Positions 1-64,000 of a DNA stretch of 64,000 nucleotides are shown piece after piece (positions within the stretch are counted from its first letter, which is position 1; each line of letters begins with the position of its first letter). The stretch covers positions 2,476,501-2,540,500 of the forward strand of contig NZ_CP093379.1 in the NCBI RefSeq assembly GCF_022655595.1, in the 5' to 3' direction. Under the pieces are notes generated by a model. That model saw nothing but the letters and a program-made list of their open reading frames with translations. It was not told where the DNA came from and made no database searches. The translations under genes and the position numbers were made by a program. This stretch comes from Ignatzschineria rhizosphaerae (GTDB lineage Bacteria; Pseudomonadota; Gammaproteobacteria; Cardiobacteriales; Wohlfahrtiimonadaceae).

Positions 1-27
1 TAGATCATGATTATGATTTTGACTCAT
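1..27 (-). CDS. dppC: Dipeptide ABC transporter permease DppC, N-terminal fragment
   Basis: Only the first nine codons (MSQNHNHDL) lie in the window; the gene runs off the left edge. The ATG at 27 follows a GGGGGAT ribosome binding site and begins 10 bases after the dppB stop. Known E. coli DppC also begins MSQ, and dppC follows dppB in the dpp operon. The assignment therefore rests mostly on position. The product would be the second inner-membrane permease subunit of the dipeptide importer. Confidence 0.6.
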
Positions 28-37
28 CTGATCCCCC

Positions 38-1054
38 TTATTTATGTCTGATACGAGGATTCACGACCCCGTAAAGTAGATCTACAACTAAGTTCACAAG
101 GATAATGAGCGTTGCAACTAACAATACGCCACCTTGAACCACAGGATAATCTCGGCGCTGCAACGCTTCAATTAACCAACGTCCAACACCTGGCCATGAA
201 AAGATGGTCTCTGTTAATATCGCACCGCCAAGCATTGTCCCCACTTGTAAACCAATAACAGTAACTACGGGAATCAAAGCATTTCTAAGTGCATGAATTA
301 AGATAATTCGCCCGCGCCCTAAGCCCTTAGCTCTTGCCGTTAAAATATAATCTTCACTTAAAACTTCAAGCATAGAAGAGCGAGTCATTCGTACTATGAC
401 TGCTAAAGGGATCGTTCCTAGCACAATTGCCGGTAAGATAATATGATGCACCGCATCCCAAAAATCTCCCTCTTCCCCAAAGAAGAAGGTATCAATGAGC
501 ATAAACCCTGTTAAAGGATCTCGATCATCTAAAAACACCATATCACTCACACGTCCTGATACCGGTGTTAAGTCAAACTGCACAGAGACAAGCAAAATAA
601 GCATCATCCCCCACCAGAAGATCGGCATAGAATAACCCGTTAAAGAGATCCCAACTGCCGTATGATCAAAGATGGATCCTCGTTTTACCGCTGCTAAAAC
701 ACCTGTTGGGATGCCGACAATCACGGCAAAAAGCATGGCACAAATCGCAAGCTCTAATGTTGCTTTAAAACGCGGGACAAACTCCGTCCAAACGGGTCTT
801 TGCGTCACAAGAGAGTTTCCTAAATCTCCGTGGAAAATCCCTTTTAAATAATCCCAATACTGAATGATATAAGGCTGGTCATAGCCAAATTGCGCACGAA
901 GCTCAGCATATCTTTCGGGGGTAATTCCACGCTCCCCTGCTAAAATTAAGATAGGGTCACCCGGAATCAGATGGATAAAGATAAACGTTAATAGCGTAAT
1001 CCCAATAAATGTCGGGATGACCATACCAAAACGCCGAAAGAAAAATTGAATCAT
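38..1054 (-). CDS. dppB: Dipeptide ABC transporter permease DppB
   Basis: Inner-membrane permease of the dipeptide importer, pairing with DppC to pass DppA-delivered peptides. The protein reads MIQFFFRRFGMVIPTFIGIT at its start and is near-collinear with E. coli DppB through TGYSMPIFWWGMM, MVFLDDRDPLTGFMLID and the C-terminal VVNPRIRH. The binding-protein-dependent permease (EAA) loop is seen as ARAKGLGRGRIILIHALRNA. The ATG at 1054 gives 338 residues, the family length; an upstream in-frame start at 1096 would add 14 residues with no family match. It lies downstream of dppA in the same direction, separated by two hairpins that probably lower its expression relative to dppA. Confidence 0.95.
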   Translation of the reverse strand: MIQFFFRRFGMVIPTFIGITLLTFIFIHLIPGDPILILAGERGITPERYAELRAQFGYDQPYIIQYWDYLKGIFHGDLGNSLVTQRPVWTEFVPRFKATLELAICAMLFAVIVGIPTGVLAAVKRGSIFDHTAVGISLTGYSMPIFWWGMMLILLVSVQFDLTPVSGRVSDMVFLDDRDPLTGFMLIDTFFFGEEGDFWDAVHHIILPAIVLGTIPLAVIVRMTRSSMLEVLSEDYILTARAKGLGRGRIILIHALRNALIPVVTVIGLQVGTMLGGAILTETIFSWPGVGRWLIEALQRRDYPVVQGGVLLVATLIILVNLVVDLLYGVVNPRIRHK

Positions 1055-1103
1055 AATATTTCCATGATGGCTGATTAAACAATAAGAAAGATCCAAATAA
1101 AAG

Positions 1104-1127
1104 AGCGCCAGAAACGATACTGGCGCT
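1104..1127 (-). terminator. Hairpin between dppA and dppB (partial terminator)
   Basis: AGCGCCAG and CTGGCGCT form an 8-bp GC-rich stem with an 8-base loop. Read on the minus strand it is followed by CTTTTATTT. It lies downstream of the dppA stop and upstream of dppB, where an attenuating terminator would explain the excess of binding protein over permease typical of such operons. Confidence 0.6.
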
Positions 1128-1137
1128 TATTTTGATC

Positions 1138-1169
1138 GTCTACTGTGATTAAAACTTATCACAGTAGAC
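1138..1169. repeat. Perfect 12-bp inverted repeat downstream of dppA
   Basis: GTCTACTGTGAT and ATCACAGTAGAC are exact reverse complements around an 8-base loop. No T-tract follows in either direction, so it looks more like an mRNA-stabilising 3' hairpin for dppA than a terminator. The arms resemble a CRP half-site, but the spacing between TGTGA and TCACA is 10, not 6. Confidence 0.6.
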
Positions 1170-1218
1170 TCCTCATAAAGAGTAGATCTTATCAATTTTT
1201 AAAGAACAACAATTGTCA

Positions 1219-2850
1219 CTATTTCTCTTCAACATCAACCTGATAGAAGTTATGTGTCCCAAGTGGATCGATTGTATAATTCACAACTTCTTTACGCACA
1301 GGCATATAAACCGTTGAGTGAGCAATATTTAACACCGGTTGTTCACGATGTTGAATCTCTTGCGCTTCACGATAAAGTGCAACACGTTTATCATGATCTG
1401 TTGTTGAACGTGCTTCTGTGAGAAGTTTGTCAAAATCTTCATTACACCAACGTGAATAGTTCGAGCCAGAATTCACCGCATCACAGCTTAAAAGGAATGA
1501 GTAGAAGTTATCAGGATCCCCATTATCCCCAGTCCATCCCATAAGCACCGTATCATGCTCACCATGACGGATACGAGTTAAATACTCGCCCCACTCATAA
1601 GTGACAATATTTGCTTTCACGCCAATTTTTGCCCAGTCAGCTTGAATCATCTCCGCCATACGACGCGCATTTGGGTTATAAGGGCGTTGTACCGGCATTG
1701 CCCAGAGCGAGATCTCAAAACCATCTTTTACCCCTGCTTTTTCAAGCAATGCTTTTGCTTTCTCGACATCATATTCATAATCTTCGATATCGTCGTTATA
1801 GCTCCACATTGTTGGGGGAATAAAGTTCTTCGCAGCTTGGGCGTTACCTTGGAAAATCGCATCGATAATATCAGCTTTATTCACCGCTAAGCTCAATGCT
1901 TGACGCACCTCTAACTTATCAAGCGGCTTTTTATCCATGTTAAATGCTAAGTAACCGATATTTAATCCTGTCAGCTCTTTAACTTCCAAGTTTTCATCTT
2001 TTTGCATACGCTCAAGGTCTGCAAGGTTTGGATAAGGCATTACATGACACTCACCCTTTTGCAGTTTTGCATAACGCACAGCAGCATCAGGCGTGATGGA
2101 GAAAACTAAACGGTCTAGTTTTGCCGGCGTTCCAAAATAATCATTAAACTTTGTATAAAGAATACGGGAATCTTGCTGATATTGTCTAAACTCAAAAGGT
2201 CCTGTGCCAATTGGTACTAAGTCGATCTGCTCCGGCGTGCCTTTTGCTAATAAGACATCGCCATACTCTGCAGATAAAATGGAAGCAAATGCCATCGCAA
2301 GGTTTGCCAAAAATGGTGACTCAGGGCGAGTTAAGGTAATTTTAACCGTATAATCATCTAACTTATCAACCGAGCTAATTAACTCGTTAAACCCCATTGC
2401 CTCAAAGTACTCAAACTGACGGCTTGAGACATTATGATAGGGATGTTCTTTATTCATCTGTCTTTCAAAAGTAAAGACTACATCATCGGCATTAAAATCA
2501 CGTGTTGGCTTAAAATCCCGATTACTATGGAATTTTACGCCCTTACGAAGATGGAAGGTAAACTCCTTACCATCCTCACTCACATCCCAAGATTCTGCTA
2601 AGCTTGGTTCAAATTCTGTTGTTCCTAATTTAAATTCTGTTAAACGGCTGTAAATAGGAATACCACTCGCATCAAAGGTCGTCCCTGTTGATGAGAGTTG
2701 TGGGTTAAATGTTTCAGGAGAAGCTTCAGAACAGTAAACCAATGTTGCTGCGCTTGCGCTCCCCATTGCTAATGCACCGACGATTGCAATCGCCCCTAGG
2801 CTCTTTTTAACGCCCGTGCTTAGCTTTGACAATAATAAATTATCGCTCAT
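1219..2850 (-). CDS. dppA: Periplasmic dipeptide-binding protein DppA (second tandem copy)
   Basis: Substrate-binding protein of the dipeptide importer (SBP family 5), 543 residues. A signal peptide (about residues 1-34, basic GVKK then a hydrophobic stretch ending SASA) precedes mature [17 protein letters not shown], a match to E. coli DppA. Conserved stretches include [38 protein letters not shown] and [22 protein letters not shown] ribosome binding site precedes the ATG. It is the dppB-proximal member of a tandem pair; the other copy (3600-5228) is about 80% identical by eye. The pair may differ in peptide preference, or the duplication may raise dosage. Confidence 0.95.
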
Positions 2851-2940
2851 AACTCTCTCCTTAATACCTTTTGAAAAGTGGTAGATTTTATCTCGTAATA
2901 TTTTTAGTATTTTTACAATGTAGAAACGTAGAATTAATGA

Positions 2941-2958
2941 TTAGATTTTAAAATCTAA
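2941..2958. promoter_or_regulatory. 18-bp perfect palindrome upstream of dppA
   Basis: TTAGATTTTAAAATCTAA is a perfect dyad about 90 bases upstream of the dppA ATG. A degenerate version (TTAGATTGTTATAACTTAA) occupies the matching place upstream of the other dppA copy. It could be an operator; AT-rich chance palindromes are also possible. Confidence 0.3.
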
Positions 2959-3273
2959 TAAACAGACATAGCGTGATAAGAAGATAAATCCCTTATCAAC
3001 AATAAGATAGCCTTCGTAATTATTTTTATCATCATTTAATTCTGCTCTCATTAATGATTACCTTTAATTCCCCTAAAAAGCAATATTTTTACGCTATTTT
3101 TTTCAAATAAACACCGAATTTACTAGCATTTTTGACGGTAGACATATAATTCATGTTTAATTAAAAAATCAAAAGTCAGATTAAACCTTAATGTTTTACG
3201 CTTTAATAAGCGGGAATTTATATCATCATTTCCCTTAAGCTTAAAAAGGCTTACCGACTTGTATAGTAAAATT

Positions 3274-3415
3274 GATTTAAAAGTCACGGAATGAGATTGC
3301 CAGCATATCGGTTATGAGAAGCACAAGAATCGTTCTATCCGGCATCAGGCAAACTGATTTGATGTACACGCTATACCACTTTACTTTTAAAATCGCTTTT
3401 ATTAAACCAAATCGG
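3274..3415 (+). repeat. Dispersed intergenic repeat, copy A
   Basis: A copy of a roughly 140-bp family described in the findings. The core contains AAGAATCGTTCTATCCGGC, followed by GGCAAACTGATTTGATG and a right end TTAAACCAAATCGG. It lies in the 750-bp gap between the two dppA genes. The only open frame here (3277-3558, minus) lies over the repeat and has no protein-like features. Confidence 0.75.
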
Positions 3416-3434
3416 TTACTTAAGATGGCAAAAT

Positions 3435-3468
3435 AAAGTGGCAAAGCCCTTAAGAACTTTGCCACTTT
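3435..3468 (-). terminator. Terminator of the upstream dppA copy
   Basis: AAAGTGGCAAAG and CTTTGCCACTTT form a perfect 12-bp stem with a 10-base loop about 130 bases after the stop of the dppA at 3600-5228. On the minus strand it continues ATTTTGCC. It separates the two dppA copies transcriptionally. Confidence 0.7.
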
Positions 3469-3599
3469 ATCTGCTATTACTAATATCTTTGATTTTAAAA
3501 GACCTATCTTACGGAGAGAGGGAATGCTTGCATTCTTATGACTATCTCTTACCCGCAATTTAAATCCACAGCTTTTCTTAACGCTATTGCACTATTAAT

Positions 3600-5228
3600 C
3601 TACTCATCGATATCAACTTGAGAAAAATTATGTAATCCAAGTGGATCAACCACATAATCTTTAACCTCTTTTCTTACCGGCATAAAGACTTGGGCATGCG
3701 CAATATTAAAGACAGGTTGCTCACGATAAAGGATCTCTTGCGCCTTTTTATAAAGGGCAATTCGCTTATCTTGATCCGTCGTTGCAGTCGCTGCTACTAA
3801 TAACTCATCAAACTCAGGGTGACACCATTTAGAGTAATTAGAGCCCGCTTCAGAAGCCGCGCAGCTTAATAAAATTGAGAAGAAGTTATCAGGATCCCCA
3901 TTATCCCCAGTCCATCCCATCAATGTCGTATCATGCTCGCCATTACGAAGACGGGTTAAATACTCGCCCCACTCATAAGTGACAATATTTGCTTTGACCC
4001 CAATTTTTGCCCAATCAGCTTGAATCATCTCCGCCATTCGGCGCGCATTTGGATTATAAGGCCGCTGAACTGGCATAGCCCAAAGAGTGATTTCAAAACC
4101 ATCAGCTACCCCCGCCTTCGCTAACAGGGCTTTTGCTTCTTCAGGATTATAGTCATAATCCTGAATTTCATCGTTATATCCCCACATTGTTGGCGGAATA
4201 AAATTCTTCGCAGATTCTGCACTTCCTTGATAAATCGCATCAAGAATATCCGCTTTATTAATCGCTAAACTTAAGGCTTGGCGTACTTCTAACTTATCAA
4301 GCGGCTTTTTATCCATATTAAAAGCTAAATAACCGATATTAATCCCGGTACGCTCTTTGACCTCAATATCCTTATGATTTTGCATTCGCTCTAGATCTGC
4401 AAGATTAGGATAAGGCATCACATGACATTCCCCTTTTTGTAGCTTTGCAAAGCGCACCGCAGGATCTGGGGTAATAGAGAAGATTAAACGATCTAGTTTA
4501 GCCGGCGTTCCAAAATAATCATTAAATTTAGTAAAGAGGATTCTTGAATCCGCCTCATAGGATCTTAGCTGAAAAGGCCCTGTACCAATGGGATTAATAT
4601 CAATCTCTTCAGGCTTGCCTTTTGCGAGCAATTGCTCGGCATATTCTGCTGATAAAATAGAGGCAAAAGTCATCGCTAGATTTGGCAGAAAAGTGGCATC
4701 AGGTCTTGTTAATCTAATTTTAACAGTAGATTCATCAATTTTTTCAACAGATTCTATTAACTCAGGGAATCCCATAGATTCAAAATACTCAAATTGACGG
4801 CTCGAAACGTTATGATAGGGGTGGGATTTATCCATTTGTCTAGCAAAAGTAAAAACCACATCATCAGCATTAAAATCACGAGTCGGTTTAAATGTACGAT
4901 TACTATGGAATTTAACGCCCTTACGAAGATGGAAGATAAACTCTTTCCCATCCTCACTCACATCCCAAGACTCGGCTAAACTCGGTTCAAACTCTGTCGT
5001 TCCTAGCTTAAACTCCGTTAACCGGTTATACATCGGAATGCCGCTGGCATCAAATGTCGTGCCTGAGGAAGCAAGTTGTGGGTTAAATGTTTCAGGTGAA
5101 GCCTCTGAACAATAAACTAATGTCGCGGCGCTAGCACTTGCAAAAATTAAAGAACTTGCCACGACAATGGCTCCCAATCCTTTTTTAACCCCCATATTTA
5201 ACTTCGATAATATTAAATGATCTCGCAT
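3600..5228 (-). CDS. dppA: Periplasmic dipeptide-binding protein DppA (first tandem copy)
   Basis: A 542-residue SBP family 5 protein, paralogous to its downstream neighbour over the full length. The signal peptide ends near FASASA, giving mature [17 protein letters not shown]. Differences cluster in surface segments, for example DESTVKIRLTRPDATFLPN and KDIEVKERTGINIGY, while binding-core motifs such as [13 protein letters not shown] are retained. A GGAGAGG ribosome binding site precedes the ATG. Part of the upstream leader is also similar between copies (for example TAATGATTACCTT), so the duplication probably included the promoter. Its own terminator suggests monocistronic expression. Confidence 0.94.
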   Translation of the reverse strand: MRDHLILSKLNMGVKKGLGAIVVASSLIFASASAATLVYCSEASPETFNPQLASSGTTFDASGIPMYNRLTEFKLGTTEFEPSLAESWDVSEDGKEFIFHLRKGVKFHSNRTFKPTRDFNADDVVFTFARQMDKSHPYHNVSSRQFEYFESMGFPELIESVEKIDESTVKIRLTRPDATFLPNLAMTFASILSAEYAEQLLAKGKPEEIDINPIGTGPFQLRSYEADSRILFTKFNDYFGTPAKLDRLIFSITPDPAVRFAKLQKGECHVMPYPNLADLERMQNHKDIEVKERTGINIGYLAFNMDKKPLDKLEVRQALSLAINKADILDAIYQGSAESAKNFIPPTMWGYNDEIQDYDYNPEEAKALLAKAGVADGFEITLWAMPVQRPYNPNARRMAEMIQADWAKIGVKANIVTYEWGEYLTRLRNGEHDTTLMGWTGDNGDPDNFFSILLSCAASEAGSNYSKWCHPEFDELLVAATATTDQDKRIALYKKAQEILYREQPVFNIAHAQVFMPVRKEVKDYVVDPLGLHNFSQVDIDE

Positions 5229-5529
5229 AACCTCTCCTTAAATACCTCTGATAAAAAACTCCGGCTCATAACGCGCTTTATTGTTTTGATAATATTGATG
5301 ATGCAGCGCTAGATTAATGGTTAGATTGTTATAACTTAATAAGCCGAGCACTAATAATCACGATGAATAAATCCGCAGATATCGGCTCTTTTGACTTTAT
5401 CGTTATATTTTATTGTTATATATACTAATATAATTTTAGTACTAACTAATGATTACCTTGATTTTCAAAAGATTGCAACAATAACATGCTTATTCACGAC
5501 CCTTTTTCAATAATCCCTAAATATATAGT

Positions 5530-5675
5530 CGATTTGGTTTAAGAAACTTAATCTTAAAAGTAAAAGAGCAGAGCATATACATCCAATCAGCTAGCACGAT
5601 GCTCGGTTGAGCGATTCTTGGATTTTTCATAACCGATGCGCTAGGAACCTTTTAGTCATTTTTAAACCGACTTAA
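5530..5675 (-). repeat. Dispersed intergenic repeat, copy F
   Basis: An inverted copy of the 140-bp family. The reverse strand reads GCGCATCGGTTATGAAAAAT, then CCAAGAATCGCTCAACCGAG and GATTGGATGTATATGC. Both ends carry the imperfect terminal inverted repeat (CGATTTGGTTTAAG on the left, TTTAAACCGACTTA on the right), so this copy shows the element boundaries best. It lies in the 650-bp gap upstream of the first dppA. Confidence 0.7.
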
Positions 5676-5692
5676 CTATAAAATGACAATAA

Positions 5693-5722
5693 AAAAGAGA
5701 ACCTTGTCTAAGATTCTCTCTT
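5693..5722 (-). terminator. Terminator of the TSUP gene
   Basis: AAGAGAACCTT and AAGATTCTCT fold into an imperfect stem about 160 bases beyond the TSUP stop. A-rich DNA on its left gives a U-tract when read on the minus strand. Confidence 0.5.
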
Positions 5723-5880
5723 TATGCTTTTGATTCAATACCTTTATAGATCTTTTTAACAAACCTCCCTAATCATTATTAGGGTCGATTCAAAGCTCAT
5801 AACTATAACCCTTTATTACCCAATCATCTGCTACTAGCTAATGATATATAAAGGAAGGGATCAGATTAATAACTGGCTAT

Positions 5881-6651
5881 TTAAAATAGATTCATGACCC
5901 ATTGGGATAGTGGATTAGTCGGCTCTAAAAGTAGTTTAATCGCCATTGCGATACTCATTATAATCAATAAAGGGCGAATCACTCTCCCCCCATATTTAAC
6001 AGCAAATCGAGCACCTAACTGCGCCCCGATAAAAGCGCCGACTGCCATTAATACACCAAGCAGAACTTGCATCTCTCCTGAAAAAGCAAATATCGCAAAG
6101 GAGCCAATATTCGAGGCAAAGTTTGCTAACTTTGTTTCCGCAATAGCATTCACCAAAGAGCTTCCTAGCATCAGTACAAATGCCACCATAAAGAAAGAAC
6201 CGGTACCAGGGCCAAAGATTCCATCATAAAATCCAATTAAAGGAACAAATGTTAAAAGAAACAGGGTTCTTGAGATCTTCGCGCACTTCTCTTTAGCATC
6301 TAAATTAGGGGAAAACACAAAGTAGGTAGCGACACATAAAAGCAAAATAGGTACTACAACTTGTAAAAAAGTTGCCGGCAATCTAGTGGCTAAGAGTGCA
6401 CCAATAACGCCGCCACTTAATGCCATAAAAAAGACCCATTTTGAGTGCTTCCAGCTAATTAATCCCTTGCGAAAAAAAGCAAATGTCGCAGAAAAAGAAC
6501 CCGCTGAGGATTGCAGCTTATTCGTTGCTAATGCTTGTACCGGAGATAAGCCCGATAAAAGAAGTGCCGGCAAAGTAATTAAACCGCCACCACCGGCAAT
6601 GGCATCAATAAATCCTGCAACCATTGCTACAAACATTAAAATCAGGATCAT
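5881..6651 (-). CDS. TSUP family (TauE/SafE, YfcA-type) membrane transporter
   Basis: Predicted inner-membrane anion exporter of the TauE/SafE family; members move sulfite, sulfoacetate or other organosulfur anions. I see about eight hydrophobic segments and the family's glycine-rich N-terminal motif FIDAIAGGGGLITLPALL, then ALATNKLQSSAGSF, and the second-repeat equivalent GFYDGIFGPGTGSF. The ATG at 6651 is preferred over 6663 because AGGAGAA sits five bases upstream; this gives 256 residues. It stands alone and divergent from the hydrolase at 7012. The substrate cannot be deduced. Confidence 0.88.
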   Translation of the reverse strand: MILILMFVAMVAGFIDAIAGGGGLITLPALLLSGLSPVQALATNKLQSSAGSFSATFAFFRKGLISWKHSKWVFFMALSGGVIGALLATRLPATFLQVVVPILLLCVATYFVFSPNLDAKEKCAKISRTLFLLTFVPLIGFYDGIFGPGTGSFFMVAFVLMLGSSLVNAIAETKLANFASNIGSFAIFAFSGEMQVLLGVLMAVGAFIGAQLGARFAVKYGGRVIRPLLIIMSIAMAIKLLLEPTNPLSQWVMNLF

Positions 6652-6700
6652 TTCTCCTGCCATACCTTCCCCACTTCGATCTTGTTATCATAATAAGCAT

Positions 6701-6748
6701 TGATGTCATAAGTCAGAATAAAACCTTTTATTCTGACTTATGACATCA
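6701..6748. repeat. Perfect 23-bp inverted repeat with a 2-base loop
   Basis: Left arm 6701-6723 begins TGATGTCATAAGTCAG; right arm 6726-6748 ends CTGACTTATGACATCA. The arms are exact reverse complements and only CC separates them. It lies in the divergent intergenic region between the TSUP gene and the hydrolase, so it does not terminate a neighbouring gene. It could be a cruciform, an operator, or a remnant of a mobile element. Confidence 0.8.
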
Positions 6749-6846
6749 TTTAAAATTGAATGAAATAGCCATATCATCAAGAATACTCTTAATCCATTGC
6801 TAGTTTACTCTTCACAGCAAGCAGTGTATCAAACCCACTCATAAGA

Positions 6847-6870
6847 CGGTTATAAAATTATTTATAACCG
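6847..6870. promoter_or_regulatory. Second perfect dyad in the same divergent region
   Basis: CGGTTATAAA, ATTA, TTTATAACCG: a perfect 10-bp inverted repeat with a 4-base centre, about 140 bases before the hydrolase start. Its size and position would suit a repressor operator. No regulator gene is adjacent. Confidence 0.4.
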
Positions 6871-7011
6871 CTTAAATGCTGGTAATAAAAATGGGAAGAC
6901 TCTGATTAGCCCCGCATAATCTTCACCTTGTGCTATATAATTCTGCTACATTGGTATTAGCTTCATCACAAAATTTATTCAGACAATAAAAGATCACTTG
7001 GGATATTCACT

Positions 7012-7806
7012 ATGAAAAGATTACTGTTAGGCATCGACTTACAAAATGATTTTTGTCACCCTGAAGGTAAGCTCTATGTACAAGGGGCTAGTGATGATCT
7101 ATTTAATATTTTACGCTTATTAGAAAATGCCGGCTCTGCCTTTGATGAAATCTTAATCAGCATGGATTCACATCTTCCTATTCATATTGCGCACCCTAGC
7201 TACTGGCGAAATCAGAAAGGGGAGATGCCAACGCCATTTACAGATATTACTTATCAAGATCTTATTGATCAAAAATGGATTCCCCAATACTATCCTGAGT
7301 TTAGTGAACGCTACCTACAAGGGCTCACCACAATGGCTTATCAGTGCACCATCTGGCCGCCACACTGTTTAATAGGGACTAAAGGCTGGGAGCTACCGGA
7401 TGCGCTCTATGCAGTTTTAACGCATTGGTCCCATCAAAGCGGTAAAAACTTTGAACTCTATAATAAAGGAAGTAATCCTTTTACCGAGCATTACAGCATT
7501 CTTAAAGCTGCCGTTGCCTTTCCTGAAGCGCCTTCAACACTTCTTGATGTAGCGCTTCTTACTAAGTTTGAAAGCTTTGATGAAATTGTGATAGTGGGGG
7601 AAGCGATGGATTTTTGCGTTGCGAGTACCATTGCAGATATCATGAAACACGCCCCTGAATTATTACAAAGAATCATCATTTTATCAGACTGCATGTCCAA
7701 TATTATTACCGATAATCAGATCTCAGAAACAGTATATGATATTGCCCAAAAGCTTGGAGCAACGCTAATAAGTAGCGATCAATTCTTACAAAGATTGCCG
7801 GCATAA
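7012..7806 (+). CDS. Nicotinamidase-like cysteine hydrolase (isochorismatase superfamily)
   Basis: Probable amidohydrolase of the nicotinamidase family, which converts nicotinamide to nicotinate for NAD salvage. Candidate triad residues are D9 (GIDLQNDF), K152 (NKGSNPFTEHYS) and C202 (GEAMDFCVAS). The D52/H54 pair (MDSH) and H118 (IWPPHCLIGTKG) match the nicotinamidase metal site. At 264 residues it is longer than the roughly 210 of E. coli PncA, with extra sequence around residues 60-110. The pnuC gene 2.5 kb downstream supports a role in NAD salvage, but the substrate of this longer subgroup is uncertain. Confidence 0.8.
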   Translation: MKRLLLGIDLQNDFCHPEGKLYVQGASDDLFNILRLLENAGSAFDEILISMDSHLPIHIAHPSYWRNQKGEMPTPFTDITYQDLIDQKWIPQYYPEFSERYLQGLTTMAYQCTIWPPHCLIGTKGWELPDALYAVLTHWSHQSGKNFELYNKGSNPFTEHYSILKAAVAFPEAPSTLLDVALLTKFESFDEIVIVGEAMDFCVASTIADIMKHAPELLQRIIILSDCMSNIITDNQISETVYDIAQKLGATLISSDQFLQRLPA

Positions 7807-7926
7807 ATAAGCATCTCCCTCTCTTAAAGTTTAGTTTTTTTGATAATTTACATTCTGTCGCTAGCTTCTCATTGAAAAGCGCTTATAATTGCTCGCACGA
7901 TTGATACAAAAAAAGCCAAAAGATTT

Positions 7927-9219
7927 ATGCCTGTTTCCTCTGCTAACAACACTCAACACTTTGATACCATTATTATTGGTGCCGGCGCGGCGGGTTTGAT
8001 GGCGGCAAGCAAAATAGGTCAGTCTGGCTTATCGGTATTACTACTGGATCATGCCAGCAAAATTGGAGAAAAAATTAGAATTGCCGGCGGCGGTTTTTGT
8101 AACTTCACCAATACCCATATTGATGGCTTTGATGCATCTTCTTATTATGTTTCTGAGAACCCCAAGTTTGTCCGTTACGCATTATCCAACTACACGGCAG
8201 AAGACTTCATTTCACTCGTCAAAAAATATCAGATCCCCTTTACCGAAAAACATCGAGGACAACTTTTTTGTGATCGTGTACAAAAAGCATCATCTAAAGA
8301 TATTATTGAGATGCTCCTAAAAGAGTGTCAATTAGGGCAAGTCAATTTAAAGAAGGAAACAACGGTGGAAGCCATTACCAAGACGGCCTCCCATTTCTCT
8401 ATCAACTCAAGTTTAGGATGTTTCACGTGTAACCATTTGATTATTGCCACAGGAGGACTTGCTATCCCTAAAATTGGTGCTACCGATTTTGGCTATCAAG
8501 TAGCAAAACAATTTGGGCATACGATTATTCCCACAAGACCTGCGTTAGTTGCACTTCATTTTGATTTTTGGGAACAAGAAGGATTTACTGAACTTGCTGG
8601 GATCTCATTGCCAGTTGAGATCTCTACTAACTTTAGTAAAAAACCTAAAGATCGTATCACCTTCGATGAAGACCTCCTTTTTCGACATAAAGGTTTATCA
8701 GGCCCTGGTGTGTTACAGATCTCTAGTTACTGGGTACCAGGAAAAACTATCACCATCAATTTTGCCCCCAAAGTTGATATCCAAACAGCGTTAATTACGC
8801 TCAAAACAGAGGTTAAATATCACCTTGAAAGAGCTATTAGCGAATTAGTGCCAGCAATCCCAAAACGCTTTATCCAGTTTTGGTTAAATCGCGCACCTTT
8901 TTGCGAATATCTTGCAACGCCCTTGCCGGAAATTCCCCATAAAATATTAGAACAATTAGGCTCAAGCCTTAACGCATGGACTATCTCACCAAATGGAACA
9001 GATGGACACAAAACCGCTGAAGCTACGAGAGGTGGCGTTAATACCAAAGAGCTCAATACCAAAACAATGGAGAGTAAACTCACAGAAAACCTCTATTTTA
9101 TTGGTGAGGTTGTAGATATTGTTGGCTGGCTTGGCGGCTATAATTTTCAGTGGGCATGGGGATCTGCCGTTTGCGCAGCAAATGCAATTCAAGAAAAAGA
9201 TCCTCATCTTTCAAAATAG
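7927..9219 (+). CDS. YhiN/HI0933-family FAD-dependent oxidoreductase
   Basis: A 430-residue flavoprotein of the HI0933-like family (E. coli YhiN), annotated in various genomes as NAD(P)/FAD-dependent oxidoreductase or aminoacetone oxidase. The N-terminal dinucleotide-binding fold is clear: TIIIGAGAAGLMAAS at residues 13-27, followed by the family signature KIRIAGGGFCNFTN. The C-terminal signature GEVVDIVGWLGGYNFQWAWGSG-like block is present, ending in the second FAD contact. Cytosolic; the physiological substrate of the family is unsettled. The start follows a weak AAAAGAT ribosome site. A parS-like 16-mer lies inside the gene at 8419-8434. Confidence 0.88.
   Translation: MPVSSANNTQHFDTIIIGAGAAGLMAASKIGQSGLSVLLLDHASKIGEKIRIAGGGFCNFTNTHIDGFDASSYYVSENPKFVRYALSNYTAEDFISLVKKYQIPFTEKHRGQLFCDRVQKASSKDIIEMLLKECQLGQVNLKKETTVEAITKTASHFSINSSLGCFTCNHLIIATGGLAIPKIGATDFGYQVAKQFGHTIIPTRPALVALHFDFWEQEGFTELAGISLPVEISTNFSKKPKDRITFDEDLLFRHKGLSGPGVLQISSYWVPGKTITINFAPKVDIQTALITLKTEVKYHLERAISELVPAIPKRFIQFWLNRAPFCEYLATPLPEIPHKILEQLGSSLNAWTISPNGTDGHKTAEATRGGVNTKELNTKTMESKLTENLYFIGEVVDIVGWLGGYNFQWAWGSAVCAANAIQEKDPHLSK
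8419..8434. other. parS-like site inside the flavoprotein gene
   Basis: TGTTTCACGTGTAACC matches the ParB-binding consensus TGTTNCACGTGNAACA at all fixed positions except the last base, including the full CACGTG core. It sits in frame within coding DNA, as many chromosomal parS sites do. Confidence 0.55.
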
Positions 9220-9320
9220 ATAGATATTCCGTAATAGTATCTACCTGACATTATTCCAAGGGCCCTTTGGGCTTATAAAAAAACAAAACCAATGCTTTAA
9301 TGACGCATTTTTTCTAAATG

Positions 9321-9342
9321 CTTATAATAGAGTTATTATAAG
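9321..9342. promoter_or_regulatory. Dyad in the cvfB promoter region
   Basis: CTTATAATA, GAGT, TATTATAAG form a perfect 9-bp inverted repeat about 95 bases before the cvfB start. It contains TATAAT in the forward direction and ATTATA in the other, so it could be overlapping divergent -10 elements or an operator. Confidence 0.35.
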
Positions 9343-9436
9343 GTGCTTATTGAAACAGTGATGATCTCTTCATGCTCTCACTGACTAATCAATACGCCAT
9401 TTGATTCAATATTTATGACGAGATTTAAAAGGCCTT

Positions 9437-10291
9437 ATGTCTTACTACAATGAAAATGATCCCAAAATTGGGCAGATGAATCGCTTAACGATTATCCAAA
9501 AAACAAAGATGGGACTCATTTTAGAAGGCGATGTTCTTCTGCCACATCGTGAGATTCCTAAAGACCAACCGACCGCTGTCGGTAAATGGTTAGATGTGTT
9601 TGTCTATTTAGATAATCACAACCACTTAATTGCCTCTCCCAAAAAACCTTATACCGAAGTTGGTAAATTTGCCGATTTACAGGTGGTGGAAATCAATGAT
9701 ATCGGTATTTTCTTTGATTGGGGCTTATCTAAAGATCTGCTATTACCCTTTAGCGAAGAAGTTGGCTCAGTCAATGCCGGTGACTTTGCTATTGTTTATA
9801 CCTATATTGATGAAGTTTCAGAGCGTATTACGGCAAGTATGAAGCTTGAAAAATTCCTTGATCAAGCTCCTCATCACTACACCGAGGGAGATCCTGTACA
9901 ACTCATTGTTGAGAGCAAAACAGATCTTGGCGTAAAAGTCATTGTCGATCATCAATTCTGGGGCTTAATGTATCACAGTGATGTCATCAGTGAACTTGAA
10001 GTGGGCGATGAAATCCTTGGCTACGTTAAACATGTTCGTGAAGATGGAAAAATAGATATCGCTGAGCAACCTATCATCAATACGCCAGAAGCTCGTGAAA
10101 CATTAGAAGATGCGATTATGCGCAAAATCAGTGAGTATGGTGGTTCTATGCCAATTAGTGATAAAAGCTCACCTGATCTGATTCATAAGCATTTTGGCGT
10201 GAGTAAAGCGGCATTTAAACGCGCTTTAGGAAATCTTTATAAAGATCGTAAAGTGATTATTAAACCTGATCAAGTGATCAAAAATCTTTAA
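9437..10291 (+). CDS. cvfB: CvfB-type S1 RNA-binding protein
   Basis: Cytosolic RNA-binding protein of the CvfB/YitL family, 284 residues. The usual plan is visible: S1-like beta-barrels in the first two thirds (FADLQVVEINDIGIFFDWGLSKDLLLP at about 75-100 is the first clear S1 turn, and GVKVIVDHQFWGLMYHSD another), then a C-terminal winged helix (residues about 225-284, FGVSKAAFKRALGNLYKDRK). Staphylococcal CvfB affects virulence gene expression; the role in gammaproteobacteria is poorly defined. An AAAAGG ribosome site precedes the ATG. pnuC follows after 22 bases, suggesting co-transcription. Confidence 0.88.
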   Translation: MSYYNENDPKIGQMNRLTIIQKTKMGLILEGDVLLPHREIPKDQPTAVGKWLDVFVYLDNHNHLIASPKKPYTEVGKFADLQVVEINDIGIFFDWGLSKDLLLPFSEEVGSVNAGDFAIVYTYIDEVSERITASMKLEKFLDQAPHHYTEGDPVQLIVESKTDLGVKVIVDHQFWGLMYHSDVISELEVGDEILGYVKHVREDGKIDIAEQPIINTPEARETLEDAIMRKISEYGGSMPISDKSSPDLIHKHFGVSKAAFKRALGNLYKDRKVIIKPDQVIKNL

Positions 10292-10313
10292 ACCATATAG
10301 TCTTACAATCTAA

Positions 10314-10940
10314 ATGGAAACGATTTTAGAAGTTTTACAAACAGATTATTTAGGGCTCCTTGCAACAGCAATTGGGCTCATTTATCTCTACCTTGAGTTT
10401 AAAGCAAAAAAGAGTATGTGGATTGCCAGCATCATCATGGCAATCCTCTATATCTATATTTTCTTTAAGAGTGAGTTTTATGCCATGAGCTTAATCTATG
10501 GCTATTTCTTCATTATCTCCATTTGGGGCTGGCATAAGTGGCACCAAAAACAGCTTTCACCGGCAGGCTTAGATGCCTCCCAAAAAAGCACCATCCCCCT
10601 TGAGCGAATGCCTCAAAAAGCGATCACGACAATTATTAGCTATCTCATCATCTCCTCACTAATCATTGCCGGCTTACTCTATCTGCTTACCGACACCTCA
10701 TGGACTATTCTCCTTAGCGACACCTTCGCAACAAGCCTTAATGTCGTTGCGATATGGATGGCAACACGAAGATGGGCTGAGCAATGGAGCTTACTAATTC
10801 CGGCAAATCTTCTCACGGGTATCATGCTCTTTATTCAAGCGCAATATCCCTCAAGTATCATGTTTATGATCTATTTTATTGTCTCAATCTTTGGCTTATT
10901 TCATTGGATCAAGCTTGCTGATCTCTCTTATGATAAATAA
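10314..10940 (+). CDS. pnuC: PnuC nicotinamide riboside transporter
   Basis: Inner-membrane facilitator for nicotinamide riboside, 208 residues with about seven hydrophobic helices. The family motif is visible as YGYFFIISIWGWHKWHQK, and the second repeat carries DTFATSLNVVAIWMATRRWAEQW and the pore region WSLLIPANLLTGIMLF. Uptake would feed NAD salvage alongside the nicotinamidase-like enzyme upstream. It probably shares a transcript with cvfB; the ribosome site is weak. A hairpin containing a parS-like sequence follows the stop. Confidence 0.92.
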   Translation: METILEVLQTDYLGLLATAIGLIYLYLEFKAKKSMWIASIIMAILYIYIFFKSEFYAMSLIYGYFFIISIWGWHKWHQKQLSPAGLDASQKSTIPLERMPQKAITTIISYLIISSLIIAGLLYLLTDTSWTILLSDTFATSLNVVAIWMATRRWAEQWSLLIPANLLTGIMLFIQAQYPSSIMFMIYFIVSIFGLFHWIKLADLSYDK

Positions 10941-10964
10941 AAATGTTTCATGTGGAACATTTTA
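10940..10964. terminator. Hairpin after pnuC, overlapping a parS-like 16-mer
   Basis: AAAATGTT and AACATTTT form a stem that could end pnuC and, on the other strand, the symporter gene. The central 10944-10959 sequence TGTTTCATGTGGAACA differs from the parS consensus by one base in the core (CATGTG instead of CACGTG). It may be both, or simply a terminator. Confidence 0.4.
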
Positions 10965-11001
10965 AAGAAAATATCAATCCTCTATAGATATAACCTTACT
11001 C

Positions 11002-12447
11002 TTAACGTGGCATTGCTTTAAAATAGGCATCTTCTCGTGTCTTTTCTTTTAAGCTATCGGGCTTCTCCCAACAATCAGCACCTTCTAATCCTGGGATGTC
11101 TTCAGCATAAAAATAAGGGACTTTACCTATTTTTTTCTGCTGTAAATAGTTATCCCATACTTTAAAGGCTGTCCCGCTTAAAAGAAATATCACCACTAAA
11201 TTAATAATCGTCATACTGCCAACAAAGAAGGTGACGATATTCCATAACTCATCAATATTGACAAAAGCGCCTAAGATTAACATCCCTAACACCGCAAAAC
11301 GATAAGTTATTAATACTCCTTTGCGTTCGCTTAAATAAGTGATGTTTGTTTCACCATAATAGTAATTCCCCACGATTGCAGTAAAAGAGGTTAAGAGCAA
11401 AATCGTTGAGACATAATAGGGTGCAAAGCCTCCTAAGTAATGGGTAATAGAAGCTTGTACTAATAAAATACCATTAGGAATTCCATGCCCATAAACCCCC
11501 GACATTAAGATAATAAATGCCGTACTACCATTAATAAAGACAGTATCAACAAAAACACCTAAGCTCTGTAAAAGTCCCTGCTTTGCAGGATGTCTTGTAT
11601 TTGCCGTCGATCCTGCAAGAGTAGCACTTCCCATTCCTGTTCCGTTAAAGAGTAAGCCTCGTTTAACCCCTTGCACCATCGCCGATGCAATCGCCCCTAC
11701 CATCATCTCTTTACCACCAAAAGCATTACTGATAATCAGCTTTAATACTGCCGGAAGTGCTGAGATATGCATTATTGATATCCCTAAAATGAGTAATAGA
11801 TAAATCAATAAAGCTAAAGGCACAATAATCTCGGTAATATGTGAAACGCGTCTTAATCCTCCCGTAATCGCAACCGCAGTGATGACTAGTAGCACGAATA
11901 AAACGCCATAATTAGACTCTACAGAATAGGTCATACTGACCATATCTAAAATCGTACTCGATTGGACAACATTAAATAAAAGCCCAAAAACAAAGACAAA
12001 AACAATGGCAAATAATGCCCCTAGCTTCGGTGACTTTAATCCTTTAGCAATATAGTAAGCAGGCCCACCATGATAGAGATCGCCCCGTTTAACTTTATAA
12101 ACCTGCGCTAAGATATTCTCGATAAAGGCAAGCGCCATACTTAAAAAGGCCACAACCCACATCCAAAAAATAGCGCCCGGGCCCCCTAAGCTAATCGCAA
12201 AGGTTACTCCGATAATATTACCTGCACCAATACGTCCTGCCATACTTAAACTAAAAGCTTGTAAAGGCGTTATTCCGACACTATTTTTCGTTTTCTCAAA
12301 TAACGAACTCCATGTCTCTTTTAAGAAGCGTAATTGTACAAATCCTGTTTTATAAGTGAGATAACCACTTAATATAAAAAAGAGCGGCGCAAGTATATAT
12401 AACCATATCAGATCTCCTATTAAGAAATGAAATAACTCTTTTACCAT
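11002..12447 (-). CDS. AGCS-family alanine/glycine:sodium symporter
   Basis: Inner-membrane sodium-coupled importer of alanine or glycine, 481 residues with about ten to eleven hydrophobic helices. Family motifs: FSLSMAGRIGAGNIIGVTFAIS, GGPGAIFWMWVVAFL, and GVKRGLLFNGTGMGSA, with HPAKQGLLQSLGVFVDT further on. It stands alone on the minus strand and ends convergent with pnuC. An ATG with GGGGTCA upstream is a plausible start. Fits with the other amino-acid and peptide importers of this window. Confidence 0.9.
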   Translation of the reverse strand: MVKELFHFLIGDLIWLYILAPLFFILSGYLTYKTGFVQLRFLKETWSSLFEKTKNSVGITPLQAFSLSMAGRIGAGNIIGVTFAISLGGPGAIFWMWVVAFLSMALAFIENILAQVYKVKRGDLYHGGPAYYIAKGLKSPKLGALFAIVFVFVFGLLFNVVQSSTILDMVSMTYSVESNYGVLFVLLVITAVAITGGLRRVSHITEIIVPLALLIYLLLILGISIMHISALPAVLKLIISNAFGGKEMMVGAIASAMVQGVKRGLLFNGTGMGSATLAGSTANTRHPAKQGLLQSLGVFVDTVFINGSTAFIILMSGVYGHGIPNGILLVQASITHYLGGFAPYYVSTILLLTSFTAIVGNYYYGETNITYLSERKGVLITYRFAVLGMLILGAFVNIDELWNIVTFFVGSMTIINLVVIFLLSGTAFKVWDNYLQQKKIGKVPYFYAEDIPGLEGADCWEKPDSLKEKTREDAYFKAMPR

Positions 12448-12595
12448 ACGATGACCCCTTCAACTTTTGATTCACTAACAATTACTAATTCAGATAGTTC
12501 ATGATAAATAAATATTTGTAAATAAACTTAAAGATAAATCTTTACATGAAAATATACTTATTACCCTCTTCTGATAATGCTCGAATATAACGGGA

Positions 12596-13042
12596 CTAAG
12601 CATTATATTTTAAAACTGAATCCATCTTTGGTGAAACCTCAATGGTTGCAGCAACAGGGCAATGGCTCTCGACAAAAGCAATTAATTGCTCAATCTCTTC
12701 CTTTGCCGCGATACTATTGATATGGTAAATCGTTCTAATGGCGCTAAAACCAATAGGGATATTAGGATCCCCCATATAGCCGGCTGAATCAAAATCTCCC
12801 TCTACCTCAATTTCACATTTGGTATAAGCAATCTTTAACTTCTTTGCAGCGCTCTTAAAAACAATACTTTTACATCCGCCCATTGCCCCTAATAGAAGCT
12901 CCATCGGGGTCATACCTACATTATCTCCAATAGGTGCAGGCTCATCGGCCATCACTTGATGCTCTCTTGCCTTTATCGCAATTTGATAATTTTCATGAAC
13001 TGCTGATGTTGCTTTATAAACCTTTTTTGTTTCAATTGCCAT
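12596..13042 (-). CDS. OsmC/YhfA-family protein
   Basis: A 148-residue OsmC-like protein. The two family cysteines are at C57 (AMGGCKSI) and C128 (ESHCPVA), with GMTPMELLLGAMGGC as the signature. Classical OsmC and Ohr use these cysteines to reduce organic hydroperoxides; the YhfA subgroup, which this resembles more in length and in the SHCPVA ending, has no established substrate. Monocistronic and cytosolic. The ribosome site is weak. Confidence 0.85.
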   Translation of the reverse strand: MAIETKKVYKATSAVHENYQIAIKAREHQVMADEPAPIGDNVGMTPMELLLGAMGGCKSIVFKSAAKKLKIAYTKCEIEVEGDFDSAGYMGDPNIPIGFSAIRTIYHINSIAAKEEIEQLIAFVESHCPVAATIEVSPKMDSVLKYNA

Positions 13043-13252
13043 AATGAGCTATTTTCCTAAATTGATGAAAAGCCAAGAGAATAAAATGTGACCTTAATTG
13101 ATCTTTACATTATGCGATGATTTCATTTGTAAAGCTAATCCAAACCATCTTCGACCCTTTTCTTTGACAAATTTCTCACCCCTACGATAAGATTACAGTA
13201 GTAACAATATCTTAAAGCTTGTCATCACTATTTATTGGGGACCTATTTTACT

Positions 13253-13459
13253 ATGAAGCAACATCAATCCTCACGCCGAGATTTTTTAAAAAAAAGTGCG
13301 CTTTTATCACTAGGATCTCTATTTATTCCCCCGGCAATAGCGCAGCTCTATGAGACTAAAGAATCACCGATCACCGCAAAACATCTTCAACGACATCATC
13401 GCGCAGATATTCGAAGTGTGGATTTTGATTCTCATAATTTTATGCTCAATTTTAGATAA
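13253..13459 (+). CDS. Tiny protein with a twin-arginine signal, unknown function
   Basis: A 68-codon frame (MKQHQSSRRDFLKKSALLSL at its start) bearing a convincing Tat signal: the SRRDFLKK motif, a hydrophobic stretch, then FIPPAIA as a likely cleavage site. Only about 38 residues would remain mature, rich in His and Arg. The ATG at 13253 is preferred; a TTG at 13235 would extend it by six codons. A good terminator begins five bases after the stop, which argues for an intact short gene rather than a broken one, but a truncated remnant of a larger Tat substrate cannot be excluded. I do not recognise the family. Confidence 0.6.
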   Translation: MKQHQSSRRDFLKKSALLSLGSLFIPPAIAQLYETKESPITAKHLQRHHRADIRSVDFDSHNFMLNFR

Positions 13460-13463
13460 TAAA

Positions 13464-13487
13464 AAAGCCCGACTCTTGTCAGGCTTT
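13464..13487. terminator. Bidirectional terminator between the Tat gene and clpB
   Basis: AAAGCCCGAC, TCTT, GTCAGGCTTT: a 10-bp stem with one C-A mismatch, A-rich on one side and T-rich on the other. It sits between the convergent Tat-signal gene and clpB. Confidence 0.75.
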
Positions 13488-13560
13488 CATCTATTACACC
13501 TTAATGTTACTTGTTAACGTTAGTTTGTACCATTTTCTAGGTGTCTTCTTGAAGTCGCTA

Positions 13561-16173
13561 TTAATCGTGCTGATCTCCATCGATGATATCCATTGCTAGG
13601 TCACCATCAATGATCACAGTATCTCCAGCCTTAAACTCCCCACTTAAAAATGCTTTCGCAAGAGGATTCTCAAGGTGCGTTTGGATTGCACGTTTAAGTG
13701 GTCTTGCCCCAAAGACAGGGTCATAACCAATTTCACCAAGCTTATCTAAACCAGCTTCTGTGACAGTTAACATCACATCATGATCAAGTAAGCGTTTCAC
13801 CACACGATTGACTTGAAGCTGTGCAATTGAACGAATATGCTCTTTCGCAAGCGGGTGGAATACCACAATATCATCAATACGGTTAATAAACTCAGGGCGG
13901 AAATGTTCTCCCACAACGCCCATCACCGATTCACGCATCGCTAAATATTGATCTTTCTCACTTAGATCACTTAAGCGACTTGCTTGCTCTTGGATAAGGT
14001 GCGAGCCTAAGTTTGAGGTCATAATGATCACTGTGTTTTTAAAGTCAACCGTGCGACCTTGACCATCCGTTAAGCGGCCATCATCTAATACTTGCAATAA
14101 GATATTAAAGACATCTGGATGCGCTTTCTCTACCTCATCAAGCAAGATAACAGAATATGGACGGCGGCGAATGGCTTCTGTTAAGTAACCACCTTCTTCA
14201 TAACCCACATATCCTGGAGGCGCACCAATTAAACGCGCCACTGAGTGTTTTTCCATAAACTCAGACATATCGATACGAAGCATCGCATTCTCATCATCAA
14301 AGAGGAACGTTGCCAGCGTTTTCGTTAATTCTGTTTTACCAACACCGGTTGGGCCTAAGAAGAGGAATGAACCGATCGGGCGGTTTGGATCTGATAACCC
14401 AGCACGTGAACGGCGAACCGCATCAGAAACGGCTGTAATCGCTTCTTTCTGACCAATGACATTCTCTCCTAAAACTTCTTCCATACGAAGGAGTTTCTCA
14501 CGCTCACCTTCCATCATGCGGTTAACAGGAATACCAGTCCATTTAGAGACCACATCCGCAATCTCATTGCCAGTCACTTTCGTGCGCACTAAGCGATGTT
14601 CACGCTCTTCATGATTTTCAGCTTCTTGAGATTCCTTTAGCTGACGCTCAAGCTCAGGAATTTTCCCATACTGAAGCTCGCTCATTTTTGCTAAATCACC
14701 ACTTCGTTTTGCCGCTTCAAGCTCAGTTCTTGCTTGGTCGAGATCCTCTTTTAAAGAGGTCGCTCCTTGCATGAGGCTCTTTTCAATTTTCCAAACCTCT
14801 TCAAGATCTGCATACTCTTTCTCAAGTTTAGTAAGCTCTTCTTCTAAATTTACTAACCGTTTTTTAGAAGCATCATCAGTCTCTTTCTTAATCGCTTCCC
14901 GCTCAATTTTAAGCTGAATGATTCGGCGATCAAGTTTATCCATTGATTCAGGCTTTGAATCAATCTCCATACGAATCTGGCTTCCCGCTTCATCAATTAA
15001 GTCGATCGCTTTATCAGGTAACTGACGATCGGTAATATAACGATGAGATAAGGTTGCCGCAGCAACAATCGCAGGGTCTGTAATCTCTACCCCATGGTGA
15101 ATCTCATAACGCTCTTTAAGCCCACGCAAAATCGCAATAGTATCTTCCACCGTTGGCTCTTCTACCAAAACTTGTTGGAAGCGGCGCTCAAGTGCTGCAT
15201 CTTTCTCAATATATTCACGATACTCATTTAACGTTGTCGCGCCAATACAGTGAAGTTCACCACGAGAAAGCGCAGGTTTGAGTAAGTTACCGGCATCCAT
15301 TGCGCCATCTGTTTTACCAGCGCCCACCATCATATGAATCTCATCAATAAAGAGAATCACACGACCCTCTTCCTTCTCAAGCTCATTGATCACCGCTTTT
15401 AAACGCTCTTCAAATTCCCCACGGAATTTAGCGCCGGCAATTAGCGCCCCAAGATCAAGCGATAAAACACGTTTACCTTTCAATCCTTCCGGCACTTCAC
15501 CATTGACGATACGCTGCGCTAAGCCTTCTACAATCGCTGTTTTACCAACACCTGGTTCCCCAATTAATACCGGGTTATTTTTCGTACGGCGAGACAGCAC
15601 CTGAATTGCACGGCGAATCTCATCATCACGCCCAATCACAGGGTCAAGCTTTCCAAGCTCAGCACGCTCTGTTAAATCTACAGTATACTTATTGAGTGCT
15701 TCACGGTTACCTTCTGCATTTGGATCTTGCACGCTTTCACCCCCACGAATGGAATCAATGGCTCTGTTTAAAACATCTTTTGTAACGCCGGCACTTTTTA
15801 AAGTTTCAGCAAGCTGCTTGTTCTCATCTAAAATTCCTAAGATAAAAACTTCTGAAGAGAGATAGCCATCACCACGCTTATGCATCTCTTTTTCTGCCGC
15901 CACTAAAACTCGTTGTAAGTTTTGGCTAATATGGATATCGTTACTTCCCGAAATTTTTGGGAATTTCTCAATCGCTTCCCCTACTTTTTGATTTAATACC
16001 GCAATATTCGCGCGGCATTGACGAAAAAGAGGGAGGACCGAGCCCTCTTTCTGATTAAGCATCGTACTTAACACATGTTCAGGTTCGATATACTGGTTAT
16101 CATTAGTGAGCGCTAATGTTTGAGCGCCACTTAAAGCATTTAAAAATGCTTGTGTAAATTTATCTTGGTTCAT
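13561..16173 (-). CDS. clpB: ClpB disaggregase
   Basis: Hexameric AAA+ chaperone that threads proteins out of aggregates together with DnaK. From the ATG at 16173 the protein has 870 residues (E. coli 857). Order: Clp N domain (1 to about 145), AAA1 with Walker A GEPGVGKT at 205-212 and arginine-finger region ALERRFQ, the coiled-coil middle domain (about 400-525, with [19 protein letters not shown]), AAA2 with GPTGVGKTE near 605, and a C-terminal small domain. This start follows GGGAGAA and begins [10 protein letters not shown] as in the family; a 14-codon upstream extension is unlikely. A sigma-32 promoter lies 110 bases upstream. Confidence 0.97.
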
Positions 16174-16282
16174 CCGTAGATTCTCCCTTTCAATATTAAT
16201 CGTAGTTGGGTTCACATCTCTAAGCCTTATTATTTTCTACGCATCTTTCTTTAGAACTTAGATCATTCCCCTCACAACTACA

Positions 16283-16310
16283 AAATGGGGATTGCTTTTT
16301 GCTTTTCAAG
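16283..16310 (-). promoter_or_regulatory. Heat-shock (sigma-32) promoter of clpB
   Basis: On the minus strand CTTGAAA (16304-16310), a 13-base spacer and CCCCATTT (16283-16290) match the sigma-32 consensus CTTGAAA-N11-16-CCCCATNT. It reads into clpB, so clpB is predicted to belong to the RpoH regulon. Confidence 0.9.
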
Positions 16311-16326
16311 GATTTTTTTACAAAAA

Positions 16327-16362
16327 AAGACAATTAATAAGAATTAACCTATTAATTGTCTT
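16327..16362 (-). terminator. Terminator of the ankyrin gene
   Basis: AAGACAATTAATA and TATTAATTGTCTT are a perfect 13-bp stem with a 10-base loop. The A-run on the left is a U-tract on the minus strand. It lies between the ankyrin gene stop and the clpB promoter. Confidence 0.8.
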
Positions 16363-16396
16363 GATAAGATACTTATTTATGAGCAATAAAAATTTT

Positions 16397-17512
16397 TCAA
16401 TCTTTTTCTGTAAAAAGCGCAACAATTGCCGAATGATTACGCTCTGCCGCTAACGCCTTTGGCGTGAATCCTTGAACGCTCTCTTGGTAAGGGTCAGCCC
16501 CTTCTATCAATAGCTTTTTAACAACTTCTACAAGTCCCATTGCCGCGGCACGGTGAAGCGCACTAAATCCTTGTTGATCTACCAAAGAGATATCCGCCTT
16601 TAAAGATAAAAGCATCTCAATCCCTTTCTCTGATTTAAGCTCTATCGCATCCATGAGCGGCGTTGTTTGCGATAATGAAAACGCATTAATATTAACGCCC
16701 TGTTCATGAAGGGCTTTGATCATCTCAAAATTATCCGTATAGAGCGCCCAATGAATTGGGGTAAAGCCATCTTGGGCTAGTAAATCTTTCTCTACTAAAT
16801 TTTGATTTAAAATAAGCTTCACGCTCTCAACATCATTGTTAGCGATCGCAATATGATAAGCCGTTGTGCTTCGAATCTCTTTGAGAGAGCTAAAGAGCGC
16901 ATCTTCATTAAACACCCCAATTTTAGCGCGATGACCAAAGAGTGAAAATGCCCAAACAGCGGCGCGATTAGGCTCTGATTCTAACTCATTTAAAAGAGGC
17001 ACCGGCACCGTTTCACCTAAAACATAGCTCAGCATCAAGAAATTCACCAACGCAATGGTTTGATTCTCCGTCTCAAAGCCACTATCTAAAATAGCGCCTT
17101 CAATCTCTCTAAGCTCAATCTTATTTTCCAGCACTTTAACCGCTGCCTTTGCTACTAATTCCCGTGACCAACTACGAATAAAGTAGATAAACGCGCCATC
17201 AAAAAAGATCGCCCAACGATCTTCCGGCGTTTCTGGCACAAAAAGCGAACCAGGATAGAGCTTGCCTGCCGTATTATACATTAAATCACAAGTCACAATA
17301 CGATCTTGCCCATTTTCCGTTGCCGGGGACAACCCTGAAAAAGATGCCCCATCTTCCATACTAAAAGAATCTAAATTCTTTAAAGCCCCGTCTTCAATCT
17401 CGCTACCTAATTGAAAGGTAATCGGTCTTAAATCAAGTAACGGCACTCCGTAAGGATTTTTATCATATCGAATCCAAGGAAGCTCCGTCGCTGTATCTTT
17501 TACTTCTGCCAT
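16397..17512 (-). CDS. Ankyrin-repeat protein of unknown function
   Basis: A 371-residue protein with no signal peptide or membrane segment. The first 215 residues are acidic and unrecognised (WAIFFDGAFIYFIRSWSRELVAKAA is the most structured-looking stretch). About four ankyrin repeats follow, with TTAYHIAIANNDVESVKLIL, DGFTPIHWALYTDNFEMIKA, TTPLMDAIELKSEKGIEMLL and GFSALHRAAAMGLVEVVKKL. Such repeats mediate protein contacts. It sits just upstream of clpB on the same strand but its terminator and the heat-shock promoter separate them. Bacterial ankyrin proteins have diverse roles and no specific one can be assigned. Confidence 0.8.
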   Translation of the reverse strand: MAEVKDTATELPWIRYDKNPYGVPLLDLRPITFQLGSEIEDGALKNLDSFSMEDGASFSGLSPATENGQDRIVTCDLMYNTAGKLYPGSLFVPETPEDRWAIFFDGAFIYFIRSWSRELVAKAAVKVLENKIELREIEGAILDSGFETENQTIALVNFLMLSYVLGETVPVPLLNELESEPNRAAVWAFSLFGHRAKIGVFNEDALFSSLKEIRSTTAYHIAIANNDVESVKLILNQNLVEKDLLAQDGFTPIHWALYTDNFEMIKALHEQGVNINAFSLSQTTPLMDAIELKSEKGIEMLLSLKADISLVDQQGFSALHRAAAMGLVEVVKKLLIEGADPYQESVQGFTPKALAAERNHSAIVALFTEKD

Positions 17513-17696
17513 ACTGTTCTCTTCTTATTTATTAGATGTTTTGAATGAGGATTAGTGTACCAAAGACATTACCGATACCGAACCTTATAAAGTAGATATT
17601 CTGATAAATGGTTCTAATCAAGTGAACTACTAATTCTCATAGCAACCTATGATAAGATTAACCCATCTTTAATCTTTCATATAGGGTGCGTTTTAT

Positions 17697-18473
17697 ATGC
17701 TTAAAAACCTTCCGATTGCCACACGAACACTTATTATTGTGAATGTGGGGATCTTCATTTTAACAATGCTGCTTTCAAGCATGGAAGTAGTGGAACTTGA
17801 TGTAATCTTTGGAAGCTACTATCCAGAATCGATTAACTTTCAATTCTGGCAACCTTTCACCCATATGTTTATTCATGCCGGCATTGGGCATCTTCTTTTT
17901 AATATGCTGGCACTCTTTATCTTTGGTTCTACCGTTGAATATCACTTAGGGACAAAGCGTTTTCTGATTCTCTATTTTGTTGCCGGCATGGGATCCTTTA
18001 TTCTCTTTAATGCCCAAAGCTATTTTACGATTGAGCCATTAAAAAATGCGATTGAATATGTAGATATACGAAGCATTGTTGGTTTTAATGCACAGCTGAC
18101 ACCTGAGATTATTAATGAGAATATTCAGCTCGATCACTTTGGCCGTGCGACTGTCCCTTCCTTTTTTAATACAGTGCCGGAGATCATTGCGCTAGTTCAA
18201 GCCTATATCACCCCTATGATGGGTGCATCGGGGGCTATCTATGGTGTTTTAGTCGCTTTTGGATTTCTCTTTCCTAATACCGGCTTATCGCTGGTCTTTA
18301 TCCCTTACCCAATCAAGGCCAAATATTTTATTCCAGGATTAATCGGATTAGAGATTATTTTAGGATTAATGAATCTCTCTTGGAATCCTGTGGCACACTT
18401 TGCCCATATTGGCGGCGCAGTTGCCGGCTTTGCGCTAGTTTACTACTGGAAAAAAAGAGGAGTTATCTACTAA
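17697..18473 (+). CDS. Rhomboid-family intramembrane serine protease
   Basis: A 258-residue membrane protein with the rhomboid catalytic dyad: S178 in MMGASGAIYGVL and H237 in AHFAHIGGAVAGF. The conserved second-helix region FTHMFIHAGIGHLLFNMLALFIFG is at about 54-77. An insertion of about 65 mostly polar residues (about 105-170) separates the early helices from the serine helix, longer than in GlpG. An AGGGTG ribosome site precedes the ATG. The stop overlaps the start of the next gene (TAATG), so the two are translationally coupled. Confidence 0.9.
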   Translation: MLKNLPIATRTLIIVNVGIFILTMLLSSMEVVELDVIFGSYYPESINFQFWQPFTHMFIHAGIGHLLFNMLALFIFGSTVEYHLGTKRFLILYFVAGMGSFILFNAQSYFTIEPLKNAIEYVDIRSIVGFNAQLTPEIINENIQLDHFGRATVPSFFNTVPEIIALVQAYITPMMGASGAIYGVLVAFGFLFPNTGLSLVFIPYPIKAKYFIPGLIGLEIILGLMNLSWNPVAHFAHIGGAVAGFALVYYWKKRGVIY

Positions 18474-19288
18474 TGCGATCGCTTCTTAAAAACCGGCTCT
18501 TACTCCCTTTACTCGTGATACTAAGCCTAACGCTAAGCTTTGCGCAGCCTAATATCCATATTAGCCCAGCGGAATTAACCCGAGTTGGGGCGCAAATTTA
18601 TCAAAATGAGACGGGCGGTAAACTTGAAAATATCGCCGTTTGGAATAATGGGGAGAATTTTCCCTCTTTAGGAATTGGGCATTTTATCTGGTATAAAGCC
18701 GGTGAAGCTGCCCACTTTGAAGAGACCTTCCCGGCACTAGTCCAATTTCTACAGCAAAATGGTGCACAATTGCCGGCAATCTTAAAAAAGCATCGCACGG
18801 CGCCTTGGCAAAACCAGGCGGCTTTTAATGCCGCAAAATCACGAGGGGAACTCAATGAGCTAATGCAATTTTTAGCAAATACCAAGGATCTGCAAACGCT
18901 CTTTATCTATCAGCGTCTACAAGGCGCTTTACAAAAGATGAAGGCAGTATCTACTTATCCTGAGTTTATTGAGATGAAGTTTTATGAAGTTGCCGGCAGT
19001 CAAAATGGTTTATATGCCTTAATTGATTATGTGAACTTTAAAGGGGAAGGCATTAATCCTAATGAGCGTTACCACAATCAAGGTTGGGGACTGGTGCAAG
19101 TCTTAGAGAATATGGATCTCACTTTTGCTGGCAATAATAAGGCTGAGATTGATGCGGAAATTCTAGCAAGCTTTAGACGCTCTGCGGAGAAAGTCTTAAC
19201 CGATCGAGTCAATAACGCAGATCCTTCAAAAGGGGAATCCCGCTGGCTTTTAGGCTGGAAGAATCGTATTCAAACCTATCGCCCTTAA
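18473..19288 (+). CDS. Secreted protein of unknown function, coupled to the rhomboid gene
   Basis: A 271-residue protein beginning MRSLLKNRLLLPLLVILSLT with a cleavable signal ending SFA, so probably periplasmic or exported. The region YQNETGGKLENIAVWNNGE followed by FPSLGIGHFIWY has a Glu and a GxGHF element that recall lysozyme-type folds; that resemblance is weak and I do not claim muramidase activity. The ATG at 18473 overlaps the rhomboid stop by one base and has GAGGAG upstream; the longer frame back to 18380 lies over the rhomboid gene. Coupling raises the possibility that the rhomboid and this protein act together. Confidence 0.75.
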   Translation: MRSLLKNRLLLPLLVILSLTLSFAQPNIHISPAELTRVGAQIYQNETGGKLENIAVWNNGENFPSLGIGHFIWYKAGEAAHFEETFPALVQFLQQNGAQLPAILKKHRTAPWQNQAAFNAAKSRGELNELMQFLANTKDLQTLFIYQRLQGALQKMKAVSTYPEFIEMKFYEVAGSQNGLYALIDYVNFKGEGINPNERYHNQGWGLVQVLENMDLTFAGNNKAEIDAEILASFRRSAEKVLTDRVNNADPSKGESRWLLGWKNRIQTYRP

Positions 19289-19377
19289 TTCTTTTATGTC
19301 ATCACTATTTCCTGCGCCAGCAGTTTTTCCTAAACCAAATTTACTATAAAAAATAGTGCCATTAACCAATATCATAA

Positions 19378-19411
19378 AAAAAAGCTGAGCCCATTACGGT
19401 TCAGCTTTTTT
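19378..19411. terminator. Bidirectional terminator between the secreted protein gene and secB
   Basis: AAAGCTGA and TCAGCTTT flank a short inner stem (CC with GG), with A-runs on the left and T-runs on the right. It serves the convergent genes ending at 19288 and 19444. Confidence 0.8.
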
Positions 19412-19443
19412 TTGCATTTTAGCTAATACTAAATTTTTCAGAG

Positions 19444-19920
19444 TTACGCGTCAGTTTTTTTAGATTTTTTCTCATCTTTTGTAGCTTCATTGGCAACTTG
19501 CGCTTGGCGCTCTGCATAGACTGCTTCAAAGTTGATTGGTGAAAGAACCACTGGAGGGAAACCTGCACCTGACACTAAGTTATCGAGCGCTTGGCGAGCA
19601 TACGGATAAAGGATGTTAGGGCAGTAGCCACCTTTAATTGCTTTTAATTGCTCTTCTGGGAAGTTTGCTAATTGGAAAAGACCCGCTTGCTCAACTTCTG
19701 CAACAAAGAGAACTTTCTCTTCAAGTTTTGCAGTCACTGTTACTTTAAGCGCAACTTCATGAATTCCTTCTTCAATCACACGCTCTTCATTGCTGAGCTG
19801 AATTTGAATCTCTGGATTCGTTGCTGTCTTAAATGCTTCAGGAGCATTTGGTGACTCTAAAGAGACGTTCTTAGTATAAATTCTTAAAATATCAAATGTT
19901 GCTTGGTTTTCTTGGCTCAT
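19444..19920 (-). CDS. secB: Protein-export chaperone SecB
   Basis: Cytosolic tetrameric chaperone that holds precursors unfolded and hands them to SecA. The 158-residue protein begins with FDILRIYTKNVSLESPNAPEAF and contains the conserved EVEQAGLFQLANFPEEQL, CPNILYPYARQALDNLVSGAGFPPVVLSPINF. The C-terminal tail is charged (DEKKSKKTDA). It follows grxC by 34 bases in the order rhodanese-like, grxC, secB known from many gammaproteobacteria; gpsA, which often follows, is absent here. Confidence 0.97.
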   Translation of the reverse strand: MSQENQATFDILRIYTKNVSLESPNAPEAFKTATNPEIQIQLSNEERVIEEGIHEVALKVTVTAKLEEKVLFVAEVEQAGLFQLANFPEEQLKAIKGGYCPNILYPYARQALDNLVSGAGFPPVVLSPINFEAVYAERQAQVANEATKDEKKSKKTDA

Positions 19921-19954
19921 TACGATCTACCTTTTATATATTAAAACAATAAAG

Positions 19955-20221
19955 TTATTGTGGAAGTTTTCCTGAGAGATAATCATCCAGTTGATTTCTC
20001 TTATCTAACATCATCAAATCATCACAGCCACCTACATGGAAATCTCCAATGTAAATTTGTGGGACTGTATTTCTTCCTGAACGTGTTTGACACTCTTCCC
20101 AAAGTTTCGGATCGCTATCAACATCAATTTTGATAGGCTCAACACCATGACGTTCAAGGATTTCAAATGCACGACGGCAATAACCACATGTGGCTTTAAA
20201 ATACACTTCTACTTTTTTCAT
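19955..20221 (-). CDS. grxC: Glutaredoxin 3
   Basis: An 88-residue dithiol glutaredoxin with active site CGYC (ATCGYCRRA, residues 12-15); E. coli GrxC has CPYC. Glutathione-binding elements TVPQIYIG and GGCDDLMML are present. It reduces disulfides at the expense of glutathione in the cytosol. GGAGAAACGG precedes the ATG, and it starts 12 bases after the stop of the rhodanese-like gene, in one operon with secB. Confidence 0.95.
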   Translation of the reverse strand: MKKVEVYFKATCGYCRRAFEILERHGVEPIKIDVDSDPKLWEECQTRSGRNTVPQIYIGDFHVGGCDDLMMLDKRNQLDDYLSGKLPQ

Positions 20222-20232
20222 TCCGTTTCTCC

Positions 20233-20661
20233 TTAATCCTTAGAAAGAGGTAAGTTCGCCTCCTGCCAACCAACTATACCGCCCACTAATACATTTAAAG
20301 GTGCTTGAGGATGCATTTTACGCAGTTTAATACAAGCTTCATTTGCACGTGGATCGGTATCGCTATATACAATAATTTGTTTATTTCCAAATTGCGCTAA
20401 ACTCTCAAGCTTCTTCTCAAGCTCTGCTGCTGGAATATTCACAGCATTGGGGATATGCAATTTTTTAAAATCTTTTTTACTTCTAATATCAATAAATACA
20501 GCGTTATCATCGTTATATTCACGGAGCGCATCGGTAACGCTCATTCGGTACTTCTTTCCTCTTGCCGAGTTAATCTCATTGGCAATGAACAGCGTGACGA
20601 CAACAACAAATGCCGCGACAAACATCCAATTTTGTTGGATAAAAGGCATAATAGAATTCAT
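20233..20661 (-). CDS. Membrane-anchored rhodanese-like protein (YibN type)
   Basis: A 142-residue protein with one N-terminal transmembrane segment (about residues 12-28) and a rhodanese domain (about 40-140: DDNAVFIDIRSKKDFKKLHIPNAVNIP). The loop that carries the catalytic cysteine in active rhodaneses reads VYSDTDPRANEA, with serine at the cysteine position; E. coli YibN also lacks a canonical active-site cysteine. It probably has no sulfurtransferase activity. First gene of a conserved cluster with grxC and secB. Confidence 0.88.
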   Translation of the reverse strand: MNSIMPFIQQNWMFVAAFVVVVTLFIANEINSARGKKYRMSVTDALREYNDDNAVFIDIRSKKDFKKLHIPNAVNIPAAELEKKLESLAQFGNKQIIVYSDTDPRANEACIKLRKMHPQAPLNVLVGGIVGWQEANLPLSKD

Positions 20662-20779
20662 ATAGTTACTCTTATTTTCATTATTATTTCATGTTCGCTC
20701 GTGATAAAACATCACGCAACCAGCGTGATATCTTACGCTATTTTTAGCATAAATGATACAAATCTCGGGAGATCCACCA

Positions 20780-21511
20780 TTATGAGATCATCATGAATGG
20801 ATCGATTTTAAATATATGGCGACTCAAAGTCCCGTTTTCAAGTCTTAAGTAGTCTCCTTTTTGATCCCAGTCACTTAATACATAACGCTCATACTGATCT
20901 AAATGTCTGTGATGCCCGGCTCTATGCGTATGACCATGAATAATAACCTTAATCTGATGATTTAAGAAAAATTGATCCACAAAACTAGCAGTGACATCTA
21001 CAATCGCTTTTTTAGGCGCATTTTTACTCTTAGTCCGTATTTTATTCGCAAGCTTTAAGCGATACCTTTTAGGCAGGCGCTTTAAGATTGCCAAAACCCA
21101 AGGATGACGAATCCATTTTTTATATCGCTGATACTCAAGATCTTCAATACAGAGTTCATCTCCATGAATTAAGAGAATCTGTTCGTTAAAAATTTTAAGT
21201 GAATCCCCCACTAACTCCATACTTGCTTTTTTAGCATAATTCGCCCCTAGTGCGAAATCTCTATTACCGGGAATAAAGATAATCTTGGTTCCTTTAGCAG
21301 AGAGCGCCGTTAAATAACTTGCCACTTTCTCCGTTAAAGGGGTTTCAATATCATCCCCTGCCCAGAAATCAAAAAGATCTCCCAATATATAGAGCGTATC
21401 CGCAGTCGGTGCGATATTTTCAATAAACTCAAAAAAAGCCGTAGCGATATCGCTACGACTTTCACTTAAGTGGATATCGCTAATAAAGAGCGAGATCGGT
21501 GCTTTTACCAT
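20780..21511 (-). CDS. lpxH: UDP-2,3-diacylglucosamine pyrophosphatase LpxH
   Basis: Fourth enzyme of lipid A synthesis, cleaving UDP-2,3-diacylglucosamine to lipid X and UMP at the inner membrane. The metallophosphoesterase motifs are complete: SDIHLS (10-15), YILGDLFDFW, PGNRDF, HGDELC and a C-terminal HGHTH. At 243 residues it matches the E. coli length (240). It lies 7 bases downstream of ppiB in the same direction, the usual ppiB-lpxH arrangement. Confidence 0.96.
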   Translation of the reverse strand: MVKAPISLFISDIHLSESRSDIATAFFEFIENIAPTADTLYILGDLFDFWAGDDIETPLTEKVASYLTALSAKGTKIIFIPGNRDFALGANYAKKASMELVGDSLKIFNEQILLIHGDELCIEDLEYQRYKKWIRHPWVLAILKRLPKRYRLKLANKIRTKSKNAPKKAIVDVTASFVDQFFLNHQIKVIIHGHTHRAGHHRHLDQYERYVLSDWDQKGDYLRLENGTLSRHIFKIDPFMMIS

Positions 21512-21518
21512 CAGTTAA

Positions 21519-22022
21519 TTACTCACCAATCACTTCAACGCGTTCGATCAAGATATCTTCAACAGGCACATCACCATGACCACGACGTGAAGTTGTTTCA
21601 ACTTTCGCCATCGCATCAATCACATCCATACCTTCCGTGACTTGACCAAATACAGCATAACCCCAACCTTGTGGTGTTTGTGATTTATGATCTAAGAAAC
21701 CATTATCCACTAAATTCACAAAAAACTGTGAAGTTGCTGAATGTGGATCCATCGTACGCGCCATGGCTACTGAACCACGAACATTCTTTAAACCGTTATC
21801 CGCTTCATTTTGAATCGGTGCATGATGGCCTTCACGCTTATCAACCATTCCTGGTTCTAAACCGCCACCTTGAACCATAAATCCTGGGATAATACGGTGA
21901 AAAAGTGTTCCTTCAAAATAACCATCTTTGGCATATTGAAGAAAGTTTGCCGCAGTAATTGGCGCTTTCTCGTGATCTAAAGTAATTGTAAATTCACCAA
22001 CACTTGTATGGAACTTAAGCAT
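21519..22022 (-). CDS. ppiB: Cytosolic peptidyl-prolyl cis-trans isomerase (cyclophilin B)
   Basis: A 167-residue cyclophilin without a signal peptide. The catalytic region is intact: FHRIIPGFMVQGGG with the essential arginine, NVRGSVAMART, and SATSQFFVNLVDNGFLD. The cyclophilin tryptophan region reads TPQGWGYAVFG. It accelerates proline isomerisation during cytosolic folding. A second cyclophilin with a signal peptide is encoded 700 bases upstream. Confidence 0.96.
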   Translation of the reverse strand: MLKFHTSVGEFTITLDHEKAPITAANFLQYAKDGYFEGTLFHRIIPGFMVQGGGLEPGMVDKREGHHAPIQNEADNGLKNVRGSVAMARTMDPHSATSQFFVNLVDNGFLDHKSQTPQGWGYAVFGQVTEGMDVIDAMAKVETTSRRGHGDVPVEDILIERVEVIGE

Positions 22023-22156
22023 CTATCTATAACCTCATTGCTAAATTGATAACGAATAACCGCTATCAATATCAAAATTAAATACATCGATACACTCTCA
22101 ATAAAGTCGTCTTCCTATGAAACCTGACTTAAAAGCCATCGACCTTTAGCTTACAA

Positions 22157-22636
22157 CTATTCTGGAAGCACTTTATGAAGATTGTAATCAAATTGTGATT
22201 CGATCTCGATGATTTTACCATCTTTATCAGCAGGGAAGAGAACATTCTCACCTACAAAGTAACGCACCGCACCATCAGGACCGCCAGCAGTTCCCTCTAA
22301 AGTCACAACTTGTCCCGCTTTGTTCCACGTGAAACTTCCTTGTTCATCAAAGGTTTGATCCCCATCACGAGTCTCTAAATAGGTCTGTTGATAATAGTAT
22401 GTGCCATCCTCTTCGAGCACTAATTCCACATTAATTCCTTCACAATCAGCGCAAGGTAACTGCCCTTTATAAATCCCTGCCCAATCTAAGGAGTTTTGTG
22501 AGGTATGTTCTCTTTCAAAAACGGCTTCTGTATTTTCCTCTACGACAGCAGGCGTTACTACATCCTCTTTTGGAGTATCGTTACACGCAGCCAATAGCAG
22601 AGATGCCCCTAAAACTAATAATAATTTCTTTTTCAT
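22157..22636 (-). CDS. NlpE-like copper-resistance/envelope lipoprotein
   Basis: A 159-residue lipoprotein: signal MKKKLLLVLGASLLLAAC with the lipobox cysteine at C18, then an acidic linker and an NlpE N-terminal domain (WAGIYKGQLPCADCEGINVEL) carrying the family CxxC. Only this domain is present; E. coli NlpE is about 236 residues and has a second OB-like domain. NlpE signals surface and copper stress to Cpx in E. coli; whether this shorter form signals is unknown. AGAGGCG precedes the ATG. A parS-like site lies inside. Confidence 0.85.
   Translation of the reverse strand: MKKKLLLVLGASLLLAACNDTPKEDVVTPAVVEENTEAVFEREHTSQNSLDWAGIYKGQLPCADCEGINVELVLEEDGTYYYQQTYLETRDGDQTFDEQGSFTWNKAGQVVTLEGTAGGPDGAVRYFVGENVLFPADKDGKIIEIESQFDYNLHKVLPE
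22321..22336. other. parS-like site inside the NlpE-like gene
   Basis: TGTTCCACGTGAAACT matches the ParB-binding consensus TGTTNCACGTGNAACA at every fixed base except the last. The palindromic CACGTG core is intact. Together with 8419 and 10944 this makes three near-consensus sites in 14 kb. Confidence 0.55.
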
Positions 22637-22742
22637 ATCGCCTCTTCATTGTCGTTTATATAAGATCATTTAATCTGATCTTCCGCTACTTCCATTTAAA
22701 AAGCGATTCATTATTGAACCGCTTCTCTCTATTTTAATGACT

Positions 22743-23330
22743 CTACTCAGGTTTTTCTACAAACTTCATGCTTTCAATCATAATAGGCTCTACAGGCACA
22801 TCACCATGCATACCACGATCCCCTGTTTTTACTTTTTCCATTTTATCGACAACATCCATACCGCTAACCACTTTCCCAAAAACGGTATATCCATAGCCAT
22901 CTTGCCCTGGATAATCTAAGAAGGTGTTGTTTTGAGTATTGATAAAAAACTGACTTGTTGCAGAGTTAGGATCCATCGTTCTAGCCATTGCAACGGAACC
23001 CCGTACATTTTTTAAACCATTATTGGATTCAATTTGAATCGGCGCTTTAGTCCCTTTTTGATTCATGTCGCTATCAAAACCGCCTCCTTGCACCATAAAA
23101 CCATCAATCACACGATGAAAAATTAAACCATCATAGTAGCCATCGTCCACATAGTTTTTAAAGTTAGCCACAGTAACTGGCGCGGCTGCTTCATTTAGCT
23201 CAAGAACAATATTCCCGGCAGTTGTATCCATCTCTACATAAAGATTAGGGGCTTTAACAGTCTCTTCTGCCATTGCCACACCAGAGATTAATCCTGCCAT
23301 TAAAGCACCTGCTAACATTAATTTTTTCAT
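22743..23330 (-). CDS. ppiA: Periplasmic peptidyl-prolyl cis-trans isomerase (cyclophilin A type)
   Basis: A 195-residue cyclophilin with a Sec signal (MKKLMLAGALMAGLISGVAM, cleavage near AMA). The fold motifs match its cytosolic paralogue: FHRVIDGFMVQGGGFD, NVRGSVAMARTMDPNSATSQFFIN and DGYGYTVFGKVV. It catalyses proline isomerisation of exported proteins. AAGGAGAAAAAA precedes the ATG. It sits about 110 bases upstream of the NlpE-like gene, so the two may share a transcript. Confidence 0.95.
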   Translation of the reverse strand: MKKLMLAGALMAGLISGVAMAEETVKAPNLYVEMDTTAGNIVLELNEAAAPVTVANFKNYVDDGYYDGLIFHRVIDGFMVQGGGFDSDMNQKGTKAPIQIESNNGLKNVRGSVAMARTMDPNSATSQFFINTQNNTFLDYPGQDGYGYTVFGKVVSGMDVVDKMEKVKTGDRGMHGDVPVEPIMIESMKFVEKPE

Positions 23331-23450
23331 TTTTTCTCCTAAGAAAATGATGATTTTCTCTTAATTATTTCTGCTCAACAATTATAAAAATTTGAATCTC
23401 TTATCTAAAACTCATTATTCTGTGATATTCCCGAGAAAGCAATAACAAAA

Positions 23451-23476
23451 GAGCCCGAGAATATCGAGCTACTTTT
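23451..23476 (-). terminator. Probable terminator of the BOF-family gene
   Basis: On the minus strand AGCTCGA and TCGGGCT flank a five-base loop with CTTTTG after it. The stem is imperfect. Confidence 0.4.
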
Positions 23477-23502
23477 TAAAATGATCCAAAAGAGACTTCA
23501 AC

Positions 23503-23886
23503 TTACTGAATCACTTCAAGATATACTGCTTCAATCTTCACTCGATCTTGGTGACGGCTTTGATCTAATTCCCCTAATATTTTAACCGTTGTCTCAGGAG
23601 ATACCGGTTGATTGCGCCATAGCTTTTTATCAATCTCGACAATAATCTCCCCTGTCTCATCTTGAAAGAGGTACTTATCTCGATCTCGTCCCTGTTGCGC
23701 AATAATATGCCCAACTACCGTCACATAAGTATCATCTGGCATTTGGCGAACAGCTTCAACCTTACTAATTTCAAAGGGGGAAATTAAAAGATCTTGTGGC
23801 GGCATCCCCACATCACTACCTGTAAATTGTGCTTGTGCAGAAGTTGCCAAGCCCATAAATACCATTGCTATCAGTAACTTTTTCAT
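23503..23886 (-). CDS. BOF (YgiW/YdeI) family periplasmic stress protein
   Basis: A 127-residue exported protein. The signal peptide runs MKKLLIAMVFMGLATSAQAQ, followed by an OB-fold of the BOF family (VRQMPDDTYVTVVGHIIAQQ, DKYLFQDETGEIIVEIDKKLW, VKILGELDQ). E. coli YgiW and Salmonella YdeI contribute to tolerance of peroxide, cadmium, acid or antimicrobial peptides through unclear mechanisms. It appears monocistronic. Confidence 0.88.
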   Translation of the reverse strand: MKKLLIAMVFMGLATSAQAQFTGSDVGMPPQDLLISPFEISKVEAVRQMPDDTYVTVVGHIIAQQGRDRDKYLFQDETGEIIVEIDKKLWRNQPVSPETTVKILGELDQSRHQDRVKIEAVYLEVIQ

Positions 23887-23995
23887 TAAAACCTACCTTA
23901 TTCTCGGATGATTGCTATTGACAGTATAACGAATCTCTCTTAGCTGTTAATCTTTTTTTCAATAAGTTAATACGCCCTTTTTAATAGATATCTTC

Positions 23996-24141
23996 AAATC
24001 AGTTTAAAATCACGGGATCAAATTGCCAGCGCTCAGCGATGAAAAGAGTTATCCCCATTCTATCCGGCATCGTGCAAGTTAATTTGATACACACGCTGTA
24101 CCCTTAAATACTATTAAAATAGTATTTATTAAACCGATTCG
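23996..24141 (+). repeat. Dispersed intergenic repeat, copy B
   Basis: Starts AAATCAGTTTAAAATCACGG and ends TTATTAAACCGATTCG. The core CCATTCTATCCGGCATCG and the AATTTGATACACACGCTGTAC block match copies A, C and D. It fills most of the 350-bp gap between the BOF gene and efpL and lies just beyond the efpL terminator. Confidence 0.75.
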
Positions 24142-24187
24142 ACGATAACTTCTAAAGATCTCTCTAAAACTACTATTGGGACATAAA

Positions 24188-24213
24188 AAAAGGTGAGACT
24201 TCGCTCACCTTTT
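24188..24213 (-). terminator. Terminator of efpL
   Basis: AAAAGGTGAG, ACTTCG, CTCACCTTTT: a perfect 10-bp stem with A and T flanks, 23 bases after the efpL stop. Confidence 0.85.
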
Positions 24214-24235
24214 GACTATCCATTCTTATCTTTAA

Positions 24236-24802
24236 TTACGCGCGGCTTGAATACTCTTTAGTATCGGTATTGACGATAATTTTTGTGCCATTTTCAATAT
24301 ATTCAGGTACTGAAACCGTAATACCTGTTGAAAGTTTTGCCGGCTTATTGCGCTTTGTAGCACTTGCCCCTTTTAATTCTGGCGCAGTATCTACAACTTC
24401 AAGCACAACCGTTTGCGGTAATGAGAGCGCAACCGGTGCATCATTAATCAATGATACATAATACCCTTCAATACCTTCTAAAATAAAGCCCGCATCATCT
24501 CCTACCATCTTTTCACTCAAATAGTATTGACTAAAGTCTTCACTATCCATGAACACATAGTTTTCACCATCTTGGTAAGAGTAGGTCGCTTCCCTTTTGC
24601 TAAGTTGAACATCATCAAGCTCATCATCAGCACGAAGCGAGAGATCTAATTTATGATTATCGGGAATTGAGAACATCTGAATTCGATATGTGGTATTGCC
24701 ACCCCTAGCCGTTGGCGCAGACTTTTCAACCTCTCGAACCAGATAATAGAGATTATTATGTAAAATAACATCTCCACGACGGATATCATTGGCTTTTTTC
24801 AT
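24236..24802 (-). CDS. efpL: Elongation factor P-like protein (YeiP/EfpL)
   Basis: Ribosome-binding factor of the EF-P family that relieves stalling at polyproline and related motifs. It is the YeiP/EfpL subgroup: the domain I tip reads EKSAPTARGGNTTYRIQ, where E. coli YeiP has SPTARGAATLYKM, and the C-terminal region has LPQTVVLEVVDTAP, KGASATKRNKPAKLSTG and VPEYIENGTKI. Subgroup members carry arginine rather than a modified lysine at the tip. The ATG at 24802 (188 residues) follows AGGAG; the longer frame to 24832 is unlikely. Confidence 0.93.
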   Translation of the reverse strand: MKKANDIRRGDVILHNNLYYLVREVEKSAPTARGGNTTYRIQMFSIPDNHKLDLSLRADDELDDVQLSKREATYSYQDGENYVFMDSEDFSQYYLSEKMVGDDAGFILEGIEGYYVSLINDAPVALSLPQTVVLEVVDTAPELKGASATKRNKPAKLSTGITVSVPEYIENGTKIIVNTDTKEYSSRA

Positions 24803-24874
24803 GTTAATACTCCTCAACTCATCGATAATCATAACCGCATACTTGATACGGCGTTTATAACAACTTACCTAATC

Positions 24875-25147
24875 TTATGATTTATGCTCACGAGGATCAA
24901 TATCAAAGTAATCCAAGCGTTTTTTCAAAGTTGAACGAGTAATCCCTAAAATTTCAGAAGCTTTTGACTGATTACCATCAGTATATTCTAAAACTTTCTC
25001 AAAAAGCGGACGCTCAACTTCATTAATCACTAAACGATAGAGGTTAGGTGGGTATTTCCCATCTAGCATCCCTGAAATTTCGTCTAACGCTTCTTTTACT
25101 GACTCACGCAATGGAATATGGTCTTTAAGACGCTCACGAGAAATCAT
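24875..25147 (-). CDS. fis: Nucleoid protein Fis
   Basis: A 90-residue DNA-binding protein whose C-terminal helix-turn-helix (GNQSKASEILGITRSTLKKRL) is essentially the Fis signature. Fis bends DNA and activates rRNA and tRNA promoters in fast growth. It lies 60 bases downstream of dusB, the conserved dusB-fis operon. GGAGTAAAAA precedes the ATG. Confidence 0.96.
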   Translation of the reverse strand: MISRERLKDHIPLRESVKEALDEISGMLDGKYPPNLYRLVINEVERPLFEKVLEYTDGNQSKASEILGITRSTLKKRLDYFDIDPREHKS

Positions 25148-25207
25148 TTTTTACTCCTAAAATATCTGTCAAAAATTAAAGTTACATATGAAAGAACAAA
25201 TGGCCAA

Positions 25208-26155
25208 CTATTGATTCGAAAAAATCTGGCGAATCCAATCAAGCTGTTTTTCTGGTACTCGCTCCCGCAACATAGCACTACGCCAATCTGCAGGAATTTC
25301 TCGGTCCCCTAAGTACCAAAGGATATGTTTACGCGAAACACGAATCCCTTTATCAACGCCATAAAATTCATGAAGCTCACTTACATGATTTAAGACCGTT
25401 GCTAATAACTCTTCTTGAGTTGGAAGATACATCTCACCTTGAGATAAAGAGCGAAACAGCCAAGGATTTCCCAAAGCTGCACGGCCAATCATGACCGCAT
25501 CCGCACCTGTATGACTCAAGACTCGCTTTGCCTTCTCTATTGAATCAATATCACCATTTGCAATAACAGGAATACTGATCGCTTCTTTCACCTTCGCAAT
25601 CGTGTCATATTCGGCTTCACCAAGAAAGCGATCTTCTCTCGTCCGTCCATGGATTGCTAATGCTTGTATTCCTATCTCTTGTGCGTGTTTTGCAATTGTT
25701 ACGGCATTTTTGTTCTCACGATCCCATCCGGTACGGATTTTTAAGGTCACAGGAACATCAACTGCAGCAACCACTGCTTTTAAAATCTCTACAACTAAAG
25801 GCTCATCTTGTAATAACGCTGATCCTGCTGCTTTTTTACAAACCTTTTTGGCGGGGCATCCCATATTAATATCGATAATTTCGGCGCCACTTTCCACACT
25901 AAAACGTGCAGCATCCGCCATCATTGCCGGATCATATCCGACAATTTGTGCACTTACCGGCGCCACTTCCCCGTCATAAGTAAATCGAAGCTGAGATTTC
26001 TCTGTTTCCCAAAGCTCAGAGTTTGCATTTACCATTTCGCAAACGGCAAGCCCTGCTCCCATCTCTCGACAAATCTTACGGAAAGGAAGATCCGTTACCC
26101 CCGCCATCGGTGCTAGCACGAAAGGCGATGATATTTGATAAGGCCCAATTTTCAT
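25208..26155 (-). CDS. dusB: tRNA-dihydrouridine synthase DusB
   Basis: FMN enzyme reducing uridine to dihydrouridine in the tRNA D-arm. The 315-residue protein has the TIM-barrel start FVLAPMAGVTDLPFR, the active-site loop INMGCPAKKVCKKAAGSALL with the catalytic cysteine, and GRTREDRFLGEAEYD and IPVIANGDI later. Its ATG overlaps the prmA stop by one base (TAATG), and fis follows, giving prmA-dusB-fis. Confidence 0.96.
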   Translation of the reverse strand: MKIGPYQISSPFVLAPMAGVTDLPFRKICREMGAGLAVCEMVNANSELWETEKSQLRFTYDGEVAPVSAQIVGYDPAMMADAARFSVESGAEIIDINMGCPAKKVCKKAAGSALLQDEPLVVEILKAVVAAVDVPVTLKIRTGWDRENKNAVTIAKHAQEIGIQALAIHGRTREDRFLGEAEYDTIAKVKEAISIPVIANGDIDSIEKAKRVLSHTGADAVMIGRAALGNPWLFRSLSQGEMYLPTQEELLATVLNHVSELHEFYGVDKGIRVSRKHILWYLGDREIPADWRSAMLRERVPEKQLDWIRQIFSNQ

Positions 26156-27042
26156 TACTGTTTTTTAATACCGTGAAGTCTAGTCCAACCGTCTAAGCTC
26201 TTATCTGCTTCAAACGTAAACTCTGCCTCATAAGCCCCTTTTACAAAGGCGGCATCATGATCTAAAAGTCCTGCTAAAACTAAGTGACCACCGGGTTCTA
26301 CTAAATTTCCTAAGATAGGCGCAAGCTCAACTAATGGTCCTGACAAAATATTTGAAAGAACAACTTTTGCCTTTGTTGGCTTAAAATTCTCAGGAAGTGC
26401 CCCGTGAATGACTACATTATTACGCTCCGCATTTTGCGCAGTTGCGTAGATCGCTTGGGGATCAATATCCGTACTAAAGCACTCTTTTGCGCCTAAAAGC
26501 TTTCCTGCTATCCCTAAAACGCCAGAACCACAACCATAATCAATAATCGTTTGATTGATAAATTCTGTACGATTTTCAGATAGCCACTCAAGGCACAGCG
26601 CCGTTGTGGGGTGTGTTCCTGTTCCAAAAGCTAAACCCGGATCAAGTCTCACGGTCGCTATTTCTGGCTCAGGAGAGGGTAGGTGCGTTGGGCAGATCCA
26701 TAAATTTTCCCCAAATTTAATGGGCTTATAGTGATCTTGCCAAGCCCTTACCCAATCTTTATCTTCCAATTCATTGGTTTCAACTATCGGCAAATAGGGC
26801 TCATCTAAATATTGCACTAAAAAAGCCTTGATCGCTTCAACATCACAAGGGACTTCATAGAGCCCTGTCACAAGCGTATTATTCCATAAGGGTGTTTCCC
26901 CTGGAAGAGGTTCGAATATTGGATCATCTTCGCCATCTTTCATCGTTACTGCAACTGCGCCAGATTCCACTAATGCTTCATCTAATGCTTCCGCAGTAAA
27001 TCGCATGTCAGCTTTCAAAGTTAATTCAAACCATTTATTCAT
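26155..27042 (-). CDS. prmA: Ribosomal protein L11 methyltransferase
   Basis: SAM-dependent enzyme that trimethylates L11. The 295-residue protein has the PrmA N-terminal domain (MNKWFELTLKADMRFTAEAL) and the methyltransferase motif I IIDYGCGSGVLGIAG, preceded by LDPGLAFGTGTHPTT, and the PrmA-specific LSNILSGPL. First gene of the prmA-dusB-fis unit. Confidence 0.95.
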   Translation of the reverse strand: MNKWFELTLKADMRFTAEALDEALVESGAVAVTMKDGEDDPIFEPLPGETPLWNNTLVTGLYEVPCDVEAIKAFLVQYLDEPYLPIVETNELEDKDWVRAWQDHYKPIKFGENLWICPTHLPSPEPEIATVRLDPGLAFGTGTHPTTALCLEWLSENRTEFINQTIIDYGCGSGVLGIAGKLLGAKECFSTDIDPQAIYATAQNAERNNVVIHGALPENFKPTKAKVVLSNILSGPLVELAPILGNLVEPGGHLVLAGLLDHDAAFVKGAYEAEFTFEADKSLDGWTRLHGIKKQ

Positions 27043-27381
27043 AGTTCACCGTGTCACTAATTTATTGAAGGGAAGAATACTAGCTAAGAAGTAAAACATA
27101 ATCAAGCAAAAGTGGCGTTGACCATTTCTTTTTGATTTCTTAACCGGTCATAGATCATAACAAAAATCGCTAAAGAATTGCGCATTTATTTTACTTTTTC
27201 TCCTTTTGGAGCAAAGAGATATCGGCAAAAGCCTGAAAAAACCATTGCGAAACAGATGACTGACAAAAGCTGTAAAAATTTCTAAAAAGAAGATTCCCCG
27301 CCTCCAAACTCTAAACATAGTACACTGATCCTTTATGATTATTTTCAGTTTCACAACTTTTAAAGAGAAGAGGTTATTTAG

Positions 27382-27636
27382 ATGAGTGAAAAATATGATC
27401 TAAGAAAAATAAAATGGCGTTCACGTCGTGGCATGCGTGAATTAGATGCCTTATGCGATCGTTACCTTGCCAATCACTTTGAAAGTGCCCCTAACGCAGA
27501 GAAAGATCTCTATCTAACGCTATTAGATATGCAAGACCCTGAGCTCTACTCACTACTTATGCATCGTGCGGAATATCCAACACCTGAAATTAAGGCTTTA
27601 GTGTTAAAGATGAATCCTGATCTTTTAGATGAGTAA
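27382..27636 (+). CDS. sdhE: Succinate dehydrogenase assembly factor SdhE
   Basis: An 84-residue protein of the SdhE/YgfY (formerly CptB) family, which promotes covalent FAD attachment to SdhA and FrdA. The RGxxE-type signature is seen as KWRSRRGMRELDALCDRYL near the start. AGAAGAGG precedes the ATG. It stands alone, without the YgfX partner found in enterobacteria. Confidence 0.9.
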   Translation: MSEKYDLRKIKWRSRRGMRELDALCDRYLANHFESAPNAEKDLYLTLLDMQDPELYSLLMHRAEYPTPEIKALVLKMNPDLLDE

Positions 27637-27730
27637 AACTGTACATCATATACCTCAAAGCAGCTTGCATGATCCCGGATAGAACGATTCTAGTACGACT
27701 CACAATCAATGCCCGGCATCTTGCAAGCAC
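27637..27730 (-). repeat. Dispersed intergenic repeat, truncated copy E
   Basis: An inverted, shortened copy beginning directly after the sdhE stop. The reverse strand reads AGAATCGTTCTATCCGGGAT then CATGCAAGCTGCTTTGAGG. The arms GCTTGCAAGATGCCGGG and CCGGGATCATGCAAGC show the internal inverted repeat of the family most clearly. Confidence 0.7.
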
Positions 27731-27777
27731 ATCTTCCAAGAAAAAATGCAAAAATAAATAAAAACACAATAGAAAAA

Positions 27778-27799
27778 GCCCAACTATAAATAGTTGGGC
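27778..27799 (-). terminator. Terminator of the first tRNA-Thr
   Basis: GCCCAACTAT and ATAGTTGGGC form a stem; the AAAAA on its left is a U-tract on the minus strand. It begins 11 bases beyond the tRNA 3' end. Confidence 0.85.
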
Positions 27800-27810
27800 T
27801 TCTCTTTATA

Positions 27811-27886
<76 letters not shown>

Positions 27887-27907
27887 TTACTGCATTGCAG
27901 GAATAGG

Positions 27908-27936
27908 ATTATAGGGAGGAAAAAACCTTCTGTCAA
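27908..27936 (-). promoter_or_regulatory. Promoter of tRNA-Thr copy 1
   Basis: Minus-strand TTGACA (27931-27936), 17-base spacer, TATAAT (27908-27913): a full sigma-70 consensus about 22 bases upstream of the tRNA. Confidence 0.85.
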
Positions 27937-28039
27937 CTCTTCCTAGAAAAATTTGCCACAGATATTCCCCATCCCTTACATAATGTTCTTATCCATCTTA
28001 TTTTAACAAGGCATTTCTCTTCATACGCTTCCCATAATG

Positions 28040-28160
28040 AATATACCGGCGCATCGGTATGAGAATCGCAAGAATCGTTCTATCGGGCATCTAGTAAGCT
28101 CGTTTGATGCACACATTGTACAATTTTGCTTTGAGAGCAGCGCTTCTTAAACTGAATCGA
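28040..28160 (+). repeat. Dispersed intergenic repeat, copy C
   Basis: Lies between the two tRNA-Thr cassettes. It begins ACCGGCGCATCGGTATGAG, continues CGCAAGAATCGTTCTATCGG and CGTTTGATGCACACATTGTAC, and ends TTAAACTGAATCGA. The left terminal segment is missing or diverged. Confidence 0.75.
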
Positions 28161-28226
28161 CTAGACGATACTCTTACATACATTCGCCTTACGCCTATAC
28201 GCCTATATTGATGAAGGCAAGAAAAA

Positions 28227-28250
28227 ACCCAATACTTAAAAGTATTGGGT
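28227..28250 (-). terminator. Terminator of the second tRNA-Thr
   Basis: ACCCAATACT, TAAA, AGTATTGGGT: a perfect 10-bp stem with a minus-strand U-tract, 12 bases beyond the tRNA end. Confidence 0.85.
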
Positions 28251-28262
28251 TGATCTTTGATA

Positions 28263-28338
<76 letters not shown>

Positions 28339-28360
28339 TGAACTACATTTCAGAATTAGG

Positions 28361-28389
28361 ATTATAGGGAGGAATCATAGTGCTGTCAA
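28361..28389 (-). promoter_or_regulatory. Promoter of tRNA-Thr copy 2
   Basis: Minus-strand TTGACA (28384-28389), 17-base spacer, TATAAT (28361-28366). Same architecture as the promoter of copy 1; the following CCTATTCC-like segment is similar too. Confidence 0.85.
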
Positions 28390-28412
28390 CAACTGCATAA
28401 CAATAGCTCAAT

Positions 28413-30317
28413 CTAGCTTAATTTTTCTCTTAATAAAGCATTTTCAACACTATGCTTAGCCCGTTTAAAATGGGTAAAAGCATTAATCACGGATTGATCC
28501 CTCTCATCAAAAATCCCTGCTTTTGCTTTTTCCTGTAATAGCTGGAAAATCTCTGGGCGATACTCCTTATATTGACAATTTAATGCAGCATCTGCTTTAA
28601 ACTTTGCAAATGATGCCTCAACCCAATGTAATTCACCTCTCTTTTGAGATTGATCTTGAATGCCCATCCCTTTTAAAACAACCGCTGAATGAAGCCCTGT
28701 TGTTTTATCAAGATGAAAACCTAGATGCGCGATTTGATACCCGATAGACTCCCAAAACTGTAATAGATTTACGGTTAATCCAAAGCTGACAGATAAAAAA
28801 TCAATCTCTGCGCTCACTTTTTCCTCTAAAAAATGAACCATTGTTTGGCCAATACCTAATCGCCTTAAAGGTTTTACAACAGAAATTCGGGAAATTCTAA
28901 TAGACTTTTCTAGCATTGCCTCTGGAAAATAGCTCTGTCCTGCTAACATCTGCGCCACTAAGTTACCTTTTGGGCGCCTTAAGCCATTAAATACAGTGGT
29001 TGTTAACTCTGGAGACAATCCTCCTTCTTCCATTGCCCAAATCGCGCCGATTAACTTTTTTTGATAATAAGCCAAAACAAAGATTTGAGAAGGGGCATCA
29101 AAAAGCCGGCGTAAATCTTGAATATTTGTCTGGTAATGCGTGTCATTTAATAGCTGATAAAGATCACTTAATTGGGCAAGATCACTTCGTAAGCTCGCCA
29201 TATTTTGGCGATTATAAAATTGATACTCGATCTCTTCCTTAAAAAGAGTCGCAGGGGAAAAATGTAAGAGATTAGATGAGCGCTGATTTTGGCAATCGCC
29301 TGTTTGTAGCGAACGCAACATTAAATCATCGCACAACTGTTTTAATGGATCATTACCTAAAAAGCGCCATGATTGCTGAAGCTGATAGCCTTTTGTAATC
29401 ACCACAAGATCTTGGATTTTTTCCCGTAATCCTTGCCCGGTCCCTTCATAATTTTCGACAGATGAGATCATCAAAACTTTATTAAAACGCCGGCATAACC
29501 TTTCTAAATGCGATAATGGCATTTTTGCAGCTTCTTCAATAATCAGCGTTTCTAATTGAAGATCTGTCTCTTCAATCGTTAAAAAGAGAGCATCAGGCGC
29601 TCTAAACTGTAATCCTTCAATCTCTCGGTATTGCTCAATCGCATTTTGATTAGGCGCTGTGAGAATATAATGACTCGGGTTGTCCGCAATCAGCTTTGCC
29701 CCTAACCATGATTTTCCAGAGCCTCTTTTAGAAAAAAGCGTAAAAATCCCTTCTGAGGCAGCAAGAAAATCTTGTGCAATCTGTAATTGCTCATAGTGAT
29801 AAGCCCCCGCCTTTATCATTACATCCGGCTTTGCGGCAAAAGCGATCTCTTCACTCTTTAAAGGCGGAAAGATTTTCCCCTCTTCTAAACGATAAGCCCA
29901 TTTAGAAAACAAGCTTTTTAAATAATTATGAAAATAAGGCGTCGCAATCGCTTCCTCATGAAACCTTTGGCTTTCAAAGATTCCCAAATTTTTTTGAGAA
30001 AGAATCATTAACATGCCACCTCTCGAAATTGTGGCAGCAATCGATAGAAAATAATCTAAAGCAAAGCCTCTTCGGGCATCAAAAAGTACCGCAGATGTTG
30101 TTAATCCTAAGTATTCACGTGTTTTACAGAGCGAAAACACACGATCACAATGAAGAGCAGGTTCATGATCAGAAAAGAAAAGCGCTTGTGGGTAGAGTTT
30201 AAAAAAAGCAGAGCAGAGCGCTGAAAGCTCACTATCATCAGAGTCATCACTAAGCTCAACAATCAATACCTCCCGTTTATAGGGATGCTGTATCTCCTTT
30301 AACCATTTACCAACCAT
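28413..30317 (-). CDS. tmcA: tRNA(Met) cytidine acetyltransferase TmcA
   Basis: ATP-dependent RNA helicase-acetyltransferase that makes N4-acetylcytidine at the wobble base of elongator tRNA-Met. Of 634 residues (E. coli 671), the order is an N-terminal domain, an ATPase with Walker A FSKRGSGKSWLGAK near residue 200 and EEAAKMPL as the Walker B equivalent, then a GNAT domain (ISRISVVKPLRRLGIGQTMVHFLEEK near 480-505) and a C-terminal tail. The ATG at 30317 with GAAGGG upstream is preferred over a GTG at 30341. It lies between the Thr and Lys tRNA pairs. Confidence 0.92.
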   Translation of the reverse strand: MVGKWLKEIQHPYKREVLIVELSDDSDDSELSALCSAFFKLYPQALFFSDHEPALHCDRVFSLCKTREYLGLTTSAVLFDARRGFALDYFLSIAATISRGGMLMILSQKNLGIFESQRFHEEAIATPYFHNYLKSLFSKWAYRLEEGKIFPPLKSEEIAFAAKPDVMIKAGAYHYEQLQIAQDFLAASEGIFTLFSKRGSGKSWLGAKLIADNPSHYILTAPNQNAIEQYREIEGLQFRAPDALFLTIEETDLQLETLIIEEAAKMPLSHLERLCRRFNKVLMISSVENYEGTGQGLREKIQDLVVITKGYQLQQSWRFLGNDPLKQLCDDLMLRSLQTGDCQNQRSSNLLHFSPATLFKEEIEYQFYNRQNMASLRSDLAQLSDLYQLLNDTHYQTNIQDLRRLFDAPSQIFVLAYYQKKLIGAIWAMEEGGLSPELTTTVFNGLRRPKGNLVAQMLAGQSYFPEAMLEKSIRISRISVVKPLRRLGIGQTMVHFLEEKVSAEIDFLSVSFGLTVNLLQFWESIGYQIAHLGFHLDKTTGLHSAVVLKGMGIQDQSQKRGELHWVEASFAKFKADAALNCQYKEYRPEIFQLLQEKAKAGIFDERDQSVINAFTHFKRAKHSVENALLREKLS

Positions 30318-30382
30318 CTCATTCCCTTCTATTAATCGCACCTTAAGCCTTTTATGATACTGCAGAATATAGTAGGCACAAA

Positions 30383-30406
30383 AAAACCTCCGTAAACGGA
30401 GGTTTT
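30383..30406 (-). terminator. Terminator of tRNA-Lys copy 1
   Basis: CCTCCG, TAAA, CGGAGG with flanking A and T runs, seven bases beyond the tRNA 3' end. Confidence 0.85.
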
Positions 30407-30412
30407 CTAATT

Positions 30413-30487
30413 TGGTGGGTCATGAGGGATTCGAACCTTCGACCAATTGGTTAAAAGCCAACTGCTCTACCACTGAGCTAATGACCC
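30413..30487 (-). tRNA. tRNA-Lys (anticodon TTT), copy 1
   Basis: A 75-base tRNA on the minus strand: acceptor GGGTCAT, D-arm AGCTCAGTGGTAGAGC (one base shorter than in E. coli), anticodon loop CTTTTAA, T-arm GGTTCGAATCC, 3' CCA encoded. TTT with the Lys acceptor identity is clear. Confidence 0.97.
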
Positions 30488-30501
30488 AAAGAAGAGTTAG
30501 T

Positions 30502-30529
30502 ATTATAGTGATTTTTCACTAGAGGTCAA
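30502..30529 (-). promoter_or_regulatory. Promoter of tRNA-Lys copy 1
   Basis: Minus-strand TTGACC (30524-30529), 16-base spacer, TATAAT (30502-30507). Confidence 0.8.
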
Positions 30530-30606
30530 CTCTATTTTTGGATAATTTTTACCTAAAAGATAAAAATTTTTGAGAAATACTTCTATTCATCCAATCTCGG
30601 AGGATA

Positions 30607-30636
30607 AAAAAATCTCCTAAAAGGAGATCTTTTTAA
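30607..30636 (-). terminator. Terminator of tRNA-Lys copy 2
   Basis: ATCTCCT and AGGAGAT with an A-rich loop and A/T flanks, adjacent to the tRNA 3' end. Confidence 0.8.
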
Positions 30637-30638
30637 TT

Positions 30639-30713
30639 TGGTGGGTCATGAGGGATTCGAACCTTCGACCAATTGGTTAAAAGCCAACTGCTCTACCACT
30701 GAGCTAATGACCC
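30639..30713 (-). tRNA. tRNA-Lys (anticodon TTT), copy 2
   Basis: Same 75-base sequence as copy 1, with encoded CCA and its own promoter and terminator. Confidence 0.97.
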
Positions 30714-30725
30714 CGAGGAATTAGT

Positions 30726-30753
30726 ATTATAGAGATTTAATCCCTATCGTCAA
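30726..30753 (-). promoter_or_regulatory. Promoter of tRNA-Lys copy 2
   Basis: Minus-strand TTGACG (30748-30753), 16-base spacer, TATAAT (30726-30731). The remaining gap to the permease gene (30754-31087) is AT-rich with no other feature I can support. Confidence 0.8.
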
Positions 30754-31087
30754 CTCTGATACTGATTTTTTTTAGACTTTGTACAAAATAGAGTCAACAC
30801 CAAAATATATTATAACAATAAACTACTGTTTTAAATCACTCTTTACTCAAAAAGAGAGATCTCTTTTTTCTAAAAATAGCCTCTTGACTAAAAACGATTA
30901 AAAAAGCCCTAATATTGGATCTTATAAAAAAAGCATCCAGCAAAAAAGAAAGGAGATCATCTCTATCGCAATCTTCTTAGACATCTGCTTTATTCTCCAC
31001 TATGATCGTTAATTTAAGAAATAATAAAGAGACCACCATATCCCTTGCCATTTACCTTAACCTACATCTAATAAAGGATTTTCAATT

Positions 31088-32305
31088 GTGAAAAATCGCG
31101 TATTTGGAAGCACGCTTATTATAGCGGGTACTGCCGTTGGCGCAGGAATGCTCGCTATGCCTCTTACATCAGCCCAAATGGGTTTCGGGATGACTTTCTT
31201 TCTTCTCTTTATTTTGTGGGTTTTATTAACATTTACCGCACTTCTCTACGCTGAAGTTCATCAATATAGCCCTAATGATGCCGGAATTGCAGGGATTACT
31301 GAACAGTACTTTGGCTTAACAGGAAAGCTTATCGTCAATTTTATCCTACTCTTTTTTATGTACGCCGTTTTAACGGCTTATATTACTGGGAGTGGTAATC
31401 TACTCTTTAGCTTTTTACCTAAATCTTGGAACCTAGATCCCCAAAAAGCACAAAAAATTGCAGCCCTTACGTTTGCGATCCTCTTTGGTATTATAGTCAC
31501 GATTGGTATTGCGCTTTCTGATATTACTAACCGCCTCTTTTTTGGTTTAAAAGTTCTAAGCTTTATCGTCTTACTCTACCTACTTTTCGGTCAGTTCTCT
31601 GTTAGTAATCTTCAATATACACCAACAGATAATCTCCTACTCTTTTCAGCCCTACCCATCTTCTTTATGACCTTTGGTTTTCATATCTGTACCCCAACGA
31701 TTAATGAGTATCTACAAGGCAATAACAGACAGCTACGTTTAGCTTGTATCTTTGGCTCTACAGGGATTTTTATTATCTATATCATTTGGCAAATGGCAAC
31801 TCATGGGGTTTTAGAGCAATCAAAACTCATTGCTATCTTAAATGAAGATCCTAGCTTAAATGGGCTAATTCATGCCTTTGAAATTACAACAGGCAGTAAA
31901 ACCATTAGTGAAATTGTACGAATATTCTCTGTGTTAGCACTAACAACCTCTTATATTGGCGTTGCATTAGGCTTATCAAATGCCGTAAAAGATCTCTTAG
32001 CACATTTTAATATGCGTAAAAATAATTTAATGGTCGGTGCCATTACCTTTATTCCTCCTATTATTGTCGGCTTTACTTACCCTAATATCTTTCTTAGCGC
32101 TTTTGCATTTGCCGGTGTCATCTTTGCCTTTATTGGTGTGATTTTACCTGTAGTTCTTGCCTATAAGTCCAGAAAAATACATCCAAAAGGACAACATGTT
32201 CGTGGGGGAAATCTATCTTTAATATTAGCGGTTCTCTTTGCACTAATCATTATCTTTGTCGGCTCATTCCCTGAATTACTCAATCTACCTAAGGTTGTCG
32301 GTTAA
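31088..32305 (+). CDS. tyrP: TyrP-like aromatic amino acid permease (HAAAP family)
   Basis: Inner-membrane proton symporter for tyrosine or another aromatic amino acid, 405 residues with about 11 hydrophobic helices. It follows E. coli TyrP closely from GSTLIIAGTAVGAGMLAMPL at the start through FMTFGFHICTPTINEYLQGN, LTTSYIGVALGLSNAVKDLL and the last helix. The start is GTG with AAGGA upstream. Tyrosine versus tryptophan specificity cannot be settled by eye. No TyrR box was recognised. Confidence 0.85.
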   Translation: MKNRVFGSTLIIAGTAVGAGMLAMPLTSAQMGFGMTFFLLFILWVLLTFTALLYAEVHQYSPNDAGIAGITEQYFGLTGKLIVNFILLFFMYAVLTAYITGSGNLLFSFLPKSWNLDPQKAQKIAALTFAILFGIIVTIGIALSDITNRLFFGLKVLSFIVLLYLLFGQFSVSNLQYTPTDNLLLFSALPIFFMTFGFHICTPTINEYLQGNNRQLRLACIFGSTGIFIIYIIWQMATHGVLEQSKLIAILNEDPSLNGLIHAFEITTGSKTISEIVRIFSVLALTTSYIGVALGLSNAVKDLLAHFNMRKNNLMVGAITFIPPIIVGFTYPNIFLSAFAFAGVIFAFIGVILPVVLAYKSRKIHPKGQHVRGGNLSLILAVLFALIIIFVGSFPELLNLPKVVG

Positions 32306-32436
32306 TACCTTAAAATAAGATTAAGAGAGCTTTGGGATTAAATTTTAAACATGAGATAGCAAGACAAACCGATTTAAACCGAAAATACCGTATTTTCAAA
32401 TCAGTTTAAAAACAACTAATCCCGCTTGCAGGAAAG

Positions 32437-32576
32437 TCAGCTTAAAAGAGACTCAATCAGATTACCGGCACATCGATTATGAGAAGCGTAAAATTGTTCC
32501 ATCCGGCATCAGGCAGCTTATTTGATTCGCACTTTGTACTATTTTACTTTTAAGACATTGTTTTTAAATCAAATAG
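32437..32576 (+). repeat. Dispersed intergenic repeat, copy D
   Basis: Starts TCAGCTTAAAAGAGACTCAA, continues ATTACCGGCACATCGATTAT and TTGTTCCATCCGGCATCAGG, ends TTTTTAAATCAAATAGATGA. It lies between the permease gene and fnr, beside a bidirectional terminator. A related left-end motif (AAATCAGTTTAAAA) also occurs at about 32398, suggesting nested or rearranged copies. Confidence 0.75.
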
Positions 32577-32604
32577 ATGACAACGCAATTAAATAACCGT
32601 AAAA

Positions 32605-32631
32605 AAAGGGCTATTACAATAATAGCCCTTT
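32605..32631. terminator. Bidirectional terminator between the permease gene and fnr
   Basis: AAAGGGCTATTA, CAA, TAATAGCCCTTT: a perfect 12-bp stem with A-rich and T-rich flanks between convergent genes. Confidence 0.85.
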
Positions 32632-32677
32632 CTCTTTATCTACTTTATGATTCATTATTAATCTCTATTAGAGCTAA

Positions 32678-33391
32678 TTATTGAATATCTAAATTGACCA
32701 TTTCACGTAATTGATCAATATCTAGTAGTTTAATTTGTCGATGATTTACTTCAATCAATCCTTGATCTTGGAGTTTCTTTAAAAGTCTACTCACTGTTTC
32801 GACTGCTAATCCCAAGTAACTACCAATATCCGCACGAGACATACTTAATGAAAACTCTGTTGCAGAATAGCCACGACGTTTTAATCTTGTAGAAAGACTT
32901 AAAAATAACGCAATTAAACGTGCTTTCGCAGGTTGTGAGCCGATCATTGTCATCATCTGCTCATCACACTTAATTTCATGACTCATGATCTTTAATAGCT
33001 GTCTTGAAATATTTGGAATAGTGACTGCAATCGTATCAAGTTGATTATAAGGAATTTCACAAAGACTCGTTGTCTCTAATGTCTTAGCACCGCAAGAATG
33101 GGTTCCTGAACTTAACGCATCAAGTCCAATAATCTCACCAGGTAGATAAAAACTTGTGACATATTCGGTACCATCATTTGCAACTTTATAGGTTTTAACA
33201 GCTCCAGATCTCACCGCATAGAGAGATGTAAACTGATCTCCTGGATAGTAAATATGTTTTCCACGTGATAGTGGCTTGCCTCTCTGTACAATTTTCTCAA
33301 GTTTTACAAACTCGTTATTTTCTAAACCCACAGGGAGACAAAGTTGTTGCAAACTACAATTCCCACATGCGACTTTTATTTTCTTTTGCAT
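32678..33391 (-). CDS. fnr: Oxygen-responsive regulator FNR/ANR
   Basis: Global anaerobic transcription regulator of the CRP-FNR family. From the ATG at 33391 it has 237 residues. Four [4Fe-4S] ligands are evident: C9, C12 and C18 (VACGNCSLQQLC) and C111 (SLCEIPY), corresponding to C20, C23, C29 and C122 of E. coli FNR; an extra cysteine is at C100. The recognition helix LAVETVSRLLKKL has the E..SR that reads TTGAT half-sites. GAGG lies upstream of this ATG; the TTG at 33409 is less likely. Monocistronic. Confidence 0.95.
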   Translation of the reverse strand: MQKKIKVACGNCSLQQLCLPVGLENNEFVKLEKIVQRGKPLSRGKHIYYPGDQFTSLYAVRSGAVKTYKVANDGTEYVTSFYLPGEIIGLDALSSGTHSCGAKTLETTSLCEIPYNQLDTIAVTIPNISRQLLKIMSHEIKCDEQMMTMIGSQPAKARLIALFLSLSTRLKRRGYSATEFSLSMSRADIGSYLGLAVETVSRLLKKLQDQGLIEVNHRQIKLLDIDQLREMVNLDIQ

Positions 33392-33691
33392 GCCTTTTAC
33401 CTCAAACAAGATATTTTAGCCCCTTATATATTTATACTAAGAGTCCTAATGCGCAATTCTAACACATCAATACGTTAAAACTACATATAATCTACCTAGA
33501 ATAAATTTAAGGCTATAAATCTATATCTTTTATATATTTAAACTTCCCAATCAATATATCTGTTTAATATTTATTAAATATTTTATACAGCGATACATAC
33601 TCCCTATTCAAATATATATTAAACCCGCTGTTTACGATATACATTTCATCTTATTTAGGGTCATCTTTACATTTTCTATCAATAATATTTA

Positions 33692-34048
33692 CTATAGAAC
33701 GCCATCCGCTAGATTTAAAACAACGACCCCCACCACCACTAATGTCAGGCTAATGGCCTTTTGTAATGTGAGTTTTTCTCTAAAAAAAATCGTCCCTGAT
33801 ATCGTCATTAAAACCGTTGATAAACCTGCCCAAACAGCATAACCAATACTCATATCAATACGACTCATCACTAACGTAATAATAAAAAGAAAGAGGGTGT
33901 AACCGACAATAACGCCAAGCAGGGTATATTTAGGCGCACCACATCCTAAAAATTTAAGGCTTGTTGTGGCAAAAGCACTGCAAAATATTGCAAAAATGAG
34001 TAAAACCCAAACATTAATCGCATCAAAAAAGGCAAAAATCTCAGTCAT
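33692..34048 (-). CDS. SMR-family protein lacking the TM1 glutamate
   Basis: A 118-residue four-helix small multidrug resistance protein, the downstream member of an overlapping pair. In its first helix (LLIFAIFCSAFATTSLKF) the position of the essential glutamate E14 of EmrE is occupied by S24, aligning by the lysine eight residues later (K32). The GYAVWAGLSTVLMTISG signature of the third helix is normal. It starts eight bases inside its partner, so the two are co-translated and probably form a heterodimer. Confidence 0.82.
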   Translation of the reverse strand: MTEIFAFFDAINVWVLLIFAIFCSAFATTSLKFLGCGAPKYTLLGVIVGYTLFLFIITLVMSRIDMSIGYAVWAGLSTVLMTISGTIFFREKLTLQKAISLTLVVVGVVVLNLADGVL

Positions 34049-34379
34049 GAGTCACCTTTTTCTGAGGTTCAAAGGTTAAACCCACAACGCCTAAACTAAT
34101 TAAGATAAATGCAATAATTTTGGTATTAGATAGATGCGCATCGAAAAAGAGAATATCAATAATAGAGATGGCGACCATTCCAATAGCCGTCCATAGCGCA
34201 TAGGCAATTGAAATTTGTACTTTCGCAATACAGGCGACAAATGCAACAAACCCAAGTCCGTAAAATACGAGCATCAAAATAGAGGGCAAAATCATATTAA
34301 ACCCATCTGATAGTTTCATACAAACGGTTCCTATAACTTCGAAACAGATTGCGATGGCCATTAGTAATACAGCTGGCAT
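34041..34379 (-). CDS. SMR-family protein with the TM1 glutamate
   Basis: A 112-residue four-helix SMR protein. E14 (ICFEVIGTVCMKLSDGF) is the proton- and substrate-binding glutamate; the third-helix signature AYALWTAIGMVAISIID is present. It overlaps the 118-residue partner by eight bases. Paired SMR systems (EbrAB, MdtIJ) export drugs or polyamines as heterodimers; the substrate here is unknown. Confidence 0.85.
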   Translation of the reverse strand: MPAVLLMAIAICFEVIGTVCMKLSDGFNMILPSILMLVFYGLGFVAFVACIAKVQISIAYALWTAIGMVAISIIDILFFDAHLSNTKIIAFILISLGVVGLTFEPQKKVTHD

Positions 34380-34961
34380 AATCCCCTTCTCTATCTATTA
34401 TCTTTTAAATTTATGGATGTCATTCTACACACTTTTTTATGATTATTGCGATCTTATTCATATTCTTTGAGTTAAATCTGACTTCTTTTGAAACATTTAA
34501 TGAAGCGATCAAAGCTATTTTAAAAGACTTTTAAGGCTTTAACCTTCTCTGATTGATCCTGATATCTCTCGACAAACCTTAAGAATTCATCTTTCATAAA
34601 TCTTCTTAGTGCCCTAATAAACAAACTTCTAGATACACAACTCCGAAGTTAACGAGTAAATCTCTCGGCTTCAATCACTTCAATCAAAGTTAAGAGAAAC
34701 AAGCTAAGAAAAACAGATTAAACAATTGCGCATCTAAATTTTTCCCCAAAAATGCATATCACGCGAAAGTCTATTTCTATATAACCTGTCTACCCTCAAT
34801 GAACTATCACTTCTCTTATTACGCTTACTACAGGCGCGACTCTTTAGCATAGGAGTATATAAAAGCGCTTGCGTACTCATAGAGCAAATAATCCCTCTAA
34901 ACTAAAAAACCTGTGAAAAACGAAAGAAACCGTGGTTTTATCTTCTTTTTAGAAAAAACAT
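34380..34961. other. Intergenic region without a recognised gene
   Basis: About 580 AT-rich bases between the SMR pair and the initiator tRNA promoter. I see no convincing open frame, no long inverted repeat and no copy of the dispersed repeat. Genes to the left are mostly on the minus strand and to the right mostly on the plus strand. Confidence 0.5.
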
Positions 34962-34989
34962 TTGCATTTATGTGAAAGATATATATAAT
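34962..34989 (+). promoter_or_regulatory. Promoter of the initiator tRNA-rimP-nusA-infB operon
   Basis: TTGCAT (34962-34967), 16-base spacer, TATAAT (34984-34989), about 15 bases before the tRNA 5' end. Confidence 0.8.
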
Positions 34990-35003
34990 AGCTTCTTCAT
35001 TGA

Positions 35004-35080
<77 letters not shown>

Positions 35081-35092
35081 AACATAATAATA

Positions 35093-35117
35093 AAAGCCCG
35101 TTTTTAAGCGGGCTTTT
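35093..35117 (+). terminator. Terminator or attenuator between tRNA-fMet and rimP
   Basis: AGCCCG and CGGGCT with an 8-base loop and a run of five T. It lies 12 bases after the tRNA and 34 before rimP, so it probably ends most tRNA transcripts while allowing some read-through. Confidence 0.8.
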
Positions 35118-35150
35118 TGCTTATTCAATTTTTTATGGAAAGCTGCTTTT

Positions 35151-35627
35151 ATGCGTAAAGATCCTTATAATCTGACAGAACTTCTCTCTCCTTCAATCGA
35201 AGCGATGGGATACAAGCTTTGGGGCATTGAGTTTCATCCCAATACAAAAAATGCGATTCTTCGTCTTTATATAGATAAAGAAGATGGGATTGGCATTGAG
35301 GATTGTGAGATTGTGAGCAACCAAGTCGCAGGTCTTCTTGATGTTCATGATCCTATTACTATGGCTTATACTTTAGAAGTATCATCGCCAGGACTCGATC
35401 GTTACTTTTTCTACCCAGAACAGTTCGCAGCCTATAAAGATCAATTGATTGCCTTCCAACTACGTTCCGCAATCAATAACCGTCGCCGTTTTCAAGGTAA
35501 AGTCATTGACGTGACGGATACCGAATTAAGTATTAGTATGAAACTTGAAAATGACCAGTTTTCTGAAGAGCCGATATTAGTTCCTTTATCAAATATTGAT
35601 CGAGCACAACTCGTGATCGACTTTTAA
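35151..35627 (+). CDS. rimP: Ribosome maturation factor RimP
   Basis: A 158-residue cytosolic factor for 30S assembly. The family features are LLSPSIEAMGYKLWGIEF, RLYIDKEDGIGIEDCEIVS, and YTLEVSSPGLDRYF at the domain junction. GGAAAG precedes the ATG. It leads the operon rimP-nusA-infB-rbfA-truB, with nusA 24 bases downstream. Confidence 0.96.
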   Translation: MRKDPYNLTELLSPSIEAMGYKLWGIEFHPNTKNAILRLYIDKEDGIGIEDCEIVSNQVAGLLDVHDPITMAYTLEVSSPGLDRYFFYPEQFAAYKDQLIAFQLRSAINNRRRFQGKVIDVTDTELSISMKLENDQFSEEPILVPLSNIDRAQLVIDF

Positions 35628-35651
35628 AATTTATAAAAGAGAGTTCTCAAC

Positions 35652-37145
35652 ATGAATAATAAAGAAATAATGCTCGTTGCGGAAACCGTATCTAATGAAA
35701 AAGGCATCTCTCGTGATGAGATTTTTGCTGCATTAGAATTTGCGTTAGCAGCAGCTGCACGTAGAACTTATACCATTGATGTTGATCTTCGTATTGAGAT
35801 TAATAAAGCTGATGGTTCTTATCGTACATTCCGCCGCTGGATGGTGGTAGAAGATAATCTTCCTCAAGAAGAGCAAGTTCCTACACGCCAAATTACGCTT
35901 TCAGCGGCACAAATTGACGACCCAGAGATTCAAGTTGGGGACTTTATTGAAGATGAAATTGATAATATTCCATTTGCGCGCATTGGTGCACAAACGGCTA
36001 AACAGATCATTTTCCAAAAAATTCGTGAAGCAGAAAGAATGCAAATGGCTCGTCGCTATGAGCATCGTATCGGTGAGCTCATCCGTGGTACGGTAAAACG
36101 TATTGATCGCGGTAACTTCTATATTGATATCGGCGATAACGATGAAGCATTCTTAGCAAAAGAGAATATGATTCCTCGTGAATCTCTTCGTATCGGCAAT
36201 CAAATCCGTGCCGTTCTGGAAGAGATTAGTATGGATAATCCAAGAGGCCCACAGATCGTTCTTTCCAGAAGAAGTGATGATCTTATCAAAGCGCTTTTTG
36301 AGATTGAAGTCCCTGAGATTAACCAAGGTTCTATCGAGATCATTGCCGCAAGCCGTGATCCTGGTAGCCGCGCTAAAATTGCGGTAAAAACACATGATCA
36401 ACGTATCGATCCTGTAGGTGCTTGCGTGGGAATGCGTGGTTCACGTGTTCAAAATATTACTAAAGAACTCGCAGGAGAGCGTGTTGATATCGTACTTTGG
36501 GATGAAAATCCTGTACAGTTCGTCATCAACGCCATGTCACCTGCAGAAGTTCTCTCTGTTGTGGTCGATGAGGATCATCACATGATGGATATCGCGGTTA
36601 GCCAAGATAAACTTTCTCAGGCAATTGGCCGTGGCGGACAAAACGTTCGCTTAGCATCAAAACTCACAGGTTGGGAACTCAACGTCATGGGTAGTGAAGA
36701 TGCACAACAAAAATATGAGAAAGAATCAGGTCGTACGCTGGATCTCTTCATGGAAGGTCTTAACGTGGATGAAGAGGTTGCTGAAATCCTCATCCGTGAA
36801 GGATTCTCCACCATTGAAGAAGTTGCTTATGTCCCTGTTGTCGAGATGCTTGAAATTGAAGAGTTTGATGAAGATATCATCGAAGCCCTTCGTGATGCCG
36901 CTGTTGAAGCATTAAATAATAAGAAAGCATTACTCCAAAACTTAGGGGATGCAGCACCAACTCCAGAACTCATCAGCGCACTTGATGACAATGAGTTACT
37001 TGCCATTACACTCGCAAAAAATAATATTCGCACATTAGATGATTTAGCAGAACTCTCAACAGATGAGCTATGCGAACTCATTGCAATCGATGAAGAAGAT
37101 GCAAGTAAGTATATTATGGCTGCAAGACAGAGCTGGTTTGAATAA
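35652..37145 (+). CDS. nusA: Transcription termination/antitermination factor NusA
   Basis: RNA polymerase-binding elongation factor, 497 residues. Order: N-terminal polymerase-binding domain (1 to about 130), S1 domain (GELIRGTVKRIDRGNFYIDIG near 137), two KH domains (VGACVGMRGSRVQNI and LSQAIGRGGQNVRLA), and two acidic C-terminal AR repeats (EEVAEILIREGFSTIEEVAYV and the last 70 residues) as in the E. coli form. Confidence 0.97.
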   Translation: MNNKEIMLVAETVSNEKGISRDEIFAALEFALAAAARRTYTIDVDLRIEINKADGSYRTFRRWMVVEDNLPQEEQVPTRQITLSAAQIDDPEIQVGDFIEDEIDNIPFARIGAQTAKQIIFQKIREAERMQMARRYEHRIGELIRGTVKRIDRGNFYIDIGDNDEAFLAKENMIPRESLRIGNQIRAVLEEISMDNPRGPQIVLSRRSDDLIKALFEIEVPEINQGSIEIIAASRDPGSRAKIAVKTHDQRIDPVGACVGMRGSRVQNITKELAGERVDIVLWDENPVQFVINAMSPAEVLSVVVDEDHHMMDIAVSQDKLSQAIGRGGQNVRLASKLTGWELNVMGSEDAQQKYEKESGRTLDLFMEGLNVDEEVAEILIREGFSTIEEVAYVPVVEMLEIEEFDEDIIEALRDAAVEALNNKKALLQNLGDAAPTPELISALDDNELLAITLAKNNIRTLDDLAELSTDELCELIAIDEEDASKYIMAARQSWFE

Positions 37146-37196
37146 TATGAATAGATAATTTTAGCTAGACATAGAGTGTCTACTTGGAAGATAAGA

Positions 37197-39821
37197 ATGA
37201 GTGAAAAAGATAAAACAAAAAGCCCATCAAAAATTACGTTAAAACGCAAAACCCATACAGAGTTAAAAGTTGAAACAGCTCCTGGGCAAGCACGTACGGT
37301 TCCTGTTGAGGTTCGTCGTAAACGTACTTATGTGAAGCAGAAACCTGAAGACAATGTTGTAACACCAGATGAGATGGATATCTCAGTTGCAGCGGAAGAA
37401 TCAGTTTCTGACGCTTCGGCTGTTGCTCAAAAAGCAGAAAAAACTGAGGCTCTTCCGGTAGACACCCCTGAACCAAAAGTAGAAATCGTAAAACAAGAAG
37501 TGAATACTTCAGAGAACACAGATAAAGCCGAGATGGAAGCAAAACGAAAAGCGGAACAAGAGGCAAAACGCCTTGAAGCTGATAGAGTTCAAAAAGAACG
37601 TCAAGTCGCTGCTAAAGAGCGCGCAGAACGCGAACTTGAAGAGAAAAAAGAAGCTGCAAAAGCGAAAAAAGAACAGCGTGATCGTGCACAACAAGAAGAG
37701 ATTGCTCGTCTTAATCGCATGGCATCAGCCACAGAAAAACCGGTATCAAAAGTAGCGATTCAATTCCAAACACAAGAGGAAGAAGCGCCTGTTGAAGAAC
37801 CTGTTATCGAACCTATTGTTAATGATGAAGAGGATGCACCGATTATTAAATCTGTGAAACGTTCTCCAAAATTAGAAGAAGGTAGTGCTGATAAGAAACC
37901 TCGTAAATCTAATGCTCGTCGTCATGATCGTGATGATAAAGATTTACGTGCGGAGATCTCTCTTAAGCGTGAAAATAAACGAGGTAATAGCCAAAACCGC
38001 CGTCAAACCAAACGCTCACAAGCACCACAACAACATGGTTTCCAATTGCCAACTGTCACAAAACAGGTGGAAGTAGATTTAGGTGAAACCATTAGCGTTG
38101 CAGATCTTGCACACAAAATGTCAGTGAAAGCCGCTGAAGTTATTAAAGCGCTCATGAACTTGGGTTCAATGGTGACAATTAACCAATTACTTGATCGTGA
38201 AACTGCAGCCATTGTGGTTGAAGAGATGGGTCATACCTTTAAATTTGTAAGTGAAAATCCTCTAGAAGAAGAGCTCATCGCTTCAATTGAACAAGGGGGT
38301 ACAGATCTTATTAAACCTCGTCCTCCTGTTGTAACAATCATGGGTCATGTTGACCATGGTAAAACATCACTTCTTGACTATATCCGTAAAGAACATGTTG
38401 CAAGCGGTGAAGCAGGTGGGATTACTCAGCACATCGGTGCATATCATGTAAAAACAGATAAAGGCGTAATCTCGTTCTTAGATACTCCAGGACACAGTGC
38501 ATTCGCCGCAATGCGTGCTCGTGGGGCAAAAGTCACAGATATCGTGGTACTTGTTATCGCAGCAGATGATGGCATCATGCCACAAACAATTGAAGGGATT
38601 CAGCATGCTAAAGCATCTAATACGCCGGTGATTGTGGCGGTAACTAAAGTGGATAAACCTACCGCTGATAAAGATCGTATCATGTCAGAATTGACACAAT
38701 ACGGCATTGTTTCTGAAGAGTGGGGCGGTGAGAACCTCTTTGCCTTTGTTTCTTCAAAAACAGGGGAAGGCATTGACCATCTATTAGATCAGATCTTAGT
38801 ACAAGCGGAAGTTTTAGAACTAAAAGCAATTGCTGAAGGTCCTGCTCGTGGTTCTGTGATTGAGTCTAAGCTCGATCGTGGTCGTGGTCCTGTTGCTTCT
38901 ATCTTAGTTCAATCAGGTCTTCTTAAAAAAGGGGATATCCTTCTTGCCGGTTATGAATATGGCCGCGTAAGAGCATTGATTGATGAAAATGGACAACAAG
39001 TTGATAGCGCGTCTCCTTCTATTCCGGTAGAAGTAATTGGTCTATCTGGGGTTCCTAATGCAGGGGACGAAGTTATGGTCGTTCCTGATGAGCGTAAAGC
39101 CCGTGAAATTGCGCTTTTCCGTCAAGGTAAATTCCGTGAGATCAAACTTGCAAGACAACATAAATCAAAACTTGAAAACCTCTTTAATTCAATGGGTGAA
39201 GCAGAAACAAAACGCCTCAACATTGTGCTTAAAGCAGACGTTCAAGGTTCTATCGAAGCAATTGTTAATGCGCTTCATGAGTTATCAAATGATGAAGTAA
39301 CGGTAACCGTTGTCGCAAGTGGCGTAGGTGGTATTACAGAATCTGATGCAAACTTAGCAGTCTCTTCTGATGCACTTGTCATTGGATTTAACGTTCGTGC
39401 GGACAATAGTGCTCGTAGAATTATTGAAGAAGAAGGTTTATCTCTTTACTACTACAGCGTGATCTATGATGTCATTGATGAAGTGACAAAAGCATTAATT
39501 GGTAAACTTGCTCCACAATTTAAAGAACAAATCATTGGTATCGCAGAAGTTCGTGATGTCTTTAGATCTCCAAAAATTGGAGCAATTGCCGGCTGTATGG
39601 TAACGGAAGGTTTAATTAAACGTCATAGCCCAATCCGTGTCCTTCGTGATAATATTGTGATCTATGAAGGCGAACTTGAATCATTACGTCGCTTTAAAGA
39701 TGACGTTAACGAAGTTCGTGCAGGTATTGAGTGTGGTATCGGTGTGAAAAACTATAATGATGTTCGCACAGGTGACCAAATCGAAGTATTTGAAACAGTG
39801 GAAGTAGAACGCAAACTATAA
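37197..39821 (+). CDS. infB: Translation initiation factor IF-2
   Basis: GTPase that places initiator tRNA on the 30S subunit. From the ATG at 37197, preceded by GGAAG, it has 874 residues. A long charged, repetitive N-terminal region (about 1-285, rich in [15 protein letters not shown]-type helix) leads to the IF2-N module, the G domain with [17 protein letters not shown] and TKVDK, and the C-terminal beta-barrels binding fMet-tRNA. An upstream start at 37176 would add seven residues without a ribosome site. The stop overlaps the rbfA start. Confidence 0.97.
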
Positions 39822-40213
39822 TGAGTAATAATTCACGTTTAAAACGCATAGATGAGCAGCTCCGTCAGGAGCTCTCAATGCTTATTCGCAAAGAGATCAG
39901 TGATTCACGTGCCATGATGGTTTCCATCACCTTAGTGGAAACGGTACGGGACTTTTCTCAAGCTAAAGTCTATATCACCTATTTAGGTCCTAAAGAGGAA
40001 CGAGGTGAAATTATCGACTTACTCCATGAGTATGGTCCTGAATTTCGCCGTCAACTTGGGAAGATATTACGCTTACGGACGATTCCTCGTTTTCATTTTA
40101 TTTACGATGATCTCCTTGAAAAGAGTAATGCGATCACTTCCCTTATTACAGAAGCGATTCGTTCCGACGAACTAAAAGCTGAGAAAAATCGCCCAGATGA
40201 ATCAGAAGATTAA
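39821..40213 (+). CDS. rbfA: Ribosome-binding factor A
   Basis: A 130-residue cold-adaptation and 30S maturation factor with a KH-like fold: RLKRIDEQLRQELSMLIRKE at the start and LRLRTIPRFHFIYDDLLEKS toward the end. It begins with the last base of infB (TAATG) and overlaps truB by 17 bases, so translation of all three is coupled. Confidence 0.96.
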   Translation: MSNNSRLKRIDEQLRQELSMLIRKEISDSRAMMVSITLVETVRDFSQAKVYITYLGPKEERGEIIDLLHEYGPEFRRQLGKILRLRTIPRFHFIYDDLLEKSNAITSLITEAIRSDELKAEKNRPDESED

Positions 40214-41117
40214 ACATAAACGCCGTCATATTGACGGCATTTTGCTTTTAGATAAACCTAAAGGCATCACTAGTAACCACATTTTACAAAGAGTAAAAAG
40301 ACTCTTCAATGCTGAAAAAGCAGGCCATAGCGGAACATTAGATCCCATGGCAACAGGCATGCTGCCCATCTGTTTTGGAGAAGCAACCAAATTTGCAGGT
40401 CAACTTCTGGATAACCACAAAACTTATCAGTTTACCTGTAAGCTTGGGGAAAAAACCTCAACCGGAGATGCCGAAGGCGAAATTATTGAAACAAAGGCTA
40501 TTGCGGAAAATTTAACAGCCTCACACATAGAAAATGCCCTCAATAGCTTTCTTGGGGAGATCTCCCAAATTCCTCCAATGGTTTCCGCTCTTCATCATGA
40601 AGGTAAAAGACTTTATGAACTCGCGCGAGAAGGAATTGAGGTTGAGAGAAAAGCCCGTAATATTACGATTTTGTCACTGACTTTAGATGAGTTTAATGAA
40701 ACCTCTTTTACCGCAACCGTTACCTGTTCTAAAGGGACTTACGTTAGAGTATTAGCAGAAGATATTGCCCAAAACTTACAAACAGTGGGGCATTTAACAA
40801 TGCTTAGAAGAGTGACTATTCATCCTTTTGAAAATGAGACCTTAATTCCTTTTTCAAAAATAGAATCATTAAAAGATCAATTAGATAGTTTAGATGCTTT
40901 ATTACTTCCGATTGATCGTGCCGTCACTGATTTACCAATACTCACCTTTAATCAGGAGGATTCTGCCCGCATTCTTCATGGACAAAGGATACGAATAGAA
41001 GGTACACTCGATAGTAATTTATATCGCCTCTACAGTGACGATAACCAATTTTTAGGGATCGGTGCGCCTAATACGCCAACCTCAATTGGCCCGAAACGCA
41101 TCATCCAACAAAGTTAA
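40197..41117 (+). CDS. truB: tRNA pseudouridine(55) synthase TruB
   Basis: A 306-residue enzyme forming pseudouridine 55 in the T-loop of tRNAs. The catalytic aspartate is D49 in HSGTLDPMATGMLP; GILLLDKPKGITSN and CSKGTYVRVLAEDIA are other family motifs, and a PUA-like C-terminal end is present. The ATG lies inside rbfA. Last gene of the operon. Confidence 0.96.
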   Translation: MNQKIKHKRRHIDGILLLDKPKGITSNHILQRVKRLFNAEKAGHSGTLDPMATGMLPICFGEATKFAGQLLDNHKTYQFTCKLGEKTSTGDAEGEIIETKAIAENLTASHIENALNSFLGEISQIPPMVSALHHEGKRLYELAREGIEVERKARNITILSLTLDEFNETSFTATVTCSKGTYVRVLAEDIAQNLQTVGHLTMLRRVTIHPFENETLIPFSKIESLKDQLDSLDALLLPIDRAVTDLPILTFNQEDSARILHGQRIRIEGTLDSNLYRLYSDDNQFLGIGAPNTPTSIGPKRIIQQS

Positions 41118-41171
41118 ATTTTTTAATTGAGATTCACTTTTTTAATTTTTAATATTTATTTTGGAGGGTTT

Positions 41172-42425
41172 ATGAGTTATCAACATATAGTTGTGCCAAC
41201 GGGTGAGAAAATTACCATTAACAAGGATTTTTCTCTCAATGTACCCAATAATCCCATCATCCCTTTTGTTGAAGGGGATGAGGTGGGTGCAGAAATCACC
41301 CCAGTGATGAAAAAAGTCATTGATGCTGCTGTTGAGAAAGCTTATGGAAATGAGAAAAAAATCTCATGGATGGAAGTTTACGCAGGTGAAAAATCTACAA
41401 AAGTTTACGGTAAAGATGAATGGTTACCTAAAGAGACTTTAGATGCGCTTAAAGAGTTTATTGTTTCTATTAAAGGCCCTTTAACAACACCAGTTGGTGG
41501 CGGTATCCGTTCACTTAACGTAACAATGCGTCAAACACTTGATCTTTATCTCTGTATGCGCCCCGTACAATACTTTGCCGGCGTTCCTTCACCTGTGAAA
41601 GAGCCTGAAAAAGTAGATATGGTTATTTTCCGTGAAAACTCAGAAGATATCTATGCAGGTATCGAGTGGGAAGCAGGATCACCGGAAGCAAAAAAAGTGA
41701 TCGATTTCTTACAAGGGGAGATGGGCGTTAACAAAATTCGTTTCCCAGAGACTTCAGGTATTGGAATTAAGCCTGTTTCAATCGAAGGAACTAAACGCCT
41801 TGTTCGTAAAGCGATTCAATACGCCATCGACAATGATAAACCTAATGTCACCCTTGTACATAAAGGAAATATCATGAAATTCACAGAAGGTGGATTCCGT
41901 GATTGGGGATATGAGCTTGCTCGTGAAGAATTTGGGGCAACCTTAATTGGTAATGGTCCATGGTGTGAATTTAAAAACCCAAAAACAGGAAAAATGATCA
42001 CTGTTAAAGATAGTATCGCTGATGCTTTCTTACAACGTATCCTTTTTGAACCTGAAAAATATACCGTTGTGGCAACATTAAACTTAAATGGTGACTACAT
42101 CTCAGATGCGCTCGCTGCGCAAGTGGGTGGTATCGGTATTGCGCCAGGGGCGAACCTTTCAGATTCCATCGCGATTTTTGAAGCAACTCATGGTACAGCA
42201 CCTGATATTGCCGGTAAGAATATTGTCAATCCTGGTTCCATTATTTTATCAGCAGAGATGATGCTTCGTCATTTAGGCTGGACTGAAGCTGCTGATTTAG
42301 TCATTAAAGCGTTAAATGGGGCTATTAGTTCGAAGAAAGTGACTGCAGACTTCGCTAAGATGATGAAAGATGCAACACAAGTCTCTACAAGCGAATTTGG
42401 AGACGTAATGATTAGCAATATGTAA
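41172..42425 (+). CDS. icd: Isocitrate dehydrogenase, residues of the NAD-dependent type
   Basis: TCA-cycle enzyme oxidising isocitrate to 2-oxoglutarate; 417 residues from the ATG at 41172, preceded by GGAGG, and collinear with E. coli Icd. Substrate residues around S114 (GGIRSLNV; S113 in E. coli) are kept. The adenosine-binding site differs: the NADP-specific K344 and Y345 of E. coli are D345 and I346 here ([10 protein letters not shown]), and Y391 and R395 are A392 and K396 (VTADFAKMM). These are changes that switch specificity toward NAD in engineered and natural enzymes, so NAD use is inferred. A strong terminator follows. Confidence 0.95.
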
Positions 42426-42450
42426 TCATTATTTTCTCTAGAGAAGGAAA

Positions 42451-42475
42451 AAGCCTCTAATAAAATTAGAGGCTT
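42451..42475 (+). terminator. Terminator of icd
   Basis: AAGCCTCTAAT, AAA, ATTAGAGGCTT followed by TTTT: a perfect 11-bp stem. Confidence 0.9.
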
Positions 42476-42571
42476 TTTTGTGTCCGGTCATTTTTGTTCT
42501 ATAGGTTACTAATTAATGCATAACTAACAATTCAATGGAACAACTAACTCCCTTACTTTCTTACTTAAATA

Positions 42572-42775
42572 TTAAGCAGGTTTACAAACAGTTGTTTGAA
42601 GACCACGATCTGACTCTTTGGCATCAAACTCAACTTTTTGACCTTCCGCTAAAGTACGAAAGCCATCACCTTGGATAGTAGAGAAATGTACGAATACATC
42701 AGCACCACCGTCATCAGGAGTGATAAAACCGAATCCTTTGGATTCATTGAACCATTTTACAGTTCCAATACGCAT
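42572..42775 (-). CDS. Cold-shock domain protein (Csp family)
   Basis: A 67-residue single OB-fold nucleic-acid chaperone: [20 protein letters not shown] with RNP1, then [17 protein letters not shown] with RNP2. The ATG at 42775 with GAGGT upstream is chosen; the frame extends 13 codons upstream without family support. Which Csp paralogue (C, D or E type) is not decidable. A strong leader hairpin lies 55-83 bases before the start. Confidence 0.92.
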
Positions 42776-42829
42776 AAAAAACCTCAAAAATAAATCTATA
42801 TGATTTAAAATCATATTTAAAAATAGAAA

Positions 42830-42858
42830 CTGTCTACGCTACATTTGTAGGTAGACAG
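42830..42858 (-). promoter_or_regulatory. Leader hairpin upstream of the csp gene
   Basis: CTGTCTAC and GTAGACAG pair perfectly, and the enclosed CTACAAATGTAG can form a second small stem. It is in the divergent region with folK, upstream of csp. Structured 5' leaders control several cold-shock genes; an operator is the alternative. Confidence 0.45.
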
Positions 42859-42925
42859 CTCTAACATTAAGCGGAAATTCCACTAAATGCAAGATATATA
42901 TTTTAATTATTTAAAAAGGTCCTCT

Positions 42926-43405
42926 ATGCACATCGCTTACCTATCCCTTGGTTCAAACATTAATAATCCTCTTGAACAGATCAAAATCGCCCTCAAAGAG
43001 ATTGATAATATTCCAAAAATTAATCTATTAAATATTTCCTCTCTTTATAAAACACCGCCTATTGGGCCAAAACAACCCGATTTTATTAATGCCGCTATTA
43101 AGATTAATACCTCACTTTCAGCACATGATCTGCTCACAAAAATGCAAGAAATAGAGCAAGCACATCATCGAAAAAGAGAGATCCATTGGGGGCCTAGAAC
43201 GCTTGATATTGATATAATTTTATTTAATAAAGAGCAGATCTCTACAGAAAGACTCACCGTTCCACACCCTTTTATGCAAGAGCGAGCTTTTGTTTTGGTT
43301 CCTTTACTGGAAATAGAACCCATGCTAGAAACACCACAACATGGCTCCTTACAAGAGATCTTAAACAAATTGCCAGAGCGCCATGAAATTCAAATCATTG
43401 CATAA
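42926..43405 (+). CDS. folK: Dihydropterin pyrophosphokinase
   Basis: Folate-pathway enzyme transferring pyrophosphate from ATP to 6-hydroxymethyl-7,8-dihydropterin. From the ATG at 42926 (AAGGT upstream) it has 159 residues: IAYLSLGSNINNP at the start and the HPPK signature WGPRTLDIDIILF near residue 90-102. A 13-codon upstream extension lacks similarity. Single gene, divergent from csp. The following 280 bases hold nothing else that I recognise. Confidence 0.95.
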   Translation: MHIAYLSLGSNINNPLEQIKIALKEIDNIPKINLLNISSLYKTPPIGPKQPDFINAAIKINTSLSAHDLLTKMQEIEQAHHRKREIHWGPRTLDIDIILFNKEQISTERLTVPHPFMQERAFVLVPLLEIEPMLETPQHGSLQEILNKLPERHEIQIIA

Positions 43406-43687
43406 TATTAAAGTTTAATTCGCCATTAATCTTCCCATAATAGTCTCTTAAATATCTTCAGGTGATTTTGATAAATCTTCCATAATCACCGATTTTGAGA
43501 GTAAAAATTAAAAAAGATAATCCTTTCCTAAAAGGATCCTATCCCAAATCTATTAATGATTTTAAAGTCACTTCTCTTTGAAATCTTCGTAAAACCCCGA
43601 GATTTATCTCGTAAGATCAGCTCATAATAATATCGTTCAATAAATTTAAAATTGCGATTATTCCCCAAAACAACAAAAGGATTTTCT

Positions 43688-44281
43688 ATGAAAAAAATTG
43701 TCATTGCTAGTAATAATGCCGGTAAGATTGCTGAATTTAAAGCACTTTTTGAGCCATTAGGAATTGAAACACTCTCTTTAAAAGAGGCAGGAATTATTTC
43801 AGATCCTGAAGAGACAGGCCTTACTTTTATCGAAAATGCCCTTATTAAAGCAAGAAACGCGGCCAAAATAAGTGGATTACCTGCGCTAGCTGATGATTCA
43901 GGCCTTGTTGTCCCCCATTTAAATGGCGAACCTGGCATTTACTCAGCAAGATATAGCGAAGAAGCAACCGATAGTGCTAATAATGCCAAGCTATTACAAA
44001 AAATGAGCAACTTTCAAGATCAGGAACGCGCCGCTTACTTTAAAGCTGTTTTAGTCCTTGTTCGTGATGAAACAGATCCCGTTCCTTTAATTGCTGAAGG
44101 GGAAGCTCATGGTTTTATTACGAAAGAAATTTTAGGTTCTGGCGGATTTGGCTACGATCCTCTCTTCTATTTTCCTGATAAATCTCAAACTTTTGGCGAA
44201 TTATCGAGTGAGGAAAAAAATCAAATTTCACACCGAGCGATCGCTCTTCAAAAGCTATCAACAAAATTAAATACTTTATAA
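43688..44281 (+). CDS. rdgB: Non-canonical purine NTP pyrophosphatase RdgB
   Basis: House-cleaning enzyme hydrolysing ITP, dITP and XTP. From the ATG at 43688, with AAGGA upstream, it has 197 residues. Motifs: IVIASNNAGKIAEF, LADDSGLVVPHLNGEPGIYSARY, GFGYDPLFYFPD and QISHRAIALQKL. It appears monocistronic and is followed by a 410-bp gap containing DnaA boxes. Confidence 0.96.
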   Translation: MKKIVIASNNAGKIAEFKALFEPLGIETLSLKEAGIISDPEETGLTFIENALIKARNAAKISGLPALADDSGLVVPHLNGEPGIYSARYSEEATDSANNAKLLQKMSNFQDQERAAYFKAVLVLVRDETDPVPLIAEGEAHGFITKEILGSGGFGYDPLFYFPDKSQTFGELSSEEKNQISHRAIALQKLSTKLNTL

Positions 44282-44298
44282 ACAACTAGATAGAACAG

Positions 44299-44480
44299 TT
44301 ATACACAAAAAATTTAAATCAAGGTAGGATAAGTTATCCACAAAAATGTGGATAAGTAGTGGATAACTTTCATCTTTTTTATCGACAAACTCCTCCATAT
44401 ATTTGTACATGGACTTTTCAACAGCGAAAAATAGGCTTAAGATAAGTTATTCACTGATTTTTACCAAAAACTGTGGATAA
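44299..44480. other. DnaA-box cluster, rdgB-brnQ intergenic region
   Basis: Exact TTATCCACA boxes at 44334-44342, 44347-44355 and 44472-44480, plus one-mismatch boxes at 44299-44307 (TTATACACA) and 44358-44366 (TTATCCACT on the minus strand). The first two exact boxes face each other four bases apart. The next 200 bases to the brnQ start are extremely AT-rich, like a DNA unwinding element. A candidate origin or DnaA-titrating locus. Confidence 0.6.
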
Positions 44481-44690
44481 CTATAGCTGCTCATCATCAT
44501 CTATTCTTTATAAAAGAGATGATATTAATAAAAGACCACAAGAATTTATTCATTTGATAGCAGTTTGGATTCGATCATTTATCCAATGATCTATAAAATT
44601 TAAAAAATATGAAATTTAGCTTTTAAGTTTTAATTTTTATAATTAGTCGTTAAAAATACGATTAAAACTCAAATTTAGTAGAGAATTTGT

Positions 44691-46022
44691 ATGTCAAAGA
44701 GAACATTATTTATAGGGTTTATGTTATTTGCCCTGTTTTTTGGTGCCGGTAACTTAATATTCCCACCTACAGTTGGGCAATTAAGTGGTACAAACTTTAT
44801 TCCGGCAATTATTGGTTTTATTGTCACAGGTGTTGGTCTTCCATTAATAGGAATTATTGCCGGGTCTTTCTCTGAAGAAGGATTTAGATCTGAAGCAAAA
44901 CGCATCCATCCTCTGTTTGCGATTCTTTTTATGGTCACAATTTACCTGACCATTGGACCTTTCTTTGCTATTCCAAGAACAGCAATGGTCTCTTATGAAA
45001 TGGCAGTCCTCCCTTTCCTTGAAGGAGGAATTGAGACAATATCTTCAAAAATAGGCTTTGCAATTGTCTATTTTGCTTTAACCTTTTATCTAGCACTAAA
45101 CCCATCAAAACTCGTTGAAAGAGTTGGCCAAATCTTAACGCCTGCACTTTTATTAACGATTGTTTTATTGATTATCAGTGCTTTCTTTAAGCTTGATGCC
45201 CCCATTACAGAAGTGAGCCCACAATTTACAAGAGATCCTTTCTTTGTCGGTTTCTCGGAAGGTTATCAAACAATGGATACAATCGCGGCAGTCGCGTTTG
45301 CAATGATTGTTATCACAGCTGTAAAAGCAACGGGTTTAACAAAACAAAAAGATATCTTTAAACAATCTTCTATAGCCGCAGTCATTGCCGGTGTTGGATT
45401 AGGTCTTGTTTATATTTCTCTTGCTTGGATTGGAAATAACTACCCATTAAGCCCAGAAGAAGCAGCAGGGGGGAATATGGGGACTTCAATCTTAACGGGA
45501 GTTGCACGCCTGACTTATGGTGAAGGTGGTCGTATTCTCTTAAGTTTAATTGTATCGCTAGCATGTTTGACAACGGCAATTGGTTTAGTAGTAGCTGTTA
45601 GTAGCTATTTCCATGAGCTATATAATAAAATCTCGTATCAAGTCTATGCAGTGATCTTCTCCTTGATTAGCTTTATTTTAGCAAGCCAAGGATTAAGCTC
45701 TATCATCATGGGCGCTGTGCCGATTTTATTAATCATCTACCCAATTACGATCGTATTGATTGTTTTAATCTTCATTGATCGTTTCTTACGTGGTATGCCA
45801 AATCTTGCATTCCAATTACCTATTTATGTGACACTTATCATTAGTGCACTCTCAGTAACCCTTGGTTATGTGGGTGATTCAACATTTAAAATCAAAGCGA
45901 CAGAGCTATTATCGTACCTTCCTTATCAAAGTAGCGATATGGGCTGGATGATTCCTGCTGTTGTAGCGCTTTTAATAGGAATTGTTTTAGGTAAAGCCTT
46001 TAAAACAAAACAAGGGATCTAA
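44691..46022 (+). CDS. brnQ: Branched-chain amino acid:cation symporter BrnQ
   Basis: Inner-membrane importer of leucine, isoleucine and valine (LIVCS family), 443 residues and about 12 hydrophobic helices. It begins MSKRTLFIGFMLFALFFGAG followed by NLIFPPTVGQLSG, the family signature; YQTMDTIAAVAFAMIV and a YPITIVLIVL helix follow. Likely monocistronic with its own terminator. It is flanked on both sides by gaps containing DnaA boxes. Confidence 0.94.
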   Translation: MSKRTLFIGFMLFALFFGAGNLIFPPTVGQLSGTNFIPAIIGFIVTGVGLPLIGIIAGSFSEEGFRSEAKRIHPLFAILFMVTIYLTIGPFFAIPRTAMVSYEMAVLPFLEGGIETISSKIGFAIVYFALTFYLALNPSKLVERVGQILTPALLLTIVLLIISAFFKLDAPITEVSPQFTRDPFFVGFSEGYQTMDTIAAVAFAMIVITAVKATGLTKQKDIFKQSSIAAVIAGVGLGLVYISLAWIGNNYPLSPEEAAGGNMGTSILTGVARLTYGEGGRILLSLIVSLACLTTAIGLVVAVSSYFHELYNKISYQVYAVIFSLISFILASQGLSSIIMGAVPILLIIYPITIVLIVLIFIDRFLRGMPNLAFQLPIYVTLIISALSVTLGYVGDSTFKIKATELLSYLPYQSSDMGWMIPAVVALLIGIVLGKAFKTKQGI

Positions 46023-46054
46023 TTTCGGTGAACTTGAAGGGACTAATAATCAGG

Positions 46055-46075
46055 AAAGCCGCTTAGTGCGGCTTT
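46055..46075 (+). terminator. Terminator of brnQ
   Basis: AAAGCCGC, TTAGT, GCGGCTTT with T-run, 32 bases after the stop. Confidence 0.9.
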
Positions 46076-46116
46076 TTTTATGATAATTTAGACCATTAAG
46101 TTTTAGCTTAGGATAA

Positions 46117-46278
46117 TTATCCGCAAAAAAACGGTAGAAATCTGTGGATAACTTAAAGATAAAAAAGAGTGAGATTTATCCAAATCTTCATCCAAAGATT
46201 TATATCAAGAGATATTCACATAAAAAATCAATGCAAAAGCTTGATTAATCCTCAATAATAAGGATAAATTGTGGATAA
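46117..46278. other. DnaA-box cluster, downstream of brnQ
   Basis: Exact boxes (TGTGGATAA strand) at 46143-46151 and 46270-46278, with one-mismatch boxes at 46117-46125 (TTATCCGCA) and 46176-46184 (TTATCCAAA). The gap is AT-rich and non-coding up to the binding-protein gene. Confidence 0.55.
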
Positions 46279-46371
46279 CTCTGTTCACTCATCATTATCT
46301 TTAAGATATAAAGAGAAGATAGTAATAAGTAGAAACAAGAATAGAAATAACTTTTTCAGTGTGAGGGTTTT

Positions 46372-47142
46372 ATGTTAAAAAAATTATTAATAGGAAGTTC
46401 ATTACTTCTTGCATCACAAGTCATGGCGCAAGATGTGATTAAAATCGGAATTGAAGGATCTTATCCTCCGTTTAGCTATATCTCTGAAACGCAGACTATT
46501 GAAGGCTTTGAACCTGATTTAGCAAAACTATTTTGTGAGAAGATGGCACAAAAATGTGAAATCGTTCAAGTGGATTTTGATGCGTTAATTCCTTCACTCA
46601 ATACAAAACGTATCGATGCAATTTTGGCTTCAATGTCCATTACCGATACTCGTAAAAAAGCGATTAACTTTAGTAACAAGTATTACCAAACCCCTGCTCG
46701 CTTTGTGATTCCTACAGGTAAAAGTATCGATATCACTGATGAGGGATTAAAAGGAAAACGTATAGGGGTACAAAGCGGTACGATTCATGAGATTTACATG
46801 AATGACAAATATAAGCGCACCGCAGATGTAAGAAGCTATCGTAGCCTTGATGAAGCCATGATGGATCTTGAAACGGGTCGTATTGATCTAGTGTTTGCGG
46901 ATGTTGTGCCACTTGATATCGGTTATCTTCAAAAAGATTATGCAGGTAAAGTTGAATTTATAGGGCCTGCATTTTTTGAAGAAGAGTGGTTAGGAGAAGG
47001 AGTTGGTGTGGGAATTCGTAAAACAGATAACGAGCTCTTAGATCGCTTTAATGCGGCAATCAAGGCCACTCGTGAAGATGGTTCTTACAAGGAAGTTGAA
47101 GCAAAATACTTCTCATACGATGTTTATGGTGAAGAGAAGTAA
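46372..47142 (+). CDS. Periplasmic basic/polar amino acid-binding protein (ArgT/HisJ/ArtJ-like)
   Basis: A 256-residue SBP family 3 protein with a signal peptide (MLKKLLIGSSLLLASQVMA). Binding-site features are typical: IGIEGSYPPFSY, EGFEPDLAKLFCEKM, SLNTKRIDAILASMSITDTRKK and LKGKRIGVQSGT. The ligand is probably arginine, lysine, ornithine or histidine. No permease or ATPase gene is adjacent, so it must rely on components encoded elsewhere. The reading frame ends before a strong terminator. Confidence 0.88.
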   Translation: MLKKLLIGSSLLLASQVMAQDVIKIGIEGSYPPFSYISETQTIEGFEPDLAKLFCEKMAQKCEIVQVDFDALIPSLNTKRIDAILASMSITDTRKKAINFSNKYYQTPARFVIPTGKSIDITDEGLKGKRIGVQSGTIHEIYMNDKYKRTADVRSYRSLDEAMMDLETGRIDLVFADVVPLDIGYLQKDYAGKVEFIGPAFFEEEWLGEGVGVGIRKTDNELLDRFNAAIKATREDGSYKEVEAKYFSYDVYGEEK

Positions 47143-47276
47143 TTTCAAAATTATCAATTTTCGCTAAAAAATGATGCATTAATCCTAATTTTGAAGGCTT
47201 TAAGGTTCTAAAAGTTAAAAAATATTTAGATTGAGCTTCGTTCTTTAGGGAACTTTCAAGAAAAAGACAGATATTA

Positions 47277-47309
47277 AAAATAGACCCCATAAAAATCGGG
47301 GTCTATTTT
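47277..47309 (+). terminator. Terminator of the binding-protein gene
   Basis: AAAATAGACCCC and GGGGTCTATTTT form a perfect 12-bp stem with a 9-base loop and T-run. Confidence 0.9.
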
Positions 47310-47310
47310 T

Positions 47311-47344
47311 TTATCCACTATTTTTTATGAAAAACTGTGGATAA
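47311..47344. other. DnaA boxes upstream of aroA
   Basis: One exact box at 47336-47344 (TGTGGATAA) and a one-mismatch box at 47311-47319 (TTATCCACT), facing each other just after the terminator. Confidence 0.5.
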
Positions 47345-47506
47345 CTAATGGGTAAAACTTGTACACTGTTTTGTATCGATTGGGCAATAGGTGCTTTAGG
47401 CTCAGTTGTGATAATATCTTGAAAGATTGGAGTGAATCATGATTGATCTCATGGGGATTTCTGGAAAGTGCTCTTATTACGAACTTTTGAGGAAAATGTC
47501 AGCGAT

Positions 47507-48793
47507 ATGGAAAAATTATTTTTACCAAAAATAGCAAAAGCAGAGGGAATTGTGATAATTCCTGGTTCGAAAAGTATTTCAAACCGTATTTTGTTACTTG
47601 CCGCAATGACAGAAGGCGAGACGATTATCCACAATCTTCTCAAAAGTGATGACACGGATCGAATGTTAGAGGCATTGGCATTACTTGGAATTGAAGTGGC
47701 CTTGCTTGATGAAACAACAAGAACTTTTCGAGTCAAAGGAAATGGTGAAGGATTCCCTAATAAAAAAGCAGATCTTTTTTTAGGAAATGCCGGCACTGCC
47801 TTTCGCTCATTAACGGCGGCTGTTGCTGTTAATGGTGGTGAATATGCGCTTTCTGGTATACCAAGAATGCACGAAAGACCGATTAAAGACCTGGTAGATG
47901 CGCTTCGAGCCTTAGGTTTTAAAATTGATTATTTAGGACATGATGGCTATCCGCCTCTAAAGATCGGTAAGGGCTCACTTATCGCTGATGAAGTCTCAAT
48001 TAAAGGGGATGTTTCTAGCCAATATTTAACGGCATTATTAATGACTTTGCCGTTATTAAAACAGAAAATCACTATTAATATTGAGGGAGAATTGATCTCA
48101 AAACCTTATATTGAGATTACATTGATTCTGTTAAGAGCCTTTGGGGTTGAGATTAAGCATCATCATTATCAGCAATTTTTCATTCCTGATAATGCAGTCT
48201 TTAAAACACCGGGCGAATTTTATGTCGAAAGTGATGCATCGAGCGCTTCTTACTACCTTGCTTTAGGAATGTTTGGCGGTCCATTGACTGTAAAAGGCGT
48301 AGGGACAAACTCTATTCAAGGAGATATCCAATTTATTGATGCGCTTGAAATGATGGGGGCCGATATTACTTGGAAAGAGAATGAAGTGATTGTTAGAGCG
48401 CCTAAAGATGGGGTTATTAAAGGTATTGATCTCGATTGTAATCATATTCCTGATGCCGCAATGACATTAGCAACATTAGCCGTTTTTGCAGATCAAAAAA
48501 CAACTTTAAGAAATATTGGAAGCTGGCGCGTTAAAGAGACAGACAGACTTCATGCAATGGCTACTGAACTTCAAAAATTAGGGGTAACTGTTGAAGAGAG
48601 TGAAGATGCACTTGTGATCTATCCTCAAGAAGATCTGTTACAAGATGTTGCCATTGAAACTTATGATGATCATCGTATGGCGATGGCTTTTTCACTGCTT
48701 TCAATGAAAGAAGCTTTAACCATTTTAGATCCTCAATGTGTGGATAAAACATTCCCCACCTATTTTGAATTATTTAAAACAGTCACCGCATAA
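47507..48793 (+). CDS. aroA: EPSP synthase AroA (class I)
   Basis: Sixth shikimate-pathway enzyme, joining shikimate-3-phosphate and PEP. From the ATG at 47507 the 428-residue protein aligns with E. coli AroA from its first residue (MEKLFLPKIAKAEGIVIIPG). Motifs: GSKSISNRILLLAA, LFLGNAGTAFRSLTAA, GIPRMHERPIKDLVDALR, SSQYLTALLM, WRVKETDRLHAMATEL and YDDHRMAMAFSL. A GTG at 47468 could extend it by 13 residues, but nothing matches there. Two exact DnaA boxes lie within the gene. Confidence 0.95.
   Translation: MEKLFLPKIAKAEGIVIIPGSKSISNRILLLAAMTEGETIIHNLLKSDDTDRMLEALALLGIEVALLDETTRTFRVKGNGEGFPNKKADLFLGNAGTAFRSLTAAVAVNGGEYALSGIPRMHERPIKDLVDALRALGFKIDYLGHDGYPPLKIGKGSLIADEVSIKGDVSSQYLTALLMTLPLLKQKITINIEGELISKPYIEITLILLRAFGVEIKHHHYQQFFIPDNAVFKTPGEFYVESDASSASYYLALGMFGGPLTVKGVGTNSIQGDIQFIDALEMMGADITWKENEVIVRAPKDGVIKGIDLDCNHIPDAAMTLATLAVFADQKTTLRNIGSWRVKETDRLHAMATELQKLGVTVEESEDALVIYPQEDLLQDVAIETYDDHRMAMAFSLLSMKEALTILDPQCVDKTFPTYFELFKTVTA
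47625..47633 (+). other. DnaA box within aroA
   Basis: Exact TTATCCACA in coding DNA. Confidence 0.4.
48739..48747 (-). other. DnaA box within aroA
   Basis: Exact box on the minus strand (TGTGGATAA on plus). Confidence 0.4.
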
Positions 48794-48814
48794 CAAGAGG
48801 ATAAGAGATCACGA

Positions 48815-49246
48815 ATGTTTAATAGTCCTTTTAAGACACTTTATAAACAAGGATTTTCATTAGTTGAACTAATGATTCTCTCCGTGATCGTGGCTATTTT
48901 AATTGTAATGTTTTCTCAAAATGTCTTAGGTATCAATGATGAATCGAAGATGATTAAAGCGCATCAGAATTTAAGATCGATTGAAGGCGCGTTAAGTATC
49001 TATCGAGATGATCTATTGCGATATCCTTCTAATGAAGAAGGGCTTAAAGCATTGGTGGAATCACCGAATGACCCTAACTGGAAAGGACCTTATATTAAGG
49101 CGGATATCTTAATTGATCCTTGGGGAATTCCTTATTATTATGAATTAACAAAGACGCAGTATCTCTTAATTACTTTAGGACAAGATCGAAAAATGGGTGG
49201 GAAGAAGCTCAATCAAGATGTTGTTTATCAAAAATTTTTACCCTAA
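48815..49246 (+). CDS. Orphan GspG-like pseudopilin
   Basis: A 143-residue type IV pilin-like protein. The prepilin leader ends at G13 (YKQG), followed by FSLVELMILSVIVAILIVMF with E18 as the conserved fifth mature residue. The C-terminal half resembles the GspG major pseudopilin core: YRDDLLRYPSNEEGLKALVE, WKGPYIKADILIDPWGIPYYY. GspG normally sits in a gsp operon; here no other secretion gene is nearby and it lies between aroA and truC. It needs a prepilin peptidase from elsewhere. Confidence 0.82.
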   Translation: MFNSPFKTLYKQGFSLVELMILSVIVAILIVMFSQNVLGINDESKMIKAHQNLRSIEGALSIYRDDLLRYPSNEEGLKALVESPNDPNWKGPYIKADILIDPWGIPYYYELTKTQYLLITLGQDRKMGGKKLNQDVVYQKFLP

Positions 49247-49258
49247 GTAATAAGTATC

Positions 49259-50035
49259 ATGATGGACTTAAAAGACTCTTCCCTAGAAGATTGCGATAGT
49301 TTAATGCAAAATCATGCACCCTTAGAGATTCTCTATCAAGATGAAGAGATCATTGCCATTAATAAACCTTGTGGTTGGTTTGTTCATCGTTCTTTATTAG
49401 ATCCTAAAGTGACAGAGATTGTTTTACAACATCTTCGAGATCAAGTAGGACGTTATCTTTATCCCGTTCATCGTCTTGATAGACCAACTTCCGGCGTTTT
49501 ATTATTGGCATTTAGTGCATCGAGCGCGCGTTTTCTTTCTGAGCAATTTATGCATGATCAGGTTGAGAAAGAGTACTTAGCTATTGTAAGAGGGTATCTT
49601 TTTGATAAGGACAAAATTGAGCATCCTTTATCGGTTATTTTAGATAAAATTGCCGATAAAGGCATTGAGAAGAAAGAGGCGCAATCCGCTTTGACAGAGT
49701 ATGAAGGATTAGCACAAGTAGAACTTGAGTTATCCACAGGTAAATATCCAACCTCACGTTACTCTTTAGTCTCATTAAAACCTAAAACAGGGCGAAAACA
49801 CCAATTGCGCCGGCATATGAATCATATTGCTCATCCTATTGTAGGCGATACAACTTATGGTGACTTACGGCATAATAGGCTCTTTCTCCAAGAGTTTGGT
49901 ATCAATAGGCTACTCTTACATGCTTATAAAATAAAGATCATTCATCCTATTACCAAAAAGGAGCTTACTATTGAAGCTCCTTTGGATGAGTTGTGGATAA
50001 CTCTGTTAATAGCGCTGGGATGGAAAATTCCCTAA
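49259..50035 (+). CDS. truC: tRNA pseudouridine(65) synthase TruC
   Basis: RluA-family pseudouridine synthase for U65 of tRNA-Ile and tRNA-Asp. The 258-residue protein matches E. coli TruC in EILYQDEEIIAINKPCGWFVHRS, the catalytic VHRLDRPTSGVLL (aspartate after RL), YPTSRYSLVSLKPKTGRKHQLRRH and GDTTYGDLRHNR. The first 22 residues are an extension relative to E. coli; an internal start is possible. It follows the pseudopilin gene by 12 bases and converges on the Sel1 gene with 10 bases between stops. Confidence 0.93.
   Translation: MMDLKDSSLEDCDSLMQNHAPLEILYQDEEIIAINKPCGWFVHRSLLDPKVTEIVLQHLRDQVGRYLYPVHRLDRPTSGVLLLAFSASSARFLSEQFMHDQVEKEYLAIVRGYLFDKDKIEHPLSVILDKIADKGIEKKEAQSALTEYEGLAQVELELSTGKYPTSRYSLVSLKPKTGRKHQLRRHMNHIAHPIVGDTTYGDLRHNRLFLQEFGINRLLLHAYKIKIIHPITKKELTIEAPLDELWITLLIALGWKIP
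49730..49738 (+). other. DnaA box within truC
   Basis: Exact TTATCCACA in coding DNA. Confidence 0.4.
49992..50000 (-). other. DnaA box near the 3' end of truC
   Basis: Exact box on the minus strand, in the last 15 codons. Confidence 0.4.
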
Positions 50036-50045
50036 AGCGATGAAA

Positions 50046-52226
50046 TTAGAATATTTCGAGGATTGCATTAAAGAAATTTTCAAGATTTCCCTCAATAGGG
50101 TTACGCTCTTTTTTCGGTGTTTCATCAATTACTTCAAAAGCTGCCTCATCATCTAGAGATTCAGCGGGGTTTAAGTTTGCCACTTTTTCACAACCATCTC
50201 TATCGCCAAGGTCACAAGCTTTTTGGTACCATTTTTGCGCTTCAATTAAATCTTCTGCGACATATTCCCCATATTCATACATGAAACCCACATTATAGGT
50301 AGAATCTGAATGTCCTAAATTGGAGGCTTTAAGATAAAGGTTGAACGATCTTTCTTGATCGATATCCACGCCTAATCCTTCATCGTAAATTGTTGCAAGA
50401 TAAAAGAGCGCCTCAGTATTCCCACTATTTTCTATCTTTTCCATAAACTCTCGGGACTTACCATAATCTTTTTCAGTACCATCTCCGTGAAAGCTCATGA
50501 CTCCTAAATAGAAATAAGCATCTAAAGAGCCTTCTGCCGCTGCTTTTTCCATTAAAGCGTAAGATTGTGAATAAGTATGATCACTATCCGTATCTAAGCC
50601 TTCTAGATAAAAAAGGTAGCCTGTTAAGAAGAGGCTTTCAGCATCATTATCTGTTTTAACTTTCTCTAATAAAACATCTGTTTGTGATTTTAAGAATTCG
50701 AGGGCAACATCATTATCGGCATTTAATACACTTTGCGCCGTAAGTTCTAAAGGCTCAGAAGCTTCACTCCCCATAATTTCATTAAAGAGCGATTCTAGCT
50801 CTGTATTTGTTTCACTATCATGACTATTGCCATTGATTTTATTGTCAACAAGTTCGACTGCCCTACAAGCTTCGTTATAATTAACATCACAGCCTTTTTG
50901 ATACCATTTTTTTGCTTCTTCATAATCAACATCGACATATTCCCCATATTCATACATGAATCCGATATTGAAAGTAGACGGCATATGCCCTAAATTGGCC
51001 GCTTTTTCAAACAGCTTAAAGGACTTTTCATAACTCTGCTCAACACCCTCACCGCTATCGTATTGTACTGCGAGGCTAAAGATCGCCTCAGGATATGATT
51101 CAAGTTTGGGATCTGCATAGAGAGAGAATGATTTCTCATAATCTTGCTCGACACCATTACCATAATAGTAGAGCTCAGCAAGGGAGTAGATCGCATCTAT
51201 AGAACCTAGTTCAATTGCTTTTTCAAAGAGAATCTTTGCTTGTCCATAAGCATAACTATCATAGTTATCATCCCCTTTCACTTGATAATAAAGACCAAGA
51301 AGGTAGAGTGCATCACTCTCTTTAGATTCTGCTTTTTTGATGATCTCTGGATAATAATCCACAAGCATCATATCGCGATCGTAATCATCTTGTTCAAGAA
51401 AAGTGCTAACGGCAGGAATGCTTCGGCTGCTAGCAATAGGACCATGATAGTTTTCGACAATCTCAGAGAAAACAGTGTCAAAACTTAAGGTATGAATTTT
51501 AAGTCGATTTACCGCATCACAGCCGTGGCTATCGCCATTATCACAAGACTTTTGATACCAAGTTGTTGCGGTATTAAGGTTGATTTCAATATCTGGGCTA
51601 CTTCCCATCTCATAATAATACCCCAAAGTATTAATAGAAGTATTATCCCCAAGTTCAGCAGCTTTTCGGTAATATTCCATCGCTTTAGGAATATCTTCAT
51701 CAAACCCAAAGCCATTCATGTAAAGAGCGCCGAGGCTAAAAAGCGCATCTTTTTGTTTTAGCGCAGCGGCTTTTTCATAGTATTGCGCTGCTTTTTGATA
51801 ATCTTGTGGAACTCCTTCCCCATAGAAATAGAGTTCTCCTAGTAGGTAGATGGCATCTTTTGAGCCTAACTTTTCAGCTTTAAGAAAGTTCTCTTTTGCT
51901 TTATGAAAATCCTCCGCCTTTTCATTATCTTCCCCTTCAGAATAGTAGTAATAACCTAATAGGAAAAGATCTTCGGCATTACCCTTTTCAGCACCTACCT
52001 GAATTTTATCAAGCATATTTGTCAATGCTGCATGACGATCATAATGATCCATTGCTAGTAGCTCAGTGACAGTGGTAGATTTCGAACTGCTCTCACTATT
52101 GCTACTATTTTGACGATTAATGGTTTGATCAATATAGCTTTCAAGAGGGGAAGCGGCAAAAGTTGGCACCATGAAGCTAGAAATAAGTAATGATAAAAGC
52201 ACTTTTTTTGAAGACATTTTAAACAT
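50046..52226 (-). CDS. Large exported Sel1-repeat protein with a triplicated module
   Basis: A 726-residue secreted or periplasmic protein: signal peptide MFKMSSKKVLLSLLISSFMV (cleavage near TFA), a Ser-rich linker, then Sel1-like helical repeats (for example DAIYLLGELYFYGEGVPQDY and STFNIGFMYEYGEYVDVDYE). The whole unit of about five repeats occurs three times; each module ends with A..WYQK.CD and a second cysteine a few residues later, followed by a DE-rich linker. Sel1 proteins scaffold complexes or act at the envelope. The start at 52226 follows AGGTGA. No partner gene is evident. Confidence 0.85.
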   Translation of the reverse strand: MFKMSSKKVLLSLLISSFMVPTFAASPLESYIDQTINRQNSSNSESSSKSTTVTELLAMDHYDRHAALTNMLDKIQVGAEKGNAEDLFLLGYYYYSEGEDNEKAEDFHKAKENFLKAEKLGSKDAIYLLGELYFYGEGVPQDYQKAAQYYEKAAALKQKDALFSLGALYMNGFGFDEDIPKAMEYYRKAAELGDNTSINTLGYYYEMGSSPDIEINLNTATTWYQKSCDNGDSHGCDAVNRLKIHTLSFDTVFSEIVENYHGPIASSRSIPAVSTFLEQDDYDRDMMLVDYYPEIIKKAESKESDALYLLGLYYQVKGDDNYDSYAYGQAKILFEKAIELGSIDAIYSLAELYYYGNGVEQDYEKSFSLYADPKLESYPEAIFSLAVQYDSGEGVEQSYEKSFKLFEKAANLGHMPSTFNIGFMYEYGEYVDVDYEEAKKWYQKGCDVNYNEACRAVELVDNKINGNSHDSETNTELESLFNEIMGSEASEPLELTAQSVLNADNDVALEFLKSQTDVLLEKVKTDNDAESLFLTGYLFYLEGLDTDSDHTYSQSYALMEKAAAEGSLDAYFYLGVMSFHGDGTEKDYGKSREFMEKIENSGNTEALFYLATIYDEGLGVDIDQERSFNLYLKASNLGHSDSTYNVGFMYEYGEYVAEDLIEAQKWYQKACDLGDRDGCEKVANLNPAESLDDEAAFEVIDETPKKERNPIEGNLENFFNAILEIF

Positions 52227-52325
52227 TAAAATCACCTAAGAGATTGTCTTTTATAAGAGAGATGCTCAATTGAGCATCTTGAAAATTTGAGATAATAGTT
52301 ATCAATAGTATAAACGTAAAAGAAG

Positions 52326-52361
52326 AAAGGGCCTTGAACTTTCTTTCATTCAAGGCCCTTT
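52326..52361. terminator. Terminator downstream of the MFS gene
   Basis: AAAGGGCCTTGAA and TTCAAGGCCCTTT form a perfect 13-bp stem between the MFS gene and the Sel1 gene. T-rich DNA occurs on both sides when read outward. Confidence 0.85.
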
Positions 52362-52424
52362 TTTTTAATAGGTAATTCAATATATTAGAGATTAATCCTT
52401 ATTTTTTTATTTGTTAGGAGGAAA

Positions 52425-53639
52425 TTAATCTAAAATTTTTCCCTTTGTTTCCGGGATTAGGAAGATAAAGGCGAGAGCGGATAAGAGATAAACGCCAGAG
52501 ATAAAGCCTAAAGCTGTACTAATATTATATTGCATGGCTAGAGCGCCAATAATTAAAGGTGCAAAGCCTGCAATACCACGACCTAAGTTAAAGATAATAT
52601 TTTGCGCTGAAGACCTTGCTTCTGTTGGGTAATGTTCAGAAAGAAGCGCGCCATATCCCCCCATCATGCCATTGACAAAAAATCCTAAAATTGCACCAAG
52701 GAACATGAGAATATAGTAATTAGATTGTTGAAAATAGATCCAAACAAAGGCGGCGCTGACTACTAAAAAGAAGATGTAAGTCGGGCGGCGACCAAAACGA
52801 TCCGATGAAGCACCAAAGGTTAAGGTGCCAATAATCATGCCGATCGTCGTAATCACGGTCCAATAAAAAGTCCCTGAAAGGGTAAAGTGATGTTCTTTCG
52901 CTAACATGGTGGGCATCCAGATCATAATGCCGTGAAATCCAAAGTTTTGTACACTTGTTGCGATAATAAGACCAATAGTTGTGAGAGTTGTTCGTGAATC
53001 TTTAAAGAGCGGTTTAATAGAGATTTTATTACGATTTTCTTTCTTAACTTGTAACCAGATATCGGGCTCTTTAAGATTACGGCGTGTCCACCAAACAAGA
53101 AGTGCGGGAAGCGCGCCGATTAAGAACATTCCGTGCCAACCAATATAAGGGGATAAAAGGCTAACAAGTGCCGCTAAAACAATTCCGATTTGAAAACCAA
53201 TGGCGACAACAGCCGTTGCGCGTGAACGTTTTTTCGCAGGCCACGTTTCAGCAACTAAGGTCATACCAATCCCAAATTCTCCGCCAAGCCCAAGCCCTGC
53301 AATAAAGCGAAAGAGTGTAAACATCTCTGCGGATGTGGAAATTGCAGCAAGACCTGTAAAGAGAGAGAAGAGTAAAATTGTCCAGTTAAAAACACGAACA
53401 CGACCATATTTATCAGCAAGCATTCCAAAGAAAATTCCGCCAATTACCGTACCGATAAGGGTGATGGTTTGGATCATTCCCCCTTGTGCATCGGTTAAAC
53501 CAAATTCTGCCTTAATCAGAATAAGGGCAAAGGCTAAAATCATAATATCAAGGCCATCCATTGCGTAGCCTAATGTGGAAGCGAGCAGCGTCTTCCGATC
53601 CCCTTTCTCGATGGTCGGGGCGTGATTGTGCTGTGTCAT
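52425..53639 (-). CDS. MFS transporter, metabolite:proton symporter type
   Basis: A 404-residue 12-helix major facilitator. LADKYGRVRVF is the loop 2-3 motif A, and ASSDRFGRRPTY its second-half repeat; the first helix reads GYAMDGLDIMIL, as in carriers of carboxylic or aromatic acids and sialate. RFIAGLGLGGEFGIGM after helix 4 fits the sugar/metabolite-proton symporter branch. The ATG at 53639 follows AAAGGA. The substrate is not deducible and the gene stands alone. Confidence 0.85.
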   Translation of the reverse strand: MTQHNHAPTIEKGDRKTLLASTLGYAMDGLDIMILAFALILIKAEFGLTDAQGGMIQTITLIGTVIGGIFFGMLADKYGRVRVFNWTILLFSLFTGLAAISTSAEMFTLFRFIAGLGLGGEFGIGMTLVAETWPAKKRSRATAVVAIGFQIGIVLAALVSLLSPYIGWHGMFLIGALPALLVWWTRRNLKEPDIWLQVKKENRNKISIKPLFKDSRTTLTTIGLIIATSVQNFGFHGIMIWMPTMLAKEHHFTLSGTFYWTVITTIGMIIGTLTFGASSDRFGRRPTYIFFLVVSAAFVWIYFQQSNYYILMFLGAILGFFVNGMMGGYGALLSEHYPTEARSSAQNIIFNLGRGIAGFAPLIIGALAMQYNISTALGFISGVYLLSALAFIFLIPETKGKILD

Positions 53640-53844
53640 AAAACATCCTTTCATGAACGTGGGCGAAAAAAAATTGAGGAAATGCTTGAGAAATTTAAGC
53701 GCGAAGTATTATAGCAAGTGAGCGAGAATTAAGCATATTTAATCGCCTCTTTAAAGAGGCTTTTAAAAAAGAAACCTCAGTGAAGCGTTGTATTTGTCAG
53801 ATAAAGAAAATACAATAGCCGGACTTTTGGCGCTTGATAGCGCT

Positions 53845-53883
53845 TGTGGTTCGTAACCATCCCACACTAAAAAACTAGGAACT
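53845..53883 (+). ncRNA. preQ1-I riboswitch upstream of queF
   Basis: The compact class I aptamer is seen directly: P1 strands TGTGG and CCAC(A), an intervening loop TTCGTAACCAT, and the A-rich tail ACTAAAAAACTAGGA that would pair back into the loop as a pseudoknot. The AGGA at its 3' end is also the queF ribosome site, nine bases before the ATG, so ligand binding is predicted to hide it and block translation. Confidence 0.85.
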
Positions 53884-53889
53884 AAATAT

Positions 53890-54363
53890 ATGACACACTC
53901 AAAAAGTGCTCAACTTGAGAACTTAACGTTACTTGGAAATCAAGCAACAATCTATCCCACAGAATATACATCGACTGTTTTAGAAACTTTTAAAAATGAT
54001 CACCCTGAGCGAGAATATTTTGTGAATTTTCATTGTCCTGAGTTTACAACACTCTGCCCAATGACAAATCAGCCTGATTTTGCAACCATTTATATCTCTT
54101 ATGTTCCACAAATTGAGATGGTTGAGAGCAAATCGTTAAAACTTTATCTCTTTAGCTTTCGTAATCATGGTTCATTTCATGAGGATTGTATTAACATTAT
54201 TTTAGATGATTTAATCCAGCTGATGGATCCTCTATATATTGAGGTTCGTGGGGAATTTACACCGCGTGGTGGAATCTCTATCCATCCTTATGCCAATTAT
54301 GGCAAGCACAATACCAAGTGGCAGGCGGTTGCAAACAGACGATTAGAGAATTTTAATTTTTAA
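53890..54363 (+). CDS. queF: NADPH-dependent preQ0 reductase QueF
   Basis: Reduces the nitrile 7-cyano-7-deazaguanine to preQ1 in queuosine synthesis. This is the short unimodular type (157 residues). The catalytic cysteine is C56 in [14 protein letters not shown] with D63, and the NADPH/substrate signature is seen as [20 protein letters not shown], with [14 protein letters not shown] near the end. A preQ1 riboswitch precedes it, and a queuosine-precursor transporter follows. Confidence 0.96.
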
Positions 54364-54414
54364 TGACGTCATTGATCTTCAATAATGCATGATTAAAACG
54401 CTCTAATAACCCTC

Positions 54415-54551
54415 TTTAATAAACAACAACTAATGGAAAACGACAAAATAGAGACCATTATCAGGTAATTAATATTACGTCTCCATTCTATTAGTTCAAT
54501 GGTCCTTATCAACAATAAAAAATGAGTAATCTTTAGTTGTTGTTTATTAAA
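54415..54551. mobile_element. 137-bp element with perfect 19-bp terminal inverted repeats
   Basis: Left arm TTTAATAAACAACAACTAA (54415-54433) and right arm TTAGTTGTTGTTTATTAAA (54533-54551) are exact reverse complements. The interior adds further pairing (GAGAC with GTCTC, GTAAT with ATTAC), so the whole can fold back. No open frame and no clear target-site duplication. MITE-like or a structured RNA in the queF-yhhQ gap. Confidence 0.5.
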
Positions 54552-54691
54552 CTTACTGTCTGTTTTTACGGAATTTAAGTCATCTGTAGAAGTGAATATT
54601 TTTGGGGTATTTTTTTATAAATTATTTCCTTGAGTTAATCATGATGATGTTTAAATGATTTTTTTTGCAGGAAAATAGAGAAAGGTTTCAC

Positions 54692-55354
54692 ATGGAACAT
54701 TTTTTATACAAACAAGAAGAGAGAGCGCGAGCTTTACCATGGCTTGTGGTTTTTCATATTATGGTGATTGCATCGAGTAATTTTTTAGTACAAATTCCGA
54801 TGTCACTTTTTGGTTTTCATTCTACATGGGGTGCATTTAGCTATCCTTTTATCTTTTTAGCGACGGATTTAACGGTAAGAATTTTTGGGGCAAAACCTGC
54901 GCGAAGAATTATCTTTTTCACGATGTTCCCGGCATTAATCGTCTCTTATTTAATCTCTGTTCTTTTTGATGGGGGATCTTGGCAAGGAGCCATGGCGTTT
55001 GATGCTTTTAATCGAGGTGTTGCCCAGATTGCATTTGCGAGTTTCGCAGCTTACGTGATTGGGCAGATGATGGATATCGTGGTGTTTAATCGTTTTAGAC
55101 AAAACTATCAGTGGTGGATAGCGCCTTTTCTTTCCGGCATTATTGGGAATTTAGTTGATACGATTGCTTTCTTTGGAATCGCTTTTTATCAAACAGAGGA
55201 CCCCTATATGGCTGAGCATTTAGTGGAAGTAGCAAGTGTGGACTACCTTTTTAAGATGGGGATTTCAGTATTACTCTTTTTACCTGCTTACGGTGTGATC
55301 TTAAAGATTATTACAAGATCCTTAACAGGAAAAATGGTATCTAATAAAGTTTAA
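54692..55354 (+). CDS. yhhQ: Queuosine precursor transporter YhhQ
   Basis: Inner-membrane VUT/DUF165 transporter importing preQ0/preQ1 (E. coli YhhQ). From the ATG at 54692 (AAAGG upstream) it has 220 residues with about six helices: LVVFHIMVIASSNFLVQIP, FSYPFIFLATDLTVRIFG and SGIIGNLVDTIAFFGIAFY are family stretches. Co-location with queF supports the role. Having both de novo reduction and import is seen in various bacteria. Confidence 0.92.
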   Translation: MEHFLYKQEERARALPWLVVFHIMVIASSNFLVQIPMSLFGFHSTWGAFSYPFIFLATDLTVRIFGAKPARRIIFFTMFPALIVSYLISVLFDGGSWQGAMAFDAFNRGVAQIAFASFAAYVIGQMMDIVVFNRFRQNYQWWIAPFLSGIIGNLVDTIAFFGIAFYQTEDPYMAEHLVEVASVDYLFKMGISVLLFLPAYGVILKIITRSLTGKMVSNKV

Positions 55355-55421
55355 GTATTTGATTTTAAATTATTTTTTTTTGAGTTTTGTAAAGGGTGCT
55401 AATCTTTTAGTAACCATATAA

Positions 55422-55456
55422 AAAACCGAGATAGAGATTAGATCTATCTCGGTTTT
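55422..55456 (+). terminator. Terminator of yhhQ
   Basis: CCGAGATAGA and TCTATCTCGG pair with a seven-base loop, flanked by A and T runs. Confidence 0.9.
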
Positions 55457-55498
55457 TTTGAAGCGCTTTTCGTATAATGGAAGATCCTAACTTCTGCT

Positions 55499-55507
55499 TG
55501 TGGATAA
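55499..55507 (-). other. DnaA box at the SUKH gene start
   Basis: Exact box on the minus strand, overlapping the possible GTG start of the SUKH gene. Confidence 0.4.
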
Positions 55508-55511
55508 CATT

Positions 55512-56051
55512 ATGCATTACTTTACCGCCAATGACTTACAAAACCTCTGGGATAACTCTGACTATTCTAAGGAAAATCATATTAGTGAACCTTTTACTGT
55601 AGAGCTATTACAACAAGTAGAAGCCCAGCTTGGCGGATATAAATTGCCAGCTGCCTATATTGAATTGATGACTCAACAAAATGGGGGGGCATTAAGTAGA
55701 GATTTTTTCTTTGCCGGGGAAGAGAGTGATTGGGCAGATGGCGGGATTTGGGTGTCTGAGATTTTTGGGATAGGGTTTGATAAAGCTTATTCTCTTTGTG
55801 GAGAATTTGGCAGTAATTTTATGATTGAAGAGTGGGGATATCCTGAGATTGGCATCTGCTTTGCCGGCACGCCAAGCGCTGGGCATGAGATGTTTATGTT
55901 CGATTATCGAGAGTGTGGTAAATCGGGAATTCCTAAAGTTGTTCATATCGATCAAGAAGGGGATTATCGAATAACCTTAGTTGCAGAAACATTTGAAGCT
56001 TTTATTAAGGGACTTATTCCGATGGATGAAATTTATGAAGATGAAGATTAA
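55512..56051 (+). CDS. SMI1/KNR4 (SUKH) domain protein
   Basis: A 179-residue acidic cytosolic protein with the SUKH fold signature: LGGYKLPAAYIELMTQQNGG near residue 40, then GGIWVSEIFGIG and a C-terminal IDQEGDYRITLVAETFEAFIKGL. SUKH proteins are often immunity proteins for contact-dependent or polymorphic toxins, but also occur in other roles. No toxin gene is nearby. The start is uncertain: ATG at 55512 or GTG at 55500, neither with a good ribosome site. A terminator follows 150 bases later. Confidence 0.8.
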   Translation: MHYFTANDLQNLWDNSDYSKENHISEPFTVELLQQVEAQLGGYKLPAAYIELMTQQNGGALSRDFFFAGEESDWADGGIWVSEIFGIGFDKAYSLCGEFGSNFMIEEWGYPEIGICFAGTPSAGHEMFMFDYRECGKSGIPKVVHIDQEGDYRITLVAETFEAFIKGLIPMDEIYEDED

Positions 56052-56203
56052 TTCATATTGGGATCTCATAGGAAAAGGTGACTAAATTTTTCCTTATAGA
56101 CATGTTTATCTTTAAAAATCCACATATTTGTATAATAAATATACAGTCAAGAAGTTTTTTAGAAAAAGTTTTAGGAAATAATATTAATTTTTAAATATTT
56201 ATG

Positions 56204-56241
56204 GCTCGAGTAATCAATTGATAATATTGGATTACTCGAGC
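56204..56241 (+). terminator. Terminator after the SUKH gene
   Basis: GCTCGAGTAATC and GATTACTCGAGC form a perfect 12-bp stem with a 14-base loop followed by TTTTT. The remaining 290 bases to prpB are AT-rich, presumably with the prp promoter; I cannot pick a specific site. Confidence 0.85.
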
Positions 56242-56535
56242 TTTTTGACTTTTATCTTGCTCAAGGAAGAAAATTAATTGTGATTTATAATTTGGGAAAC
56301 GCTATCTGAGTTTGATATGTTGTTAATGAAGGATATGGAGATAGCTTGTAGAGCTGATAAATAGAGACATTTACTTAAAAAAGCTCACAAACTATGGATA
56401 ACGCTAACATCGAAATCGTTATAACAAGAGTTCTAACAAAATTAAAGAAATAGAACCGACATAACAAAGTGTTTGAAAAGAATTCATTAAAAATGATTTT
56501 TAACCATGATGTAGTTACACCAAAGGAGGCTCATA

Positions 56536-57423
56536 ATGAGCATTTATTCAGCAGGAAAGAGATTCCGTGAAGCGCTTAAAGAAGAATCACCTTTGCAATT
56601 GATGGGTGTTATTAATGCCAATCATGCACTGTTAGCAGAGCGAGCGGGATTTAAATCAATTTATCTTTCAGGAGGCGGCGTTGCAGCAGGATCTTTAGGG
56701 ATCCCAGATCTAGGTATTACCACTTTACAAGATGTTTTAATCGATATTGATCGGATTACGAATGTGACAGATCTTCCTTTAATTGCCGATGCGGATATCG
56801 GTTTTGGAACTTCTGCTTTTAATGTTGCAAGAACAGTAAAATCTTTTATTAAAGCGGGTGCTGCCGGGCTTCATATCGAAGATCAGGTGGGAGCTAAACG
56901 TTGTGGGCACCGTCCTAATAAAGAGATTGTCCCTTTAGATGAGATGGTTGACCGCATTAAAGCAGCTGTTGATGCAAAAACAGATCCTGATTTTATGATT
57001 ATCGCAAGAACCGATGCTTTAGCTGTAGAAGGATTAGACAGCGCATTAGAGCGTGCGGTTGCTTATATTGAAGCGGGTGCTGATGGATTATTTCCAGAAG
57101 CGATTACAGAGCTTTCGATGTATCAGAAATTTACAGAAGCCGTGGATGTTCCTGTGCTTGCGAATATTACAGAATTTGGGCAAACACCTCTTTTTACCAT
57201 TGAAGAGTTAAAAAGTGTTGATATTGCCATAGCACTTTATCCATTATCGGCTTTTAGAGCGATGAATAAAGCTGCTGAAACTGTCTATCAGACCATTCGT
57301 AAAGAAGGTACTCAAAAGAGTGTCCTTCCGCTGATGCAGACTCGCGATGAGCTTTATCAAAGCATTCGCTATTACGATTACGAGGACCAACTCGATCAAT
57401 TGTTTGCATCAAAGAAAAAGTAA
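56536..57423 (+). CDS. prpB: 2-methylisocitrate lyase PrpB
   Basis: Last step of the methylcitrate cycle: splits 2-methylisocitrate into pyruvate and succinate. 295 residues, isocitrate lyase/PEP mutase superfamily barrel; [10 protein letters not shown] and the active-site loop [15 protein letters not shown] (catalytic cysteine) are present. An excellent ribosome site (AAGGAGG) precedes the ATG. First gene of prpB-prpC-prpD; the gaps of 197 and 133 bases are wide for an operon, and no prpR regulator is in the window. Confidence 0.96.
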
Positions 57424-57620
57424 AAAGCTTATAAGCTTTGTCTCTTTTTCTTTCGGTTATAAAAGTGATTTTTGAAAATTAAAAGTCCGTCATTTCAACA
57501 TTTTAATAAATGGTTATCGATTACTAGCATGGGCTCTCCATACCTTGCTAGAAGATCAGCATAACCAAAATAAATATACCTAAATTAGATTCCAATAGGT
57601 TTATCCTGAAGGAGGATATT

Positions 57621-58772
57621 ATGCCGACAACGTCAGCAACTTTTCGACCCAAAAAATCTGTAGCACTCTCTGGCACTATTGCCGGAACCACAGAGCTATG
57701 TACGGTAGGTCGTAATGGTAATGAGCTTCATTATCGAGGCTACAATATTATGGATCTTGCCGATAATTGTGAATTTGAAGAGGTAGCCCATCTCTTAATT
57801 CACGGTAAGCTCCCCAATGAAAATGAGCTTAGACTCTATAAACAAAAACTTCAAGCCCTTCGCGGTATTCCTGTCTCAATGCGTAAAGCTTTAGAGACTC
57901 TCCCAATGTCCGTCCATCCCATGGATGTATTAAGAACAGGGGTCTCGCTCTTAGGTTGTATCTCTCCTGAAAAAGATGATCATAATAATGCCGGCGCGAA
58001 AGATATTGCCGATCGCCTAATGGCCTCTTTAGGTTCAATGCTCCTTTATTGGTATCACTATAGCCACAATGGCGTGCGTATTGAGCTTGAGAGCAAAGAG
58101 GATTCTATAGGGGGACATTTCTTACATCTGCTTCATGGTAAAAGACCACCTAAATCTTGGGTTAAAGCGATGCATACCTCATTAATTCTCTATGCAGAAC
58201 ATGAATTTAATGCCTCAACCTTTACCGCTCGCGTTATTGCCGGGACTAATTCGGATATTTACTCTGCTATTGCGGGGGCTATTGGCGCTCTTCGTGGACC
58301 TAAACATGGTGGGGCTAATGAAGTGGCCTTTGAAATCCAGCAACGTTATGGCTCCCCTGATGAAGCGGAAGTGGATATTTTAGAGCGTATTGGCAATAAG
58401 GAGATCATTATTGGTTTTGGTCACCCTGTTTATACGGTGGCAGATCCAAGACATGAAGTGATTAAACGTATCGCCCTAGAGCTCTCTGAGGAAGCTGGAA
58501 CCGTTCGGATGTATAACATTGCCGATCGTATTGAAGCGGTCATGAAAAATCATAAAGCAATGTTCCCTAATCTCGATTGGTTCTCGGCAGTCTCTTATCA
58601 CATGATGGGAGTACCAACTGCCATGTTTACGCCTTTATTTGTGCTTTCTAGGGCATCGGGGTGGGCAGCGCATATTTTAGAACAACGTAAAGATAATAAG
58701 ATTATCCGCCCGGGTGCTGAATATACAGGACCTGAAGAGCTTAAATTTATCCCTATTGCTGAGCGTGAGTAA
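57621..58772 (+). CDS. prpC: 2-methylcitrate synthase PrpC
   Basis: Condenses propionyl-CoA and oxaloacetate. The 383-residue citrate-synthase fold has catalytic histidines in [11 protein letters not shown] and [14 protein letters not shown], and the arginine in [17 protein letters not shown]. The opening segment [25 protein letters not shown] is typical of short (Gram-positive-like and PrpC) synthases. GAAGGAGG precedes the ATG. Confidence 0.95.
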
Positions 58773-58905
58773 TCGCATGAAAGATCTGTTATAGAGCTCA
58801 ACACGACAGATCTTTCCTGATTAATTTTGTCTTGGCATTGAAGTTACTGAATTTCTTTTTTATTCACATTGAAGTTTAATATTTATTATTGATAGGAGAT
58901 TATCT

Positions 58906-60348
58906 ATGTCACAAGAAGTCACCCAAAAGTTTGATGATGTTCTTGAAAAGATTGTCGATTATGTCAGGGATTATGAAGTAAAGTCTGATCTTGCATACAA
59001 AATCGCACAATACTGTTTAATTGATACTTTAGGCTGTGGTTTAGAGGCGCTTGATTATCCTGAGTGCGCGAAATTAATGGGTCCAATTGTGCCAGGAACC
59101 GTTGTTCCTAATGGGGCGAAAGTGCCAGGAACACAATTTCAGTTAGACCCAGTACAAGCAGCTTTTGATATCGGGATGATGGTTCGTTGGCTTGATTTCA
59201 ACGATACATGGCTCGCCGCAGAATGGGGACATCCTTCAGATAACTTAGGCGCAATTTTAGCAGTTGCTGATTGGTTATCAAGAGCGGCTATTGCCAATGG
59301 TAAGAAGCCTTTAACGATGAAAGCAGTTTTAACGGCGATGATTAAAGCCCATGAAATTCAAGGCTGTATTGCGCTTGAAAATGCCTTTAACCGTGTTGGA
59401 TTAGATCATGTTGTTTTAGTAAAAGTGGCATCTACAGCTGTTGTGTCTGAACTATTAGGATTAACGCGCCAAGAAGCCTTAAATGCATTATCACTTGCCT
59501 TTGTTGATGGGCAATCTTTAAGAACTTATCGTCATGCGCCTAATACGGGATCTCGTAAATCATGGGCAGCAGGAGATGCAACGTCTCGAGCGGTACGTTT
59601 AAACTTAATGGCTCAAAAAGGAGAGATGGGATATCCATCTGTTTTAACAGCGAAAACTTGGGGTTTTTATGATGTTTTATTTGAGGGAAAACCATTTAAG
59701 TTCCAGCGAGATTATGGCACTTATGTGATGGAAAATGTCCTCTTTAAGATCTCATTCCCTGCTGAATTCCACTCTCAAACAGCCGTGGAATGCGCTATGA
59801 CCTTAAAGCAAAAGCTCAATGCAATGGGCAAAACATCAGAAGATATTGAGCGAATTGATATTAGAACTCATGAGGCTTGTATTCGTATTATCGATAAGAA
59901 AGGTCCCCTTAATAACCCCGCAGATAGAGATCACTGTATTCAATATATGGTGGCAGTGCCACTTATCTTTGGACGCTTAACGGCGAGTGATTATGAAGAT
60001 AATATCGCGAAAGATCCTCGTATTGATGCTCTTCGTGATCGTATTATCTGTACAGAAGATCCGGCATTTACCAAGGATTATCATGATCCGGATAAACGCT
60101 CTATCGCTAATGGATTAACGATTACCTTAAAAGATGGCACAAAACTTGATGAAGTGGTTGTGGAGTATCCTATCGGGCACGCGCGTCGCCGTGAAGAAGG
60201 AATGCCGGTATTAGTGGAGAAGTTTAAAACAAACGTAGCTCGCAGATTCCCCGCTAAACAGCAAAAAGCGATTCTCGATGTCTCATTAGATAAAGAGGCG
60301 CTTTGGGAAATGCCAGTCAATGAATATGTGGATCTTTATGTGATTTAG
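58906..60348 (+). CDS. prpD: 2-methylcitrate dehydratase PrpD
   Basis: Dehydrates 2-methylcitrate to 2-methyl-cis-aconitate. The 480-residue MmgE/PrpD protein contains [21 protein letters not shown], a family hallmark, and [17 protein letters not shown], and [12 protein letters not shown] at the C-terminal lid. This cofactor-free PrpD version, rather than AcnD-PrpF, completes the pathway with a cellular aconitase. AGGAG precedes the ATG and a strong terminator follows. Confidence 0.96.
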
Positions 60349-60387
60349 CATTTTCTTGTAATTATTGATCTTATTTTATTGTTTATC

Positions 60388-60413
60388 GCTCGGAAGATTG
60401 GGCTCTTCCGAGC
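60388..60413 (+). terminator. Terminator of prpD
   Basis: GCTCGGAAGA, TTGGGC, TCTTCCGAGC then TTTTTTT: a perfect 10-bp stem. Confidence 0.92.
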
Positions 60414-60516
60414 TTTTTTTATCTATTTTTAATAAGAGGATAATTGATTTAATGCTAGAGTAAATGGGCAAATAAAAAATTATCTGTGAGTCAAAAAGCG
60501 ATTGTTGGGGATAGAT

Positions 60517-61728
60517 ATGCGTGTAAAGGATTACCTATTTAGTGTTGCGATATTAACGTTAGGAATGGGATTAGGGCGATTTCTCTATACCGGTATGATG
60601 CCGGTAATTTTAGAGGAAGGGATCTTTGATTTTAAAGCACTCTCTTATATCGCAAGTAGTAACTATTTTGGTTATCTTTTTGGGGCGTTATTATTTTCAT
60701 TTTCGCTTTTTCATCGGCCACAATATTTAAAAAAGTCCTTAATATTAAGTGTACTTTCAACTGCTTTACTGCTTTTTTTGTTATCTGTGCTAACAAGCTT
60801 TCCAAGTGTTTTAATGATTCGTTTTTTAGCGGGTATTAGTAGTGCAGCAGCAATTATTTTTGGGGCCATTACAGTTTTAAAATATTTCTCTTCAAGTTTT
60901 ATGACGGCCTCTTTCTTCTCAGGAGTTGGCTTAGGGATATTATTAGGTAATGAGTTGGTAAATATCGCCTTAATTAAGCAATATACGTCCTTACAAATTT
61001 GGTTTTATATCTCTCTTTTTGCCATGATGATTGCGCTCTTTATTATCTTTTGTCATCCTAAAATCGAAGTGGGAATCTATCACCCTAATGCACCGATTAA
61101 TGATGATTACTCCGATAACAAGGAGAGCTCTATAGCAAAAAGTGATTTAGAAGTTAAAGATCCCCCTTTTAAGTTATTACAAATTTCTTGGGTATCGTTA
61201 ATCATTCTTTACGGTTTTGCCGGATATGGTTATATCATTACCGCAACGTATTTACCTGTCATCGCGCAATCTTTACCGGCATCCAAATTAACACCCCATT
61301 TATGGTCTTTGGTGGGAGTAGGAGCGATTTTTAGCTGTTATTTTTGGCTCTATCTAGAGAAGAAAATCGGTGTTTTATCAGCACTTTTTTGGAATCTTTT
61401 AACACAAAGCCTATTTGTTTTACTCTCTATTTTTAGTGATTCCTTATGGTTATTAGTGATAAGTGCTTTTGGGCTTGGGGCAACCTTTATGGGAACAACG
61501 TCACTAGTAATGCCATTAGCCCGAAAACTGATTGTGCCTAAAACCTTAAATTTAGTGGGTTTAGTAACCTTAACTTATGGTATTGGGCAGATTTTAGGAC
61601 CACTTGTCACAAGCGTTATTGAAGCGATGGCAAGCTCATTATCACTAGCCTCGATTTCAGGCTCTATAGCGCTATTGATCGCAAGTTTGATTGTGTTATA
61701 TGAGAAGGTAAAGTGGGGAATTAAATGA
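60517..61728 (+). CDS. YbfB/YjiJ-family MFS transporter
   Basis: A 403-residue 12-helix major facilitator of the YbfB/YjiJ family, recognised by the first helix GMGLGRFLYTGMMPVIL and the second ASSNYFGYLFGALLF. The centre (about residues 185-215) is a polar loop with KESSIAKSDLEVK. The ATG at 60517 is preferred over an in-frame TTG at 60502. Substrate unknown; it follows prpD but is separated by its terminator. Confidence 0.8.
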   Translation: MRVKDYLFSVAILTLGMGLGRFLYTGMMPVILEEGIFDFKALSYIASSNYFGYLFGALLFSFSLFHRPQYLKKSLILSVLSTALLLFLLSVLTSFPSVLMIRFLAGISSAAAIIFGAITVLKYFSSSFMTASFFSGVGLGILLGNELVNIALIKQYTSLQIWFYISLFAMMIALFIIFCHPKIEVGIYHPNAPINDDYSDNKESSIAKSDLEVKDPPFKLLQISWVSLIILYGFAGYGYIITATYLPVIAQSLPASKLTPHLWSLVGVGAIFSCYFWLYLEKKIGVLSALFWNLLTQSLFVLLSIFSDSLWLLVISAFGLGATFMGTTSLVMPLARKLIVPKTLNLVGLVTLTYGIGQILGPLVTSVIEAMASSLSLASISGSIALLIASLIVLYEKVKWGIK

Positions 61729-61738
61729 TCCCTAGAAG

Positions 61739-62395
61739 TCACGGCAATGCTTTGGGACTGAAATCTTGTAAAAAACAGATAATTAAAGCAAATCCATAAA
61801 GACCCAAAATTACCATATAGCTTGTTAACCCTTTATTTGTTGCGATCATCGCTCCGGCAAAAGCGCCTAGAATAAAGGTGATTATTAAAAGCGGTAAAAT
61901 GATTTTATTATTATGTGCCTTAGTAGGATCTTTTGTTTTGGTGATTAATGCGCTAATGAGTGAGGTTGTCATGCCGGTAATATAGGTAGTATGTGATCCA
62001 ACGCCCATGGATTGATTAAAAAAGCCATTTTGAATCCCCATCGCAATACTAATTAAACTAATCGCGATAAGCTTATATATATAAATTTCGGCATGCAGAT
62101 TTACGATAACGGTAATCAATAGTAAGAGTGTGATTAAAAAGAGCGTTAAACTATTGAGAAAGCGCTGCTTGAGTTTAATTCTGATAATCGCACCACTAAT
62201 AGACCCTATTAAAAAGCTGATTAATGAGACTATTGAGAGCGAAAATACCGGCATATTGTGTTGCACAAGATAGATGGCACTTAAAATACTATTGCCAGTT
62301 AAGTGACCAGTAAAAACCTCAAAGTTAATAAAAGAGCTTGCATCAGTAAAGCCGCCAATAAAAGCAAGTAAGAGAAATAGAGGGACATTTTTCAT
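61739..62395 (-). CDS. DUF1275 (YoaK-type) membrane protein
   Basis: A 218-residue protein with six hydrophobic helices and the DUF1275 signature GGFTDASSFINFEVFTGHLTGN at the start, and GIQNGFFNQSMGVGSHTTYITG in the middle. Function unknown; some relatives are implicated in membrane physiology without a defined substrate. The ATG at 62395 is chosen over TTG at 62401. Convergent with the upstream MFS gene, with 10 bases between stops. Confidence 0.85.
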   Translation of the reverse strand: MKNVPLFLLLAFIGGFTDASSFINFEVFTGHLTGNSILSAIYLVQHNMPVFSLSIVSLISFLIGSISGAIIRIKLKQRFLNSLTLFLITLLLLITVIVNLHAEIYIYKLIAISLISIAMGIQNGFFNQSMGVGSHTTYITGMTTSLISALITKTKDPTKAHNNKIILPLLIITFILGAFAGAMIATNKGLTSYMVILGLYGFALIICFLQDFSPKALP

Positions 62396-62512
62396 AAGCA
62401 AAGATTTATCAGCAAGGGCTTTGAGAGAGTTTATAAAATAGATTTTTCTATAAAATATCTTAGATTAAGAGAGATTGACATCAAAACCTCATTAAAGTAG
62501 CTATGATCTTAA

Positions 62513-62577
62513 ACAATCTGATTCGGTCACTTTTAAACCGATTTCACTATACTATATTACGAAAGGTTTATTAGGGA
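62513..62577 (+). repeat. Degenerate fragment resembling the end of the dispersed repeat
   Basis: AATCTGATTCGGTCACTTTT then AAACCGATTTCACTATACTA resembles the terminal motif of the 140-bp family (AATCGGTTTAA type) without the core. Possibly a relic. Confidence 0.3.
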
Positions 62578-62595
62578 GGATTGCGCGTTTATAAA

Positions 62596-62624
62596 AAAAG
62601 AGTGTTCAAAGAGAACACCCTTTT
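62596..62624 (-). terminator. Terminator of the pyrF-pyrE-DUF1622 operon
   Basis: GTGTTC and GAACAC with a five-base loop, extended by AAAAG and CTTTT with one mismatch, 35 bases after the DUF1622 stop. The A-run gives a U-tract on the minus strand. Confidence 0.75.
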
Positions 62625-62657
62625 GACCTATAAATTGTTTGAATAAGATTGTGATAG

Positions 62658-63017
62658 CTACTCTTTTTCGGCCTCTTTAGATCGCTCTGCCATTCCCGCT
62701 TCAATCTCTTTGCCTAAGAAGTAAGAGATTGCCGTTCTTATCACAACAATGCCTCCTAAAATAAGCATATCTTCGATTGAAGGATTCATTATTGTTTCGA
62801 TAATATCTGAAGCAATAAGAACTTCTAAGCTTAAGAGAATGTAGGAACCTAGATAGATTTTGATTCCATTATTCTTAGTGGCAACTTCAAAGTGATCGCC
62901 TTTAGAAAATTCATTTCTAATAAAATCAAAAGCAGCCTTTACAGCACCTACAAGGAGAATAATCACCGAGAAAGCGTTAAGGATATTGACAATATATTCT
63001 ACAATTTCCAGTAACAT
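62658..63017 (-). CDS. DUF1622 membrane protein in the pyrimidine operon
   Basis: A 119-residue protein with three hydrophobic segments and the DUF1622 pattern LGSYILLSLEVLIASDIIETIM, followed by MLILGGIVVIRTAISYFLGKEIE. The C-terminus is charged. It starts three bases after the pyrE stop, so it is co-transcribed with and probably coupled to pyrE. No function is known for the family. Confidence 0.85.
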   Translation of the reverse strand: MLLEIVEYIVNILNAFSVIILLVGAVKAAFDFIRNEFSKGDHFEVATKNNGIKIYLGSYILLSLEVLIASDIIETIMNPSIEDMLILGGIVVIRTAISYFLGKEIEAGMAERSKEAEKE

Positions 63018-63020
63018 GGA

Positions 63021-63647
63021 TTATTTACCCCAATTACCCGGATCTTTATTCCACTCTGTTAATGCTGTACGCTCAGTTTCATTGATGATATTTTTAGCCA
63101 GAGCGGTTTCAAGAAGCGCTGGGTAATTACTTAATGTTGCGTAACGTAGACCCTCTTTTTCAAAGTTTTCAGCAGCAATTGGTAATTCATAAGAGAAGAT
63201 TGCCGCAACGCCAATTACATCCGCACCCGCTTCACGTAGCGCATGCGCACAAGTAATTGAGCTACCGCCTGTAGAGATTAAATCTTCCACAATCACCACT
63301 TTTTGACCTGGTTTAACGATCCCTTCGATCATATTGCCGCGACCATGTTTTTTAGGAGAACTTCTCACATAAACCATTGGCTTTTCTAATACCGCACTCA
63401 CCCATGAAGCGTGAGGAATTCCGGCGGTTGCCGTGCCTGCGATAACTTCAGCTTCTGGGAATTTCTCTTGAATGAGTTTTATGAGGTTTTTAGAGATAAA
63501 CTTACGAACCTCAGGGTAGCTCACAATCAATCTATTATCGCAGTAGATAGGTGATTTAATCCCTGATGCCCATGTAAAAGGCTCATTTGGCGAGAGTGAA
63601 ACCGCATCAATAGAGAGGAGTGCTTCGGCAACGTCTTGTTTTATCAT
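63021..63647 (-). CDS. pyrE: Orotate phosphoribosyltransferase
   Basis: Joins orotate and PRPP to form OMP in pyrimidine synthesis. 208 residues; the PRPP loop is [14 protein letters not shown] and the orotate-binding N-terminal part includes [16 protein letters not shown]. It resembles the bacterial PyrE of the Gram-positive type more than that of E. coli. The ATG overlaps the pyrF stop (ATGA). Confidence 0.95.
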
Positions 63648-64000
63648 AGTGTTCTATCCCATTCTTCTTTAACAGTGTAATAAGCTTGTAGTGGATCTTT
63701 TGCTTGTGTAATTGAGCGTCCCACCACAATATAACTAGAACCATTTTTCTTCGCATCAAATGGTGTCATGATACGTCTTTGATCATCGGCAGCATCTGAA
63801 GCTAGGCGAATTCCTGGTGTGACGCACAGGAAGCTTTCGCGTGTATTTTCTTTCACCATTTTAGCTTCAAGCGCAGAACAAACAACTCCATCAAGACCTG
63901 AGTTATTTGTCATCTTACTATAGTGAATAACAGACTCTAACAGGCTTGTTTGGATGTTTTGTTCTTGCTGCATCTCCTGCTCGCTCATGCTTGTTAATTG
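63644..64000 (-). CDS. pyrF: Orotidine-5'-phosphate decarboxylase, C-terminal part
   Basis: Partial gene running off the right edge: the frame is open through the last base, so the ATG at 63988 is internal. The visible 118 residues include [31 protein letters not shown] and [14 protein letters not shown], which form the end of the OMP decarboxylase barrel and its phosphate-binding loop (TPGIRL, VVGRSIT). It overlaps pyrE by four bases. Confidence 0.93.

Follow-up and report, generated by a model that had tools for sequence, protein, structure and literature searches.

The question raised by this locus is whether two clusters of DnaA boxes flanking brnQ mark the chromosome replication origin, oriC, or serve some other DnaA-related purpose. 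The window, by which the whole stretch of 64,000 nucleotides is meant, corresponds to G000:C1:2476501-2540500, in a genome (G000) assembled as a single contig of 3,074,733 bp. A sequence-only reading had found an origin or a DnaA-titration locus plausible here, and had remarked that dnaA and dnaN are absent from the window. Both were indeed mapped outside it, dnaA at C1:55-1392, some 554 kb from the box clusters, and dnaN at C1:2305936-2307033, and therefore neither adjoins the clusters. The record evidently starts at a cut made at dnaA, whose neighbours include mlaE and the gene for 16S rRNA (cytidine(1402)-2'-O)-methyltransferase. On the circle, dnaA and dnaN lie about 0.77 Mb apart, the usual dnaA-dnaN cluster being broken up.

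The two gaps, here designated oriC1 and oriC2 (Table 1), contain exact TTATCCACA boxes at 44334(+), 44347(-), 44472(-), 46143(-) and 46270(-), the five announced by the sequence-only reading, as well as five boxes with one mismatch (44299, 44358, 44379, 46117 and 46176), of which it had counted at least four. The inverted pair that it had described, with four bases between the two members, occupies 44334-44342 and 44347-44355. Its expectation of less than one exact box per 64 kb is in line with the base composition, which predicts 0.78 for the window, where 11 were observed. Boxes with no more than one mismatch number 42 in the window, compared with a mean of 17.1 in 100 shuffled versions (sd 4.1, largest 26), and 10 in the two gaps with brnQ (2,090 bp), compared with a genome background of 0.62 per 2.09 kb, as derived from 40 sampled stretches of G000 (601 kb, including 10 kb of masked N). 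The genome as a whole has 44 exact boxes vs 37 expected from base composition, and 21 matches to the reversed-pattern control. Fourteen of these 44 fall within 23.5 kb (2,520,834-2,544,303), an interval that was picked after inspection of the data. Exact boxes missed by the sequence-only reading extend rightward from the clusters through aroA and truC (Table 1) and continue past the end of the window. Nowhere outside 2.52-2.545 Mb are three exact boxes found within 10 kb of each other. The stretch at 44.5-44.69 kb, already noted as AT-rich and resembling an unwinding element, is 79.5% AT, and its 50-bp segment at 44592 is the second least stable in the 64 kb; in the AT-rich DNA that follows the last oriC2 box, the 50-bp stability is such that only 0.4% of window positions are less stable. 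GATC sites number two in oriC1 and zero in oriC2, for a window mean of 5.4 per kb.

Table 1. Features of the brnQ locus and its surroundings (positions in the window)
Feature	Positions	Strand	Basis
rimP-nusA-infB-rbfA-truB-icd-folK-rdgB	35151..44281	+	identified genes
oriC1, rdgB-brnQ gap: box cluster, module 1, AT-rich tract	44282..44690		74% AT, boxes, conservation, skew break
inverted exact box pair (44334+, 44347-) with one-mismatch box 44358-	44334..44366		box search, conservation
module 1, TGTGGATAA-N9-CTCATCATCAT	44472..44500	+	exact-pattern search
AT-rich tract, candidate DNA unwinding element	44501..44690		79.5% AT, computed stability
brnQ, branched-chain amino acid carrier, between the two halves	44691..46022	+	identified gene
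oriC2, brnQ-argT gap: boxes 46117, 46143, 46176, 46270 and module 2	46023..46371		70.5% AT
module 2, TGTGGATAA-N9-CTCATCATTAT	46270..46298	+	exact pattern; within direct repeat of module 1
AT-rich tract following module 2, also a candidate unwinding element	46294..46371		computed stability
exact DnaA box 5' of aroA	47336..47344	-	box search
exact DnaA box within aroA	47625..47633	+	box search
exact DnaA box within aroA	48739..48747	-	box search
exact DnaA box within truC	49730..49738	+	codons TTA TCC ACA, same in 8/8 genus genomes
exact DnaA box within truC, 262 bp from the 49730 box	49992..50000	-	kept in 7/8 genomes
exact DnaA box overlapping start of SMI1/KNR4-family gene	55499..55507	-	same overlap in G007 (L185)

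Strand asymmetry was sampled in 40 stretches distributed over the genome, to which four stretches flanking the window and four subdivisions of the window itself were added. Positive GC skew runs from 2.51 Mb past the end of the record to 0.99 Mb; the arm between 1.125 and 2.508 Mb is negative, and the stretches starting at 1,050,001 and 2,508,501 have values close to zero. Thus, one sign change of the sampled skew lies between the stretches starting at 2,492,501 and 2,508,501 and a second near 1.05-1.13 Mb, and dnaA shows none. An origin at dnaA was rejected, since the skew does not flip there and the 14 kb read around the gene (6 kb on its upstream side, 8 kb on its downstream side) contain a single exact box. 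The stretch G000:C1:1050001-1065000, with its near-zero skew, a GC content of 31% where other stretches mostly have 37-40%, and no masked bases, is a probable terminus region; a dif search with a 25-mer pattern, in which up to 3 mismatches were allowed, gave 0 matches, an uninformative result. Apparent AT-rich islands (26%) at 150 kb and 2.6 Mb were dismissed as masked N stretches.

Within the window, the raw GC-skew minimum lies at 34-36 kb. The sequence-only reading had described the genes to the left of the clusters as mostly on the minus strand, a description that does not hold for 35151-44281, where the identified genes are all plus-strand, and the raw skew at 35-44 kb is biased for this reason. 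After control for gene strand and codon position, the minimum moves from 34-36 kb to the box cluster. Fourfold-site skew is -0.43 in folK and -0.56 in rdgB, on one side of the first cluster, and +0.03 in brnQ and +0.13 in argT. A changepoint model of fourfold-site skew with gene strand as covariate (114 genes, 144 kb) placed the best break at the first cluster, between rdgB (which ends at 44278) and brnQ (which starts at 44691); the runners-up, brnQ/argT and folK/rdgB, were worse by 3.4 and 5.1 log units. An origin at 34-36 kb was rejected because the rimP-rdgB genes keep the fourfold skew of the left arm, from -0.01 (infB) to -0.56 (rdgB), the breaks listed among them being at least 5 log units lower. 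This gene run heads toward the origin (head-on), and the corresponding rimP-truB block of genus g4 points away from it, which suggests an inversion beside the origin.

Related genomes place the switch less sharply. Fourfold skew pooled over 10 genomes was -0.23 in folK, -0.29 in rdgB, -0.08 in brnQ, -0.13 in argT, +0.02 in aroA and +0.11 in gspG, with -0.11 in icd (9 genomes) and +0.10 in truC (8 genomes). Since brnQ and argT are still negative and only aroA, gspG and truC are positive, the relatives give no sharp switch at module 1; the strand-asymmetry switch can therefore be placed only within the interval rdgB-aroA, which comprises both halves. In G006, a genome of the same genus (g1; single contig, 2.56 Mb), each of the ten stretches read between 1.17 and 2.30 Mb has negative skew, the value at 2.44 Mb is +0.13, and the modules lie in between, at 2.349 and 2.351 Mb; dnaA, at 1.929 Mb, is 418 kb away and shows no flip. 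The 8-kb pieces around these modules have skews of +0.001 and -0.032, and the piece just to their right is still negative. For G012 (g4), the rdgB/argT boundary, 0.8 kb from the nearer module, gives the best break, and a break on the opposite flank of the modules is just 0.7 log units worse. For G003 (g3), the best break falls at about 55.7 kb with the modules at 60.9 and 62.9 kb, that is, about 5 kb to the argT side. The distribution of parS-like sites in G000 agrees with a nearby origin: at one or two mismatches to the consensus, 15 were found, none exact, of which 10 lie within 280 kb of the clusters (6 sites in a reversed-pattern control).

The sequence-only reading had held that a distant skew minimum would speak against an origin; the switch was found at the locus, and oriC is therefore the main answer. 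Strand-asymmetry switch, DnaA-box cluster and adjacent unstable AT-rich DNA, the last by computed stability only, come together here, and we consider it highly probable that the clusters flanking brnQ together make up the chromosomal oriC, with one half on either side of the gene. In the mechanism that we envisage, DnaA would bind the high-affinity boxes in both halves, and the two DnaA complexes would probably touch, looping out brnQ, as reported for the dnaA-split origins of B. subtilis and H. pylori. DnaA would then open the AT-rich DNA beside module 1 (toward brnQ), beside module 2 (toward argT), or both, and at the opened DNA the helicase would be loaded and two forks would depart. That the modules are instead DnaA-controlled promoters of brnQ and argT seems hardly credible. 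Each does lie 5' of a plus-strand transporter gene, the last g4 module adjoins argT, and oriC2 has one promoter-like match (46089-46117); yet no sigma-70-like match overlaps either module, the region has 3 such matches vs 9.5 in shuffles, module 1 is about 0.4 kb from brnQ in g3, and the skew switch would be left unexplained.

Both halves of the putative oriC are built around the same element. The two gaps share a 47-nt direct repeat (72% identity, copies 1,798 bp apart) consisting of a DnaA box, TGTGGATAA, followed after 9 bp by CTCATCATNAT and then by unstable AT-rich DNA. The exact module pattern has 2 copies in the whole G000 genome, both in the brnQ-flanking gaps. Across 32 genomes of the order, it was detected in 14, namely in 14 of the 18 belonging to the family (f1) and in none of the 14 outside it, and the reversed-pattern control gave 0 matches in all 32. 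Of the family genomes, 17 gave a match in an rdgB search, the exception being G005; the RdgB of G000 has as its nearest named relatives those of I. ureiclastica (76%) and I. cameli (69%). The corresponding loci of G000 and 16 relatives were compared (17 in total), with readable loci for 8 genomes of g1 (G000 included) and 2 of g3. By a relaxed pattern, two modules were found in 14 of the 17, in three genera and including 4 of the 6 g4 genomes; G013 and G014 had one module, and G001 had none in the 3.8 kb read. G005, which also lacks a module, consists of about 20 contigs vs about 330 in G001. In all 16 genomes with a relaxed-pattern module, the adjoining 50-bp stretch is such that at most 1.9% of locus positions are less stable.

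The gene order rdgB-[boxes]-brnQ-[boxes]-argT is found in 8/8 readable g1 and 2/2 g3 genomes, with a module spacing of 1.79-1.97 kb. In g4, the spacing is 261-430 bp, and the boxes occupy a single gap between argT-rdgB and a minus-strand block, which comprises, as far as the contigs reach, two ORFs beyond rimP-nusA-infB-rbfA-truB. Most simply, the pair of modules would be ancestral, with brnQ lying between them in g1 and g3. Spacing within the halves is also conserved: the exact inverted pair, with starts 13 bp apart, is retained in 7/8 g1 genomes along with another box 125 bp away, and G010, which has no middle box, keeps the 138-bp sum of these spacings, while two oriC2 boxes start 127 bp apart in all eight. 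Extra box clusters were observed near the putative origin in the other genera. In g3, a segment of about 0.6 kb between gspG and an MFS gene has five exact boxes (L192/L193: G003, G002), and in g4, G012 and G015 have three boxes on the plus strand, separated by 150 and 60 bp (L195/L196); these are possible datA-like or titration sites.

A bipartite, twin-module form of oriC is very likely, and it can be compared with known systems. The bipartite origins of H. pylori and B. subtilis are described as oriC1-dnaA-oriC2, with two box clusters and an AT-rich tract beside a box, and in those parts of the literature that we consulted bipartite bacterial origins are split by dnaA (PMC8235120, PMC5043019, PMC7561715). 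The present locus resembles them in having two box clusters with one gene between and unstable AT-rich DNA beside a box, and differs from them in that the intervening gene is brnQ and not dnaA. What we propose is an oriC whose halves are separated by brnQ in place of dnaA and each carry a module of the unwinding type. A further difference is that the same module occurs in both halves here, whereas the accounts of the known cases map opening to oriC2 (PMC5043019, PMC7561715). By analogy, a single half could be the working unwinding site, the other being either a box cluster with a regulatory role or a module that is decayed or copied, a reading compatible with oriC to which we give slightly less than an even chance. 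The G000 skew break, which favours module 1, and the single modules of G013 and G014 are in keeping with it; the retention of both modules in 14/17 genomes across three genera and the unusually unstable DNA after both argue against it.

In E. coli, oriC has DnaA boxes of sequence TTATCCACA beside AT-rich DNA, and origins of this type are GATC-rich and bound by SeqA. The E. coli-type oriC of Gammaproteobacteria is also described as separated from dnaA (PMC8287927). The proposed origin shares with it the boxes beside AT-rich DNA and the position apart from dnaA; in contrast, it is split by a gene and has few GATC sites, in a family where neither SeqA nor Hda was clearly detected (see below). The module itself recalls the BUS, described as a DnaA-box, a short spacer and trinucleotides, with the trio consensus 3'-GAT-5' and a fixed middle A (PMC8287927). 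Here too, a box and a 9-bp spacer are followed by a trinucleotide repeat and then by AT-rich DNA. Opposite CTCATCATCATC, the complementary strand reads 3'-GAG TAG TAG TAG-5', with the required middle A, and at least three NAN trinucleotides lie no more than 16 bp from a box, a loose pattern often matched by chance. However, the repeat is 3'-TAG-5', which departs from the consensus in having a polarity opposite to that of the canonical trio 3'-GAT-5'. Reversed trio polarity is reported to block opening in H. pylori (PMC8235120), and for these two reasons the repeat is not classed as a DnaA-trio; it may work in a trio-like manner or be the site of another protein. The module box points away from its AT-rich side, and R1 of E. 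coli has the opposite orientation relative to its AT-rich side.

The truC box codons TTA TCC ACA are identical in 8/8 genomes of the genus. For invariant truC residues with at least four codons, the G000 codon is shared in 50% of cases on average, and 9 of 77 such residues are fully codon-identical, the three box codons among them. Some selection on the DNA itself is likely to act on the truC box, although truC has one other identical-codon run (R-H-N-R-L). Together with the 14 exact boxes in 23.5 kb, this codon-frozen box makes DnaA titration plausible as an added role of the outer boxes, and those conserved a few kb rightward, in truC, may hold back DnaA soon after their own duplication. In E. 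coli, boxes are likewise denser near oriC, an arrangement linked by the authors of that study to DnaA titration (PMC12371093); the present case differs in that almost a third of the exact boxes (14/44) fall within 23.5 kb and a coding box is frozen across the genus.

Model searches of the 18 family genomes detected no SeqA and no Hda above the cut-off, the best match to the Hda model being DnaA itself in 17/18. Both models responded in the E. coli control, and the Hda model also in most other controls. Six family genomes carry a DnaA-like ORF of 257-293 aa (G002:C35, G004:C22, G005:C3, G006:C1:1605221, G008:C1:829989 and G009:C11), which is absent from the matches listed for G000. It scores 28-41 bits to the Hda model (cut-off 195) and about 60-69 bits to DnaA, below the cut-off, and may be a divergent Hda-like protein or a mobile-element ATPase.

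Such a setting could also suit a locus of the datA or DARS kind, which would titrate DnaA or control DnaA-ATP and be situated near the origin by coincidence; a control locus of this sort is a box group with an IHF site away from the origin. The many high-affinity boxes, their 23-kb extension to the right with the frozen truC box, the 0/18 counts for SeqA and Hda, and one IHF-like match in oriC2 at 46234 (one of 15 consensus matches in the window on both strands) point in that direction. Nevertheless, the first cluster coincides with the G000 skew break, both modules are followed by unstable AT-rich DNA, and exact boxes are not grouped by threes within 10 kb outside 2.52-2.545 Mb, so that we regard this explanation as very improbable. 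The oriC reading can be extended to a two-engine origin, in which each half would carry a complete family-specific unwinding module, with its DnaA box, 9-bp spacer, period-3 repeat of anti-trio polarity and AT-rich tract, and either could open, brnQ would intervene in two genera, and titration by a conserved set of outer boxes would replace control by Hda and SeqA; taken as a whole, this proposition is rather unlikely.

A search confined to the literature found no work on the Ignatzschineria replication origin or on a Wohlfahrtiimonas oriC, and the one match for oriC together with brnQ and DnaA boxes was a Corynebacterium genome paper. A paper on the classification of gammaproteobacterial oriC regions (PMC7174414) does not mention names of the Ignatzschineria group in its main text. 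As regards annotation, neither dnaA nor dnaN serves as an origin marker in G000. A dnaA-free split origin with a module in each half, if confirmed, and relatives that hold both modules in one gap (4/6 g4) would offer a natural comparison for the role of the split and for which module opens. The period-3 repeat is a candidate unwinding motif of unusual polarity that can be tested, and a lineage with no detected SeqA or clear Hda and with a codon-frozen box near its origin would be a natural test of the DnaA titration model.

No Rfam RNA element was found at gathering scores in the two brnQ-flanking gaps; elsewhere in the window, the Rfam matches are five tRNAs and a PreQ1 riboswitch. Two tRNA gene pairs of equal scores lie close together on the minus strand (27814-28338 and 30416-30713). 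The riboswitch (RF00522, 53840-53884) lies immediately 5' of queF, and the gene that comes after encodes a queuosine precursor transporter, an ordinary arrangement.
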